Source: Candidatus Anammoximicrobium sp.
Lineage (GTDB): Bacteria > Planctomycetota > Planctomycetia > Pirellulales > Pirellulaceae
Length of the DNA stretch: 53,173 bases
Assembly (NCBI GenBank): GCA_012515235.1
Contig: JAAYYU010000030.1
Location: 1 to 53,173 of the forward strand
Direction: 5' to 3'
The notes beneath the pieces were generated by a model, which was given only the letters and a program-made list of their open reading frames with translations, had not been told where the DNA came from and did no database searches. Every line of letters starts with the position of its first letter. Position 1 is the stretch's first letter. Positions 1 through 53,173 of the stretch are shown one piece after another. Both the position numbers and the translations under genes were made by a program.

Positions 1-160
1 GCCGCCGCGGCCGAAGCGGGGGAGGAAGGACGACGTGGGGCTGCCTCGTGTAGCTGGAAACGGGAGCCTCCACGGGGCAAGCCCGTGGCATCCAACTCAC
101 CAAACCGGAAGCTTCGGCTCGCGCTCATCGGCTGGCTTGTTGGAATGAGGAAGTTATTTC

Positions 161-406
161 GTGAGCGTTGCCACGGGCGTAATGCAAGAGTGGCAGAAGT
201 TCGTCGTCGGCCAGCAGCGGCTGAGCAACGACCAACCGAAGCTGGTCTGCATCGAGCTTCAGGCATACACGACGACGCAAGCCCCGGAGCGGGAGGACAT
301 TCTGAACATCGGCGGCTTCAGTGACGTTGTGTTCAACGTCGTGGCGTCGTTCCTCAGCGGCGACGCCGGCCGTTTCGTGGCTGAGGTCGAAGCGATTGAG
401 CTGTGA
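161..406 (+). CDS. C-terminal fragment resembling the vWA end of Ro60/TROVE-type proteins
   Basis: 81 codons from a GTG with GAGG 10 nt upstream. A stop codon lies in the same frame just before it (146-148). The protein reads like the end of a larger domain: [15 protein letters not shown], then [19 protein letters not shown], then [10 protein letters not shown]. From memory this pattern ends the vWA half of TROVE/Ro60-like RNA-binding proteins, which would make this a 3' remnant of a truncated or frameshifted gene. It could also be a genuine small hypothetical protein. It is followed by a strong terminator. The family assignment is inference. Confidence 0.45.
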
Positions 407-428
407 CCAATCCGATGGTCGAAAATGA

Positions 429-460
429 ACGCCCCCGCCCCAGTCACGGGCCGGGGGCGT
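429..460. terminator. Bidirectional intrinsic terminator
   Basis: A 9-bp perfect stem (ACGCCCCCG at 429-437 with CGGGGGCGT at 452-460) is followed by CTTTTC on the plus strand and has ATTTTC beyond it on the minus strand. It lies between the convergent ends of the 161-406 frame and the HU gene (stop at 494), so it can serve both. Confidence 0.75.
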
Positions 461-493
461 CTTTTCTGCGCCCGTTTAGCCGCGCATCGGTTG

Positions 494-829
494 CTACTTC
501 ACCGCGTCCTTCAGCGCCTTCAGGGCACGCACTTTGACTTTTTGGTAGGCCGGTTTGGCCGGACGATCCATCAATTCGCCGGGCTTGAACGGGTTCGGCA
601 CGCCCTTTTGGGCTTTCTGGGCCGGTACGAGCTTTTTCTCGATCTTGATCAGGCCAAGGGCTGCGAAAACCCCGGGGCCCTTCTTGCCGAGGCTCTTGGT
701 GGCCTCTGCAGCGTACGCTTCCAGAACCGCCGCGACATCTTTCTTGGAAAGCCCCGTGGCCTGTGCCACATTAGCGACGACCTCGGTCTTGCTCGGCGGC
801 TTGGGGCTACCGGTTGTCTTTGCTGCCAT
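494..829 (-). CDS. HU/IHF-family DNA-binding protein
   Basis: 111 aa, small and basic. It has the HU-type N-terminal helical region (SKTEVVANVAQATGLSKKDVAAVLEAY) followed by the beta region with GLIKIEKKLVPAQKAQKGVPNPF, equivalent to the DNA-contacting arm, and a lysine-rich end. The extra Lys/Pro-rich N-terminus (KTTGSPKPPSK) is longer than in E. coli HU (90 aa). It starts at ATG 829 with an AGAAAGAG Shine-Dalgarno. HU proteins bend and compact DNA as dimers. Family assignment is firm; whether it acts as bulk HU or a specialised paralogue cannot be told. Confidence 0.88.
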   Translation of the reverse strand: MAAKTTGSPKPPSKTEVVANVAQATGLSKKDVAAVLEAYAAEATKSLGKKGPGVFAALGLIKIEKKLVPAQKAQKGVPNPFKPGELMDRPAKPAYQKVKVRALKALKDAVK

Positions 830-1358
830 GATGCTCGCTCTTTCTTTTTGCTGGAACCTAGACAGGCGAAATTAGTTGCGTTGACTCCAATCGGTGCTGA
901 TTAGAGCCAGTTTTCCGGAAGTTGCAAGCCGGGCTGCGCCGAACGCGCGGGCGAGAATTCGCGCCAAGATAGGAAGGAAGCCCAACATCAAAGGCTGCAA
1001 GCGACTGGAAGGTGAACCCTGCGCCCGTCGCCGTCCCTGCGCGGGTGTGTCGCCGTTTTCCGCCGATCCGATCCACAAGGCCAGGTCGCCCACCGGCCGC
1101 GACTTGGGCCAACGCGGGTGCTCGTTCCGTTATTCGTCGGGGCCAGCGGTGGTCTCGCAGGCTCTTGCGCCAGAATCAACGCGGACGGCAGACTGGCATC
1201 TACTCAGGCCAGGCGACACTTGAAGTTGGCAAGCGCGTGTACTCTAATCAAGCTGCCAACGGAACGGTGCCACGGTCAGGGGGGCAGGACCGCGACGGCG
1301 GGCGCTGCGTTGCCCGGCGCGGAGAATTGGAAGCGGACCCAACGGAAAGGGGCGTGGA
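830..1358. other. Intergenic region between HU gene and hsdM
   Basis: 529 bp between divergent genes, so it should hold the promoters for both. I found no convincing sigma-70 pair on either strand. The open frames crossing it have no recognisable product. The only clear signal is AAAGGGG about 7 nt before the hsdM TTG. Confidence 0.4.
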
Positions 1359-2819
1359 TTGATTACCGGAGCCGTCAAGTCACAGGTGGATCGCGTCTGG
1401 GACGCGTTTTGGTCCGGCGGAGTTTCCAATCCGCTGTCGGTTATCGAGCAGATCACGTACCTGCTGTTCGCCCGGCGACTGGACGAGATCCATACGACGC
1501 GGGAGAAGCACGCGAATTCGCTGGGACAGCCGATCCAGGACCCGATCTTCACGAAAAAGCAGGAACATCTCCGCTGGTCCCGGTTCAAGGATTACGAGTC
1601 CCAGAAGCTGTTCACCAACTTCCGGGACGAGGTGTTCCCGTTCATCAAGAACCTGCACCGCGACGGGCAGAGCGCGTACAGCCGGTTTATGAAGGACGCC
1701 GTGTTCATTATTCCCACGCCGTCGCTGATGGAGCGGGTGGTGACGATGATCAGCGATATCCCGATGGAGGACCGGGACACCAAGGGCGACTTGTACGAGT
1801 ACCTGCTGTCCAAGATCGCCCAGGCTGGCGTCAACGGCCAATTCCGCACGCCCCGGCACATCATCAAGATGATGGTCGAACTGGTCGCCCCGCAGCCCGA
1901 AGACGTGATCTGCGATCCGGCATGCGGGACGTGCGGGTTCCTGGTGGCCGCCGGCGAACACCTGCGCAAACATCACCCGAAGCTGTTCCACAACAAGCGG
2001 CAGCGGGACCATTTTCTGCAGGGCATGTTCCACGGCGCGGATTTCGACGCCTCGATGCTGCGGATCGGGGCCATGAACATGATGCTGCACGGCATCGAGA
2101 ACCCGGCGATCGACGGGATTGATTCGCTGTCCCAGGACCACGCCGCCAATCGCGGCCGGTACACGGTGGTCCTGGCCAATCCGCCGTTCAAAGGCTCGCT
2201 GAACTACGACGAAGTGGCCAAAGACTTGTTGCAGATCGTCAAGACCAAGAAGACGGAGCTGCTGTTCCTGGCCCTGTTCCTGCAACAGCTGAAGCCCGGC
2301 GGCCGGTGCGCGTGCATCGTGCCCGACGGCGTGCTGTTCGGTTCGTCCGGCGCGCATCAGGCAATCCGCCGCTCGATCGTAGACGACCAGAAGCTGGACG
2401 GCGTCATCAGCATGCCCTCCGGCGTGTTCAAGCCCTACGCCGGCGTCTCGACGGCGATCCTGGTTTTCACCAAGACCAACTCCGGCGGCACGGATCACGT
2501 CTGGTTCTACGACATGGAGGCCGACGGATTTTCACTGGACGACAAGCGCGACCCGGTCGAGGCCAACGACATCCCCGACATCCTGGATCGCTGGAAACAG
2601 CGGAACCCGAAAAAGGACACCGACCGCAAGGCCAAGGCATTCTTCGTCCCGGTGGCCGAGATTCGTGAGAACAAGTACGACCTGTCGATCAACCGCTACA
2701 AGGAAATCGCCTACGAGGAAGTGAAGTACGACCCGCCGCACAAGATCCTGGATCAGCTGGAAGCGTTGGAGGCGGAGATCACGGCCGACCTGAAGGAACT
2801 GCGGGGGATGTTCAGATGA
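1359..2819 (+). CDS. hsdM: Type I restriction-modification DNA methyltransferase subunit HsdM
   Basis: 486 aa. An N-terminal HsdM helical domain (about 1-140: FWSGGVSNPLSVIEQITYLLF) is followed by the N6-adenine methyltransferase fold. The AdoMet-binding motif is DPACGTCGFL at residues 186-195 and the catalytic NPPF is at 274-277. The start is a TTG at 1359 with AAAGGGG ahead of it. HsdM methylates adenine at the site read by HsdS and is also needed for restriction. Its stop overlaps the hsdS start (ATGA), so the two are translationally coupled. Full length and intact. Confidence 0.95.
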   Translation: MITGAVKSQVDRVWDAFWSGGVSNPLSVIEQITYLLFARRLDEIHTTREKHANSLGQPIQDPIFTKKQEHLRWSRFKDYESQKLFTNFRDEVFPFIKNLHRDGQSAYSRFMKDAVFIIPTPSLMERVVTMISDIPMEDRDTKGDLYEYLLSKIAQAGVNGQFRTPRHIIKMMVELVAPQPEDVICDPACGTCGFLVAAGEHLRKHHPKLFHNKRQRDHFLQGMFHGADFDASMLRIGAMNMMLHGIENPAIDGIDSLSQDHAANRGRYTVVLANPPFKGSLNYDEVAKDLLQIVKTKKTELLFLALFLQQLKPGGRCACIVPDGVLFGSSGAHQAIRRSIVDDQKLDGVISMPSGVFKPYAGVSTAILVFTKTNSGGTDHVWFYDMEADGFSLDDKRDPVEANDIPDILDRWKQRNPKKDTDRKAKAFFVPVAEIRENKYDLSINRYKEIAYEEVKYDPPHKILDQLEALEAEITADLKELRGMFR

Positions 2820-3985
2820 AGCGGGTCGCGATTAGCGAGATTGCGGAGGTCAACCCACGCCTGCCAGTCAGCTTTCGAGCCGACGAGGGAAGGCGGGTAT
2901 CCTTCGTCGCGATGGCAGACGTGTCCGAGGGCGGTTTCGTCGCCACGTATCGGGAACGTCGGTTACAAGATGTCGTGAAAGGATACACGTACTTTGGCCG
3001 TGGTGACGTGTTGTCTGCGAAGATCACGCCGTGTATGCAGAACGGCAAGGCGGCGGTGACTGATCCGATGCCACACGAAATTGGCTTCGGTTCGACGGAG
3101 TTCCACGTCTTGCGGCCGGGGCCGGAGATCACGGGGCGATACCTGTTCCATATGATCTGGAGTCCCTACTACCGCCGCTCCGCAGAGAGAAGCTTCACAG
3201 GGACGGCCGGACAACAACGTGTCCCGACGGATTTCTTTGAGCGATTCAAGATCCCCCTCCCGCCCTTAACGGAGCAGAATCGGATCGCGGGGATTCTGGA
3301 CAAGGCAAACGCCCTGCGGCAGAAACGCCAGCAAGCCCTCCAACTCACCGAACAATTCCTCCGCTCCACCTTCCTCGACATGTTCGGCGATCCGGTGACG
3401 AATCCGAAGGGATGGCCTGTCCGGCGACTGGAAGAAATCGCCGTGGTGAGTCGTGGCAAGTTCACTCCAAGACCGAGGAACGATCCGCGGTACTACGGGG
3501 GTGCGTACCCATTCATCCAGACCGGTGACCTCAGCAACTGCACCGGCGTGCTGCGGGTGTGGAAACAAACGCTCAACGACGAAGGGATTGCTGTCAGCAA
3601 GATGTTCCCCAAGGGGACCATCGCCATCGCCATTGCGGCAAACATCGGTGACACGGCGATACTGGGATTCGATGCCTATGCGACGGATAGCGTTGTAGGC
3701 ATCCAAGTTCATGCTGACAAGGCAGTGGCGGAATACATCGAGTTCTGGCTTCGGTTTCAGCAGCAGTCGCTCAGGGATCGTGCCCCCGAAACTGCTCAGA
3801 AGAACATCAATTTGGAGATCCTGCGCCCACTCGCCACCCCGGCTCCGCCGGTTGAACTCCAGCGGCGATTCGGATCTGTCGTGGGGAGGCTTGACCAACT
3901 TGGGCAGCGTCACGAAGCCTCTAGCCGTGCGGCCGATTGCCTGTTCCACTCCCTCGTCCAACGGGCCTTTCGCGGCGAACTTTGA
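2816..3985 (+). CDS. hsdS: Type I restriction-modification specificity subunit HsdS
   Basis: 389 aa with two target-recognition halves. The first TRD covers about residues 1-145. The central conserved helix is LPPLTEQNRIAGILDKANAL and onward to about 190. The second TRD runs about 195-340, and a C-terminal spacer helix follows PPVELQRRF. This TRD-helix-TRD-helix plan gives a bipartite target sequence. ATG at 2816 overlaps the hsdM stop. The recognition sequence cannot be read from this. TRDs are the fast-evolving part of such loci. Confidence 0.93.
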   Translation: MKRVAISEIAEVNPRLPVSFRADEGRRVSFVAMADVSEGGFVATYRERRLQDVVKGYTYFGRGDVLSAKITPCMQNGKAAVTDPMPHEIGFGSTEFHVLRPGPEITGRYLFHMIWSPYYRRSAERSFTGTAGQQRVPTDFFERFKIPLPPLTEQNRIAGILDKANALRQKRQQALQLTEQFLRSTFLDMFGDPVTNPKGWPVRRLEEIAVVSRGKFTPRPRNDPRYYGGAYPFIQTGDLSNCTGVLRVWKQTLNDEGIAVSKMFPKGTIAIAIAANIGDTAILGFDAYATDSVVGIQVHADKAVAEYIEFWLRFQQQSLRDRAPETAQKNINLEILRPLATPAPPVELQRRFGSVVGRLDQLGQRHEASSRAADCLFHSLVQRAFRGEL

Positions 3986-4037
3986 CCGGCGGATTTGAGT
4001 CTTGGAGGTGAACCACGACCAACTGGAGACACTTGAC

Positions 4038-4477
4038 ATGCCTCGTGAGCTGACCGAATCACCGGTCGACCGCCAAAACATCCTGAACAACCCGTACGCC
4101 GTCGGCGAAATCCAGAAGGCGGCGCAGATCTGCGGCGTCGTGTTCGAAGGGACACCGCGCGTCATCAAGGAACAGGTGGCCGCGTTCTTCGAAGTCGATC
4201 CCCGGACGATCGAACGCTGCCTGGAGCAGAATGCCGACGAACTGCTGCAAAACGGGTATGAGGTGATTCGCGGTAAACGCTTACAGCAGTTTAAGTTAGC
4301 GATCGAGCGACAGTTTGTTACCGACATCGATGTCGGTAACAAAACGCCCCAACTCGGCGTCTTCGATTTCCGAGCGTTCCTGAACATCGGCATGCTGCTG
4401 ACGGACAGCCACCGGGCGCGGCTGCTGCGGCAACTGGTGCTCGACATCGTCTTCGACGTCATCAACCAAGCCGGAAG
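4038..4477 (+). pseudogene. Truncated RhuM/KilA-N-like DNA-binding accessory gene of the RM locus
   Basis: Starts at ATG 4038 with GGAG 9 nt upstream, 52 bp after hsdS. The product begins like the RhuM-type proteins often found inside type I RM operons: NPYAVGEIQKAAQICGVVF, VDPRTIERCLEQNADEL, QLGVFDFRAFLNIGMLL, LRQLVLDIVFDVINQ. Homologues continue after the VINQ motif with a roughly 150-200-residue C-terminal half. Here the match stops at about 4477. The frame then runs on to 4760 with unrelated sequence that is antisense to the gene at 4518-4754. I infer a 3' truncation by replacement or deletion. Confidence 0.7.
4314..4343. repeat. 30-bp perfect palindrome without loop
   Basis: The half-site TTTGTTACCGACATC (4314-4328) is followed directly by its exact reverse complement (4329-4343), centred on ATCGAT. 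It lies inside the truncated RhuM-like gene and encodes FVTDIDVGNK. A perfect 30-bp palindrome is far beyond chance at this size. It could be a protein-binding site or cruciform-forming sequence, or a trace of the event that truncated the gene. Confidence 0.85.
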
Positions 4478-4517
4478 ACGGCAACAACTTGGGCACGCGG
4501 ATCGAGGCGGACGGCTG

Positions 4518-4754
4518 TCACGCGAACCTGACTTCGCCGGAATCGGCGGAGATGCCGTCGCACAGGAAGACGTTGTACGTTTCGCTTTCGCCATCGACGG
4601 TGATGATCAGCTGGGCGTCGGACGGTGGGTGCGGTCGAGGGTCGCGGAGAACGCACGAATCGGGGCCGACTTGGGCAACTTCCAGATCGTCGCCGTTGAC
4701 GAGCAGACGCAAACGCACTTTGGCCGAGTGAGCTTGTTTCGCCAGCTGAATCAT
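4518..4754 (-). CDS. Small conserved-looking hypothetical protein (78 aa)
   Basis: ATG at 4754 with AGCAGG 7 nt upstream. The protein is coherent: KVRLRLLVNGDDLEVAQVGPD, a proline-rich HPPSDAQLIITVDG, then FLCDGISADSG. It has the look of an all-beta domain of about 70 residues. I remember similar short proteins from planctomycetes but cannot name a function. It is transcribed against the hsd genes and occupies the place where the C-terminal half of the RhuM-like gene would be, so it may mark the junction of a replacement. Confidence 0.55.
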   Translation of the reverse strand: MIQLAKQAHSAKVRLRLLVNGDDLEVAQVGPDSCVLRDPRPHPPSDAQLIITVDGESETYNVFLCDGISADSGEVRFA

Positions 4755-4876
4755 GGATAACCTGCTTTCAAGACTCCGATCCCAAGCCTCAGCTTACGCG
4801 AATTCACGCGGTGTGACAATCGTCTTCTGCCGAATCTACTACCGCGACTCACGTCCAGGAAATATCATGTTTCCTG

Positions 4877-7800
4877 ATGACAAGTAGCGCTGAGGCCCAC
4901 GCCATGCCCTCCAACTTCGACTTCCTGCTACCGAATTGGGCCGCGCTGTCCGACGACGCTCGGCAGACGGAGCAGAACGTGTTTGCCGCGCCGCGGACCT
5001 GCGCGTTCTACGCGCGCCGGGCGCTGGAGCGGATGGTCAAGTGGGTGTACGACCGCGACGGGGACTTGCGGAAACCGTATCAGGACAGTCTGGCCGCACT
5101 GATCCACGAACCCACCTTTCGCGATATCTTGCCGCCGGGCCTATTCCATCAAGTCCGCCTGATCCACAAACTGGGCAATCTGGCGGTCCACAGCGAGACG
5201 TCGATCAAGGCCCATGACGGCGTCCAAGTCACCCGCATGTTGCACGCGTTCTTGGGCTGGGTGGTCCGCGTCTACAGCCGGCCGTCGCCCACCATCGCCC
5301 CGTTCGACGACACGCTGCTCCCGCGGCCACCCGCCGCGCCGGCGGCCGATCGGACCGCAGAACAACTGCAAGTGCTCCGGGAGCAACTGGCCGCCCAGGA
5401 CCAAGCGTTGGCGGCGCGGGAAGCGACGCTGCAAGGCACGCGCGACGAAATCGACCGCCTGCGGCGCGAAATCGCCGAACTGCGGGCCGCCAACGAGCGG
5501 ACGCTGCCGCAAGCCGACTATGCCGAGGCGGCGACCCGCAACTTGTTCATCGACGTCATGCTGCGCGAAGCCGGCTGGGACCCGGACGGTGCGAACGTCC
5601 GTGAGTATCGGGTTGTGGGCATGCCGAACGAGACGGGCGAAGGCTACGTCGATGACGTGCTGTGGGGCAGGGACGGGCTGCCGCTGGGGCTGGTCGAAGC
5701 GAAACGAACGAAGGTCAGTCCCGAGAACGGCAAGCAGCAGGCCAAGCTGTACGCCGATTGCCTGGAGCAGATGACGGGCCAGCGTCCCATCATCTTCTAC
5801 AGCAATGGCTACGAGACCTGGATGTGGGACGATCGGAACTACCCGCCGCGGCAGGTCCAAGGCTTCTACACCCAGGACGAACTGCAACTGCTCATCAACC
5901 GCCGGACCAGCCGGCAGGCGATCGCCAACGCGCCGATCAACCAGCAGATCATCGACCGGCCGTACCACTACGAAGCCATCCGCCGGGTGATGGAGACGTT
6001 CGGGGTGGATCGTCAGCGGGCGGCACTGCTGGTCATGGCCACGGGGACCGGCAAGACACGCTTGGCGATCGCCGTCGTAGAGACACTGATGACGCACAAC
6101 TGGGTGCGCCGCGTGTTGTTCCTGGCCGACCGCAACGCGCTGCTGACGCAAGCCAAACGCGAATTCAAGCGGCACCTGCCGCACACGACGCCGGTGGATA
6201 TCACCCAGGAGACCGAAAAAGACGACAGCCGGCTGGTCTTCTCGACCTACCCCACGATGATGAACGCCATCGACGACCAACGGCGGGACGGGATGCGCCG
6301 GTTCGGCGTGGGGCACTTCGACCTGGTGATCATCGACGAGGCTCACCGCAGCGTGTATCAGAAGTACAAGGCGATCTTCGATTACTACGACACGCTGTTG
6401 TTGGGCATGACCGCGACGCCGCGCTCGGACGCGGATCGGGACACCTACGGCCTGTTCGGGCTGCAGCAGGGCGTACCGACGTTCGCCTACGAACTGGACG
6501 AAGCCGTGCGGGACGGCTACCTGGTGCCGTTCCGGGCCATTTCGGTGCCCACCAAGTTCTCGCGCCACGGCATCCGGTACGCGGACTTGAGCGACGAGGA
6601 ACAGGCGGCGTATGAGGCGACGTTCGCCGACCCGGAAACGGGCGAGATCCCCGACGAGATCGACGCCGGGGCATTGAACGAATGGCTCTTCAACGAGGAT
6701 ACGGTGGACAAGATCCTGGCCGTGCTGATGGAAAAGGGCTTGAAGGTCGAGGGCGGCGACAAGCTCGGCAAGACGATCATCTTCGCGGCGAATCACGATC
6801 ATGCCGAGTTCATCGTCCAGCGGTTTGACGCGAACTACCCGTATTGGAAGGGCAGCTTCTGCCGGCTGATCGACAATCAGGTCCGGTACGCGCAGAGCCT
6901 GATCGACGATTTCTACGTCGGCGACAAGGACCCCCAGATCGCCGTCTCGGTGGATATGCTGGACACGGGCATCGACGTGCCGGAGTGCGTCAATCTGGTG
7001 TTCTTCAAGCGGGTGCGGTCCAAGACGAAGTTCTGGCAGATGATCGGGCGCGGGACGCGACTGTGCCCCGACTTGTTCGGACCGGGGCGGGACAAGGAGT
7101 GCTTCTACGTCTTCGACTGCTGCGAGAACCTGGAGTTTTTCGAGGCGAATCCGGACGGCTGCGAGACGCGAATCGTGGAGCCGCTGAAGCAGCAGATTTT
7201 CCGGCGGCGGCTGAACCTGGTGGACCGGCTGCAACGGCTGCCGCTGCGCGATTCGGCGATCGAGACGCTGCGCAATGACCTGCTGGACATCATGCACCGG
7301 GATGTCACTCGCATGCCCGCCGACAACTTCCTGGTGCGTCGCCATCGCCGGCAGGTCGAAAAGTACAACCGGCGCGACGCCTGGAACGAATTGGGACCAA
7401 GCGAATTGGTCGAGATCGGCGAACACCTGACGGGGCTGCCCACGCCGGACGACGATGACGAATTCGCCCGCCGGTTCGACCTGCTGCTGCTGAACTTGCA
7501 GCTGTCGATCCTGGAGGGCACCGGCGGCCAGGACCGCTACCAGCAACTGGTCCGGGCCATCGCCCAGGGGTTGGTTGAAAAGCGGGCGATTCCGGCGGTG
7601 AATTCCGAGATCGAACTGATCCTGGAATTACAGTCCGACGACTTCTGGGAGGGCGTGACGTTGCCGATGCTGGAAAACGTCCGCCGCCGGTTGCGGAGTC
7701 TGGTTCAGTTCGTGGATCGGGAAAGCGGACGGCAAAAGGTCTATACGGACTTCGAGGATGAAATTCCTGCGATAACCGACGTTCCAGGTCCGGGCTATCA

Positions 7801-8281
7801 GATCAACGAATTCCCCGACTATCGCCAGAAGGTCGAACGGTTCGTCCGGGAGCATCAGACGCACGCCACGATTCACCGCTTGAAGCACAACCTGCCGATC
7901 CATGCGGCCGACATCGCGGCACTGGAGGCGATCCTGTTTTCGGAAGGCGGCCCGTGCAGCAAGCTGCAGTTCGTGGCCACCTACGGGACCGACATGCCGC
8001 TTGGCAAGCTGGTCCGCGAAATTGTAGGGCTGGACCGCAAGGCCGTGCAGGAAGCCTTTGGCGAGTTCCTGACGCGCGCCAACCTGACGGCGGACCAGAT
8101 GACGTTCATCGGCCAGATCATCGACCACCTGGTCGACCGCGGCACGATCGACCCGAACCTCTTGATCGACACGCCGTTCACCGATCTGCATCACGAAGGA
8201 ATCCACGGCGTCTTGCCGCACGACGCCCAGGCCATCCTGCGGACGATTGAGACGATCAACCACAATGCGTTGGTGGCGTAG
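4877..8281 (+). CDS. hsdR: Type I restriction endonuclease subunit HsdR
   Basis: 1134 aa. Order of parts: a DUF4145-like N-terminal helical domain (about 25-130), a coiled coil (about 165-210), the HsdR nuclease region with the VEAKRT catalytic-type motif, then a superfamily 2 helicase. The helicase shows Walker A TGTGKT (389-394), DEAH (487-490), MTATPR, and QMIGRGTRL. An EcoEI-type C-terminal domain ends the protein. HsdR hydrolyses ATP to translocate DNA and cuts far from the unmethylated site. ATG 4904 (MPSNFDF) has a good GAGG and may be the true start. It is separated from hsdS by the decayed region, so it probably has its own promoter. Confidence 0.94.
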   Translation: MTSSAEAHAMPSNFDFLLPNWAALSDDARQTEQNVFAAPRTCAFYARRALERMVKWVYDRDGDLRKPYQDSLAALIHEPTFRDILPPGLFHQVRLIHKLGNLAVHSETSIKAHDGVQVTRMLHAFLGWVVRVYSRPSPTIAPFDDTLLPRPPAAPAADRTAEQLQVLREQLAAQDQALAAREATLQGTRDEIDRLRREIAELRAANERTLPQADYAEAATRNLFIDVMLREAGWDPDGANVREYRVVGMPNETGEGYVDDVLWGRDGLPLGLVEAKRTKVSPENGKQQAKLYADCLEQMTGQRPIIFYSNGYETWMWDDRNYPPRQVQGFYTQDELQLLINRRTSRQAIANAPINQQIIDRPYHYEAIRRVMETFGVDRQRAALLVMATGTGKTRLAIAVVETLMTHNWVRRVLFLADRNALLTQAKREFKRHLPHTTPVDITQETEKDDSRLVFSTYPTMMNAIDDQRRDGMRRFGVGHFDLVIIDEAHRSVYQKYKAIFDYYDTLLLGMTATPRSDADRDTYGLFGLQQGVPTFAYELDEAVRDGYLVPFRAISVPTKFSRHGIRYADLSDEEQAAYEATFADPETGEIPDEIDAGALNEWLFNEDTVDKILAVLMEKGLKVEGGDKLGKTIIFAANHDHAEFIVQRFDANYPYWKGSFCRLIDNQVRYAQSLIDDFYVGDKDPQIAVSVDMLDTGIDVPECVNLVFFKRVRSKTKFWQMIGRGTRLCPDLFGPGRDKECFYVFDCCENLEFFEANPDGCETRIVEPLKQQIFRRRLNLVDRLQRLPLRDSAIETLRNDLLDIMHRDVTRMPADNFLVRRHRRQVEKYNRRDAWNELGPSELVEIGEHLTGLPTPDDDDEFARRFDLLLLNLQLSILEGTGGQDRYQQLVRAIAQGLVEKRAIPAVNSEIELILELQSDDFWEGVTLPMLENVRRRLRSLVQFVDRESGRQKVYTDFEDEIPAITDVPGPGYQINEFPDYRQKVERFVREHQTHATIHRLKHNLPIHAADIAALEAILFSEGGPCSKLQFVATYGTDMPLGKLVREIVGLDRKAVQEAFGEFLTRANLTADQMTFIGQIIDHLVDRGTIDPNLLIDTPFTDLHHEGIHGVLPHDAQAILRTIETINHNALVA

Positions 8282-8324
8282 CGTCTTGGTTCGCGCCCCC
8301 GTGCGCACATCGCGGGCTCGGACG

Positions 8325-8395
8325 TACAGAATTCAAAATTGGCGGCATTCTGGTCGTTGCCGCGATCAAAGCGCATACGCCGCCAATTCAAAACT
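8325..8395. repeat. Degenerate palindromic element 3' of hsdR
   Basis: Inverted repeat AATTGGCGGC (8337-8346) and GCCGCCAATT (8379-8388), extending imperfectly to 15 bp. The left arm begins TACAGAATTCAA, matching 12 nt of the 97-bp element at 49051, but the GGGGTCAGGC end is missing. It lies 44 bp after the hsdR stop. Possibly a worn copy of that element family. Confidence 0.4.
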
Positions 8396-8484
8396 TCCCC
8401 CAGAGCTGTCCCTTCCTGTTGAACATTCGAGCAAGAACCTTACCAGTTTGGGCAATAAATCGGATCTGGATACCCAACTCCCGA

Positions 8485-8514
8485 AACAAGAAAACCCCGC
8501 GTTTTCGCGGGGTT
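8485..8514 (-). terminator. Intrinsic terminator of the tRNA-Val gene
   Basis: Perfect 9-bp stem AACCCCGCG/CGCGGGGTT (8493-8501 and 8506-8514) with a 4-nt loop, followed on the minus strand by TTTTCTTGTTT. It is 8 nt beyond the 3' end of the tRNA. Confidence 0.9.
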
Positions 8515-8522
8515 CCCGCCAG

Positions 8523-8596
8523 TGGGCGATGTCAGGCTCGAACTGACGACCTCCGCCTTGTAAGGGCGGCGCTCTAACCAACTGAGCTAATCGCCC
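8523..8596 (-). tRNA. tRNA-Val (anticodon UAC)
   Basis: 74 nt on the minus strand. The acceptor stem GGGCGAT pairs with ATCGCCC, with discriminator A. The D arm contains AGCTCAGTTGGTTAGAGC. The anticodon arm is CCGCC-CTTACAA-GGCGG with UAC at the centre, reading GUA and other Val codons by wobble. The T arm contains GTTCGAGCC. CCA is not encoded. Terminator follows. Confidence 0.95.
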
Positions 8597-8911
8597 CCGT
8601 CGAATGGACCGGGCAGCGGGTGCGCAGAAAGACTTGAGGGCTTGACGATACCACAATTTACCGGCATTGACCGTGGCGGACAAGCAGGACCGCAGATCGG
8701 GTTTTTCGAAGGTGCTCCCGTTTCTGCACTTGTCCCGCCGCCGCCCACGAGTCAGATGCTTGATACTTGAGAGGTTCGCCGGTGAACGATGGTGAGCGGC
8801 CGGTCTCTGCGCGACGAAGATCGAAGCCTCAAGTGCCTGTCCCCCTGTCTTGGCATCACCGGGAGTGCAAATACAACCCGTTTCTCGAAGGATCGAACGT
8901 TAAATATTTTT
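8597..8911. other. Intergenic region between tRNA-Val and the suf promoter
   Basis: No gene found. The side next to the tRNA must contain the tRNA promoter, which I could not place with confidence. AT content rises sharply after about 8890, next to the suf promoter. Confidence 0.35.
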
Positions 8912-8925
8912 CAAACATCCGGTTG
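8912..8925. promoter_or_regulatory. Candidate SufR operator
   Basis: CAAACATCCGGTTG differs by one base from the CAAC-N6-GTTG inverted repeat described for cyanobacterial SufR. It overlaps the -35 box of the suf promoter by three bases, where a bound repressor would block RNA polymerase. Two AATATT hexamers flank it at 8903-8908 and 8928-8933. Confidence 0.5.
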
Positions 8926-8951
8926 TCAATATTGCCGTGGGCCGGTATAAG
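8923..8951 (+). promoter_or_regulatory. Sigma-70 promoter of the suf operon
   Basis: -35 TTGTCA (8923-8928), 17-nt spacer, -10 TATAAG (8946-8951). It lies 39 nt before the sufR ATG and faces the whole operon. Best promoter match in the window. Confidence 0.8.
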
Positions 8952-8990
8952 GATTTGGACAGACCGCACGAATCCGGAGGCTAAGCGGAA

Positions 8991-9614
8991 ATGACTACGA
9001 GCAGTTACGTCGCCTTCTCCGATCTGGCTGTCTTGGACTTGCTGCGGACGCGCGAGGCGATGACGGTGGTCGAGTTTGCGGAGGCGCTGGGGGTCACGGC
9101 GACTGCGGTGCGTCAGCGGTTGAATCGGCTTTTGGCTCAGAAGTTGATCGAACGGACGGCGACGAAGGGCGGGCGCGGGCGTCCGAAGCATCGTTATCGG
9201 TTGACGTCGCGGGGGTTGCAGAGGGCGGGGTCGAACTTCGCGGACCTGGCGATGGCGCTTTGGCAGGAAGTCAGGGCGGTTCGCGATGAGGACGTGCGTC
9301 GCGGGCTGTTGCAACGGATCGCCAAACGCATGGCGGAGATGTACGCGGGGATGGTGGAGGGCCCGACGCTGGAACAGAAGGTGGCGGCCCTGACGGAGTT
9401 GTTTGGCGAGCGGCGGGTTCCGTTGGAGTTGGACACGACGGGGCCGGTGCCGGTGTTGAAGGCGGTCGCCTGTCCCTATCCGGATCTGGCGGGTCAGGAC
9501 CGTTCGATTTGTGCGATGGAGCGGATGCTGTTCGCCGAGGTGCTGGGGGCCGACGTGCGGTTGGCGGCTTGCCGGTTGGACGGACAGGCGGCGTGCAGGT
9601 TTGAATTGAACTGA
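8991..9614 (+). CDS. sufR: SufR-like Fe-S-sensing transcriptional repressor
   Basis: 207 aa. N-terminal winged helix-turn-helix (about 8-80: LDLLRTREAMTVVEFAEALG, VTATAVRQRLNRLL, GRGRPKHRY wing). The C-terminal sensor half has cysteines at 161 (CPYPDLA), 174 (SICAMER), 194 (ACRLDG) and 202, the pattern that binds a [4Fe-4S] cluster in SufR. Known SufR proteins repress suf when they hold the cluster and release it under iron limitation or oxidative stress. It is the first gene of the operon it should control, 39 nt after a strong promoter. Confidence 0.9.
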   Translation: MTTSSYVAFSDLAVLDLLRTREAMTVVEFAEALGVTATAVRQRLNRLLAQKLIERTATKGGRGRPKHRYRLTSRGLQRAGSNFADLAMALWQEVRAVRDEDVRRGLLQRIAKRMAEMYAGMVEGPTLEQKVAALTELFGERRVPLELDTTGPVPVLKAVACPYPDLAGQDRSICAMERMLFAEVLGADVRLAACRLDGQAACRFELN

Positions 9615-9661
9615 AGGGCGTTGCGCGGCGTTTCGCGCAAGGCTGTTGAGCGAGGCAATCG

Positions 9662-10375
9662 ATGCAGACAGCGGAAAGCACGAATCAAGTTAACGGGAGC
9701 GTGGTTGGCGCGGGGGAGTCGGCGCGGGGGTCCGAGGCGCGGCTGGACACGCGTCCGTGGATTGAGGCTCGGGTGGAGGAGAACTTCCTGATCACGACCG
9801 TCGAGCAGGCGATCAACTGGGCGCGGCAGTCGAGCATCTGGCCGATGACGTTCGGTCTGGCGTGTTGCGCGATCGAGATGATGGCGGCCGGCGCCAGCCG
9901 GTTCGACATGGACCGGTTTGGTGCGGGCGCTTTTCGGGCGACGCCGCGGCAAGCGGACTTGATGATTGTGGCGGGCACCGTGACGTACAAGATGGCCAGC
10001 CGTGTGCGGCGGCTGTACAACATGATGCCGGAGCCCAAGTTCGTGATTGCGATGGGCGCGTGTACGGTGGGGGGAGGCCCGTATTTCAAGTGGGGATACC
10101 ACGTCGTGAAGGGGATCGACCTGGTGGTTCCCGTGGACGTGTACATTCCCGGCTGTCCGCCGCGGCCCGAGGCGTTGCTGGAGGGGCTGATGCGGATTCA
10201 AGACAAGATTCGCGGGCAGAGGTTGGCCAAGCAGAAAGGTTCGGGCGCGGGAGTGCTGGATTTCCGCCGCGGCGTCAAGGTCGAGGACGAACTTCCGGTG
10301 CCGCATCACTCGGGTTATGTCACCGCGCCGGCCGACGGGGAGCCGTTGAGGAGTCATCAGAAGATCAAGCCATGA
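9662..10375 (+). CDS. nuoB: NuoB-like NADH-quinone oxidoreductase subunit B, embedded in the suf operon
   Basis: 237 aa. Carries all four ligands of the N2 [4Fe-4S] cluster of complex I: C68 and C69 ([10 protein letters not shown]), C134 ([10 protein letters not shown]) and C165 ([15 protein letters not shown]). The C134-C165 gap is 31 residues, against 29 in E. coli NuoB. N-terminal (about 45 aa) and C-terminal extensions look disordered. NuoB is the subunit where electrons reach quinone. No other nuo gene is present; its stop overlaps sufC (ATGA), so it is translated together with the SUF machinery. It may serve complex I encoded elsewhere or have a separate role. Confidence 0.88.
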
Positions 10376-11193
10376 CACACACGCTGAAGATCGCCGATTT
10401 GCACGTCTCGGTCGAAGGCAAGCCCATTTTGCGGGGCGTAAACCTGCAGATGCGGTACGGCGAGACGCACGCCCTGATGGGGCCGAACGGGTCCGGCAAG
10501 AGCACGTTGGGGCTGGCCGTCATGGGTCATCCGAATTACGAGATCACGGCCGGGGCGATCGAGCTGAACGGCCGGGACCTGGTGGAATTGCCGGCGGACG
10601 AGCGGGCGCGGGCCGGGCTGTTCATGGCGTTCCAGCGTCCCGTGGCGATACCCGGCGTGAAGCTGGCGGACTTTCTGCGTCACGCGACGACGAACATGCG
10701 TCACCCGGAGCGGAAGGAGGGCGAAGAGCTGTTGCCCATGCGGGAGTTCCGCAGGGAGTTGAAGTCGAAGATGGAACAGCTGCGGATGGATATCGAATTC
10801 GCCCGCCGGTACGTGAACGACGGCTTCTCCGGCGGCGAGATGAAGCGGGCGGAGATCCTGCAGTTGGCCATGTTGCAGCCCAAGTTCGCCATCCTGGACG
10901 AGACGGACAGCGGGCTGGACGCGGACGCGGTGCGGCTGGCCAGCGAGAGCATTGCGGAGATCGGCCGCGAGAAGATGGGGCTGCTGATCATCACGCACCA
11001 CGACAAGTTGCTGGAACACAATCCGCCCGACTATACCCATGTGATGTTGGGCGGACGCATTGTCGAAACGGGCGGCGTGGAGTTGGCTCATGAACTGCAC
11101 CGGCACGGCTATGACCGGATTCGCAAGGCCAATCCCGAAGCCGACGCTCGCAACCAGGCCATGTTGGGGCACGAGGAAGCGATGGGCGTTTGA
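10372..11193 (+). CDS. sufC: SUF Fe-S assembly ATPase SufC
   Basis: 273 aa ABC-type ATPase. Walker [10 protein letters not shown] at residues 37-45, [13 protein letters not shown] signature, Walker B with [10 protein letters not shown], then the switch His in IITHHDKLL. SufC drives conformational change in the SufBCD scaffold. ATG at 10372 overlaps the nuoB stop. Slightly longer than E. coli SufC (248 aa), mainly through a C-terminal [14 protein letters not shown] tail. Confidence 0.96.
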
Positions 11194-11272
11194 TGCGCGG
11201 GCTGCGTCTTCCTCGCCCGACCGGCGATGGAGACTCAAACGCCGCTTGTTGAGAAGCGAGGGGATTCTGACG

Positions 11273-12688
11273 ATGGCTACCGATGTCGCAACGCCTTCGC
11301 CGCACGAGCAGATTGGCGAAATCAACAAATACGACTTCCGCACCAAATCCGAGGCGGTGTTCAAGGCTCGCAAGGGCTTGGATGCAGAGGTCGTCCGGCA
11401 GATCTCGGACCTGAAGGGCGAGCCTGCGTGGATGCGCGAGTTCCGCTTGAAGGCGCTGGAGATCTTCGACGCCAAGCCGATGCCGACCTGGGGCGGGAAG
11501 TTCCAGGTCGATTTCCAGGATATCTACTACTACTTGAAGCCGACCGATCGGCAGGGCCGCTCCTGGGACGAGGTGCCGCAGGCGATCAAAGACGCGTTTG
11601 AGAAACTGGGCATTCCCGAAGCCGAGCGGAAATTCCTGGCCGGGGTCAAAGCCCAGTTCGAGAGCGAGGTCGTGTACGGTTCGCTGAAGGAGGATCTGGC
11701 GAACCAGGGCGTAATCTTCACGGACACCGATTCGGCGGTGCGCGAACATCCCGATCTGGTCCGGGAGTATTTCTCGACCATCATTCCCCCGGACGACAAC
11801 AAGTTCGCGGCCCTCAACTCGGCGGTCTGGTCGGGCGGGTCCTTCATCTACGTTCCTCCGGGCGTGAAGATCGAATTCCCGTTGCAGGCCTACTTCCGCA
11901 TCAACGCCGAGAGCATGGGCCAATTCGAGCGGACGCTGATCATCGTGGACGAGGGGGCCGAAGTCCACTACGTCGAAGGCTGCACGGCCCCCATGTACAG
12001 CACGGAAAGCCTGCACTCGGCCGTCGTAGAGATCATCGTCAAACGCGGCGCACGCTGCCGTTACTCGACGATCCAGAACTGGGCCAACAACATCTACAAC
12101 ATGGTGACCAAGCGGGCGATGGCCTATCAGGACGCCACGATGGAATGGGTCGACGGCAATTTGGGCAGTCGCCTGACCATGAAATACCCCGCGGTCTACA
12201 TGATGGAGCCCGGCGCGCGCGGCGAGATCCTGTCGATCGCCTTCGCTTCCGCCGGCCAGCATCAGGACGCGGGCGGCAAGCTGGTCCATTGCGCTCCCCA
12301 TACCACGGGACAGATCATCTCCAAGTCGATTTCCAAGAACGGGGGCCGCAGCAGCTATCGGGGGCTGGTCAAGGTCGAGCACGGCGCCAAACACGCCAAG
12401 TGCAAAGTAGTCTGCGACGCCCTGATCCTGGACCCCCAGAGCCGCAGCGACACCTATCCCTACATCGAAGTCGCCGAGCAGGACGTCGCCATCGGTCACG
12501 AAGCCAGCGTATCCCGGATCGGCGAAGAGCAGCTGTTCTATTTGATGAGCCGCGGGCTGACCGAGTCGGAAGCCAGCACGATGATTGTCAACGGCTTTAT
12601 CGAGCCGCTGGTCAAGGAGCTGCCGATGGAGTACGCGGTGGAGATGAACCGCCTGATTCAACTGCAGATGGAAGGCTCGGTGGGGTGA
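11273..12688 (+). CDS. sufB: Fe-S cluster scaffold subunit SufB
   Basis: 471 aa. Hallmarks of Suf[46 protein letters not shown], the beta-helix core, [21 protein letters not shown] and the C-terminal [23 protein letters not shown]. Start at ATG 11273, with GAGGGG 9 nt upstream, chosen over earlier frames that overlap sufC. SufB is the scaffold on which clusters form with SufC and SufD. 79 nt after sufC. Confidence 0.96.
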
Positions 12689-12694
12689 GAGGAC

Positions 12695-12720
12695 GAAGGA
12701 TGAAGGATGAAGGATGAAGG
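12695..12720. repeat. Short tandem repeat GAAGGAT (3.7 copies)
   Basis: Three exact GAAGGAT units plus GAAGG, just after the sufB stop in the 171-bp gap before sufD. Each unit resembles a Shine-Dalgarno followed by ATG-like triplets. Copy number could vary by slippage. Confidence 0.8.
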
Positions 12721-12859
12721 GGTTGGGGCTGACACGGCGGCGGGGCTGACGGCTGGCGGTCTGCGGCGGTAAGGCACTCGCATCGCGGCACCTGCATCTG
12801 GAATCGAAGACGGCCGCGGCGGCTGGCCGCATCGCGGAGAGGTTTACAGACGAGGCACT

Positions 12860-14173
12860 ATGACTGCTTTGGCAACGGAGACTTCCTTTTCCCCTGCGTC
12901 CGTCGCGGCCTTCGTGGAGTCGCGGAACGAACCGGGCTGGCTGCAGGACCAGCGGCGGGCCGCTTGGGACGTGTTCTGTCGGACGGATTGGCCGGGGCGG
13001 CGGGACGAGGAGTGGATGCGCACCGATATCCGCTTGTTCAAGCTGGACAAGTTCTCGCTGCCGGCTCCGGTCGAAGCCGCGAGCCCGGCGCCGGTTTCGG
13101 TCTTGACCGAGGGTGTCGAACTGGCGGGCGCCTCGGTCTCGGTGGACAGCTGGCCGGTGTCCAGCCGTTTGGATCGCCGATGGGCTGAACGAGGCGTGCT
13201 GTTGGGCAGCCTGGACCAGCTGGTGCGGGAGCATGGCGAGCGTCTGCGTCCCTTCCTGCAGCGGCGGATCGTCGATCCCCACTACGACCGATTTGCCGCC
13301 CTGCATACAGCCTGCTGGTCCGGCGGACACGTGCTGTACGTTCCCCGCGGCGTCGTCATCGATCTGCCGATGCACCTGCTGTCGGCGATGCGCGACGGCC
13401 GCGTGGATTTCGGGCATACCCTGATCGTCCTGGAGGACGGCGCGGAGGCGACCGTGTTGGCCGAGACGGCCAGCTTCCACGAAGCCGACGGCGGTCTGCA
13501 CTGCGGGGCGACGGAGATTCTGGTGGAACGCGGCGCCAAGCTGCGGTTTGTCCACCTGCAGGACTGGGGAAGGAGCGTCTGGCACTTTGCCCAGCAGCGG
13601 GCGATCCTCGGCTGCGACGCGTCGCTGCAGTGGACCGTCGCGGCACTGGGCAGTCGGCTGGCCAAGGTCAACCAGCACGTCGGCCTGACGGGCCAAGGCG
13701 GGAGTTGTCAGGTGAACGGCGTGTTGTTCACCGAGGGCAAACAGCACTTGACCTACCACACGCTGCAGCACCACCAGGTTCCGCACTGCCGCAGCGATTT
13801 CCTTTACAAGGCGGCGCTGCAGGACCGCTCGCGGACGGTCTGGCGGGGGATGATCAAGGTCGACCCCGGCGCCCAAAAGACAGACGGCTATCAGCGCAAC
13901 GACAATTTGCTGCTCAGCGACCAGGCCCGGGCGGATTCCATTCCCGGCCTGGAGATCGAGGCCGACGACGTGCGCTGCACCCACGGCTCCACCAGCGGCA
14001 AAGTCGACGAAGAGCTGGTCTTCTACGCGATGAGTCGCGGGTTCACGCGCCGGGAAGCCGTCCGCCTGATCGTGAGCGGTTTCTTCCAGCAGATTTTCGA
14101 TCGGATCACCATCCAGAGCGTGCGGGAAGCGCTGGGGCACGCCATCGCGGCGCGGGTCCGCGAGTACAACTAG
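12860..14173 (+). CDS. sufD: Fe-S assembly protein SufD
   Basis: 437 aa, beta-helix protein related to SufB. Shows WSGGHVLYVPRGVVIDLPMHLL, LEDGAEATVLAE, GMIKVDPGAQKTDGYQRNDNLLLSD, EIEADDVRCTHGSTSGKVDEELVFYAMSRG split over residues 370-410, and C-terminal RLIVSGFFQQIF. SufD partners SufB and helps iron entry. Preceded by the GAAGGAT repeat and an unusually long 171-bp gap for this operon. Confidence 0.95.
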   Translation: MTALATETSFSPASVAAFVESRNEPGWLQDQRRAAWDVFCRTDWPGRRDEEWMRTDIRLFKLDKFSLPAPVEAASPAPVSVLTEGVELAGASVSVDSWPVSSRLDRRWAERGVLLGSLDQLVREHGERLRPFLQRRIVDPHYDRFAALHTACWSGGHVLYVPRGVVIDLPMHLLSAMRDGRVDFGHTLIVLEDGAEATVLAETASFHEADGGLHCGATEILVERGAKLRFVHLQDWGRSVWHFAQQRAILGCDASLQWTVAALGSRLAKVNQHVGLTGQGGSCQVNGVLFTEGKQHLTYHTLQHHQVPHCRSDFLYKAALQDRSRTVWRGMIKVDPGAQKTDGYQRNDNLLLSDQARADSIPGLEIEADDVRCTHGSTSGKVDEELVFYAMSRGFTRREAVRLIVSGFFQQIFDRITIQSVREALGHAIAARVREYN

Positions 14174-14191
14174 CGGCGCGGGAGTGAGCCA

Positions 14192-14509
14192 GTGTCCGAT
14201 TTCATCAGAGTTGCCAAAGTGGCCGACATCCCGGATCCCGGCAAGCAGACCGTGGAGGTCGAGGATGCGGTGCTCGTCCTGTTTCATGTCGGCGGACGGT
14301 TTTATTGTCTGGACGACGTCTGTACCCATGACGGCGGCCCGCTGGGCGAAGGCCGGCTGCACGACCACGCCATCGCGTGTCCTCGCCACGGGGCCAAGTT
14401 CGACGTCCGCACAGGCCGGCCGCTGACCATGCCGGCCATTGTGCCGACGCGGGCGCACGAGGTCCGCGTCGACGGCGAAGAAGTCTCTGTGCGGATCAAC
14501 GAAGCGTGA
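14192..14509 (+). CDS. Rieske-type [2Fe-2S] ferredoxin of the suf operon
   Basis: 105 aa from a GTG at 14192. Cluster ligands C44-T-H46 and C63-P-R-H66 give the Rieske C-X-H, C-X2-H pattern in a NirD/biphenyl-ferredoxin-sized protein (VCTHDGGPLGEG, IACPRHGAKFDVRTG). It likely donates or carries electrons; in this position it may supply electrons for cluster assembly or be an early client. 18 nt after sufD. Confidence 0.93.
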   Translation: MSDFIRVAKVADIPDPGKQTVEVEDAVLVLFHVGGRFYCLDDVCTHDGGPLGEGRLHDHAIACPRHGAKFDVRTGRPLTMPAIVPTRAHEVRVDGEEVSVRINEA

Positions 14510-14525
14510 GTTGGAGGGCGCCACT

Positions 14526-14843
14526 ATGCCACTGTCCGAGGACGGCATTCGCGAGGAGTTGAAGAAGGTCTTCGATCCGGAGATGTTCGTCAACATCGTC
14601 GACCTGGGGCTGGTGTACACGATCGACATCCAGCCGCGGGACGACGGCCAGTCCGACATCCGAATCGAGATGACGATGACCAGCCCGATGTGCCCGGCCG
14701 CTCCGGAGATGATCGACAACTGCAAGCGGGTGCTGTCGCCGCTGCCGGGGGTCAACGCTGTCGACGTCAAGCTGGTCCTGGACCCGCCGTGGACTCCGGA
14801 CCGAATGACAGAAGACGCCCGCGACCAGTTGGGGATCTTCTGA
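14526..14843 (+). CDS. sufT: SufT/MIP18-family (DUF59) Fe-S maturation protein
   Basis: 105 aa. The DUF59 fold is recognised from EELKKVFDPEMFVNIVDLGL, VYTIDI and the conserved cysteine C56 in MTSPMCPAAP, and from the ending PPWTPDRMTEDARDQLGIF. GGAGGG lies 8 nt before ATG 14526. SufT-type proteins help maturation of Fe-S proteins when demand is high. Last gene of the operon; thiE converges on it 12 bp later. Confidence 0.92.
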   Translation: MPLSEDGIREELKKVFDPEMFVNIVDLGLVYTIDIQPRDDGQSDIRIEMTMTSPMCPAAPEMIDNCKRVLSPLPGVNAVDVKLVLDPPWTPDRMTEDARDQLGIF

Positions 14844-14854
14844 TCCGTGACGGC

Positions 14855-15502
14855 CTAGCAAGACGGTTGCAGCAGTTCCAGCAGCGAGCGGGCGGCCGCG
14901 GTCGGGTCGCTCGCGGCGGTGACGGCCGCGCCGACCGCGATCCGCCGGAAGCCGCTGTCCAGAACCCGCGCGACGTTCGCCGGCTGGATGCCGCCGATCG
15001 CGAACGCCGGCACCGGCAACTCAGGCCGAAGGGCACGGAGAAAGGCCAGACCGGGGAAGTTTGCGAACTGCTTCGTCGCCGAAGGGAAGGTGGGCCCGCA
15101 GCCCAGATAGTCCGCGCCGTCGAGAACCGCCTGCCGCGCTTGGACGACCGAATGCGTCGACACGCCGATCAGCCGGTCCGGCCCCACGACGGCCCGGCAA
15201 TCGGCCACGCTCAGCTCGTCTTGCCCGACGTGTACGCCGTCGGCTGCGGACAGGCGAGCGATGTCGGGCCGGTCGTTGACAATCGCCAGCGTCGTCGAGT
15301 CGCGGGTCAACTGCCGGAGCAGTCGTGCGCGGGCGACGAGTTCACGATCGGGCAAGTGTTTGTCTCGCAGTTGCAGCACGTGGACTCCGGCCTCGACCAG
15401 TCCCCGGACCAGGCACGCGAACCGGTCCGGGGACTCGCCGCCGTTTACAAGAACGTACAGTCGGGCCTCCGTCAGCAGATCGCGGACTTTCTGCACGTGC
15501 AC
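14855..15502 (-). CDS. thiE: Thiamine-phosphate synthase
   Basis: 215 aa TIM barrel starting at GTG 15502 with GGAGG 8 nt upstream. Family motifs: QLRDKHLPDRELVARA (pyrophosphate-binding), NDRPDIARLSAADGVHVGQDEL, GVSTHS, DYLGCGPTFPSATK, AIGGIQPANV. It joins the thiazole and pyrimidine halves of thiamine to give thiamine phosphate. Convergent with sufT, and no other thi gene nearby. Confidence 0.94.
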   Translation of the reverse strand: MHVQKVRDLLTEARLYVLVNGGESPDRFACLVRGLVEAGVHVLQLRDKHLPDRELVARARLLRQLTRDSTTLAIVNDRPDIARLSAADGVHVGQDELSVADCRAVVGPDRLIGVSTHSVVQARQAVLDGADYLGCGPTFPSATKQFANFPGLAFLRALRPELPVPAFAIGGIQPANVARVLDSGFRRIAVGAAVTAASDPTAAARSLLELLQPSC

Positions 15503-15733
15503 GTGGTCGACCTCCGTCGCGGATCACGGAACAAGATGGACAATCGGTACCGTTGGCTCGACAGGCCGGGGGGCGTGACGGCCGATGGCCTCCGAGGGCC
15601 CGGTTCGGGTCGAATTGGCCCGGAATTCGCTCTTATTCGCAAACCGCGGATAGTCTGCCAGATTGTTCGCTGGGAGGCAATCGGTTTGTGCTCTCCGTTT
15701 TTGGCGCAACTCCTAGCAGCGTTCTTACTTGCC
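15503..15733. other. Divergent intergenic region thiE / TPR-clpC
   Basis: Sequence between thiE (minus) and the promoter at 15734 (plus). No gene or clear thiE promoter found; no THI-box-like riboswitch recognised. Confidence 0.3.
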
Positions 15734-15762
15734 TTGTCCAATTCGCCAGCGTCCGCTAGAAT
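15734..15762 (+). promoter_or_regulatory. Sigma-70 promoter of the TPR-clpC unit
   Basis: -35 TTGTCC (15734-15739), 17-nt spacer, -10 TAGAAT (15757-15762). About 80 nt before the TPR gene start. Confidence 0.7.
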
Positions 15763-15844
15763 CTCGGAAGGGAAGGGGCGAGAGCCTTTTTCGCGGCGGA
15801 CAGGGATGGGACGAGGGTGGAAAGGAAGCCGGAGTCATCGCCAA

Positions 15845-16468
15845 ATGGTCGCTTGGTCACGGATTACTTGTTTCTGGCCGGGCTTGCCGAGATTATGGTG
15901 GCGAGGCGATGGCCGAGCCCTATTGGGAGCGTTGGGATTTGCGGCAGCCGTGAATCTGGGGCTGGTCAGCAGCCTGGTGTGGAGTGAGTCGTTGCCGGCT
16001 TGGCTGCTGGTGCTGGCCTGGTCCGCCCTGGGGGGGATTTGGGTCGGCTATGCGGTTCACGGTTGGCGGTTGGTCGCGATCCTGCGTAGCGGGGATGCCA
16101 GTCCGGCGGGGGAGAGCTTATTCGTCCGGGCACAGGCGGAATACCTGAATCGGCACTGGCTGGAGGCGGAAGAGTTACTGCACAAGTTGCTGGCGGAACG
16201 GGAGCAGGATGCCGAAGCCCGTTTGATGCTAGCGACGCTGTATCGCCATACCGGCAGGATGGCAGAGGCGGCGAACTGTTTGACGCGGTTGGAGCGGATG
16301 GACGCCGGCCAGCGATGGCGGGTGGAAGTCGCCCGCGAACGCCGTTTGCTGGAGACGGTGGCAGAGACGGAACGGACTCCGGCACAGGCGGCGGGTCGGC
16401 CCGCGCCGTCGGCCCTGGGCGCCGAGGCGCGCCAGGTGGCGGGGGCGGGCCCGGTGGAAACTGGTTGA
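15845..16468 (+). CDS. Membrane-anchored TPR protein upstream of clpC
   Basis: 207 aa. Two hydrophobic segments near the N-terminus (about 24-46 LLGALGFAAAVNLGLVSSLV and 51-73 AWLLVLAWSALGGIWVGYAV). A cytoplasmic part follows with TPR-like helices: AEYLNRHWLEAEELLHKLLAE, AEARLMLATLYRHTGRMAEA, ANCLTRLERMDAG. The tail is Ala/Pro-rich. Start at ATG 15845 (GGAG about 11 nt before); ATG 15806 is an alternative. 81 nt before clpC on the same strand, so probably co-transcribed. Function unknown; it might bring substrates or partners to ClpC at the membrane. Confidence 0.75.
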   Translation: MVAWSRITCFWPGLPRLWWRGDGRALLGALGFAAAVNLGLVSSLVWSESLPAWLLVLAWSALGGIWVGYAVHGWRLVAILRSGDASPAGESLFVRAQAEYLNRHWLEAEELLHKLLAEREQDAEARLMLATLYRHTGRMAEAANCLTRLERMDAGQRWRVEVARERRLLETVAETERTPAQAAGRPAPSALGAEARQVAGAGPVETG

Positions 16469-16549
16469 TTCGAAACTTGGCGGCGCGACGATTCTGGCAA
16501 GCGTGCCGCCGGGACTTTCAAAGCTGCGGGAGCAGAAGAGGGGAACTCG

Positions 16550-19102
16550 ATGTACGAACGGTTTACTGATCGCGCGCGGAAGGTGATGCAGTTGGCGAAC
16601 CAGGAAGCGCAGCGGTTCAATCATGAATACATCGGCACCGAGCACATCCTGCTGGGACTGGTCAAAGAAGGCAGCGGCGTGGCGGCCAACGTGCTGAAGA
16701 ACCTGGACGTGGATTTGCGCAAGATTCGCCTGGAGGTCGAGAAGCTGGTCCAGAGCGGGCCCGAGATGGTGACGATGGGCAAGCTGCCGCAGACGCCCCG
16801 CGCCAAGAAGGTCATCGAGTACTCGATGGAAGAAGCCCGCAACCTGAACCACAACTACGTCGGCACGGAGCACATCCTGCTGGGCCTGTTGCGCGAGCAG
16901 GAAGGCGTGGCCGCCCAGGTGCTGATGAACCTGGGCCTGAAGCTGGAGGACGTCCGCGAGGAAGTGCTGAATCTGCTGGGCCACGGTTTGGAGGGCGAGG
17001 AAGAGCCGGTCGGCGAACGCGTGGGGCGCGGCGAGGGCCGCGGTGAATCGCGGTCCAAGGGCAAATCGAAAACGCCGGCCCTGGACAGCTTCGGACGCGA
17101 CCTCACCCAGTTGGCGCGGCAGAACAAGCTGGATCCGGTCATCGGGCGGGAACGCGAAATCGAGCGGGCCATCCAGATCCTCTGCCGCCGCACCAAGAAC
17201 AACCCGGTGCTGCTGGGCGAAGCGGGCGTGGGCAAGACGGCGATCGTCGAGGGCTTCGCCCAGCGCGTGGTGAGCGGCAATATCCCGGACCTGTTGTCCG
17301 AAAAGCGGATCGTCGTGCTCGATCTGGCCATGATGGTCGCCGGCACCAAGTACCGCGGCCAGTTCGAGGAGCGGATCAAGGCCGTGATGAACGAAGTCCG
17401 GCGCGCCAAGAACACGATCCTGTTCATCGACGAATTGCACACGCTGGTGGGCGCCGGCGGCGCCGAGGGCGCCATCGACGCGGCCAACGTGCTCAAACCG
17501 GCGCTGGCCCGCGGCGAAATCCAGTGCATCGGGGCCACGACGCTGGACGAATACCGCAAGTACATCGAAAAGGACAACGCCCTGGCCCGCCGCTTTCAGG
17601 AGATCATCGTCGATCCCACCAGCGCCGACGAGACGGTGGCGATTCTCAAAGGCCTGCGGCCGCGCTACGAGGAGCACCATCGCGTCCAGTTCACGGACGA
17701 CGCGCTGGCCGCCGCGGTCGAGTTGTCGGAACGCTACGTCACGTCCCGCTGCCTGCCGGACAAGGCCATCGACGTGATGGACGAGGCCGGCGCCCGCATC
17801 CGCCTGCGGTCCATGACGCGTCCGCCCGACCTGAAGGAAATCGACGACGACGTCGAACGCCTGAACCGCGAGAAAGAGGAAGCCGTCGCCGCCCAGGATT
17901 TTGAAAAGGCGGCGGCGATCCGCGATCAGGCCGACAAGCTCAAAAAGAAGAAGGACCAGATCACCCGCGAATACCGCGAACGGTCCAAGCAGACCGACGG
18001 CGTGGTGGACGCGGAGGTGATCGCCGAGGTCGTCTCGCGCATGACCGGCGTCCCGCTGACGCGGCTGTCGACCGAAGAGAGCCTGCGGCTGATGAAGATG
18101 GAAGAGGAATTGCACAAGCGGGTCGTAAGCCAGGAAAACGCCGTAACGGCGGTGGCCAAGTCGGTGCGCCGCAGTCGCAGCGGCCTGAAAGATCCGCGCC
18201 GCCCGACCGGCTGCTTCGTCTTCGCCGGCCCCACGGGCGTCGGCAAGACGCTGCTGGCCAAGGCGCTGGCCGAGTACCTGTTCGGCGACCAGGACGCGCT
18301 GGTCCATATCGACATGAGCGAGTATGCGGAGAAGCACAACGTCAGCCGCTTGATCGGCGCCCCGCCGGGCTACGTCGGCTACGAAGAGGGCGGCCAGCTG
18401 ACCGAACGCATCCGCCGCCGGCCCTACTCGGTGGTCCTCCTGGACGAAATCGAAAAAGCCCACCCGGAGATCTTCAACACCCTGCTGCAGGTCATGGAGG
18501 AAGGCCGCTTGACGGACGCCTTCGGCCGCAAGGTGGATTTCCGCAACGTGGTGCTGATCATGACCACCAACGCCGGCGCCGAGGCGATCAAGAACGAAGG
18601 CGGCTTCGGCTTCCAGCAACCCGACCGCGACGCCTCCTACGAGAGCATGAAGACTCGCGTCACGGACCAGATCGAAAAAGTCTTCCGACCGGAGTTCCTC
18701 AATCGGCTGGACGACGTCATCGTGTTCCGCCACCTGACGCACGACGATCTGAAGCGCGTGATTGAGATGGAGGTGGTCCAGGTCCGCAAGCGGTTGGCCG
18801 AACGGGGATTCCAGCTGGAACTGACCGACGCCGCCAAGGAGTTCCTGATCAAGGTGGCCTGCAAGGACCTCGATTTTGGCGCCCGTCCGCTGCGCCGCGC
18901 GATCGAGAACCACGTGGAGGACCCGTTGTCCGAGGAGTTGCTGAAAGGCACCTTCCAGGGCAACAACAAGATCATCGTCGACGCGATCCGGGACGACGAG
19001 GGCAAGGTGCGGCGCATCGACTTCCGCGGCGAGACCGTCGAGGCCGCCGAACCCGCCGCGCCCGAAGCGGCGGACGAGCCGGCGCTTGCCGCGGCCACGT
19101 GA
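16550..19102 (+). CDS. clpC: ATP-dependent protease regulatory ATPase ClpC
   Basis: 850 aa. Two Clp N repeats (about 1-150, each with the HILLGLL motif), AAA+ domain 1 with Walker A GEAGVGKT at 223-230, a UVR-type middle coiled coil (about 440-475, [18 protein letters not shown]), AAA+ domain 2 with GPTGVGKT at 560-567, and the ClpB-type D2 small domain. The UVR/middle domain marks ClpC rather than ClpA or ClpB. It unfolds proteins and feeds ClpP. GAGGGG precedes ATG 16550. Confidence 0.95.
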
Positions 19103-19164
19103 CGTTCCGGTCCGGCAGCCACGTTCGGCAGCGGTCCAAGATCAACTCCGCGGTTTTGTCGAAC

Positions 19165-19196
19165 GGACTTTAGTTCGCTCCGGCGGACTGAAGTCC
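19165..19196 (+). repeat. Hairpin after clpC (possible terminator or small dispersed repeat)
   Basis: A 13-nt arm GGACTTTAGTTCG pairs with CGGACTGAAGTCC (19184-19196) around a 6-nt loop. The two mismatches are G-U pairs in RNA on the plus strand. There is no T tract after it, so Rho-independent termination is doubtful. It sits 62 bp after the clpC stop. Confidence 0.5.
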
Positions 19197-19350
19197 GCCC
19201 TACGAAACAGTCTCTGGACAGACGCTCAAGTCGCCGCGCCCTGCCGCGGGCGTGTTTCTCCGGCGCTTGTTCCACCATCCGCGCCCAGCGCGGCACACGG
19301 ATTCGCGATCTGGAAAAAAGCCGGAGTTGCGACATGCCGCGACACTGGTT

Positions 19351-19359
19351 TGATATAAT
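19351..19359 (+). promoter_or_regulatory. Extended -10 promoter
   Basis: TGATATAAT: a perfect TATAAT preceded by TG, as in extended -10 promoters; no good -35 at the right distance. 60 nt before the SDR start of the transketolase operon. The rest of the 317-bp gap after clpC holds only the hairpin at 19165. Confidence 0.6.
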
Positions 19360-19419
19360 CGCGGGCGTTCGGCTGGCCGTGCGCGAGCTTGGCCGTTGGT
19401 GTGTCGAAGAGGAGACGGC

Positions 19420-20178
19420 ATGGGGATTCTGGAACGTTTCCGGCTGGACGGCAAGAAAGCCTTGGTGACCGGCGCCGGGCGCGGCATCGGCCAGGCGTTG
19501 GCGGTGGCGCTGGCGGAGGCCGGGGCCGACGTGGCCGTCAATGACCTGGACGGCCGGACCGCGGAAGCGACGGCGGCGGCGATCCGAAAACTGGGCCGCG
19601 CGGCGACGGCGATTCAGGCCGACGTGTCGGAGATCGGAGCGGGACAGCGGCTGGTCGATGCGGTCCTGGCGGATTTCGGCCGGTTGGATATCGCGGTGAA
19701 CAACGTCGGCGTCGCAATCCCGATCAAGGACTCGACGGACGTCACGCCCGCCGAGTGGGAGTGGCTGTTCAACGCCAACCTCCGCGGCACGTTCTTCTGT
19801 GCCCAGGCGGAGGCTCGGGCCATGATCCCTCACGGCTACGGCAAAATCATCAACCTGGCCTCGATCTGCGGCCACGTCGTGTGGCCCGAATGGCAGTCCC
19901 TGTACAGCGTCTCGAAAGCGGGCGTGATTCACTTGACGCGCTGCCTGGGCGCGGAGTTCATCCGGCACGGGATCCGAGTGAACGCCATCAGTCCGGGCGT
20001 GACGCGCACGCCGGAGTTGTTCGAGCAGGTGGTTCCGGTCTTCCTGTCGCGGGCTCCGATCGATCGCATCGCCGGCGTGGCCGACATCCAAGGGGCCGTC
20101 GTCTATCTGGCCTCGGAGGTCTCGGACTTCATGGTCGGCCAGGAGTTGGTGCTCGACGGGGGATACACGCTGATGTGA
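19420..20178 (+). CDS. Short-chain dehydrogenase/reductase
   Basis: 252 aa classical SDR. Nucleotide-binding TGAGRGIG near the N-terminus, NNVG (in place of NNAG), catalytic Y162 and K166 in YSVSK, PGVTRT, and C-terminal FMVGQELVLDGGY. ATG 19420 with GAGGAG 6 nt upstream. First gene of a five-gene run with a split transketolase, so a sugar or sugar-derived ketone/alcohol is a likely substrate. The exact substrate cannot be read. Confidence 0.88.
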   Translation: MGILERFRLDGKKALVTGAGRGIGQALAVALAEAGADVAVNDLDGRTAEATAAAIRKLGRAATAIQADVSEIGAGQRLVDAVLADFGRLDIAVNNVGVAIPIKDSTDVTPAEWEWLFNANLRGTFFCAQAEARAMIPHGYGKIINLASICGHVVWPEWQSLYSVSKAGVIHLTRCLGAEFIRHGIRVNAISPGVTRTPELFEQVVPVFLSRAPIDRIAGVADIQGAVVYLASEVSDFMVGQELVLDGGYTLM

Positions 20179-20273
20179 ACTGACGCGCGGTGCGTCCGGC
20201 TTTCCGTCCCGGCCCTTGCCTGGGGCATCGGGCCGGCCGGCACGACGTGCTTCGCAGGGATAAGGAGTTGTCC

Positions 20274-21107
20274 GTGACGTCGAACCCTGATGACTGGGTC
20301 GACCGCTGCCGAGTGTTGGCGCGGCGGATCCGCGAGCATTGTCTGCGGATGACCCATCGGGGCCACAGCGGCCACGTGGGCAGCATGCTGTCGATGGCGG
20401 AGATCCTGAGCGTGCTGTACACGCGGGTCCTGAAGGTGGACCCCGCCGACCCGCGCCGGCCGGATCGCGATCGGTTTGTGTTGAGCAAGGGACATGGCGG
20501 CTGCGCCGTGTACGCGGTCCTGGGCGAGCTGGGCTTTTTTCCGAAGGCCTGGTTCGAAGGCTATTACCGCGACAAAGGCCGGCTGATGGGCCACATTTCG
20601 CACCATGTGCCGGGCGTGGAGTTCTCGACCGGGTCGCTGGGACACGGTCTGCCCGTGGCCGTGGGCATGGCCTTGGCGGCCCGCCGGGCGCGGCGGACGC
20701 ACCGCGTGGTGTGCCTGATGAGCGACGGCGACTGCGACGCGGGGAGCAGTTGGGAGGCGCTGCTCTTCGCGGCCCAGCACCGGCTGGACAACTTGACGGT
20801 GATCGTCGACTACAATCGGATTCAGGCGTTGGGTTTTTCGCGAGACATTCTCGACCTGGAGCCGCTGGCCCGGAAGTTGGCGGCCTGTCATTGGGCGGTC
20901 CAGGAAGTGGACGGCCACGACGTGGCGGCCCTCGACCAGGCGCTGAGCACGCTGCCGTTCGAGCCCGGCCAGCCCTCGTGGCTCGTCTGCCACACGGTCA
21001 AGGGAAAGGGCGTGAGCTTTATGGAGAACACCGTCTCCTGCCACTACGGCTCGGTCGACGACCGGCAACTGGCCCAGGCCCTGCGGGAACTGGAGGCGGC
21101 GTCATGA
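20274..21107 (+). CDS. Transketolase, N-terminal (TPP-binding) subunit
   Basis: 277 aa from GTG 20274 with AAGGAG 6 nt upstream. Contains HRGHSGHVG, LSKGHGGCAVY, GSLGHGLPVAVGMA and the TPP/metal motif MSDGDCDAGSSWEA, then VIVDYNRIQALG. The SDGDC form differs from the GDGE of housekeeping transketolases and resembles the two-subunit enzymes found in specialised sugar pathways. Transfers a two-carbon ketol group together with the next gene, which it overlaps (ATGA). Confidence 0.92.
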   Translation: MTSNPDDWVDRCRVLARRIREHCLRMTHRGHSGHVGSMLSMAEILSVLYTRVLKVDPADPRRPDRDRFVLSKGHGGCAVYAVLGELGFFPKAWFEGYYRDKGRLMGHISHHVPGVEFSTGSLGHGLPVAVGMALAARRARRTHRVVCLMSDGDCDAGSSWEALLFAAQHRLDNLTVIVDYNRIQALGFSRDILDLEPLARKLAACHWAVQEVDGHDVAALDQALSTLPFEPGQPSWLVCHTVKGKGVSFMENTVSCHYGSVDDRQLAQALRELEAAS

Positions 21108-22027
21108 GAAGCCTGTTCAACAAGGTCCTGGTCGACATCGCGAAGGCCGACGAGCGGATTTGGATGATCCTGGCGGACATCGGCTACGGCGAGATCGAGC
21201 CCTTTCGCGACACGTTCCCCGACCGCTGGTACAACTGCGGCGTGGCCGAGCAGAACATGACCGGAGTGGCCTGCGGCGTGGCGTTGGAAGGGAACATCGC
21301 GATCACGTACAGCATCGCCAATTTCCCGACGTTGCGCTGCCTGGAGCAGATCCGCAACGACGTCTGCTATCACCACGCGAACGTCAAGATCGTCATCATC
21401 GGCGGCGGGTTGGCCTACGGAGCGCTGGGCGTCTCGCACCAGGCGACCGAGGACATCGCCATCATGCGCGCGCTGCCGAACATGGTCGTCTTCTGCCCCT
21501 GCGACTTTGCCGAGGCCGAGGCGGGCGTCCACGCGATGATCGCTCACGACGGCCCCTTCTACTACCGTTGCGGCTACAAGAAAGAGCCGCCGGTCCACGC
21601 GGGCCCGATCGAGTTCCAGCTCGGCCGGGCGATCCGGGTCCGCGACGGGCGCGACCTGACGTTCCTCTTTACGGGCACGATCGGCAGCCAGGTGGTCAAG
21701 GCCGCCGAGACCTTGAATCGCGAGGGCCTCGCATGCCGGGTGCTCAGCATGCACACGGTCAAGCCCCTCGATCGCGAGGCGATCCTGGCGGCGGCCGAGG
21801 AAACGGGGGGCCTGGTGGTGGTCGAGGAGCACCAGATCAGCGGCGGACTAGGCGGCGCGGTGGCCGAGGTTCTGGCCGACGCCTGCGTCGCCCCGCGGCG
21901 GTTCCTGCGCATCGGCCTGCCCGACGTCTACGTGTCCCAGGTCGGGAGCCACGAATGGCTGTTGGACCAGTACGGGCTGTCGGCAGAGAAAATTGCCGGC
22001 ACAGTGCGCACGATGTTTGGCAGTTAA
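21104..22027 (+). CDS. Transketolase, C-terminal (pyrimidine and C) subunit
   Basis: 307 aa. GVAEQNMTGVACGVALEG carries the catalytic glutamate that activates TPP; then a transketolase C domain (IGSQVVKAAETLNREGLACRVLSM, VVVEEHQISGGLG). Coupled to the N-terminal subunit by ATGA overlap. Together they equal one full transketolase of about 584 residues, shorter than the roughly 660 of single-chain enzymes. Confidence 0.92.
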   Translation: MRSLFNKVLVDIAKADERIWMILADIGYGEIEPFRDTFPDRWYNCGVAEQNMTGVACGVALEGNIAITYSIANFPTLRCLEQIRNDVCYHHANVKIVIIGGGLAYGALGVSHQATEDIAIMRALPNMVVFCPCDFAEAEAGVHAMIAHDGPFYYRCGYKKEPPVHAGPIEFQLGRAIRVRDGRDLTFLFTGTIGSQVVKAAETLNREGLACRVLSMHTVKPLDREAILAAAEETGGLVVVEEHQISGGLGGAVAEVLADACVAPRRFLRIGLPDVYVSQVGSHEWLLDQYGLSAEKIAGTVRTMFGS

Positions 22028-22053
22028 CGATTGATCAACGGAGGAGGTGCAAG

Positions 22054-22971
22054 ATGGACCGGAAGGCTTGGACTCTGACTCGTCGAACGTTCCTGGCGGC
22101 CGCGGCTGGCGGAGTGGCGGCAACGGCTTGGACGCCGCCGCTGGCGGCCCAGTTGCCGCCGCCGGCGAAGGAGGGCACGCTGCGGGACCGATTGTGGCTG
22201 TTTGGCAGCCCCACCGGCAGCACGGCACCGCATACGAAACGCCGGACGGTAATGAGTCCTGCCGAGGGGGCGATCTACTTGGGAGTTCCCAACCTCTACA
22301 TGAATCAGGCCAACGCGGGACCGGAGGCGGAACTCGGCCGGTTCGAGCCGCCCTTCGCGCAATATGCGGTCGCGCTGCGGCTGTTCAAACGCGTCCTCTG
22401 GGGACTCGTCGGCTCGGGCGGGTTCACGACGCCGGAGGAACGCAAGGAAGGGGTGGAGCTGATCCTCAAAACGCCCAACTTCGTCGGGGCGCACCTGGAC
22501 GACTTCTTTACGTCCAAGGCGGAGGGCAAGCGGGCCGTGCTCACGCTGGATGAACTGCGGGAGATTCGGAAGACCTTGAAAGCCGCTGGCCGGCCCCTGG
22601 AGATCTACTCCACGTACTACACCACCCTGCTGAAGTTCCCGCTCGACGATTACTTGAAGCTGCTCGACGGCGTCACGTTCTGGACGTGGAAGCCCGAGGA
22701 CCTGGTGCATCTGGAGTCCCATCTGGCCAAGGTCAAACAAGTTGCTCCGCACCTGAAGGTGATCTTGGGCTGCTACCTGGTGGATTTCACACGGAAGGTC
22801 TCCATCCCGATTCCGGCCATGCAGCGACAGTGCGAGTTCGGCCTGGAAGCCCTCCGGCAGAAACAAATCGAGGGCATGATGTTCCTCAGCAACGGCGTGA
22901 TGGACGTCGGCTTCGAGGCCGTCGAGTGGACGCGCGAGTGGATTCAGAAGGTCGGCGACACGCCGGTTTGA
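22054..22971 (+). CDS. Tat-exported protein of unknown function, probable TIM-barrel fold
   Basis: 305 aa. Twin-arginine signal LTRRTFLAAAAGG then a cleavage-like PLAAQ. The mature part reads as alternating strands and helices (NFVGAHLDDFF, LEIYSTYYTTLLKFPLD, LDGVTFWTWKPEDL, LKVILGCYLVDF, IEGMMFLSNGVMDVGFEA), as in barrel glycosidase-like proteins. Asp pair HLDDFF and Trp-rich TFWTWK could form an active site. Excellent GGAGGAGGTG ahead of ATG 22054. 26 nt after the transketolase, so likely in the same operon; it would act outside the cytoplasm. Confidence 0.75.
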   Translation: MDRKAWTLTRRTFLAAAAGGVAATAWTPPLAAQLPPPAKEGTLRDRLWLFGSPTGSTAPHTKRRTVMSPAEGAIYLGVPNLYMNQANAGPEAELGRFEPPFAQYAVALRLFKRVLWGLVGSGGFTTPEERKEGVELILKTPNFVGAHLDDFFTSKAEGKRAVLTLDELREIRKTLKAAGRPLEIYSTYYTTLLKFPLDDYLKLLDGVTFWTWKPEDLVHLESHLAKVKQVAPHLKVILGCYLVDFTRKVSIPIPAMQRQCEFGLEALRQKQIEGMMFLSNGVMDVGFEAVEWTREWIQKVGDTPV

Positions 22972-23062
22972 AACGCAGGAAACGCCCGCGTTGGGCCGCG
23001 CCCCCGACAGGGAGCGCGGCGTTGGCCGGAACCACGTCAATCTGATGCGAAGGAGTCTGCGC

Positions 23063-23836
23063 GTGAGACGACTTGAGGACCGGGTAGCCATCGTCACCGG
23101 GGCGGGGCGCGGCATCGGGTACGCCGCCGCCGAGGCGTTCGTGCGCGAAGGGGCGCGCGTGGTGCTGGCGGAGCTCGACCCGGAGTTGGGAACCCAGGCC
23201 GAATCCCGCCTCCGCGCAGCCGGCGGCGAGGCCCGGTTCGTCCCGACGGATTGCGGCGACCGGGCCAGCGTGGAGGCCTTGCTGACCCGGACCGACGAAC
23301 TGTTCGGCGCGCTGCACGTGCTGTACAACAACGCCTCGATCTTCCTCCCCCAGGATCAGCCCGTCGCCGACTTGGACGAGACAGTCTGGGACCGCGTGAT
23401 CCGCGTCAACCTGAAGAGCGTGTTCCTGTGCTGCAAATTCGCCATCCCGCGGATCATCCGCTCCGGCGGCGGTTCGGTCATCAACACGGCTTCCAGTGCC
23501 GCGGTGATCGGGATTCCCGGCTGCGACGCCTACACGGCCACCAAGGGCGCGACGGTCGCCCTGACCCGTTCGCTGGCTGTCGAATACGGCCGCCAGGGTG
23601 TCCGCGTAAACTGCATCTGCCCCGCCGGGGTCGAGACGGAAATGATGCGCGTGAGCAACCTGGACAACGCCGCCTTCGACGCCGAATTCTTCTTCCGCCG
23701 CGCGCCGTTGGGCCGCTTTGGCCGCCCGGAAGAGATCGCCCAGCTGGCCGTGTTTCTGGCCTCCAACGAGTCGTCCTACGTCCAGGGAGCTATCGTCCGC
23801 GCCGACGGCGGCATCACGATCGCTCCGATTGCCTAG
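23063..23836 (+). CDS. Short-chain dehydrogenase/reductase
   Basis: 257 aa from GTG 23063 with AGGAG 7 nt before it (ATG 23045 overlaps that Shine-Dalgarno). TGAGRGIG, NNASI (NNAG variant), catalytic Y157 and K161 in YTATK, PAGVETEM, and GAIVRADGGITI. Second SDR of the transketolase operon; the two SDRs are only distantly alike, so they probably act on different intermediates. Array of hairpin repeats begins right after its stop. Confidence 0.88.
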   Translation: MRRLEDRVAIVTGAGRGIGYAAAEAFVREGARVVLAELDPELGTQAESRLRAAGGEARFVPTDCGDRASVEALLTRTDELFGALHVLYNNASIFLPQDQPVADLDETVWDRVIRVNLKSVFLCCKFAIPRIIRSGGGSVINTASSAAVIGIPGCDAYTATKGATVALTRSLAVEYGRQGVRVNCICPAGVETEMMRVSNLDNAAFDAEFFFRRAPLGRFGRPEEIAQLAVFLASNESSYVQGAIVRADGGITIAPIA

Positions 23837-23854
23837 CCGCCTGTGGAAACGTCC

Positions 23855-24041
23855 GAGGCCCCCACGCTGCTTGCCAGCGTGGAGCCGTGTTCAGCACCAG
23901 CCGTCGTCCCAGCCCCTTGGCCTCCGAGGCCACCACGCTGCTTGCCAGCGTGGAGCCGTGTTCAGCACCAGTCGTCGAACCGCTCAATGCGTTCAGCATC
24001 TTGAACACCGCTCCACGCTGGCGAGCAGCGTGGTGGCGAAA
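23855..24041. repeat. Hairpin repeat array, locus 1 (two direct copies and one inverted)
   Basis: Between the convergent ends of the SDR and deacetylase genes. Each copy has arms CCACGCTG and CAGCGTGG around a 5-nt loop, then AGCCGTGTTCAGCACCAG. Copies begin near 23860 and 23931 (71 bp apart). A third, inverted copy lies at 24001-24040 and is identical over 40 of 40 bases to 42336-42375 on the other strand. The remaining bases to 24191 hold no gene I can see. Confidence 0.85.
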
Positions 24042-24191
24042 CAGCCGATGGCTTCGTGCCGGGCTGCGTTCGATTCCACTGCTTGGCACACACGTGCTCC
24101 CTGTACTGCAGTACCCACTGACGAGCGCGGTCCGGTTTGCCACACTGTCCCCAGAGCGACTGGGCCCGTGCATGGCCTGTTCGCGCCGTCG

Positions 24192-25157
24192 TCATCGCTT
24201 CGCTCGCTCTTTGGCGTCTTTCTGGTCGAGGTTTCGGTGGCTTTTGACATAGGCTCCGATCGCGCCGACCGTGTCGACCCACAACTCCGGCTTGGTCTGC
24301 AAGTACTCACACAGGGCGGCGATGTTGCCCGTGGACAGGCCCTCGCCGCCGGGATGCTGGGGCACCTCGTGGGCGACGAGGATGAGCCAGTAGCCCGTGG
24401 CGAGCGCCTGATCGGCGTAGCTTTTCAGTTGGGCGAGGTCGTCGCGGTCCACGCCGAGGGCCTGGACCATGGCCAGGTCGCAGAACGAGGGATTGTTGAA
24501 GTATTCGCCTCGGTAGCCCCGGCCGACGAGAAAGTGCCGCGCCACGACGGGCACGTAACTGGCCCGATTCTCGCCGCGGCCCACGAAGTCGAGGCCGCAA
24601 GGATAGGCATAGCTGACTGGCGTGACGCCCAGCATCTGGTGCAGGCTCCGATTGGCTTCGAGCAACTCGGCGTCGATCTTCTCTAGGGTGTAATTCTCCA
24701 GCGCGCGTTCGCCGGGGCCGATCCAGGGAAAGTTCCCGCTGCACGGGTGGTGGACCGAGTGATTGCCGATTTCGTGACCGGCGGCGGCGACCGCGCGCCA
24801 CAGATCCTGCTTCTTCTCGACGTTGACGAGACTGACGAAGTACGTTACGCAAATCCCGTACTGCTTGAACAAGGCGGCGCTGCGATGCTCGACCTGGCTT
24901 TCGCGTGCGTCGTCGAAAGAGATGGATAACGCGCCTCGCACGCCTTGGGGCCAGGAGAAACTGGCGGCCGGAAGAAGCGGGGCCTCCGGGCTTGAGGGCT
25001 TGGCCACCTCACAGGTATCGCAGCCCGCTGGACGGTGCCGCGGACCGGCCGCGGAGGGACCAGCTCGCTCCGCCTCTGGTCTGCCGGCGTCATCGCCGGC
25101 CAGGGCTGGACTCGCGAGCAACAGCAACCACGCGCAAACAGACGAAAAGGATTTCAC
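24192..25157 (-). CDS. Secreted polysaccharide deacetylase (NodB fold)
   Basis: 321 aa from GTG 25157, chosen because AGGAGG is 8 nt upstream. Signal peptide (VCAWLLLLASPALAG), a linker of about 40 residues with a CDTC pair, then the NodB domain: SISFDDARES with the metal and catalytic aspartates (about D82-D83), GHEIGNHSVHHPC with the H-X3-H metal pair (about H133 and H137), YAYPCG, and LVAHEVP near the end. Such enzymes remove acetyl groups from chitin, peptidoglycan or other N- or O-acetylated glycans outside the cell. Confidence 0.85.
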   Translation of the reverse strand: MKSFSSVCAWLLLLASPALAGDDAGRPEAERAGPSAAGPRHRPAGCDTCEVAKPSSPEAPLLPAASFSWPQGVRGALSISFDDARESQVEHRSAALFKQYGICVTYFVSLVNVEKKQDLWRAVAAAGHEIGNHSVHHPCSGNFPWIGPGERALENYTLEKIDAELLEANRSLHQMLGVTPVSYAYPCGLDFVGRGENRASYVPVVARHFLVGRGYRGEYFNNPSFCDLAMVQALGVDRDDLAQLKSYADQALATGYWLILVAHEVPQHPGGEGLSTGNIAALCEYLQTKPELWVDTVGAIGAYVKSHRNLDQKDAKERAKR

Positions 25158-25367
25158 GGGCAAAGCCTCCTGGAACCAAACGTTGATGGGGCGAGGCGAC
25201 GTCCGTTTTGGAACTCATCACGGCAGCCCGCCCGCACTGAGTGCTCCCCTTTTGATTCGACCATGTTTTTTCAGAAAGGAACTCTTGATCGCGTGCTTAT
25301 GCTATTCTATCCGCTGCTGGAGGAAACTGCAGCGCCCCGCCACTGACACCCGTGGAGACAGACGGAC

Positions 25368-26447
25368 GTGACGCCTGATCCTGCACAGAAATGGCTGCTG
25401 TACGGCGCCAACGGCTACACCGGGCGACTGATCGCCCGCGAGGCCGTTGCGCGCGGCCTGCAGCCGGTGCTGGCGGGCCGCGAGGCGGCCAAGATCCAGC
25501 CGCTGGCGGCGGAACTGAACTGCGAGTATCGCGTGTTCCGCCTGGACAGCGCGGCCGAGATCACCGCCGCGCTGCGCGACGTGTCCGCCGTGTTGCACTG
25601 TGCCGGACCGTTTGGGGCCACGGCCGGGCCGATGACCCAGGGCTGCCTCGCTGGCGGCGTTCACTACTTGGACATTACCGGCGAGTTGGACGTCATTGAG
25701 GCGGCCAGCCGCCAGCATGAACGTGCGCGGGCGGCCGGAATCGTCCTGCTCCCGGCGGTGGGCATGGACGTGGTCCCCAGCGATTGCCTGGCCGCGCAGT
25801 TGGCCGAGGCGTTGCCCGGATCTGTCCGCCTGGAACTGGCCTTCGGCGGCATGTCGTCGATCAGCCACGGCACGGCGGCCACGATTCTGGAGAACATCGG
25901 CCGCGGCGGTCGCGTGCGGCAAGACGGCCGGATCGTACGCGTGCCGACCGCGTGGAAGGTCCGAGAGGTGCCCTTTCCCCGTGGTTCGCAGTGGGCCATG
26001 ACCATCCCTTGGGGCGACGTCGCCTCGGCGTTTTACACGACTGGGATCCCGAACATCGAAGTCTACGCGGCGGTGCCGGCCGGGCGACTGGCCGTGCTGC
26101 GCCGCTTCCGCTGGTTGGCCCGTCTGGCCGGCCTCGGCGTCGTGCAGTCGCTCGGACGACGCTGGATCGACCGGCGGGTCAAGGGGCCTGGCGAGGCGGA
26201 GCTGGCCCGCGGCCGCACCCTGTTCTGGGGCCGCGTGACGGATGACACAGGGCGTGTTGCCGAAGCCACACTGGAGACGCCCAACGGCTACACGCTCACG
26301 GTGCAGACGTCGCTGGCCATCCTCCAACAGGTACTCGCTGGCCGCGTCCGCGCGGGCTTCTCCACCCCGGCTTCCGCCCTGGGCGGCCCGTTCATCCAGT
26401 CCATCCCCGACGTGGCGTTCGCATGGCGTCAGCGGCCGAGCGGCTGA
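25368..26447 (+). CDS. Saccharopine dehydrogenase-like NAD(P)-binding oxidoreductase
   Basis: 359 aa, GTG start. Rossmann motif GANGYTGRLIAREAV (residues about 13-27), then AGREAAKIQPLAAEL, LHCAGPFGATAGPM and HYLDITGELDVIEA, the pattern of the trans-acting saccharopine-dehydrogenase-like family (enoyl-reductase/YbiT-like in some lineages). A substrate cannot be assigned; homologues are often called saccharopine dehydrogenase without evidence. Divergent from the deacetylase; the 210-bp spacer should carry both promoters, but none is clear. Confidence 0.8.
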   Translation: MTPDPAQKWLLYGANGYTGRLIAREAVARGLQPVLAGREAAKIQPLAAELNCEYRVFRLDSAAEITAALRDVSAVLHCAGPFGATAGPMTQGCLAGGVHYLDITGELDVIEAASRQHERARAAGIVLLPAVGMDVVPSDCLAAQLAEALPGSVRLELAFGGMSSISHGTAATILENIGRGGRVRQDGRIVRVPTAWKVREVPFPRGSQWAMTIPWGDVASAFYTTGIPNIEVYAAVPAGRLAVLRRFRWLARLAGLGVVQSLGRRWIDRRVKGPGEAELARGRTLFWGRVTDDTGRVAEATLETPNGYTLTVQTSLAILQQVLAGRVRAGFSTPASALGGPFIQSIPDVAFAWRQRPSG

Positions 26448-26797
26448 CCGGCATTCGTGGCAAGGCGGCGGCCTGATCCTGAACAAGGCCCCACGCTGGC
26501 AAGCAGCGTGGTGGCCGAAGAGCTCGCGGCGCGGGGCGACGGCGGTTGCGGCGATCCTGAGGAAGCGACGACGTGCGGTCATCCCAAAGTGCTCCTGAGT
26601 TTGAAACGGGGAGCCGTGATTTGCGAAAGATCATGAGGCGCCCGGCGACTGCGAAGGGCATGGCCATGCTTCTGCCTGGGGCGATTGACAAGGCCGCTCC
26701 GGCAGGAAAGACTCCATGCTGTCAGACCGTTGCCTTGGGGTCCCGGCGGCGATGACACGCCGTGCAGACCTCGTCAATCAGAACGGAGGCGCCAATC
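26448..26797. other. Intergenic region with one hairpin repeat
   Basis: 350 bp with no gene. Besides the repeat at 26474-26520, only GGAGG ahead of the next gene is recognisable. Confidence 0.4.
26474..26520 (-). repeat. Single inverted hairpin repeat, locus 2
   Basis: The arms CCACGCTG and CAGCGTGG (here read on the minus strand), preceded by TTCGGCCA and followed by GGGCCTTGTTCAGGATCAG, match the array consensus with few changes. 27 bp after the oxidoreductase stop. Confidence 0.8.
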
Positions 26798-28192
26798 ATG
26801 TTCGTTTCATTTTCACTGCTTCTCATGCTGTCCGCAGCCCAGCCGCCGCTGCACCCGGTGGTGGAAGCGGAAGAAGTCGTTTTCCGCTATACGCCGGCCG
26901 ACAACGGTTCCGGGCCCTTGTGGTGCTTCGGCTCGACGTGTCTGGTCCGGGCAGGCGAGCGGGTCTTCGCCAGCGGGCTGGAGACGTTGGCCGATTGCCC
27001 GCCGCTGAACAACTGCCGCTGGCAATTGTACGCGCGCGGAGCGGCAGATTGGCAGTTGGTTGCCGTGGACCCCAAGGACCGCACGCGCGAGCCTTGCCCG
27101 CTGGGATGGACGCACGACGGACGTTTGTTCATGTCGGTCAATCCCACGCTGGTCGCGGACCGCACAAAAACCGGGGGCGGACCGGCTCGGCCTGAGATTC
27201 TGGAGTTCTCCGCCGCGGACCCGGCGCGTGTGCCGCAGACCATTTTGCCTGCCTGGGGCGACAGTCCAGCGTTTACGGAGCACTCCTATCGGACCTTTGC
27301 CGCCGACGGACCGGCGGGCGAGATCATTCTTTTTCAGAACGTGAGCTACTCGCATTCGGAGTGGATTTTGGGGGACGGCAAAGGAAACTGGCCGGCGCGA
27401 GGCAAGCTCGCCTGGCCGCCTTACGAGGACCCGAAGCACGAGCCGTACGGGGCGACGCACGTACGGGTGAACTATCCCAACGTAGTGCTCCGCAACCGCG
27501 AGGTGCATTTCTGCGGCATGGCGTCGTACAACAAGTGGGACCGCGTGCGCGATCAGCCCGAGTTGATGGGCCGGGAAAACTGGGGCAGCCGCACCCGCCG
27601 CCTGCTGTACACCTGGACCCCCGACGTCGCGAAACAGCCCTTCGGCGAGTGGGTCGAAATCGGCCACACCTTCGCCACCGGCGGCTACCTGCTGACCGGC
27701 GACCTGTGGCGTGCGCCCGACGGCCTGGTCCACATTGTCTGGCCGGAGTATCCGATCCACCCGAAGTTGCGCCGGGACTATTTTCCGGACATCAAGCGGA
27801 CGCAGTCGATCAAGTACGCACTGCTGCGCGACGGCAAGATCCTGCAGCGCCGCACGCTGCTGGAAGGAGGCGAAGGCGCGGGCAACGAGTTTCCGTCGAC
27901 GCCGCGGTTCCAGGTCTTGCCCGACAACCGGTTGATCCTGGTCTACGCCGTGGAATGCCGCGGGCCGGACAAGACGACTCGCGAAAACCGCCTGATGGAG
28001 CTTTCGGCCGACGGCGTGCCGGGCCCCAGCGTCGCCATCCCGCTGCAGCATCCGCTGTCGAACTACTTCACCGCCACGCCCCGCGGCGGCTCCGCGCCCT
28101 CGACGACCCTCGACCTGTTCGGCAGCCGCTTCCAGCCGCCTCCCGGCGACCCGGCGATGTGCTACGCACGGATCCGGTTGAACGTCGAGTGA
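26798..28192 (+). CDS. Secreted BNR/sialidase-like beta-propeller protein
   Basis: 464 aa, ATG 26798 after GGAGG. Signal peptide MFVSFSLLLMLSAAQ. The mature chain has repeated strand-turn units typical of BNR_4/sialidase-like propellers (GEIILFQNVSYSHSEW, VLRNREVHFCGMASYN, LWRAPDGLVHIVWPEY, FQVLPDNRLILVYAVE). Aromatic and Asp residues suit carbohydrate binding. No confirmed catalytic residues, so a glycan-binding or lyase role is only a suggestion. It converges with the LamG gene across a 317-bp gap. Confidence 0.65.
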   Translation: MFVSFSLLLMLSAAQPPLHPVVEAEEVVFRYTPADNGSGPLWCFGSTCLVRAGERVFASGLETLADCPPLNNCRWQLYARGAADWQLVAVDPKDRTREPCPLGWTHDGRLFMSVNPTLVADRTKTGGGPARPEILEFSAADPARVPQTILPAWGDSPAFTEHSYRTFAADGPAGEIILFQNVSYSHSEWILGDGKGNWPARGKLAWPPYEDPKHEPYGATHVRVNYPNVVLRNREVHFCGMASYNKWDRVRDQPELMGRENWGSRTRRLLYTWTPDVAKQPFGEWVEIGHTFATGGYLLTGDLWRAPDGLVHIVWPEYPIHPKLRRDYFPDIKRTQSIKYALLRDGKILQRRTLLEGGEGAGNEFPSTPRFQVLPDNRLILVYAVECRGPDKTTRENRLMELSADGVPGPSVAIPLQHPLSNYFTATPRGGSAPSTTLDLFGSRFQPPPGDPAMCYARIRLNVE

Positions 28193-28509
28193 GCGACCTC
28201 CCGTGGCAGGCAGCCAGGCGGTGGTCGTTCGTCCTCGGGTTTTCCAACGTAGGCGCAGGCGAGTTAATGGATGGACCGTGAATTGGGATCAACGATGAAT
28301 TCTTGCTCCAGTGGCTTGGAGCCCTGTTGAAAAAAGTCGCCTGTTTCGAAGGGCCCTGTCGGCGCGTCGTCTGGTCCTGTGGCGCGCACCTTTGGTTGAC
28401 GCTGACTGAGCGTTTTTGTGATTTCCCGGCAGACGCGGATCGGTCTTTGATTCTGGCCTGTCAGCAATTTCCTGCTCGCGCATCCGCCTCCAAAGGCTCG
28501 TCGTACATT
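28193..28509. other. Convergent intergenic region, no gene recognised
   Basis: No terminator with a T tract seen. A minus-strand frame at 28264-28467 (PIRVCREITKTLSQRQPKVRA) looks half-coherent but has no start signal or known family; I do not call it a gene. Confidence 0.35.
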
Positions 28510-29370
28510 TCATGACGAGCCTGTTTGCCGAAAAGAACGCGGTCGAATTCGAACGCGGCCCGCCGGCGGCTTGTCCAGGCTGGCGTGGGCCTGCTGCAAC
28601 CAGGCGATGTCGGCCGAAGCCAGGGGCACGCTCAGGATCAGCAGTTCGTCCATCGCGATCGTCTCGTCGGTGGGCGAGTTGACGGTGACGCGGAACTCGC
28701 CGGGGTCGGCGGCGGGCAGCGGTTCGCGGAGGGCGGAGCGGACGGGCGACTGGCCGTCCAGGGACAGTTCGACGCCGGTACGGTCCCAATTGACCACGAC
28801 CAGGTGCCAAGCGTCCGGTTGCCAGTCGGCCATGCTGCCCATCACCGCCGTCGCATGGTGCGCACCGTGCTGCAGATAGGCGTACAATTTCTCGTCATTC
28901 CGCGGATCGCCCATGCGGCCGAACATCAGGCTGTGACTGCCCGCGACGTGCAAACGGATGGGCCAGTAGTACTCGCCGCGGTGGTGCAGCGTCTGGCCGC
29001 GCAACCACAGGGCGACCGCGCCGCAGGCTCCCAGCCGCGTCCGGGCCAGCGACACGTACGACAGGGTGTACGGGCCGCTGAGCAGGCTGTGGCCGAAGAC
29101 GCCGGAAATGTAGGGATCCGGCCGCGCTTTCAGGAATTCGGCCCAGCGGTCGCGCTGCGGCTCGGGCGACCCTGCCGTGATCTCGGCCAGTTCGTGGCGG
29201 TCGAAGCTGAGATAGAACACGACGGCGTTGCCAAACCTCGCCAGCGCGGTGTTGTCGCCGCCGCGCCCCAGCGGTGACGGAGAATCCTGGGCAATCCCCG
29301 CCCGCACGAGGGCCAACAGCGTGCAGACCAGCAGTCCGGCTCGGCAGGTGGCCGATGTCATGGGGCTCAC
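28510..29370 (-). CDS. Secreted LamG/concanavalin-like domain protein
   Basis: 286 aa. GTG 29370 with GGAGGG 5 nt upstream; GTGA overlaps the stop of the preceding large gene, so it is translationally coupled. Signal peptide (AGLLVCTLLALVRAGIAQ). LamG-like beta-sandwich features: VVFYLSFDRHE, AVALWLRG, WHLVVVNWDRTGVELSLDGQ, and IAMDELLILSVPL. Such domains bind glycans or proteins. The end of the gene (RVRIRPRSFRQTGSS) is basic. Likely partner of the 1188-aa protein. Confidence 0.75.
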   Translation of the reverse strand: MSPMTSATCRAGLLVCTLLALVRAGIAQDSPSPLGRGGDNTALARFGNAVVFYLSFDRHELAEITAGSPEPQRDRWAEFLKARPDPYISGVFGHSLLSGPYTLSYVSLARTRLGACGAVALWLRGQTLHHRGEYYWPIRLHVAGSHSLMFGRMGDPRNDEKLYAYLQHGAHHATAVMGSMADWQPDAWHLVVVNWDRTGVELSLDGQSPVRSALREPLPAADPGEFRVTVNSPTDETIAMDELLILSVPLASADIAWLQQAHASLDKPPAGRVRIRPRSFRQTGSS

Positions 29371-32300
29371 GGTTGCCCTCCACGGCTCTCGATACGGATC
29401 AGCTGGAAGTCATGCTTCTTGAGCGTCACTTTCGTCGCACCGTCCGCCGTCACTGCCACGGGTTCGTTCGTCTCCGTGTTCACGGCGGACAGCTGACCGC
29501 TCAGACCGAGTGCCTGCCGATCGGGGGCGAGCACGACGTCCCCGCCTTCGCCGTAGTCACACACGAGCACGAGCACCCGGCCGGGCTTGGCCACCACCAG
29601 GAACGCGACATCGTCGCGTGAAACCCGCACGGGGACGTCGGTCTGCCAGTCGTTGAACACCTGCGCGGCGTCGGTGCCGTAGCCGAAATCGTACAGCGTG
29701 GCCAGGTTCCGCTCGTGGTCCTCGATCACGCCGATCGGCCGGATCTCGTGCGCCAGCATCACGCCGGCGCACGTGCGCCGCGCCCAGGCGACGCGCTGCG
29801 GGTCCGGTCCGCGGATCAGCAGCAGGGCGAACGGAACGTTGCCGTGCTGGCGGCCGATGCTTTCGGCGCGGATGTAGTCGCGGGAGAAACGGTCCTGGAA
29901 GTCCTGATCGCCGCTGCGGTCCTCCCAGGTCAGGTGCGTGCCGGCGAAGGCCAGGATCGGCGCGATGGCCGTGTTCGTGATGTGGACCTGGTTCGCGCAA
30001 CCGCGGCGGCCCTGCTCGTGCATCATGACCGCCGTGCGGCGGATCAGCTCGCGCATGTCGAACAGCCCGGACGCCGGCTGCAGGCGGCCGTCGGGCAACT
30101 CGTACGCCTCGGAGCCGATCACGTCAAAGCAGGATTGCAGAAAGATGTCGTCCCAGTAGATGTGGTCGGCGAACGTCGCCAGCATCCGCTGGTAGTACCA
30201 CACGGCGTAGTCGCGGAAGCTCTCGCCGGGGTTCAAGTCGTACGCCACACCATCGCCCTTGGCCCACGTCCGAGTGGTGAACGGGTCGCGGTGCCATTCG
30301 TCCAGGAAGGTCTGGCCTTCGGGCGTGTCGAAACGCACGCCGCGGGCGTTGGTGTAGACCAGCACGTCGGTCGGCCGGCTCTTCAGGATGTGGAAGCCGT
30401 AGTTGATGTTGTTGCGGTTCAGCTTCCGTTCGGCTTCGGTCTTGTTCGGATAGCCGGCCAGCCAGCGCTCGAAGTACTCCTGGTTCACCACGCCCGTCCG
30501 CTTGGTCTTGGCGAACTCGTCCCACAGCGTCAGGTCCTCGTCACGGGGGTAGACGTCCAGGCACGGCGTGAGCGCTCCCCAGGTCCAGCACGAGCCGTTG
30601 AACGTGATCCGCTTGCCGCCCGGCGGCAGTTTCGTGGCGTAGCTTTCGGCCCACAGCCGCCAGTTGGCCGGCAGCGGCTTGATGGGCGTCGCCTGGAATC
30701 CGATCACGATCCGCCGCGGTTCGGCGAACGTGGTCCGCCGGGCGACCAGATTCAGCCGCAGTTCCAACACGTCGCCGCGGCGCACCAGTTCCTGGCAGGG
30801 CGTCTTGGGGTCGGTGATCCAGCCCCGGTCATTTTCGCCGAAGACGGACACGCCGCGTTCCTCCTCGCCCAGCCAGATGTACGGGACGTAGTTGCCGATG
30901 ATCGAGTTCCGCGCCGCCCGGGTACTGTCCCAGACGGGGACACCGTAGACGTCACGCTCCGCGGGACGAGGCTGGCCGACTTCGGCGGGGTCGGGAGACC
31001 CGCGCCGAACATCGGGCTGCTTTTCATCCCGCGGAGCGTGGTGTCTACGATTCGGCGTGGCTCCTGCGTCGTTGAACCGCAGGCCGTCGGTGCAGGCGTG
31101 GAACAAGGGCATGCGGCGGTCGTCCAGCGGGATGACCAGCGTTACGGCGTCCACCGGCTCGGCGGCCGGCTCGATCTGCAGCGTCCATTTGAGCAGGCCG
31201 TCATAGTCCCACCGGCCGCGCGCCGTCCCGCGGAGCGGCCCGCCGGACCACGTCGACTCGGTGACCACGTACGTATCCGCGCGCGAAGTGATCTGCCGTT
31301 CGCCGCGTGCCGCTTCTGTCTTGCCGGCCGCCGTCACGTCCAGCCGCATCGGCCCGGCGAGCAACGGAAGCAGCCCGTGCTGGCCTTGTGCGGAATCCGG
31401 CTGGACCGAGGAGCCGCACTCCACCTGATCCCACAGTCCCAGCCCGTTCAAGGTATGCCGGCGCAGGATCGTGCTCAGCACCAGGCCGTCGACCCGGATC
31501 GCCGTAAACGGCTCGACCAGCGCGTCCGACTTGCCAAGCCGGTTGCCTTCCCACGGAAACACGTGCCGCACAAACGGCTGCACGATCGGATCGAGCGCCG
31601 GGCCGGCAAGCGTCAGGACCGCTTCGTACTCGCCTTCGCCCAGCGGGGGCACGTCCCACAGCAGGCGCGACCGGTGCTGCTGGAGCGCGGGCAACTCGAT
31701 GGCGGCGATCTCCGGCCCGGCTCCTCGCCGCCGGATCGCCAGCTTTGCCCCGGTCACCTGGTCGCGATTCTCCAGGGCGCTCACGTCCAGCTGGAAATGC
31801 ACCTTGTGAAACGACGGGTGGTACGCGAACTGGGTCTGCACCCGGCGCGAGGCCGCGACGTCGGCCTCCCAGTTTGCGTTCGGCCGCTCGGCTCGCCAGA
31901 CAAAATCCCGAAGAAAGAAAATCGTCCGCTCGTCGGCGGACGTGACGCGGATCTGCGTCACCAGGTCCTCGTTCAACGCAGACGCCGTCAACTCGATGGT
32001 TTCTGTCTGGCCTGCCGCCAGCGTCAGCACTCGGCTCACTTCCTGTGGCAGGCTGCTCTGGGGAGCCAAACGCAGCAGCGTCTGGACCGCCAGCGGCTGT
32101 AAGCCTGGGTTGAACACCGTCACCTTGACGTGCGGCTTGCCCGTGTCCGGATCGGCCAACTGCCTGGTTTGCACAACCGGCGCGGCCGCGTCCCACGTGA
32201 TCACCGGCATCGTTTCCGGCGTCAGGTACGGCCCGCCCCGCGGCGACCATTCGGTCTGCCGAGCCAGCTTGGTCTGCTGCCAGTTACGGCAGAGCCGCAT

Positions 32301-32933
32301 GCCCCACGGCCGCGCCAGGTCCGCCTCGGTCACGCCCATGTCGGCCAGCGGCAAGGCGGCCTCGAAATGCCACCGGTCGCCGATGATCTGGTTCGCAATC
32401 CGCCAGTTTCCGCGCCAGGCCTCGCCGCCGCCGCCCAGCTTGTAGGCCGTGTCGTTGATTGCCCCTTTGGCGTTGATGTTCGCGTGGTACAACCGCCGCC
32501 GGGCCGGATCGTGCCGCAACGGATCGAACACCATTTCGATCGAGTCGTCCAGCCACGTCCGCGCATCGCCGTCTTGAGGCAACGGCGCGAACCGCGCCAG
32601 CAACTGGCCGCCCGGCGGCGTCTCGGAAACCACGGCCAAGAGCAGTTCCTGGCCGTCGCAGCCCAGCCAAAAGGCCGCCTCCACGGGCGCCAGCTTCGGC
32701 CCTCGTCCGAACCCCTGCATCCGCACCGCCGCCGCCCATTCCGGTTCCTCGACCCGTCCGTCGATCTGCGGCGCTTGGGCCATCAACGGCAGCCGCACCT
32801 CGGGAACTTGAAACTCCTCCGCTCCCGCAGTTCCAGCCATTCCCGCCAGCAGAGTCGCCGCGAGCGTCAGCAACTTGCTCGATCCAACCGACTCGCGACA
32901 CCCAGCCGCCCGCGTTTCGCCACTGGCGTGCAT
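29367..32933 (-). CDS. Large secreted CBM9-like / DUF6067-like glycoside hydrolase-type protein
   Basis: 1188 aa from ATG 32933 (AGGAG 7 nt upstream). Signal peptide (LLTLAATLLAGMAGTAGA), then a CBM9-like domain (about 30-240: QIDGRVEEPEWAAAVR, DDSIEMVFDP, HFEAALPLADMG). A beta-rich middle follows, then a barrel-type C-terminal half with YIWLGEEERGVSVFGENDRGW, FNGSCWTWG, VNQEYFERWLAGYP, and YWDDIFLQSCFD. These features match DUF6067-type proteins suspected to be glycosidases. A 104-bp palindromic element is inserted in frame in the loop before VYGVPVWDS. It lies 45 nt after the PQQ protein gene in one operon. Confidence 0.8.
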   Translation of the reverse strand: MHASGETRAAGCRESVGSSKLLTLAATLLAGMAGTAGAEEFQVPEVRLPLMAQAPQIDGRVEEPEWAAAVRMQGFGRGPKLAPVEAAFWLGCDGQELLLAVVSETPPGGQLLARFAPLPQDGDARTWLDDSIEMVFDPLRHDPARRRLYHANINAKGAINDTAYKLGGGGEAWRGNWRIANQIIGDRWHFEAALPLADMGVTEADLARPWGMRLCRNWQQTKLARQTEWSPRGGPYLTPETMPVITWDAAAPVVQTRQLADPDTGKPHVKVTVFNPGLQPLAVQTLLRLAPQSSLPQEVSRVLTLAAGQTETIELTASALNEDLVTQIRVTSADERTIFFLRDFVWRAERPNANWEADVAASRRVQTQFAYHPSFHKVHFQLDVSALENRDQVTGAKLAIRRRGAGPEIAAIELPALQQHRSRLLWDVPPLGEGEYEAVLTLAGPALDPIVQPFVRHVFPWEGNRLGKSDALVEPFTAIRVDGLVLSTILRRHTLNGLGLWDQVECGSSVQPDSAQGQHGLLPLLAGPMRLDVTAAGKTEAARGERQITSRADTYVVTESTWSGGPLRGTARGRWDYDGLLKWTLQIEPAAEPVDAVTLVIPLDDRRMPLFHACTDGLRFNDAGATPNRRHHAPRDEKQPDVRRGSPDPAEVGQPRPAERDVYGVPVWDSTRAARNSIIGNYVPYIWLGEEERGVSVFGENDRGWITDPKTPCQELVRRGDVLELRLNLVARRTTFAEPRRIVIGFQATPIKPLPANWRLWAESYATKLPPGGKRITFNGSCWTWGALTPCLDVYPRDEDLTLWDEFAKTKRTGVVNQEYFERWLAGYPNKTEAERKLNRNNINYGFHILKSRPTDVLVYTNARGVRFDTPEGQTFLDEWHRDPFTTRTWAKGDGVAYDLNPGESFRDYAVWYYQRMLATFADHIYWDDIFLQSCFDVIGSEAYELPDGRLQPASGLFDMRELIRRTAVMMHEQGRRGCANQVHITNTAIAPILAFAGTHLTWEDRSGDQDFQDRFSRDYIRAESIGRQHGNVPFALLLIRGPDPQRVAWARRTCAGVMLAHEIRPIGVIEDHERNLATLYDFGYGTDAAQVFNDWQTDVPVRVSRDDVAFLVVAKPGRVLVLVCDYGEGGDVVLAPDRQALGLSGQLSAVNTETNEPVAVTADGATKVTLKKHDFQLIRIESRGGQP
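30945..31048. repeat. Palindromic element inside the coding sequence
   Basis: Terminal inverted repeats of 22 bp (left begins GTAGACGTCACGCTCC, 30945-30966; right 31027-31048), 20 of 22 matching and 13 perfect at the inner end. Inside is a second hairpin around GGTC-GGGA-GACC. It encodes the charged loop RRHHAPRDEKQPDVRRGS and PDPAEVGQPRPAERD, which looks foreign to the surrounding fold. Reading frame is kept across it. Confidence 0.75.
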
Positions 32934-32978
32934 GGCCCTACTCCTGTTGTTCGCGGCTTCGCCGGTCACGGCGCGCGT

Positions 32979-34235
32979 TCACTTCGCCCGGACGTCGTAG
33001 CACAGCAACACGTCCTGATCGCGGAGGTACAGCCGTCCGCCGGCCACCACGGGGTGCGGCCAGCTGTGCTTGCCGCTGCGGTCAGGCTGGTCGAAACGGC
33101 CTTTTTCGCGGTAACCATCCGGCGTAGTTTCGAGGACGACCACCGTACCCTTGCCGTCTTCGGCACGGCAGTACAACAGCCCGTCGGCGTACACCAGCGA
33201 GCCCTTGCCCAGCTTCCCCTTTTCCCGCCACACCATTTCGCCGGTCGCAAAATCCTGGCAGGTCCAGCCCTTGCCCTCCGAGTAACCGTACACGTGCGGG
33301 CCGACCAGCACGGCGCCGCCATGGTGGTTGACCATGACCTTGTTGTCATACACTTTCTCGGCAGAAAATCTGCCTTCGGCCGCCGTGATCTTGAACATTT
33401 GGCTGCCCGTCCCGTAGCCGGACGTCACGTACACGCAGCCGTCGTGGTAGATCGGGGTGGGGATCACGGCGACCGCGCCTTTGCGCGCCGCTCGCCACAG
33501 CATCCGGCCGTCCGCCGCGGCAATGCCGGCGACGCTGGCGTCCGTCAGTTGGATGTACTGCCGCACGCCGCCGATCTCGACCAGGATCGGGGACGAGTAG
33601 TGAATCCCGTCCGTGAACTCCTGACTCTGCCACACCAGATCGCCGGTCTTCTTGTTCAGGGCCACCAGATTGCCGCGTGGACCGCCGGGCGCCAGGATCA
33701 CCTGCTCGCCGTCCACCAGCGGCATGCCCGTGTAGCCCCACTCCGGCAACTTGCCGCCGAAATCCTGGAGGCAGTCCTTCCGCCAGACTTCCCGGCCCGT
33801 GGCCATGTCCAGGCAGACCGCCTCGCCGTATTGGCCCACGGCGTACAGCAGGTCGCCGTCGATGGTGGGAATGACGCGGGGCCCGGCGAAACCGCCCCAA
33901 CCCGGCGCACCCGCTTTGCCGACCTGCGCCGTCCACAGGAGCTTGCCGTCAGCACGGCTGAGCGCGATGACGAAATTGGCGTTCTCCTTCTCGCCCATGG
34001 TGAACAGCCGCTCGCCGGCCAAGCTGACGCCGGAATAGCCTGCCCCCAAGCCGGTGGCTTTCCAGGCCAAGAGCGGGCCGCCCTCGGGCCATGCTTTCAG
34101 CAGACCGGTCTCCGCGGACCGCCCGTCGCGGTTGGGGCCGCGCCATTGGGGCCAGTCGCCGGAATCATCGGCAGCAAGGTTCGATCGCGAACAAAGAGCC
34201 ACGACGAACGCACAGAGCAGGAACGTTTGTTTCAT
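32979..34235 (-). CDS. Secreted PQQ-like (BamB-type) beta-propeller protein
   Basis: 418 aa. Signal peptide (FLLCAFVVALCSRSNLA), then WPQWRGPNRDGRSAETGLLKAW cut across residues 28-49, a start typical of planctomycete PQQ-like proteins. Propeller blades carry the A-X-DG-X3-W pattern: RADGKLLWTA, MATGREVWRK, KTGDLVWQSQ, AADGRMLWRA, ATGEMVWREK. No Asp/Ca site of true PQQ dehydrogenases is evident, so it is probably a structural or binding propeller. First of the three-gene secreted operon. Confidence 0.88.
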   Translation of the reverse strand: MKQTFLLCAFVVALCSRSNLAADDSGDWPQWRGPNRDGRSAETGLLKAWPEGGPLLAWKATGLGAGYSGVSLAGERLFTMGEKENANFVIALSRADGKLLWTAQVGKAGAPGWGGFAGPRVIPTIDGDLLYAVGQYGEAVCLDMATGREVWRKDCLQDFGGKLPEWGYTGMPLVDGEQVILAPGGPRGNLVALNKKTGDLVWQSQEFTDGIHYSSPILVEIGGVRQYIQLTDASVAGIAAADGRMLWRAARKGAVAVIPTPIYHDGCVYVTSGYGTGSQMFKITAAEGRFSAEKVYDNKVMVNHHGGAVLVGPHVYGYSEGKGWTCQDFATGEMVWREKGKLGKGSLVYADGLLYCRAEDGKGTVVVLETTPDGYREKGRFDQPDRSGKHSWPHPVVAGGRLYLRDQDVLLCYDVRAK

Positions 34236-34318
34236 TGCAGGACACCTTTTTCAGTAAAGCGAAGGGGGAAGAAACGACATCAAACCGCCCCGGGCACTCG
34301 ACACGTGGCAAGCCTGTC

Positions 34319-34645
34319 TTATCGTGCTCTGCGCCTTGACTCCGCCGCGCGGACACGCGCGCTCCAGATTGCGGGGTCCCGGTGTCCATGAAACACTGCC
34401 ACCACGCTCACGGAGGGTTCCTCAAAGACGTAGCACACGACGTAGGGAAAACGCCGAACGAGAGCCTGTCGAACGTTCTTGTAGACGGCCGCATGCACTT
34501 CTGGCGCCTCGCAGACGCGATCGAGCGCGGCGTCGACACGCGCGATGAATTCGTCCCCGAGTCCGGAACGTTGGTTCTCGTCCCAACGGTAGGCTTCCGC
34601 CAAATCGGCTTCCGCTTCCGGCTCAATGACCATCTGATAGCTCAT
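34319..34645 (-). CDS. RelE/ParE-family toxin
   Basis: 108 aa. ParE-type pattern: EPEAEADLAEAYRWDENQRSGLGDEF, then VDAALDRVCEAPEVH, VRQALVRRFPYVVCYVFEE and VAVFHGHRDP. The conserved Arg and C-terminal HGHRDP suit the toxin. ParE toxins block gyrase; RelE toxins cut mRNA on ribosomes, and the sequence favours ParE. Its ATG overlaps the antitoxin stop. Confidence 0.88.
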   Translation of the reverse strand: MSYQMVIEPEAEADLAEAYRWDENQRSGLGDEFIARVDAALDRVCEAPEVHAAVYKNVRQALVRRFPYVVCYVFEEPSVSVVAVFHGHRDPAIWSARVRAAESRRRAR

Positions 34646-34866
34646 GTCTCGCCGACGATTCTGCGTTTCACGTCGTCCCAGTCTGAGCCACTGGGACCCG
34701 ACAACTCACGACGCGCCAGACGCCGATCCAACTCAGCCTTTTGAGCGTTTGTAAGTTGGAATTCGAATTCATCGTCGGCAATTGTATCCCAAATCTGCTC
34801 CACCAACGTGATGCGATCCGGGACGGGCAAGGCGCGGATTTCGGGGGGGATCGTCAAATGGGCCAT
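34642..34866 (-). CDS. Addiction-module antitoxin (Unstab_antitox family)
   Basis: 74 aa. IRALPVPDRITLVEQIWDTIADD and LTNAQKAELDRRLA are the usual core of the short antitoxins encoded directly before ParE toxins (TIGR02574-type). It should bind and neutralise the toxin and repress its own promoter. ATGA overlap with the toxin. Confidence 0.9.
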   Translation of the reverse strand: MAHLTIPPEIRALPVPDRITLVEQIWDTIADDEFEFQLTNAQKAELDRRLARRELSGPSGSDWDDVKRRIVGET

Positions 34867-34876
34867 CCGATTAACC

Positions 34877-35002
34877 TCACGGGATCCGTGTGATCTCTGC
34901 CGCTACAACGTCGAAGTATAGCCCGTCGGCCTCGAAACGCCAAGCTAAGCGGCCAAACTCGCGACGCGACAGAAAGGCGCGACAAGACAGCTCCTCTCGC
35001 AA
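34877..35002 (-). CDS. Possible short ORF ahead of the toxin-antitoxin pair
   Basis: 41 codons from TTG 35002, ending 10 nt before the antitoxin start. The text REELSCRAFLSRREFGRLAWRFEADGLYFDVV (broken here at about residue 12) reads like a real protein end, with RREFGRLAWRF and ADGLYFDVVAAE. It may be a complete small gene or the 3' end of a gene cut off by the rearrangement at 35.1-35.4 kb. Function unknown. Confidence 0.35.
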   Translation of the reverse strand: MREELSCRAFLSRREFGRLAWRFEADGLYFDVVAAEITRIP

Positions 35003-35114
35003 GGCAGACTTCTCTGCTTGCTCTTGTTATGTTCCCTGGAAGACCCGCCGCGTCAGCATTCCTGATCTCGTCACGGTTTGTCGGGATCGGTTCAACCGGG
35101 CTTGTGCGATCGGA

Positions 35115-35265
35115 TCACCGAGCCGCCTGGTCGAACAGCCGCTGGCAGCGCTGGCGGTTCTCCTGGGTGAAGCGGTCGCACTCCTGCAACGAGGCGTCGG
35201 CACTCGCACGGTCCAGCAGGTAGGCCAGTTTGCCCAGCTCTTTGTCGTCGCTGGGCAGATCGTGG
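35115..35265 (-). pseudogene. 151-bp duplicate of the 3' end of glnE
   Basis: 148 of 151 bases match 35424-35574, including the glnE stop codon. It encodes the end DLPSDDKELGKLAYLLDRAS and RCQRLFDQAAR. It lies 309 bp downstream of the true end, with the 97-bp palindromic element between. Not expected to be functional. Confidence 0.92.
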
Positions 35266-35270
35266 AGCAA

Positions 35271-35367
35271 GGGGTCAGGCTTACAGATTTCAGTTTTCGC
35301 GGTCACAGGAATTTTCCACTTGGAAAGCGACTGCCCCGCGAAAACTGAAATCTGTAAGCCTGACCCC
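35271..35367. repeat. 97-bp palindromic element, copy A
   Basis: Perfect 32-bp inverted repeats (35271-35302 and 35336-35367) beginning GGGGTCAGGCTTACAG. The 33-bp interior has a small TTTCC-ACTT-GGAAA hairpin. It is 56 bp after the glnE stop and flanked by the duplicated glnE end. Same length and ends as copy B at 49051. Non-coding; resembles MITE/REPIN elements moved in trans. Confidence 0.92.
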
Positions 35368-35423
35368 ACACGGTGGACACGGTCGCCAAGGCGACACTGC
35401 GCGTGGTCGAAGCGGGCAAGCCG

Positions 35424-38400
35424 TCACCGAGCCGCCTGGTCGAACAGCCGCTGGCAGCGCTGGCGGTTCTCCTGGGTGAAACGGTCGCACTCCTGCAACA
35501 AGGCGTCGGCACTCGCACGGTCCAGCAGGTAGGCCAGCTTGCCCAGCTCTTTGTCGTCGCTGGGCAGATCGTGGCGGGCCACCGTGTTCATCAGCCGCAG
35601 GCGGGCCTCGATGCTGCGCAGGAACCGGTACGAGCGGCTGAGGTATTCGTAGTCGTCCTCCGTCAGGCAGCCCGCCTGGTGCAGCGCTTCGATGGCATCC
35701 AGCGTGCTGGGTTGCAGCACGGCCGGGACATCCGCCGCGTGTTTCATTTGCAGGGCTTGCACGGCGAATTCGATATCCACCGTGCCGCCGGGGCCGCGTT
35801 TCAGATTTCGCGGCGTTGCGGTCTCCTCCAGCCGCATCCGCATCCGCCGGATTTCCTCGGCGTAGGCGGGCTGCCAGCCCTGGCCGATGACGGCCCGGCG
35901 GACGGCTTGCATCGTAGCCCGACAGGCGGCGGACGAGCCGAAGATGGTCCGCGCCTTGCACAACGCCTGCCGCTCCCAAACCTGGCCCTGGCCCTCGGTA
36001 AAGTAGCGGCTGAATTCATCCAACGACACCGCCAGCGCGCCGCTGCGGCCGGTGGGCCGCAGCCGGGGATCGAGCTCGTACAGCCGGCCGTGGGGGCCGA
36101 TCTGGCTGACCACCTTGATGATCCGCTGGCCCAGCTGCGTGAAGAAATGCTGGTTCGTCGTGCTCTGCTCGCTGCGGCCGCGGAGCGGGTGCTGCGTGAC
36201 GCCGTCGGCTTCGTACAGGAACACCACGTCCAGATCGCTGTGGTAATTCGGTTCGCGGCCGCCCAGCTTGCCCATCGCCAGGATCACCAGTTCGCAGGGC
36301 CGTTCCTGTCCGTCTGCGCTACGCACGGTGGGCGTTCCGTACTTGGCCGCCAACCGCTGGTACTCGCGCTCCGCGATCTTCCGCAGGCAGACTTCGGCGA
36401 TATCCGACAGCACGCGGTGTGTGTTGCGGATGTCCTCCTTGCCCAGGATGTCCCGCACGCCGACCCGCAGGTGCAGCGAGTTCTTGAAGCCGTGCAAGAT
36501 CGGCTCGACGTCCTCGGCGCCGTGCAGCAGGTCCTCGAGCATCGTTTCCAGCCAAGCCAGCGTGGGCAGCTTGTCCAGGACCAGCGAGTCCATCAGCTCG
36601 TCGATCATGCCGGGGTTGCTGGTCAGGATGCTCGACAAGTACGGCGCCGCGGCGCACAGCCGCACATACAGCTGCAGCGACGGGGGGTTGTCGCTGAACA
36701 ATTCCCACAGCGCCCCCTTGCCGCCCAGCGAATCGCTGACCTTGCACAAATCGAGCAGCGTCGAGTCGGGATCGGGCGTGGCCGCGATGGCCTGCAGCAG
36801 AGGCCGAGCGATCGCCGCCAGGAAGTGCCGGCAGCGATGCGACGCCAGGAACGAAAGCTTTTCCGTTGTCAGGGCCGTCAGGTTGCGATGCGCGTCCGGC
36901 ACGCGCTGAAAACGGTACCGTTCCAGAACGCTCCGGACCTGGGCTTCCGCCGGTTCCGGATCCAGCACCAGGTCCGTTTCCGCCACGGCCTCGTCATCCG
37001 CAGCGAAAGGCTCGTTCAGCAAGTGGTCCAGGATCGCCCGGTTTCGCTCGGTGCGCTGCCGGTAATCCAGCTTGAAGGCTTCCAGCGGCGCGCGATGCGG
37101 TCCTTCCGCATAGCCCATCCGGATCGCCAGCTTGCGCAGTTCCTCGTCGGCCTCCGGCAGCGTGTGCGTCTGCAGATCGAGCATGCACTGCAGCCGGTGT
37201 TCGAGTTTGCGAAGCAGGATGTAGTTGTCCGCCAGGGCGGAGCGTTCTGCCAGCGTCAGGCAGCCGGCCGTCTCCAGCCGGTTGATCGCTTCCAGCGTAT
37301 TGCCGGTGCGGATTTCCGGCAGGTTGCCGCCGTTGAGCAGCTGCAGAAACTGGATCACGAATTCGATGTCGCGGATGCCGCCGTGGCCCGTCTTGACGTT
37401 TCGTTCGTCGCCGCCTTCCTGGTGCGTGCGCTGCTCGATCTTGCGTTTCAAGGCCTTGATGCCGGAGATGTCGGACCAACTGAGATAGCGGCGGTAGACC
37501 CAGGGCTCGATGTGTTCGAGGAACTCGCGGCCCAGGTCGAGGTCGCCGGCGATCGGCCGGACCTTGATCAGCGCCTGCCGCTCCCACGTGCGGCCGGACA
37601 AGTCGTAGTACCGCAAGGCGGCGTTGAGGCCTGTCACCGGGGGGCCTTGGCGGCCGTCGGGACGCAACCGCAGATCCACGCGATACGCGGCGCCCAAGGC
37701 GGTGCTTTCCGTCAGGTACTTGACGACCTGCTGGGCCAGCCGTTCGTAGAACTCCGTGCTGGCCACGCTGCGGGGGCCGTCGGTCTTGCCCGCGTCGTCG
37801 CAGAGAAACATCAGGTCGATGTCGCTGGAGTAGTTCAACTCCTGGCCGCCCAGCTTGCCCAAGGCCAGGACCACAAAGCGGGCCCGCCGCCCGTCCGGCC
37901 GGCGGGGTACGCCGCGCTGCTGTTCCGCTTTCCGCCGCGCCGCCTGGACCGCCGCCTCGCAAATCGCCTCGGCCAGCGTCGAGATCTGCTCGGTCACCGT
38001 CTCCAGCCGCTGGCGGCGCACGATGTCCCCATAGGCGATCCGCAACGTCTCCCGCTGCTTGTGCCGGCGGAGGATCGTCAGGACTTCTCGATCGTCGGTC
38101 ATGGCGGCCACGTCGCTGCAAATTTCGCGGACCAGCACCTCGCGGGCCACCGGCTGACCTTCCGTCAACCGCAGCAAGTCGAAGCATTCCGCATCCCGGA
38201 TCAGCAGATCGCTCAGATGCTGGCTGCTGCACAGAATTTGCAGCAGCGTCGGCAACGCCTCCGGGTCCCGCTCAAAGAACGCCGCCAACGCCAGCCGGCT
38301 CCGCGCGGCGGCGAAAAACCGGTCCAGGTTGTTCAGCGCCATGTCGGGATCGCTCAGGCCCGGCATGTGCCGCGACAACTGGTCGGCCAAGGTGCCCAGC

Positions 38401-38540
38401 AAATCCAGCGTGATTCCCGACCGGGCGATCGACAGCCAGTTGGCCTGGGCCCGCGGCACATTTCTGATTCCCAGCCGCCGCAGCCAGGCGGCGCGTTCCG
38501 AGGAATCGTAGAGGTAGAGTTCGACAGTCTGCAGGTCCAT
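35424..38540 (-). CDS. glnE: Bifunctional glutamine synthetase adenylyltransferase/deadenylase
   Basis: 1038 aa from ATG 38540; no strong Shine-Dalgarno, and TTG 38558 is an alternative. Two nucleotidyltransferase domains: the first with NYSSDIDLMFLCDD, the second with NYHSDLDVVFLYEAD. Each carries the acidic pair of the active site, and each is followed by helical GlnD-type domains (LTLAERSALADNYILLRKLEHRLQ; LTEDDYEYLSRSYRFLRSIEARL). GlnE adds AMP to glutamine synthetase when nitrogen is plentiful and removes it when scarce. The 3' end is duplicated downstream. Confidence 0.95.
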   Translation of the reverse strand: MDLQTVELYLYDSSERAAWLRRLGIRNVPRAQANWLSIARSGITLDLLGTLADQLSRHMPGLSDPDMALNNLDRFFAAARSRLALAAFFERDPEALPTLLQILCSSQHLSDLLIRDAECFDLLRLTEGQPVAREVLVREICSDVAAMTDDREVLTILRRHKQRETLRIAYGDIVRRQRLETVTEQISTLAEAICEAAVQAARRKAEQQRGVPRRPDGRRARFVVLALGKLGGQELNYSSDIDLMFLCDDAGKTDGPRSVASTEFYERLAQQVVKYLTESTALGAAYRVDLRLRPDGRQGPPVTGLNAALRYYDLSGRTWERQALIKVRPIAGDLDLGREFLEHIEPWVYRRYLSWSDISGIKALKRKIEQRTHQEGGDERNVKTGHGGIRDIEFVIQFLQLLNGGNLPEIRTGNTLEAINRLETAGCLTLAERSALADNYILLRKLEHRLQCMLDLQTHTLPEADEELRKLAIRMGYAEGPHRAPLEAFKLDYRQRTERNRAILDHLLNEPFAADDEAVAETDLVLDPEPAEAQVRSVLERYRFQRVPDAHRNLTALTTEKLSFLASHRCRHFLAAIARPLLQAIAATPDPDSTLLDLCKVSDSLGGKGALWELFSDNPPSLQLYVRLCAAAPYLSSILTSNPGMIDELMDSLVLDKLPTLAWLETMLEDLLHGAEDVEPILHGFKNSLHLRVGVRDILGKEDIRNTHRVLSDIAEVCLRKIAEREYQRLAAKYGTPTVRSADGQERPCELVILAMGKLGGREPNYHSDLDVVFLYEADGVTQHPLRGRSEQSTTNQHFFTQLGQRIIKVVSQIGPHGRLYELDPRLRPTGRSGALAVSLDEFSRYFTEGQGQVWERQALCKARTIFGSSAACRATMQAVRRAVIGQGWQPAYAEEIRRMRMRLEETATPRNLKRGPGGTVDIEFAVQALQMKHAADVPAVLQPSTLDAIEALHQAGCLTEDDYEYLSRSYRFLRSIEARLRLMNTVARHDLPSDDKELGKLAYLLDRASADALLQECDRFTQENRQRCQRLFDQAAR

Positions 38541-38646
38541 GCGTTTGAGTTTAGGCAAACGGGGCAGGGGTTCACAATAGGCCGCGCCGCGCGAATTCGG
38601 TTCGGGTTATGACGCGGCGCTGGTCGGCGCTCAACGGACGCACGGG

Positions 38647-38675
38647 TTGACAAATCCAGTCCGGGGCTCCATACT
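38647..38675 (+). promoter_or_regulatory. Promoter of the RRM gene
   Basis: Consensus -35 TTGACA (38647-38652), 17-nt spacer, -10 CATACT (38670-38675). It predicts a leader of about 110 nt before the RRM gene, long enough for cold- or self-regulation, as in other bacterial RRM genes. Confidence 0.65.
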
Positions 38676-38790
38676 GTGCCCGTCTGGGATTTTCACTTCG
38701 CCCCGCCAAACCTTGGTTCTTGTGGGCCCTCGATTTGAGACCTCCCAGTGGCGATTCCTTTCTCTGTTTGCTGTGGAGGTACGGCTGAGC

Positions 38791-39078
38791 ATGAACATCT
38801 ACGTGGGAAATCTGTCTTTCGAGGCGACCGAACAGAACATCCGCGACGAATTCAGCAAGTTCGGCGAAGTGTCGGGCGTGAACATGGTGACCGACCGCGA
38901 AACGGGCCGCTCGCGGGGATTCTGTTTCGTGGAAATGCCGAACGACGCGGAGGCCAAGGAAGCCATCAGCGGCTTGAACCTGCAGAGGATCGCGGGCCGC
39001 GCCGTGACGGTGAACGAAGCCCGGCCCAAGCCCGATCGCTCGGATCGCCGCGGGCCCCGCGGACCGCGCCGGTATTGA
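38791..39078 (+). CDS. RRM-domain RNA-binding protein
   Basis: 95 aa, a single RRM: RNP2 IYVGNL (residues 3-8), RNP1 RGFCFVEM (about 42-49), and a basic tail KPDRSDRRGPRGPRRY. GGAGGT precedes ATG 38791. Bacterial single-RRM proteins are cold-induced RNA chaperones. Complete. Confidence 0.93.
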   Translation: MNIYVGNLSFEATEQNIRDEFSKFGEVSGVNMVTDRETGRSRGFCFVEMPNDAEAKEAISGLNLQRIAGRAVTVNEARPKPDRSDRRGPRGPRRY

Positions 39079-39159
39079 GACTCTCGCGCGAGCCAGATGA
39101 AAGTCGCTGGGAGAGACCTGGCGGCTTCCAACAGGGCGGGCTTGCTGTGACGGGGCCGT

Positions 39160-39370
39160 GCCCCGCAGGTGCCGCCTGAGGAAATCCGCCCGGCAGCGGG
39201 ATCCGGACGGGGTCTCCGCCGTGCCCGGCCCCCGCGACGACGACCAGCTCGAAACCCGTGTCGGCCCGCTGCAACGCATGCGCAACCTGCATGGTGGAAG
39301 CCGGCTCCACGTTTTCGTCCAACTCGCCGACGATCAGCATCGGCCGGCCCTGCAGTCGCTGGGCCCGAAC
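39160..39370 (-). pseudogene. Remnant of a peptidase family S9 (prolyl oligopeptidase/DPP-IV type) gene
   Basis: Minus-strand text LQGRPMLIVGELDENVEPAS followed by TMQVAHAL and FELVVVAGAGHGG matches the C-terminal end of S9 peptidases, including the catalytic Asp (GELDENV) and His (GAGHG). After GHGGD the match moves to another frame (SGSRCRADFLRRHLRG). The serine-bearing part is missing. So it is both truncated and frameshifted. It lies between the RRM and sugar-binding genes. Confidence 0.75.
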
Positions 39371-39383
39371 TCCTTCCGCGGCC

Positions 39384-40382
39384 TCACCGGTACTGCTGTT
39401 CCGTCAGCTTCAGCACGCTGTCGACCTGATCCCGCGTGATCACCGCCGCGCCGGCGTCCATGCTGGCGGGCAGGATGCCGTAGCGTTGGTACAGCGTCAG
39501 CTGGATCACGGGGTAGAAGCCTTGAATGTACGGCTGCTGGTCGACGGTGAACCGGATGATCCCCGCCTTGACCAACCGCAGGATCTCCGGCGTCAGGTCG
39601 AACCCAACCGCCACCACGCCGCGCTCGCGGAAGTGTGCTTCGATGGCCAGCCCCGCCCCTTCCGTATCCGCTTGGCCCGTGCAGACCACGAATTGGATGC
39701 GGGGGTTCTTGTTCAACTCGCGAGCGACCACTTCCGCCGACTCGGCCGCCGTGTTGCCCGTGACGGCGGTCGTCCACGTGATTCCGCGCCGGCCGAGTTC
39801 CTCCTGTTCGCCGCGGAGCCGGTCGTCCAGGGCCGAAACGCCCGCCGCGTGCTGCGTCATCAGGATGTGGCTGCCCGCCGGGATGATCTCGGCACACCGC
39901 CGGCCGACCGTCCGCCCGGCGTCGTAGTAACGTTGGCAAACGGCGCTCAGCCGCGCATTGGGCGTGGCGTAATCGTCGACGTTGAAGGCCACCAGCGGCA
40001 CGCCGCGGTCGCGGGCCTCCTGGACGACGGCATCGAACGCTTCCGGGTCGATGATGTTCAGCGCGATCCCGTCGTAGCCGTCGCGCAGCGCCTGGCGGAC
40101 CATCTCCGCCTGCGCCTTCACGTCCACGCCCGGCGTGCCGATGAACACGGCCTCCACGCCCAGCATCCGCGCCGCGTCCGCCATGCCCTTCTTGACCGGC
40201 TTGAAGAAGTCTTCGTCCACGCACGTGGTGATGAAGATGAACTTCAGTTTCGCCTCGGCCCCCGCCGCCGGCTCCGCACCCCGCGCCGCTGCCGCCAGGA
40301 CGTACACCCCGCACGCCGCCGCCCCCGCCACGCTGGCCGCCAGAAAAATGGCCGCCAGCGGCCGTCGCTTGCTGCTGTTCAT
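39384..40382 (-). CDS. Periplasmic sugar-binding protein (ABC transporter, ribose-type)
   Basis: 332 aa from ATG 40382 with AGGAG. Signal/anchor AIFLAASVAGAAACGVYVLAAAA, then a Peripla_BP_4 fold: FIFITTCVDEDFFKPVKKGM, IALNIIDPEAFDAVVQEARD, RGVPLVAFNVDDYATPNAR, GHILM-like GSHILMTQHAAG, VCTGQADTEGAGLA, GFDLTPEILRLVKAGIIRFT. It should bind a sugar or inositol-like ligand. No permease or ATPase gene is adjacent; the gene starts 4 nt after a 90-aa membrane protein. Confidence 0.85.
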   Translation of the reverse strand: MNSSKRRPLAAIFLAASVAGAAACGVYVLAAAARGAEPAAGAEAKLKFIFITTCVDEDFFKPVKKGMADAARMLGVEAVFIGTPGVDVKAQAEMVRQALRDGYDGIALNIIDPEAFDAVVQEARDRGVPLVAFNVDDYATPNARLSAVCQRYYDAGRTVGRRCAEIIPAGSHILMTQHAAGVSALDDRLRGEQEELGRRGITWTTAVTGNTAAESAEVVARELNKNPRIQFVVCTGQADTEGAGLAIEAHFRERGVVAVGFDLTPEILRLVKAGIIRFTVDQQPYIQGFYPVIQLTLYQRYGILPASMDAGAAVITRDQVDSVLKLTEQQYR

Positions 40383-40386
40383 AAAC

Positions 40387-40659
40387 TCACAACTCCTTAT
40401 CGCCCAGTTCCTGTAACAAATAGAGCCCCCCCAAGACCACCGGCACCAGAACCAGCCCTGCCGCGACAAAGCCCCACCACGGCCACGCGATGCCGATCAG
40501 ATACAGCCCTACCCCGATCAAAATCGGCGGATAAATGGCCGCGTCGTTCACCGGAACCTCGAACGCCGTGCCGCCGGCCGAGTTGTAAGAGACGTTCAGC
40601 TTGTACACAATCCAGCCCACGGCGATCACGAGCAAGCCGTACCCAATCACAGTCGCCAT
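40387..40659 (-). CDS. Small membrane protein paired with the sugar-binding protein
   Basis: 90 aa, ATG 40659. About three hydrophobic stretches: TVIGYGLLVIAVGWIVYKL, IYPPILIGVGLYLIGIAW and WGFVAAGLVLVPVVLGGLYLL, with a short soluble loop (NVSYNSAGGTAFEVPVND). Co-transcribed with the sugar-binding protein. No family known to me. Confidence 0.7.
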   Translation of the reverse strand: MATVIGYGLLVIAVGWIVYKLNVSYNSAGGTAFEVPVNDAAIYPPILIGVGLYLIGIAWPWWGFVAAGLVLVPVVLGGLYLLQELGDKEL

Positions 40660-40919
40660 ACGTGTTCCTCGCAAATCAGAAGGCAAACCCACTTCCGGCA
40701 GAATGACAGCCGAAGGAGCAAGTATTGTAGCAAATCGCCGCCCCGTGGGCCACGAATCGCGGGCACGGCAAAAAGCTGGCCCGAAACGCGCGCGGCACCA
40801 GACGCCAAAGGCCCCCGCCCTGCTTGCGGGACAAGAGGTGCCGAGCGACAATCGGGCGTTGTATCGCGAACGATGCTTCGTTCCATTGCCCCCGCCTCAT
40901 TCGCCAGGGAGAACCCAAG

Positions 40920-42254
40920 ATGCCCCGCCACGCCTGGACACGAAGAGCCTTCTTGCGCACCGCCGCGAGCGGCGCGGTTTCCGGATTCGCCGCGGCCGTC
41001 ATCCCGGCTGCGGCCCTCGGTCGCAGCCGGCTGGCGGCGCCCAGCCAACGGATCACCGTGGGACTGATCGGCGCCGGCCGGCAGTTGTTCTACAAGAACT
41101 GGCCGCAATTCTCCAAGATGCGCGACGTCCAGGTCGTGGCCGTGTGCGACGTGGATGCGTGGCGACTGGCCCAGGTCCACGCCGCGATCGAGAAACATTA
41201 CGCGGCCCAGGGATCGGTGGGCACGCACAGCGGCTGCCGGGCGCATCGCGACTATCGCGAAGTGCTGGACCGCCCAGACATCGACGCCGTGATGATTTCG
41301 ACACCCGACCACTGGCACGTGCCGCTGGCCATCGAGGCGGCTCGGGCGGGCAAGGACGTGTCGCTGGAGAAGCCCATCACGCGGACGATTGCCGAAGGCC
41401 AGCGGCTGATCCGCGCCATGCGCGACGCCCAGCGAGTGTTCCGCGTGGACAGCGAATTCCGCTCGGCCGAAAACTTTCATCGCATGGCGGAACTGGTCCA
41501 CAACGGCCGGATCGGGCAGATCAAGTCGATCCGCGTCGGCGTGCCGGCCGGCGACAACGTCGATGGCCCGCCCACGCCGGACATGCCGGTCCCGGAGGAG
41601 TTGGACTACGAGCGGTGGCAAGGACCCGCGCCGCGGGCGGCCTACACCGTCCTCCGCGTCCATCCCCGCCACGAGTTTGGCCGGCCCGGCTGGATGCGCG
41701 TTCTGGACTACTGCGACGGCATGATCACCAACTGGGGCGCGCATCTGTGCGATATCGCCCAATGGTGCCACGGGACCGAACGCACCGGGCCGGTCGAGAT
41801 CACCGGCGAAGGCGTCTGGCCCCCGCCAGGAAAACTATGGAACGTGCTCAAGACGTTCCGCGTCACCTACCGCTTCGCCGACGGCACGACGCAAGAATAC
41901 GAAACGTCCAAGCCGTACGTGCGGATCGACGGAACGGAAGGCTGGATCTACGGCGAGTTCGGCAAGGGGTTGGACGCCGAGCCGAAGTCGATCCTGACGT
42001 CCCAGATCCAAGACGGCGAAATCCGCTTCCCACTCAAGAGCGACAAACAGGACTTCATCGATGCGGTCAAGACGCGCGGCCGCACGCTGGAGGACGAAGA
42101 GGTCGGTCACCGCACCACGTCGCTGTGCCACCTGGGCCACATCGCCATCCGCCTGGGCCAACCCTTGAAGTTCGATCCGCAGCAGGAACGATTCGTGGAC
42201 CACGACGAGGCCAATGCGTACTTGGACAAACCGATGCCGGCCCGGACGGCCTGA
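40920..42254 (+). CDS. Tat-exported Gfo/Idh/MocA-family oxidoreductase
   Basis: 444 aa, ATG 40920 after AGGGAG. Twin-arginine signal WTRRAFLRTAASGAVSG. Rossmann motif GLIGAGRQ, then AVCDVDAWRL, VMISTPDHWHVPLAIEAARA, LEKPITRTIAEGQRLI with the catalytic-type Lys, and NWGAHLCDIAQW with the substrate His. NAD(P)-linked sugar dehydrogenase fold, here exported with its cofactor folded in. Substrate unknown. Followed by the largest hairpin-repeat array. Confidence 0.88.
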   Translation: MPRHAWTRRAFLRTAASGAVSGFAAAVIPAAALGRSRLAAPSQRITVGLIGAGRQLFYKNWPQFSKMRDVQVVAVCDVDAWRLAQVHAAIEKHYAAQGSVGTHSGCRAHRDYREVLDRPDIDAVMISTPDHWHVPLAIEAARAGKDVSLEKPITRTIAEGQRLIRAMRDAQRVFRVDSEFRSAENFHRMAELVHNGRIGQIKSIRVGVPAGDNVDGPPTPDMPVPEELDYERWQGPAPRAAYTVLRVHPRHEFGRPGWMRVLDYCDGMITNWGAHLCDIAQWCHGTERTGPVEITGEGVWPPPGKLWNVLKTFRVTYRFADGTTQEYETSKPYVRIDGTEGWIYGEFGKGLDAEPKSILTSQIQDGEIRFPLKSDKQDFIDAVKTRGRTLEDEEVGHRTTSLCHLGHIAIRLGQPLKFDPQQERFVDHDEANAYLDKPMPARTA

Positions 42255-42335
42255 AAACGGCGCGCGGACGCAAGCCAAAACGCTCGCCGATTCGCAGGCT
42301 GGAGTCCGCAACGACTTTGCGCCCGTAGCCTCCCC

Positions 42336-42643
42336 TTCGCCACCACGCTGCTCGCCAGCGTGGAGCGGTGTTCAAAACCAGAGACGCCCGCAAAATCCAC
42401 TTCTTCGCCACCACGCTGCTCGCCAGCGTGGAGCGATGTTCAAGACCAGACACGCCCGCAAAATCGACTTTTTCGCCACCACGCTGCTCGCCAGCGTGGA
42501 GCGATGTTCAAAACCAGACACGCCCGCCAAATCGACTTTTCGCCACCACGCTGCTCGCCAGCGTGGAGCGATGTTCAAGACCAGACACGCCCGCAAAATC
42601 CACTTCTTCGCCTCCACGCTGGCAAGCAGCGTAATGGCCCGAA
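42336..42643. repeat. Hairpin repeat array, locus 3 (four direct copies and one inverted)
   Basis: Copies begin at 42341, 42409, 42477 and 42544 (periods 68, 68, 67), then an inverted copy near 42612. Each has the CCACGCTG/CAGCGTGG hairpin (loop CTCGC), then AGCGATGTTCAAGACCAG and a locus-specific spacer ACACGCCCGCAAAATCGAC. The unit length is not a multiple of 3, so it is not a coding repeat. Confidence 0.92.
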
Positions 42644-42722
42644 GAGGAAGCACCCGGCTTGGGCAAAACGCGTGCGGGCCAAGCCGATCGGAAGGGCGCC
42701 TCCGTGGCAACTCAAAGAAAGA

Positions 42723-42751
42723 GCCCCCCGGCAACCGAAGTGCCGGGGGGC
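42723..42751 (-). terminator. Strong minus-strand intrinsic terminator without a gene
   Basis: Perfect 11-bp stem (GCCCCCCGGCA / TGCCGGGGGGC) with a 7-nt loop. On the minus strand it is followed by TCTTTCTTTG. No minus-strand gene precedes it: all genes from 43166 to 48864 are on the plus strand. Confidence 0.7.
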
Positions 42752-43011
42752 CGCACGAATGCACGGTCCCTGCGCCCTTCAAACGACGGGAATCCGTTGC
42801 CCGCCGTGTTCGTCGATCCGCGGCACCGGGACGGATCGAACTCCGTCCGGCGGATGCACGTTGCCTGGCCCAGGCCTGCCGAATCCCTCCTCGTTCGCGA
42901 CAAGGTGCAAGCGTGTCGAACGCCCGCTGGGAAAACGATTTTTTTAGCAAAGCCGACTGCGTGGGCGGCTCCAGGCGAAGCGAAGCTGTCTTGCCCTGCG
43001 CCCGAGGGCAA

Positions 43012-43040
43012 TTCCGACCCGCTCGACAGTCCGATATAAT
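43012..43040 (+). promoter_or_regulatory. Promoter of the CBM9-like gene
   Basis: Perfect -10 TATAAT (43035-43040); the -35 TTCCGA (43012-43017) at 17 nt is weak. About 120 nt before ATG 43166. Confidence 0.6.
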
Positions 43041-43165
43041 TGAGCTTTTGTTTCTACCCGATCCGTGTTTCGTCTGCAACCAAGAAAGCCCCGCTTTTCG
43101 GAAAAGGCAGGCTTTCCAACAGGCGTGCCGACGGCATCGCGGAACACACTGCTGGGGGACAAACC

Positions 43166-43972
43166 ATGATCGAGCGTGATCTGTGCGTGCGTCGTGTCGC
43201 GTTCCTGTTGGCGGGCCTGGCATGGCTTGAATCGGCAGCCTTCCAGCGGCACGCGTACAGCGCCGAACCGGCTCCCCGTGCCGAGTTCACCGCGCCTTGT
43301 GCCGCGGACGCAACGCGGCGTCCCGACCGCGTGCTGCGGGTCGCCAGGACAGAGGACTTTGAACTCGACGGCCGAGGCGAAGCGCCGGCGTGGGCAAGGG
43401 CGAATTGGGAACCGCTGTCGCTTCGGCCGGCGGCGGCGCATCCCTACGAAACGCGCGTCAAAATGCTCTATTCGGCGACCGGCCTGTACGTCCTGATGGA
43501 CGCTACCGACCGGCTGGTGACGGCGACGATGAAAGAGGATTTCCTCGACCTGTGGAACGAAGACGTGTTCGAGTTTTTCCTCTGGCCGGACGAGCGTTAT
43601 CCGGTCTACTTTGAATACGAGATTTCGCCGTTGGGGTACGAACTGCCGCTGCTGATCCCGAACCTGGACGGCACGTTTCTGGGCTGGCGGCCGTGGCATT
43701 ACGAAGGGCCTCGCAAGCCCCGCAAGGCCACCAGCGTCACCGGCGGAGCAAAGCAGTCGGGGGCGGAAATCACTGGCTGGAAGGCCGAGGTGTTCGTGCC
43801 CTACGATCTGCTCAAGCCGCTAGGCAACGTGCCTCCCGCCAGCGGAACGCGGTGGCGAGCCAACTTTTATCGCGTCGATCATGATGGCGGAACGAAGACA
43901 AGCTGGGACTGGGCGCGAGTCGGCCCCAGCTTCCACGAATTCCGCAAGTTCGGCACGCTGGTGTTCGAATAA
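43166..43972 (+). CDS. Secreted CBM9-like carbohydrate-binding protein
   Basis: 268 aa, ATG 43166. Signal-like VRRVAFLLAGLAWLESAAF with cleavage near HAYSAEP. CBM9-like body: FELDGRGEAPAWARANW, VKMLYSATGLYVLMDATD, LWNEDVFEFFLWPDERYPVYFEYEISP cut over residues about 130-156, GWKAEVFVPYDLL, and WRANFYRVDH. Same domain type as the N-terminus of the 1188-aa protein. It binds sugar chain ends in known members. Separate from the GTPase genes that follow 31 nt later, though possibly co-transcribed. Confidence 0.82.
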   Translation: MIERDLCVRRVAFLLAGLAWLESAAFQRHAYSAEPAPRAEFTAPCAADATRRPDRVLRVARTEDFELDGRGEAPAWARANWEPLSLRPAAAHPYETRVKMLYSATGLYVLMDATDRLVTATMKEDFLDLWNEDVFEFFLWPDERYPVYFEYEISPLGYELPLLIPNLDGTFLGWRPWHYEGPRKPRKATSVTGGAKQSGAEITGWKAEVFVPYDLLKPLGNVPPASGTRWRANFYRVDHDGGTKTSWDWARVGPSFHEFRKFGTLVFE

Positions 43973-44003
43973 GGCGGCGACGCTTGCCCGTCGGACGGAT
44001 CCC

Positions 44004-45185
44004 ATGTTCCGCAAACTAAAACACTGGCTCCCGTTCCGTTCGCTCTCCGACGACGAGTATCGCCGGGAGCGAGACCGACTGTTGGACCGCGCGCCGGTGC
44101 CCGTGTTCTGGCTGTTCGGCAAAACGGGCAGCGGCAAGACGTCGATCGTCAAGTACCTGACGGGCGCGGAGCGCGCCGAGATCGGCGGCGGATTCCGGCC
44201 GCAGACGCAACGTTCGGAAGAGTATGATTTTCCCGCGGCCGATGCGCCGCTGGCTCGTTTTCTGGACACCCGCGGCCTGGGGGAAACGCATTACGATCCC
44301 GGCGAGGATATCCAACAATTCGCCTCAAAGGCGCACGTAGTGATCGTGACGGTGCGGGCCCTGGACCACGCGCTGGCGGAGATCGTCGAGCCGCTGCGGG
44401 CCATCCGCAAGGCGGCGCCGGCGCGGCCGGTCCTGCTGGCGCTGACCTGCCTGCACGAAGCCTATCCGGGCCAACAACATCCGCAGCCGGACCCGTTCGA
44501 GTCCGCCCTGTTGCCCGACCAGTTGCTGCCGGACCTGCAGCGAAGCATCGCCGCCCAGCACGAACGCTTCGCCGGCCTGGCGGACGCCGTCGTGCCCCTG
44601 GACCTCACACAGCCGGAGGACGGTTTTGACCAGCCGGAATTCGGTGGCGAGCGTCTGAAGACAACCCTGCTGACCATGCTCCCGGCGGCCTATCGCCAGA
44701 CGCTGCTGGCCCTGCACGACTCGATGAAATCGCTCAAGGATCTGAACGACCGCCGGGCCTTGCCGCACGTGATCGGGCACAGCATGTTGGCTGCCTCGGC
44801 GGCCGCCGTGCCGCTGCCCTGGGTGGACCTCCCCGTGGTCGCCGCGATCCAGACGCATCTGGTGTACCGCCTGGCCGGCCTCTACGGACAGCACGTGGAC
44901 GCGCGCACATGGCTGGAGATGGCCGGGCCGGTGGGCGGACGAATGCTGGCCCGGCAGATCGTGCGGGAGACGTTGAAATTCATCCCCTTTGTGGGCATGG
45001 CCGCCAACGCGGCGCTGGCGTATGCCTATACGTACGGACTGGGCAAGGCGTGCAGTTGGTACTTCGGCCAGGTCCGGGAGGGCAACGCGCCGTCGGCGCG
45101 AGATTTGGAGCAAGTCTGGCGCGACCAATTGACACAGGCGGCGCAAGCATGGAAAAAGCTTTCCGGGACGGGATTGCGCCCGTGA
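44004..45185 (+). CDS. GTPase with DUF697-like membrane domain (first of a pair)
   Basis: 393 aa, ATG 44004. G1 GKTGSGKTS at residues 39-47, G3 DTRG at 88-91. The usual G4 N/TKXD is replaced by TCLH, so nucleotide choice may be altered. The C-terminal half (about 230-393) is DUF697-like with hydrophobic stretches (AASAAAVPLPWVDLPVVAAI, FIPFVGMAANAALAYAYTYG). This architecture resembles Era/YfjP-type membrane GTPases. It is followed by a second, different GTPase 118 nt later. Confidence 0.8.
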   Translation: MFRKLKHWLPFRSLSDDEYRRERDRLLDRAPVPVFWLFGKTGSGKTSIVKYLTGAERAEIGGGFRPQTQRSEEYDFPAADAPLARFLDTRGLGETHYDPGEDIQQFASKAHVVIVTVRALDHALAEIVEPLRAIRKAAPARPVLLALTCLHEAYPGQQHPQPDPFESALLPDQLLPDLQRSIAAQHERFAGLADAVVPLDLTQPEDGFDQPEFGGERLKTTLLTMLPAAYRQTLLALHDSMKSLKDLNDRRALPHVIGHSMLAASAAAVPLPWVDLPVVAAIQTHLVYRLAGLYGQHVDARTWLEMAGPVGGRMLARQIVRETLKFIPFVGMAANAALAYAYTYGLGKACSWYFGQVREGNAPSARDLEQVWRDQLTQAAQAWKKLSGTGLRP

Positions 45186-45303
45186 GACGAACGCACACCC
45201 GCAACGGGCTCCTCAGCCGTGGGCCGGCTCTGCCGTCCGGGAGCCCGTCGCCGACAAGACACGGCCAATCGTCCGATCGATCACCCATCAGGAGGCGGCA
45301 ATT

Positions 45304-46881
45304 TTGAAATTCTGGCGTTGGCTGGTCATTCTCGCCTTGTACGCCGTACCGGTCGCCGTGTTCTTTACGGTGGGCGTCGTGGTCGTTTGGCGGTCCGGGC
45401 GTTGCTGGTGGCTGTGGTGGCTGGCGCCGTTGTGCTGGATCGCCGCCTATCTTCTGACGCGGACCTGGCGCAAGCAGTTGGCTCCGCCCGCCGAGACCGG
45501 ATTCGTTTCGCCCGGCCATTGGACTCCGCGCGACGGCGAAGCGTGGCACGTCGTCGAATCCCACCGACGGCACGTGGAAGACATCGCGCCCGGCCAATTG
45601 ACCGACCCGCACTTCTATCTCCAATCCGCGATGGACCTGGCGCTGGCCGTGGCACGGCACTATCATCCGAAGGCCAAAGACCCCATTGGTTCCCTGACCG
45701 TCCTGGACCTGCTGGCCGCCGCGCAACTGGCGATCGAGGACTCCGCCCAGTGGTGCCGGCAGTACGTCCCCGCCAGCCATCTGTTGACGGTGGACCAGTG
45801 GCGCACGCTTGGCAAAACGCCGGCCTGGTTGAGTGCCGCCAGCAACGTCACCTGGGCGGCGACCGTTTTGATGAACCCGCTGAATTTCGGCCGCTACCTG
45901 ATCGCCCGCTTCACCACCCAGGCCGCGACGCAGCAGTTGCGGGAGCACGCCCTGGGCTGGTTCTACCTGTATTTCGTCAGCCAAGTCGGCTTCTATCTGA
46001 TCGAAATGAACAGCGGCCGGCTGCGCGGCGGCGCGGCCCGCTATCGCCGGCTGCAGGCGGATCTGCAGCGCACCGCGGACCCGCCGGTCGGCAACGAAGC
46101 CACCTCCGCCGCCGTCACGCCCGAACCGCCCGCCGAGCCGCTGGCAGTGCGCATCGCGTTGGTGGGGCAAGTCAAAGCCGGCAAGTCCAGCCTGGTCAAC
46201 GCGCTGCTGGGCCGGCAGCAAGCCGCCGTAGACGTGCTGCCGCAGACCAAACAGGTGCAGCAATACGAGTTGCGGGTAAACGCCACGGAGGACCGGTTGG
46301 TGCTGTTGGACACGGCCGGTTACAGCGACGCCGGGGCGACGCCCGAGCAGATGCGCGAGATGCAAGAGGCCGTGCGCGGCGCGGACCTGGTTTTGCTGGT
46401 GATGGACGCCGCCAGTCCCGCGCGGCGGGCGGACGTGAAACTGCTGGGCGAACTGAGCGCCTGGCTGGAAGCCAATCTGCACCGCAAACCCGCGCCGGTC
46501 CTGGGCGTGCTGACGCATCTCGATCAACTCCGTCCCACACTGGAGTGGACGCCGCCCTACGCCTGGCGCGAGCCGTCGCGGCCCAAAGAGCACAACATCG
46601 CCGCCGCAGTCGCCTATACTCGCCAGCAGTTCGGCACGCAGTTGGCCGAGGTAGTTCCCGTCTGCACCGACGTGGCCCGCGGTCGAGCCTGGGGCGCGTA
46701 CGAAGAACTCCTGCCCGCGATGCTCGGCGTCTTGGGCGAGGCTCGAGCCTGTGCCCTTCTGCGGACGTTGCACGCGGAATTGGACGCGCACCGCGTGCAG
46801 GTGCTCTTCCAGCAACTGGGCCGAGCTTCCACCGGCCTGCTCCGCGCCGGCCTGGCGAAGCTGTTGGATGCTCCGACCTAG
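45304..46881 (+). CDS. Membrane-anchored Era-like GTPase (second of a pair)
   Basis: 525 aa from TTG 45304, supported by GGAGG 8 nt upstream. Two N-terminal membrane segments (WLVILALYAVPVAVFFTVGV and LWWLAPLCWIAAYLL). A helical region of about 200 residues follows, then a complete G domain: G1 GQVKAGKSS at 288-296, G3 DTAG at 336-339, G4 THLD at 404-407. The G1 form QVKAGKSSL is typical of dynamin- and YfjP-like GTPases acting on membranes. Conserved partner of the preceding gene, by position. Confidence 0.82.
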   Translation: MKFWRWLVILALYAVPVAVFFTVGVVVVWRSGRCWWLWWLAPLCWIAAYLLTRTWRKQLAPPAETGFVSPGHWTPRDGEAWHVVESHRRHVEDIAPGQLTDPHFYLQSAMDLALAVARHYHPKAKDPIGSLTVLDLLAAAQLAIEDSAQWCRQYVPASHLLTVDQWRTLGKTPAWLSAASNVTWAATVLMNPLNFGRYLIARFTTQAATQQLREHALGWFYLYFVSQVGFYLIEMNSGRLRGGAARYRRLQADLQRTADPPVGNEATSAAVTPEPPAEPLAVRIALVGQVKAGKSSLVNALLGRQQAAVDVLPQTKQVQQYELRVNATEDRLVLLDTAGYSDAGATPEQMREMQEAVRGADLVLLVMDAASPARRADVKLLGELSAWLEANLHRKPAPVLGVLTHLDQLRPTLEWTPPYAWREPSRPKEHNIAAAVAYTRQQFGTQLAEVVPVCTDVARGRAWGAYEELLPAMLGVLGEARACALLRTLHAELDAHRVQVLFQQLGRASTGLLRAGLAKLLDAPT

Positions 46882-46950
46882 CTCTCCTCCGCGGGATGAT
46901 CAACCATCAACCCTGAACACTGATTTCTCGGACAGTCCTTACCTGGATCT

Positions 46951-47025
46951 GGAACAGGAGAGAACGGAGGTAACGCAGGGCGTAGGACGAATCGGTTCTC
47001 CGTTCCCTCCGTTTTCTCCTGTTCC
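46951..47025. repeat. Long imperfect inverted repeat between GTPase and beta-lactamase genes
   Basis: Arms of 20 bp at 46951-46970 and 47006-47025 (19 of 20 match), starting GGAACAGGAG, with a 35-nt loop. It can form a long RNA hairpin, but there is no T tract. It lies 69 bp after the GTPase stop; could be a terminator-like or dispersed element. Confidence 0.75.
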
Positions 47026-47067
47026 CAGGAAACCCCCTACGATGTGCGACGATTACTGGAGAACTCC

Positions 47068-48864
47068 ATGAGAAGAATCTTCTGCCGGGATGTTCAGGTT
47101 GGGAAGACGGACTCTCGTCGTCTTGCCATTCTCAGCAGGCGGTCGCTTCGTCTGACAATCGCCATGCTGCTAACGGTGCTGCCCTGTCATGCTGCAGAGA
47201 CAACCGTTTTTCCCGGCGCGCAAGGGGCGGAGGCCACGCCGGAGTCCGAAACCAAACGGAAGCAGGATGAACGGAGGCTGTTTCAGGCTCAGCAGCTGAT
47301 CACCGCCCTGCCCGGCACCTGGATCTTCCAACCGGGCCAGACGCCGCGCATCGTCTGGCGCGATGTGGAAACCGTCCAGCGTCTGGGCGCGGACGCTCGG
47401 CTTCGCGTCCGCTGGTTCGACGCGCAGCTGAACGAATTCCCCGCGCCCCAGGAATCCGGCCGCTGGCTCGCGTGGCTCGAAGGGACCGCGCCCAACGGGA
47501 CGCCGTTTCGCCGCTCGTTGACTTTCTACGGACTGCCCAAGCAACTCCCCACCTCCTACACCCCCGACTTGACCGTCGCGCTGCCGTACTTTCCCGGCGC
47601 GAAGGCCCCGGCCGTGCTGCAAGAGCATCAAGCCGAAGTGTTCCGCCTGGCGAACGAGATCCTTCCCCACGCGGTCCTCGACAGCGAGAAAGGGGCCCTC
47701 TTGCTTGCCGGCCTGGCGGAGTTCAAGCCGTTGGGACGCCCGGCTCGGTTCGTCGAGTCGGCTGCCGCACTGAACGACGACCATCACCTGGCCTTGAAGC
47801 TCAAGCTCCAGGGATTGCAGCAGCGCGTCCGCCCGCTCCAGCCACCCCGTCGCCGCGAGCGGCCCGCGATCGTCCTCCACGAAGGCACGCTGGCCGAAGC
47901 CGGCATGCGTCCCGACGCCAAGACCAAGATCGACGAGGTCTGTCGAGCCTGGGCCGAGGATACGGGCGAGCCGTTTGTGACCCTGGTTGCGCGACGGGGC
48001 GTCATCGTCACCCACGCAGCGTTCGGCCGGGATCCAAGCGGCCAACCGATGACCCGCGATTACCGCTGCTGGGTCGCCTCGATCACCAAGACCGTCACGG
48101 CGTTGCTGTTCAGCCAGTTCGTCGATCAGCGATTGATCGCCTGGGACGATCCGCTGTCCGCGGTCTTCCCCGACTATCCGCCGAACGATCCGCGCGTGCC
48201 GACGTTCCGGCAGTGCTTCAATCACACCAGCGGTCTGGCGGGCCTCGGCGAATTCGGCGGCATGCGCCAGCCGCACCTGGAAAACATCGTCCTGAACGGG
48301 ATCGACGTGAACCAGCCCAACGTCAAGTACGCCTACAGCGGCCTGGGCTTTGAACTGGCCGCCAAGGCGATGGAACTGGTCGCCGGCAAGAGTGCCGTTC
48401 GGGTTTACGACGAACACCTCTTTCGCCCGCTCGGTTTTGGCGACGTGCCGATCGGCAACGCCAGTTCCGACGGCGAGTTCACCGCGCTGGAACTCGGCAT
48501 CCTCGCCCAATGGGTCGCCAACCGCGGCAGCTACGGCCCGTGGGAGTTTATCTCGCCCGAGACGTTCGACCAGCTCTTGCCACAACCGCTTCGCGTCCCC
48601 GACCACGGCCTCGTCGCGGACGAGGGACTCGGCCTGCACTGGATCCGGCACGCCAAGCCGGAGGCTCCGCCGAACTCGAAATGTCCCGCAGATCTGCTGT
48701 TCAGTCCGCGCACCGTCGGACACGGCTCCTTCTCCGGCTGCATCTTCGTCGTCGATCTGGAGCAGCAACTGATCATCACGCAAGTCCGCAAACACAGCGG
48801 CCCCCGCAGCGGCGAATGGTCGCCCCGGTTCTTTCAAACCGTTGCGGCAGCCGTGGCTGGCTAA
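47068..48864 (+). CDS. Secreted serine beta-lactamase-family (class C/S12) protein
   Basis: 598 aa, ATG 47068 with GGAG 6 nt before it. Signal peptide (LTIAMLLTVLPCHAAET). An N-terminal extension of about 270 residues precedes the S12 domain. S338-ITK341 is the active-site SXXK; Y423-SG425 takes the place of YXN; GHGSFSG stands for the KTG-like motif. Such proteins are mostly esterases or D-amino peptidases, not resistance enzymes. Convergent with the exporter gene; element B lies between them. Confidence 0.85.
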   Translation: MRRIFCRDVQVGKTDSRRLAILSRRSLRLTIAMLLTVLPCHAAETTVFPGAQGAEATPESETKRKQDERRLFQAQQLITALPGTWIFQPGQTPRIVWRDVETVQRLGADARLRVRWFDAQLNEFPAPQESGRWLAWLEGTAPNGTPFRRSLTFYGLPKQLPTSYTPDLTVALPYFPGAKAPAVLQEHQAEVFRLANEILPHAVLDSEKGALLLAGLAEFKPLGRPARFVESAAALNDDHHLALKLKLQGLQQRVRPLQPPRRRERPAIVLHEGTLAEAGMRPDAKTKIDEVCRAWAEDTGEPFVTLVARRGVIVTHAAFGRDPSGQPMTRDYRCWVASITKTVTALLFSQFVDQRLIAWDDPLSAVFPDYPPNDPRVPTFRQCFNHTSGLAGLGEFGGMRQPHLENIVLNGIDVNQPNVKYAYSGLGFELAAKAMELVAGKSAVRVYDEHLFRPLGFGDVPIGNASSDGEFTALELGILAQWVANRGSYGPWEFISPETFDQLLPQPLRVPDHGLVADEGLGLHWIRHAKPEAPPNSKCPADLLFSPRTVGHGSFSGCIFVVDLEQQLIITQVRKHSGPRSGEWSPRFFQTVAAAVAG

Positions 48865-49050
48865 GCCCCGTGGAACTGCACGAGGCGAGGGCGGCGGAGG
48901 GGCGGCCAGCGGAGCAACGGGCCTTCACAACAAGGGCTCGCTGCCGTTGCGGGTACAGCAGTACCTGGCGTTGCGGGACTGGACGGCTCGGCACCCCCGG
49001 CCAGACAAACTGATGCCTGTCCCTTTCCTTTTTTCCTTTCTTTTCGCTCT

Positions 49051-49147
49051 GGGGTCAGGCCTACAGAATTCAATTCTGGCCGAGCACGGTCATTCCAGAT
49101 GGCTGGACTTTTTGTCGGCCAAAATTGAATTCTGTAAGCCTGACCCC
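49051..49147. repeat. 97-bp palindromic element, copy B
   Basis: Inverted repeats of 32 bp (49051-49082 and 49116-49147, 30 of 32 match) starting GGGGTCAGGC and with core TACAGAATTCAATT. The 33-bp interior contains CCAG-ATGG-CTGG. Same total length (97) and same outer 10 bases as copy A. It lies 12 bp after the exporter stop. Confidence 0.92.
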
Positions 49148-49159
49148 GGCGGCGGAACC

Positions 49160-52100
49160 CTAGCGCCCGCGGGTGTCGTGTCCGCGGTCGCGGCGGATCA
49201 CGGCCCCGTCGCGCGACGGACGCAACTCGCCGATGATGTGCGGTTGGGCGAATTCGTTGCCGGTCAGCGGTTTCTCGTCCGCCGCCGGATCGCCGCCGGC
49301 CTGCTTTCCCGCCGGGTTGCGCTTGTGCGACACGCGCGGGTTGCAGAACCGGCCCAGCGGCCCGGCCAACAGCGCCGGCAGCATGATCAGTTCGGCTACC
49401 AGGCCGGCAAACAGAATCGTCAGCATCAGATAGCCGAACCGTTGGGTGGGCGTGAACGTGCTGAGGGCAAACACGGACAGACCCAGGCCGCTGATCGCCG
49501 CCGCCTGCATAGTGGGCAAGGCACAGCGCCGATAGGCAGCCAGAATGGCGCTGTTCCGATCCCCCAACCGTTCGAAATCGTCGCGGTACCAGGTCAAGAA
49601 GTGAATCGTGTCGTCGACCGCCACGCCCAGGGCAATACTGGCGGTCATCATCGAGCCCACGTCGATGTCGATCCGCAGCAATCCCATGCCGCCGAAGATC
49701 ACGACCACGGGCAGCACGTTGGGCAACATCACGACGATGCCGGCGATGAGATTCCGCGACAGAAACATCATCAGGGGCGTGATCGTCACGAACGACCAGA
49801 ACGTGCTCTCGATCAGGCTGTCCAGCAGCGAGCGCTGGGCCTTGTACACCAGCGGCACAACGCCCGTGTAGACCACGTGGATCGGATCGCCGCGCTGGAC
49901 CGCGGTTTGGGCCAGCGGCGAAGCCGGGTCGAACGTGTGCTGGCGGGCGTCGATGAAGATCCGGGCATGCTGTCGGATGAAGTCGACCTCGTACGCGGGA
50001 TGGTCGCGGACCAGCACGACACAGTCGAACTTTTTGCCCAGCAGATCTCCCCAGGCGGCCGAGGTGTAGAACTCGGGCTGGACTTCCGCCGCGGCCGGAT
50101 TGTGCCAGCAAGGGGCATTGGCCTGCACGCCGGCACAGGTCATCAGGTCTCTCAGAGTCTTGGCAAAGAGCCGCGTCTGGTCGACGGGGGCGTGGGCCGT
50201 GTCCTGGTGATCCTGCGGCGCGCCGGCTGCCTCTGCTCTGGCGGCGCCCTGCGCCGGATCGCTCAATCCCAGAAAGGCCACCCGCGACCTGACGACGCCC
50301 TGGCCCTCGCTCCGCGCGTCCAACTCGGTCAGCACCTGCTCGCGGAAACGATAGGCTGTCAGCACCGGCTCGACGACCCGTTTCAGCTCGCCGACGAATT
50401 CACCGTAGTCGACGTCCTGCAGCGCGCCTACGCGGAGACTGATTCGCCACAATTCGCTGCCCAGGTTCGGATTCGGCTCGCGGCTGCTGCCGGGGTTCGC
50501 GGCGTCGGCTCTGGGCGGGGACCCGCGATCGATCCGCAGGTAATCGCTCGCCAAGTACTCGCCGCGGTGCTCTTCCAGCTTGCGGTTCATCACCGAGCGG
50601 ATCGGATCCCTCAAAGTCGACAGGCCGGGCGGCGGCAAATCGGGCGCGAACGTGGGCACCGACATGGCCTGCCCCACGACTCCCTGCCCCTGCTTGCCCA
50701 GTTGCCGCGCTACGGCCTCCTGGACGCGGGCGGCGATCTCCATCCGTTCCAGGAAGTCGAACTGCAGCCGCTGGCGGCGGGCTTCGGCGTCGGACGGAGC
50801 GTCCGCCTCAGCATGCTCGCCGGCCGTCCGAGTCGAGCGGATCAACTCCGGGCGCACCCGCACGACGAGTTCCATGGGGACAAGTCTGGCCAGATGCTCC
50901 TCCAGCCATGTGTAGTCGCGAATGATCTTCGCGTCGTGGTCGAAGAACTTGATCAAATGGACGCTGGTCGTCATCCCGAACAACCCCAGCGAACAGACGC
51001 CGATGAAGAGCACGCATCCCAAGGTAACCAGGCCCCAGCGGCGGATGATGAAGCCGCCCAGCTTCTCGAACGCCTTCTCGACGCCCTTCTCGAACGTCGT
51101 GGGCTGCAGGCGGCGCGCCACCGCCTGCTTGGCCGCTGCGGCGTCGGGCTGGCGCGGCGGCCACAGGTACAGCGCCGCCGGCAGAAAAGTGAACAGCAGC
51201 ACCAGCGTGGACAGGACGCCGATCGCTGAGTACACGCCAAAGTTGCGGATCGGAATCAGCGTGCTGGTGCACAGCGAGAACAGCCCAATGGCCGTCGTGA
51301 CGGAGCACAGCGCAGCCGCCTTCCAGCCCAACTTGAGCATCCGGTCGGATCCGCCCTCCAAGCCATGTTCTTCGACCGTCTCCCGGTAATAGTTGTACAA
51401 GTGCAGCGCACCGGACATCGCCAACACGTAGACCAGCGACGGCATGGACATCATGATCGCGTCCACCGTGCCGCCGGACCACCACACGATGGCCAGGCTG
51501 TTCAAGGCGGTCAGGCCGCCGATAAAGAAAATCGTGCAGGTCACGCGCACGCTGCGGACCAGGAACAGCGATAACCCGATGCCGACAATCGCGCACAGCA
51601 CGATCAGCCGGGCCAGCGTAATTTGGCCTTCTTCGTCGATGGCGACGTTGTCGACCGGCGGCCCGCCCAGCTTCAAGTCCTCTTCCGCAATCCCGCACTC
51701 GACCGTCGCGATCTGCAGCAGGCGGCCCAGCGGACGCCCCATCAGCGCTCGGCCGATCACGCGCCGCAAGTCCCGCTTGGCCGGCTCGCTCAACGTCAGC
51801 ATGATGCACGTCTGCTTGCCGTCCGCGCCGAACAGGGCGCCCTTCAGCCGCTCCAACGCCTTCTGCCGCGTCTCTTCGGCGACGAAGTCGTCGTCGACGC
51901 CCCGCGGCCACAGCGGCCCGTCCTTGCGGGACAACTGCTCCAGCGTGTCCGGCCCCGTGACGATGGACTTGAAGAACCGCGCCATCAGCAGCTCGGGATT
52001 CGCGTGGAACTCGTTGGGCTGCTCCGGCGTCGAGGGAAGACCGAACGTCGAGACCAGTTCGCCCTCGGCCTGAGTCTGGCCCAGCACGGACCGCTGAAAC

Positions 52101-52666
52101 GTCCGCTGTGACCAATTCAGGATGTTGCTGCGGCCCGCCCAGCGATACAACTCGCCCTGAGGCGTGATGAAGTACCACAGATCGTGGTCGCCGCGCAACC
52201 ACTTCTCGCCCCGCTCGCCCCAGTTCTCAAAGTACTCGCCGACCGTACACAAGCCGAGCTGGTCCGCCAACTCACCGGCCCGCTGACGGTCCAACATCAG
52301 ACGCTCGTCGCGCGTCAGCTGCTCAAACGGTTTGCGGGCGATGGCCGCCAACTCGGCCGCCTGGGGAGTGCCCGTATCGTGCTCGGAAGGCGCAATCTGA
52401 TGCTGGATGCGGTCCACTAGCTTCTGATATCGCGGATCGTCCTCGGTACAACCGGGCCACGTGACGATGACGAACTGCTCGCCCATGAAATGCTGACCAA
52501 ACCACTCCAAATCCGCCGTTTCAGCGAAATCCGACGGCAGCCAGTCCTTGACGCGATTCGTCATCCGCTGCATGGACATCCGGGCTCCACGCAGCGCAAA
52601 CGGCGCCAAGAAACAGATGATGCAGATGATCAACAACGCATAGCGGGAGAAAAAAGGACGCTTCAT
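49160..52666 (-). CDS. MMPL/RND-superfamily membrane exporter
   Basis: 1168 aa from ATG 52666 (TTG 52741 would add 25 residues). Two MMPL halves: a first helix (YALLIICIICFLAPFAL), a large periplasmic loop, a bundle of five helices (LIVLCAIVGIGLSLFLV onward), then the second half with a first helix near LGCVLFIGVCSLGLFG and a C-terminal bundle ending SIALGVAVDDTIHFLTWY and LMLTILFAGLVAELIMLPAL. The acidic pair in GVAVDDTIHF is the usual proton-relay site. Such planctomycete proteins may move lipids or hopanoids (HpnN-like). No partner adaptor gene nearby. Confidence 0.88.
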   Translation of the reverse strand: MKRPFFSRYALLIICIICFLAPFALRGARMSMQRMTNRVKDWLPSDFAETADLEWFGQHFMGEQFVIVTWPGCTEDDPRYQKLVDRIQHQIAPSEHDTGTPQAAELAAIARKPFEQLTRDERLMLDRQRAGELADQLGLCTVGEYFENWGERGEKWLRGDHDLWYFITPQGELYRWAGRSNILNWSQRTFQRSVLGQTQAEGELVSTFGLPSTPEQPNEFHANPELLMARFFKSIVTGPDTLEQLSRKDGPLWPRGVDDDFVAEETRQKALERLKGALFGADGKQTCIMLTLSEPAKRDLRRVIGRALMGRPLGRLLQIATVECGIAEEDLKLGGPPVDNVAIDEEGQITLARLIVLCAIVGIGLSLFLVRSVRVTCTIFFIGGLTALNSLAIVWWSGGTVDAIMMSMPSLVYVLAMSGALHLYNYYRETVEEHGLEGGSDRMLKLGWKAAALCSVTTAIGLFSLCTSTLIPIRNFGVYSAIGVLSTLVLLFTFLPAALYLWPPRQPDAAAAKQAVARRLQPTTFEKGVEKAFEKLGGFIIRRWGLVTLGCVLFIGVCSLGLFGMTTSVHLIKFFDHDAKIIRDYTWLEEHLARLVPMELVVRVRPELIRSTRTAGEHAEADAPSDAEARRQRLQFDFLERMEIAARVQEAVARQLGKQGQGVVGQAMSVPTFAPDLPPPGLSTLRDPIRSVMNRKLEEHRGEYLASDYLRIDRGSPPRADAANPGSSREPNPNLGSELWRISLRVGALQDVDYGEFVGELKRVVEPVLTAYRFREQVLTELDARSEGQGVVRSRVAFLGLSDPAQGAARAEAAGAPQDHQDTAHAPVDQTRLFAKTLRDLMTCAGVQANAPCWHNPAAAEVQPEFYTSAAWGDLLGKKFDCVVLVRDHPAYEVDFIRQHARIFIDARQHTFDPASPLAQTAVQRGDPIHVVYTGVVPLVYKAQRSLLDSLIESTFWSFVTITPLMMFLSRNLIAGIVVMLPNVLPVVVIFGGMGLLRIDIDVGSMMTASIALGVAVDDTIHFLTWYRDDFERLGDRNSAILAAYRRCALPTMQAAAISGLGLSVFALSTFTPTQRFGYLMLTILFAGLVAELIMLPALLAGPLGRFCNPRVSHKRNPAGKQAGGDPAADEKPLTGNEFAQPHIIGELRPSRDGAVIRRDRGHDTRGR

Positions 52667-52987
52667 GAGTACCTGCCGACGGCGAATCAAGAAACGAAAC
52701 CACTTCAGACTAACCTTCCTATCGGCCACCGTCCATGCCAATCGTCACAGCAGCGCCGGCTGCGCAGCCGGAAGCCGGAGACCAAGCCGCATAGTCGCCA
52801 AAGTTTATCGAGGCTGACAGCGGCTTGCCAGAACGCGGGACCATCCGAGGCGGATTACTCGGAAAGGCCCGGAGTCTAAGGAAGATACAAGTGCAAGTCG
52901 ACGAGCCGATGAAAAGCAAGAGTGAACGATCAAATAAAATGGGCAGCTTGGGCGAAATCGAGCATCGGCCCAAAGAGTGCAAAACCA
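52667..52987. other. Upstream region of the MMPL exporter
   Basis: Contains the possible N-terminal extension of the exporter (to 52741). No other gene supported, and no clear minus-strand promoter found. Confidence 0.35.
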
Positions 52988-53173
52988 CATGCTTAAAACC
53001 AGCTGGCGTCCCGCCACGCTTTCTCCGGCCACCGCGCTGCTGGCCAGCATGGAGCCATGTTCAGAACCAGCCGACGTCCCGCCACGCCCTCTCCGGCCAC
53101 CACGCTGCTTGCCAGCGTGGAGCCATGTTCAGAACCAGCCGACGTCCCGCCGCGCCGTCTCCGGCCACCACGC
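52988..53173. repeat. Hairpin repeat array, locus 4, cut by the window end
   Basis: Units begin at 53023, 53091 and 53159 (period exactly 68), with a partial unit before them from about 52988. Core hairpin as at the other loci; spacer CCGACGTCCCGCCACGCCC is specific to this locus. The array continues beyond 53173. Confidence 0.9.

Follow-up and report, generated by a model that had tools for sequence, protein, structure and literature searches.

Tandem arrays of a REP-type hairpin in a planctomycete genome and a fused two-domain Y1 transposase that probably spread them

REP and BIME repeats together with their RAYT (TnpA-REP) transposases form the 'REPtrons' described in the consulted parts of PMC2817692, PMC3733652 and PMC8266576. 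REP repeats and RAYTs are widespread, and how a dimeric single-strand transposase turns into a single-site resident enzyme is an open question. In IS608 TnpA, the active site is formed in trans by two monomers, according to the consulted text of PMC5934647. The TnpAY1 class 3 proteins, as the consulted sections of PMC6006769 describe them, occur mainly in Planctomycetes, carry a Y-xxx-Q motif of class 1 type and have gene-flanking hairpins that number up to hundreds per genome. Many tyrosine transposase genes with flanking repeats are recorded for R. baltica in the consulted part of PMC3733652. The 2018 survey (PMC6006769) states that proteins with HUH and Tyr in the core were taken and unexpectedly long ones were dropped, so that fused enzymes may have been passed over. 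In the main-text portions of the open-access PMC literature searched, which included PMC2817692, PMC5934647, PMC8266576, PMC11588811, PMC6006769 and PMC3733652, no fused two-domain Y1 transposase with split motifs is described; members of the family may stand in the supplementary files of PMC6006769 and PMC3733652.

The window, i.e. the whole stretch of 53,173 nucleotides analysed here, is the entire contig C249 of an assembly of 9.67 Mb (417 contigs, 7.57% contamination). An earlier note on this DNA had reported two arrays, at 42336-42643 and 52988-53173, with a 67-68 bp period and a common hairpin, and both were present there by pattern search and by TRF, which gave period 68 at 42335-42621 and at 52997-53173. 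The further copies it had placed at 23855-24041 and 26474 were matched by hairpins at 23862, 23933, 24013 and 26491 (Table 1). That the core is shared genome-wide was likewise found: the hairpin CCACGCTG-loop-CAGCGTGG (loops 3-30) occurs in 441 exact copies in the genome, compared with 0 for the reversed pattern. A 5-base loop was present in 439 of them (CCACGCTG-N5-CAGCGTGG), and most copies lie in tandem arrays with a unit of about 68-70 bp. In the window arrays, a REP-type hairpin with about 440 genome copies has been repeated locally in tandem.

Table 1. Repeat features located in the window
Feature	Position	Strand	Details
Lone hairpin like those of the genome's second repeat family	69..89	-	7-bp stem, CTTGC loop, tail ending CTA
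Composite, tails facing inward	23855..24041	.	Type G 23862-23882 and 23933-23953 on +; type C 24013-24033 on -
Single type G hairpin	26491..26511	-	
Conserved outer module adjoining type C arrays	42247..42342	+	Profile search
Type C array, outer stem CGC/GCG, period 67-68	42336..42643	+	Hairpins 42343, 42411, 42479, 42546
Degenerate inverted hairpin, 2 mismatches, type G flank	42614-42634		Closes the 42336..42643 array
Type G array, outer stem GGC/GCC, period 68	52988..53173	+	Hairpins 53032-53052, 53100-53120; partial units both sides

At up to 3 mismatches the window contained 12 hairpin matches, whereas 100 shuffles gave a mean of 0.80 and a maximum of 4; one of the 12, at 17985 with 3 mismatches, looks like chance. 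The hairpin at 53032 is degenerate (2 mismatches), and since this array reaches the contig end, the copies counted in it are a minimum. None of the four window loci falls inside the Pfam-supported ORFs scanned; all lie next to them. The outer-module profile, built from 8 members with the window stretch among them, found 3 further places at E < 1e-4, likewise at hairpins. When a 24-base piece of the repeat was searched, the exact matches among named records were two Pirellula MAGs, which makes a planctomycete of this group the very likely host. A near-identical copy of the lone hairpin, which stands at the opposite window end from the 52988-53173 array, was observed at L096 65.

The anatomy of the unit was determined in 745 kb of the genome, comprising the window, L014, 15 hit-bearing stretches and 65 unselected contigs or contig starts. 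With up to 3 mismatches allowed, 137 matches were found in this sample, from which the 9 with 3 mismatches were dropped and 128 kept. The core is an imperfect palindrome in which a CTYGY loop caps an 8-bp stem and a 2/1 internal bulge (CA/A) separates this stem from an outer one of 3 bp; the conserved tail RTGTTCARRACCAG completes the unit. The outer stem was GGC/GCC (type G), CGC/GCG (type C) or CGT/ACG (type T) and it covaries, with 368 of 381 cells paired and Watson-Crick pairs in 120, 123 and 125 of 127 for the three positions; with the partner slid by -2, -1, +1 and +2, the paired cells were 56/254, 69/381, 115/381 and 62/381. Folding of one copy per type as single-stranded DNA returned exactly the 2/1-bulge structure (z -3.88, -3.53 and -4.91). 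No copy had a GTAG foot on either strand (0/128) or a CnGA foot (0/128). CGTC occurred at -5 to -2 in 11/128 copies, where its first three bases are paired in the outer stem; the unpaired foot of the GTAG and CGTC REP super-families was thus not found. A different stem, CGGCGGAG, with the same loop, bulge and tail was seen in this genome at L014 45-65 and 1462-1482 and at L091 36-56, and this stem was also present in the flanks of L024 and L025.

Same-strand tandem arrays, 34 in number, hold 112 of the 128 copies, with periods mostly of 68 (25 intervals) and 70 (25) within a range of 65-86. The median spacer identity was 0.89 within arrays (90 pairs), while between arrays it was 0.69 for type G (625), 0.63 for type C (523) and 0.59 for type T (10); between types it was 0.52 (1755), and shuffled same-type spacers gave 0.57. 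These values indicate that the spacer forms part of the unit and that local homogenisation is real, although the similarity between loci within a type is modest. The earlier note had held spacers to be constant within a locus and different between loci. Local homogenisation bears this out, but the two spacers it quoted belong to subtypes C and G, and loci of the same subtype are related, so the spacer belongs to the repeat unit rather than being DNA private to a locus. A CRISPR array does not fit, since spacers so alike within an array are not unique. In unselected DNA, 33 copies fell in 33.9 kb of contig ends compared with 23 in the other 616 kb, and with this enrichment array lengths at contig ends are lower bounds.

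Repeat clusters were mosaics of types in both orientations, and conserved outer modules flank both sides at two loci (L079 and L073). Hybrid hairpins were observed at L071 120, L126 7846 and window 42614, each with a type C left flank, an inverted type G 5' flank on the right and no tail; they are joints such as strand switching at a palindrome would make. A separate palindrome, GCCGAAATAACTTCCCCGTTTCGGC, was present in 29 copies at up to 3 mismatches (control 0), for example at C18:14249 and C22:65293. Some repeat clusters are bordered by it, that of L079 at either end, which gives them the look of a composite element.

A RAYT-type transposase encoded elsewhere had been proposed in the earlier note. 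A RAYT-like gene flanked by the same hairpins was indeed found, but its product is a two-domain chain with split catalytic motifs and no ordinary RAYT. PF01797 (Y1_Tnp) had 12 matches in the genome, two of them within one gene, and a match in a gene on C1 was the only one of the 12 with hairpins in the fetched flanks, on both sides. Upstream of this gene the hairpins have one orientation; downstream, three inverted hairpins are followed by more in the first orientation. The 259-aa product comprises two Y1-transposase domains in one chain, and in the AlphaFold model each half is predicted to match the structures and fold of IS200/IS605 TnpA. The Pfam scores for Y1_Tnp were 46.4 and 39 bits, above the cut-off of 23. 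NCBIfam NF033573 gave 53.5 and 36.8 bits, below its cut-off of 55, and NF047646 gave 13.8 bits for P0002 against a cut-off of 80, with P0001 not listed.

Comparison of 122 proteins showed that the N-terminal half keeps Tyr and Gln and is missing HUH, whereas the C-terminal half keeps HUH and is missing the Tyr helix, so that Tyr-xxx-Gln stands in the N-half only and His-hydrophobic-His in the C-half only. Tyr117 was conserved in 121/122 and the metal-ligand-like Gln121 in 122/122; in IS200 transposases it is the Tyr helix with which these residues align, though weakly. Tyr117 precedes His208/His210 and sits in the other half. The family has a median length of 273 aa (181-347), with DHxH in 120/122 proteins, NHVH in 0/122 and NP(L/V)(R/K)xG in 0/122. 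A shortened relative, perhaps the remnant of a sister copy, was observed beside two hairpins at C18:14569-14910 (L022), with 80% identity over residues 1-114. The genome also encodes a second two-domain Y1 enzyme (G000:C259:13551-14402, L143 1501-2352), which is flanked on either side by a hairpin family of its own; a strict pattern for that hairpin found 38 genome copies (control 0).

Relatives of the enzyme were detected at E 1e-20 in 26 of 149 family genomes and at E 1e-15 in 3 of 392 genomes drawn from the phylum, the own genome included in both. For 33 enzyme loci (29 from the family search plus L014, L018, L141 and L142), a hairpin was counted when it lay within 700 bp of the enzyme gene, paired 7 or more bases of its 8-base arms and had the loop CYYGY. 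Such hairpins were present on both sides at 18 loci, on one side at 7 and on none at 8, and the flank was cut by a contig end in 7 of the 33. In total there were 125, compared with 0.6 in shuffles, and 46/57 upstream and 49/68 downstream hairpins followed the inverted arrangement. Of the 118 hairpins from these loci outside the own genome, 72 conform to the layout with a 2/1 bulge and three outer pairs, and no other layout tried fits more than 20.

The stems differ between genomes. Over the 149 genomes, CCACGCTG was found 439 times in the own genome, 6 times in G103, 3 times in G024 and once each in G028 and G053 (other loops). CCGCCGAC occurred 169 times in G098, 38 times in G009, 5 times in the own genome and 1-2 times in nine others, and the enzyme is flanked by it in both G098 (L051) and G009 (L029). 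CCATCGGG was present 73 times in G003, 9 times in G051, where every copy sits at the enzyme locus, and once in G025. The enzyme search at E 1e-3 was negative in G003, whose hairpins are orphan repeats, or the enzyme was lost, or it is missing from the assembly. The family search found its closest enzyme in G103 (78% identity), yet hairpins of CCACGCTG type number 6 there.

From these results, the arrays were likely spread by the 259-aa Y1 transposase, with one predicted active site shared between its fused halves. Since the active site of IS608 TnpA is assembled in trans by two monomers, the protein looks like a fused dimer with a single site left. The chain would work like a TnpA dimer, bringing the Tyr from one half together with the HUH from its partner half. 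It would recognise a hairpin by its CTYGY loop, 2/1 bulge and 3' tail, and the stem bases could vary as long as they pair. By nicking and rejoining single-stranded hairpin-bearing strands, the enzyme would seed new sites; tandem growth in place could then proceed by rejoining at neighbouring hairpins or by slippage or unequal recombination, and the data fit both. The 8 enzyme loci without a qualifying hairpin, the G003 repeats without a detectable enzyme, the confinement of all 9 G051 copies to its enzyme locus, the few hairpins of G103 and the conservation of Tyr254 in the C-half are points against this reading. More broadly, we lean towards the view that a single-chain, one-site HUH transposase, a fused IS605-type dimer rather than a monomeric RAYT, drives spread in these planctomycetes, that two diverged lineages of it share one genome, each paired with repeats of its own, and that loop, bulge and tail are kept while stems drift freely.

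A weaker but possible explanation is that the enzyme merely seeds hairpins or is now inactive, and that replication slippage or unequal recombination between hairpins lengthens the arrays independently of it. Near-identical units and homogenised spacers within arrays agree with this, as do the orphan hairpins of G003 and the hybrid hairpins that resemble strand switching, whereas the retention of catalytic residues in nearly all 122 proteins argues that the enzyme is under constraint. This explanation concerns array growth and can be compatible with a transposase as the cause of spread.

An ordinary REP/RAYT system is improbable. It would have a cis site in the C-half with Tyr254 as nucleophile, the N-half serving merely as an accessory DNA-binding domain. 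Tyr254 is conserved in 117/122 proteins, which may leave room for a cis site; the C-half is also the better Pfam match, and among the best 120 of 577 homologs found at E 1e-3 in a protein collection, many were named RayT by JGI. However, the C-half ends soon after Tyr254 and no Y-xxx-[QN] is found there in 121/122, in the second family the C-half Tyr has Trp at +4 in 113/120, and in the N-half Tyr117 and Gln121 are near-invariant and align weakly with the IS200 Tyr helix.

An RNA-level role of the hairpins, in transcription termination or mRNA 3'-end protection, appears very unlikely, even though 3 of 4 window loci start 26-89 bp past the end of a Pfam-supported + strand ORF. Both orientations occur inside one cluster, and tRNA was the sole Rfam match in the window. 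Termination, suggested in the earlier note, was not supported: in 42100-43000, the only region scanned, 0 of 3 terminator-like sites overlapped array hairpins. In that region the array hairpins do not fit an intrinsic terminator (GC hairpin plus T-run), and the unit's tail is RTGTTCARRACCAG. That the arrays are assembly artefacts of one locus, as the contig-end enrichment, 417 contigs and contamination might suggest, is extremely unlikely, since many arrays, that at 42336-42643 among them, are contig-internal with their own flanks and slightly different units, and relatives show comparable arrays. What the earlier note had observed was confirmed and its interpretation was partly supported.

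The best reading is a REP-type system run by a putative single-chain pseudo-dimer transposase. The anatomy of the unit, the association of hairpins with the gene and the split of the motifs are observed, the fold is predicted, and cleavage, spread and the mode of array growth are inferred. As far as the consulted texts describe REP/BIME-RAYT systems, the likeness lies in hundreds of extragenic bulged hairpins, mixed-orientation clusters and tandem reiteration with flanking DNA, and that to REPtrons in a Y1 transposase gene set between inverted hairpins. The high-copy, extragenic short palindrome of a REP and, for the own gene, the inverted flanking REPs of a RAYT were both found; in contrast to REPs, the GTAG foot is absent. 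In the same sources, a RAYT has a single domain in which HUH comes before Tyr, and it carries an NP(L/V)(R/K)xG motif, whereas here Tyr precedes HUH and that motif is missing. With IS200/IS605 TnpA (IS608, ISDra2) the protein shares the predicted fold of each half and the Tyr-xxx-Gln and HUH motifs, but TnpA has about 150 aa, both motifs per monomer and two hybrid sites per dimer, compared with one chain and one split motif set here. Like TnpAY1 class 3, as far as the consulted text describes it, the system has a planctomycete host, Y-xxx-Q and flanking hairpins in hundreds per genome; that class differs in its length of about 178 aa, NHVH and CnGA foot, against the longer proteins with DHxH found here. 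The repeats behave like REPs and the gene resembles that of a REPtron, but the protein fails tested defining features of RAYT, TnpA and class 3. Hairpins with changing stems and a constant loop and bulge are ready-made substrates for probing what the enzyme reads, and a fused dimer with one site lost is an apparent second route beside the monomeric RAYT.
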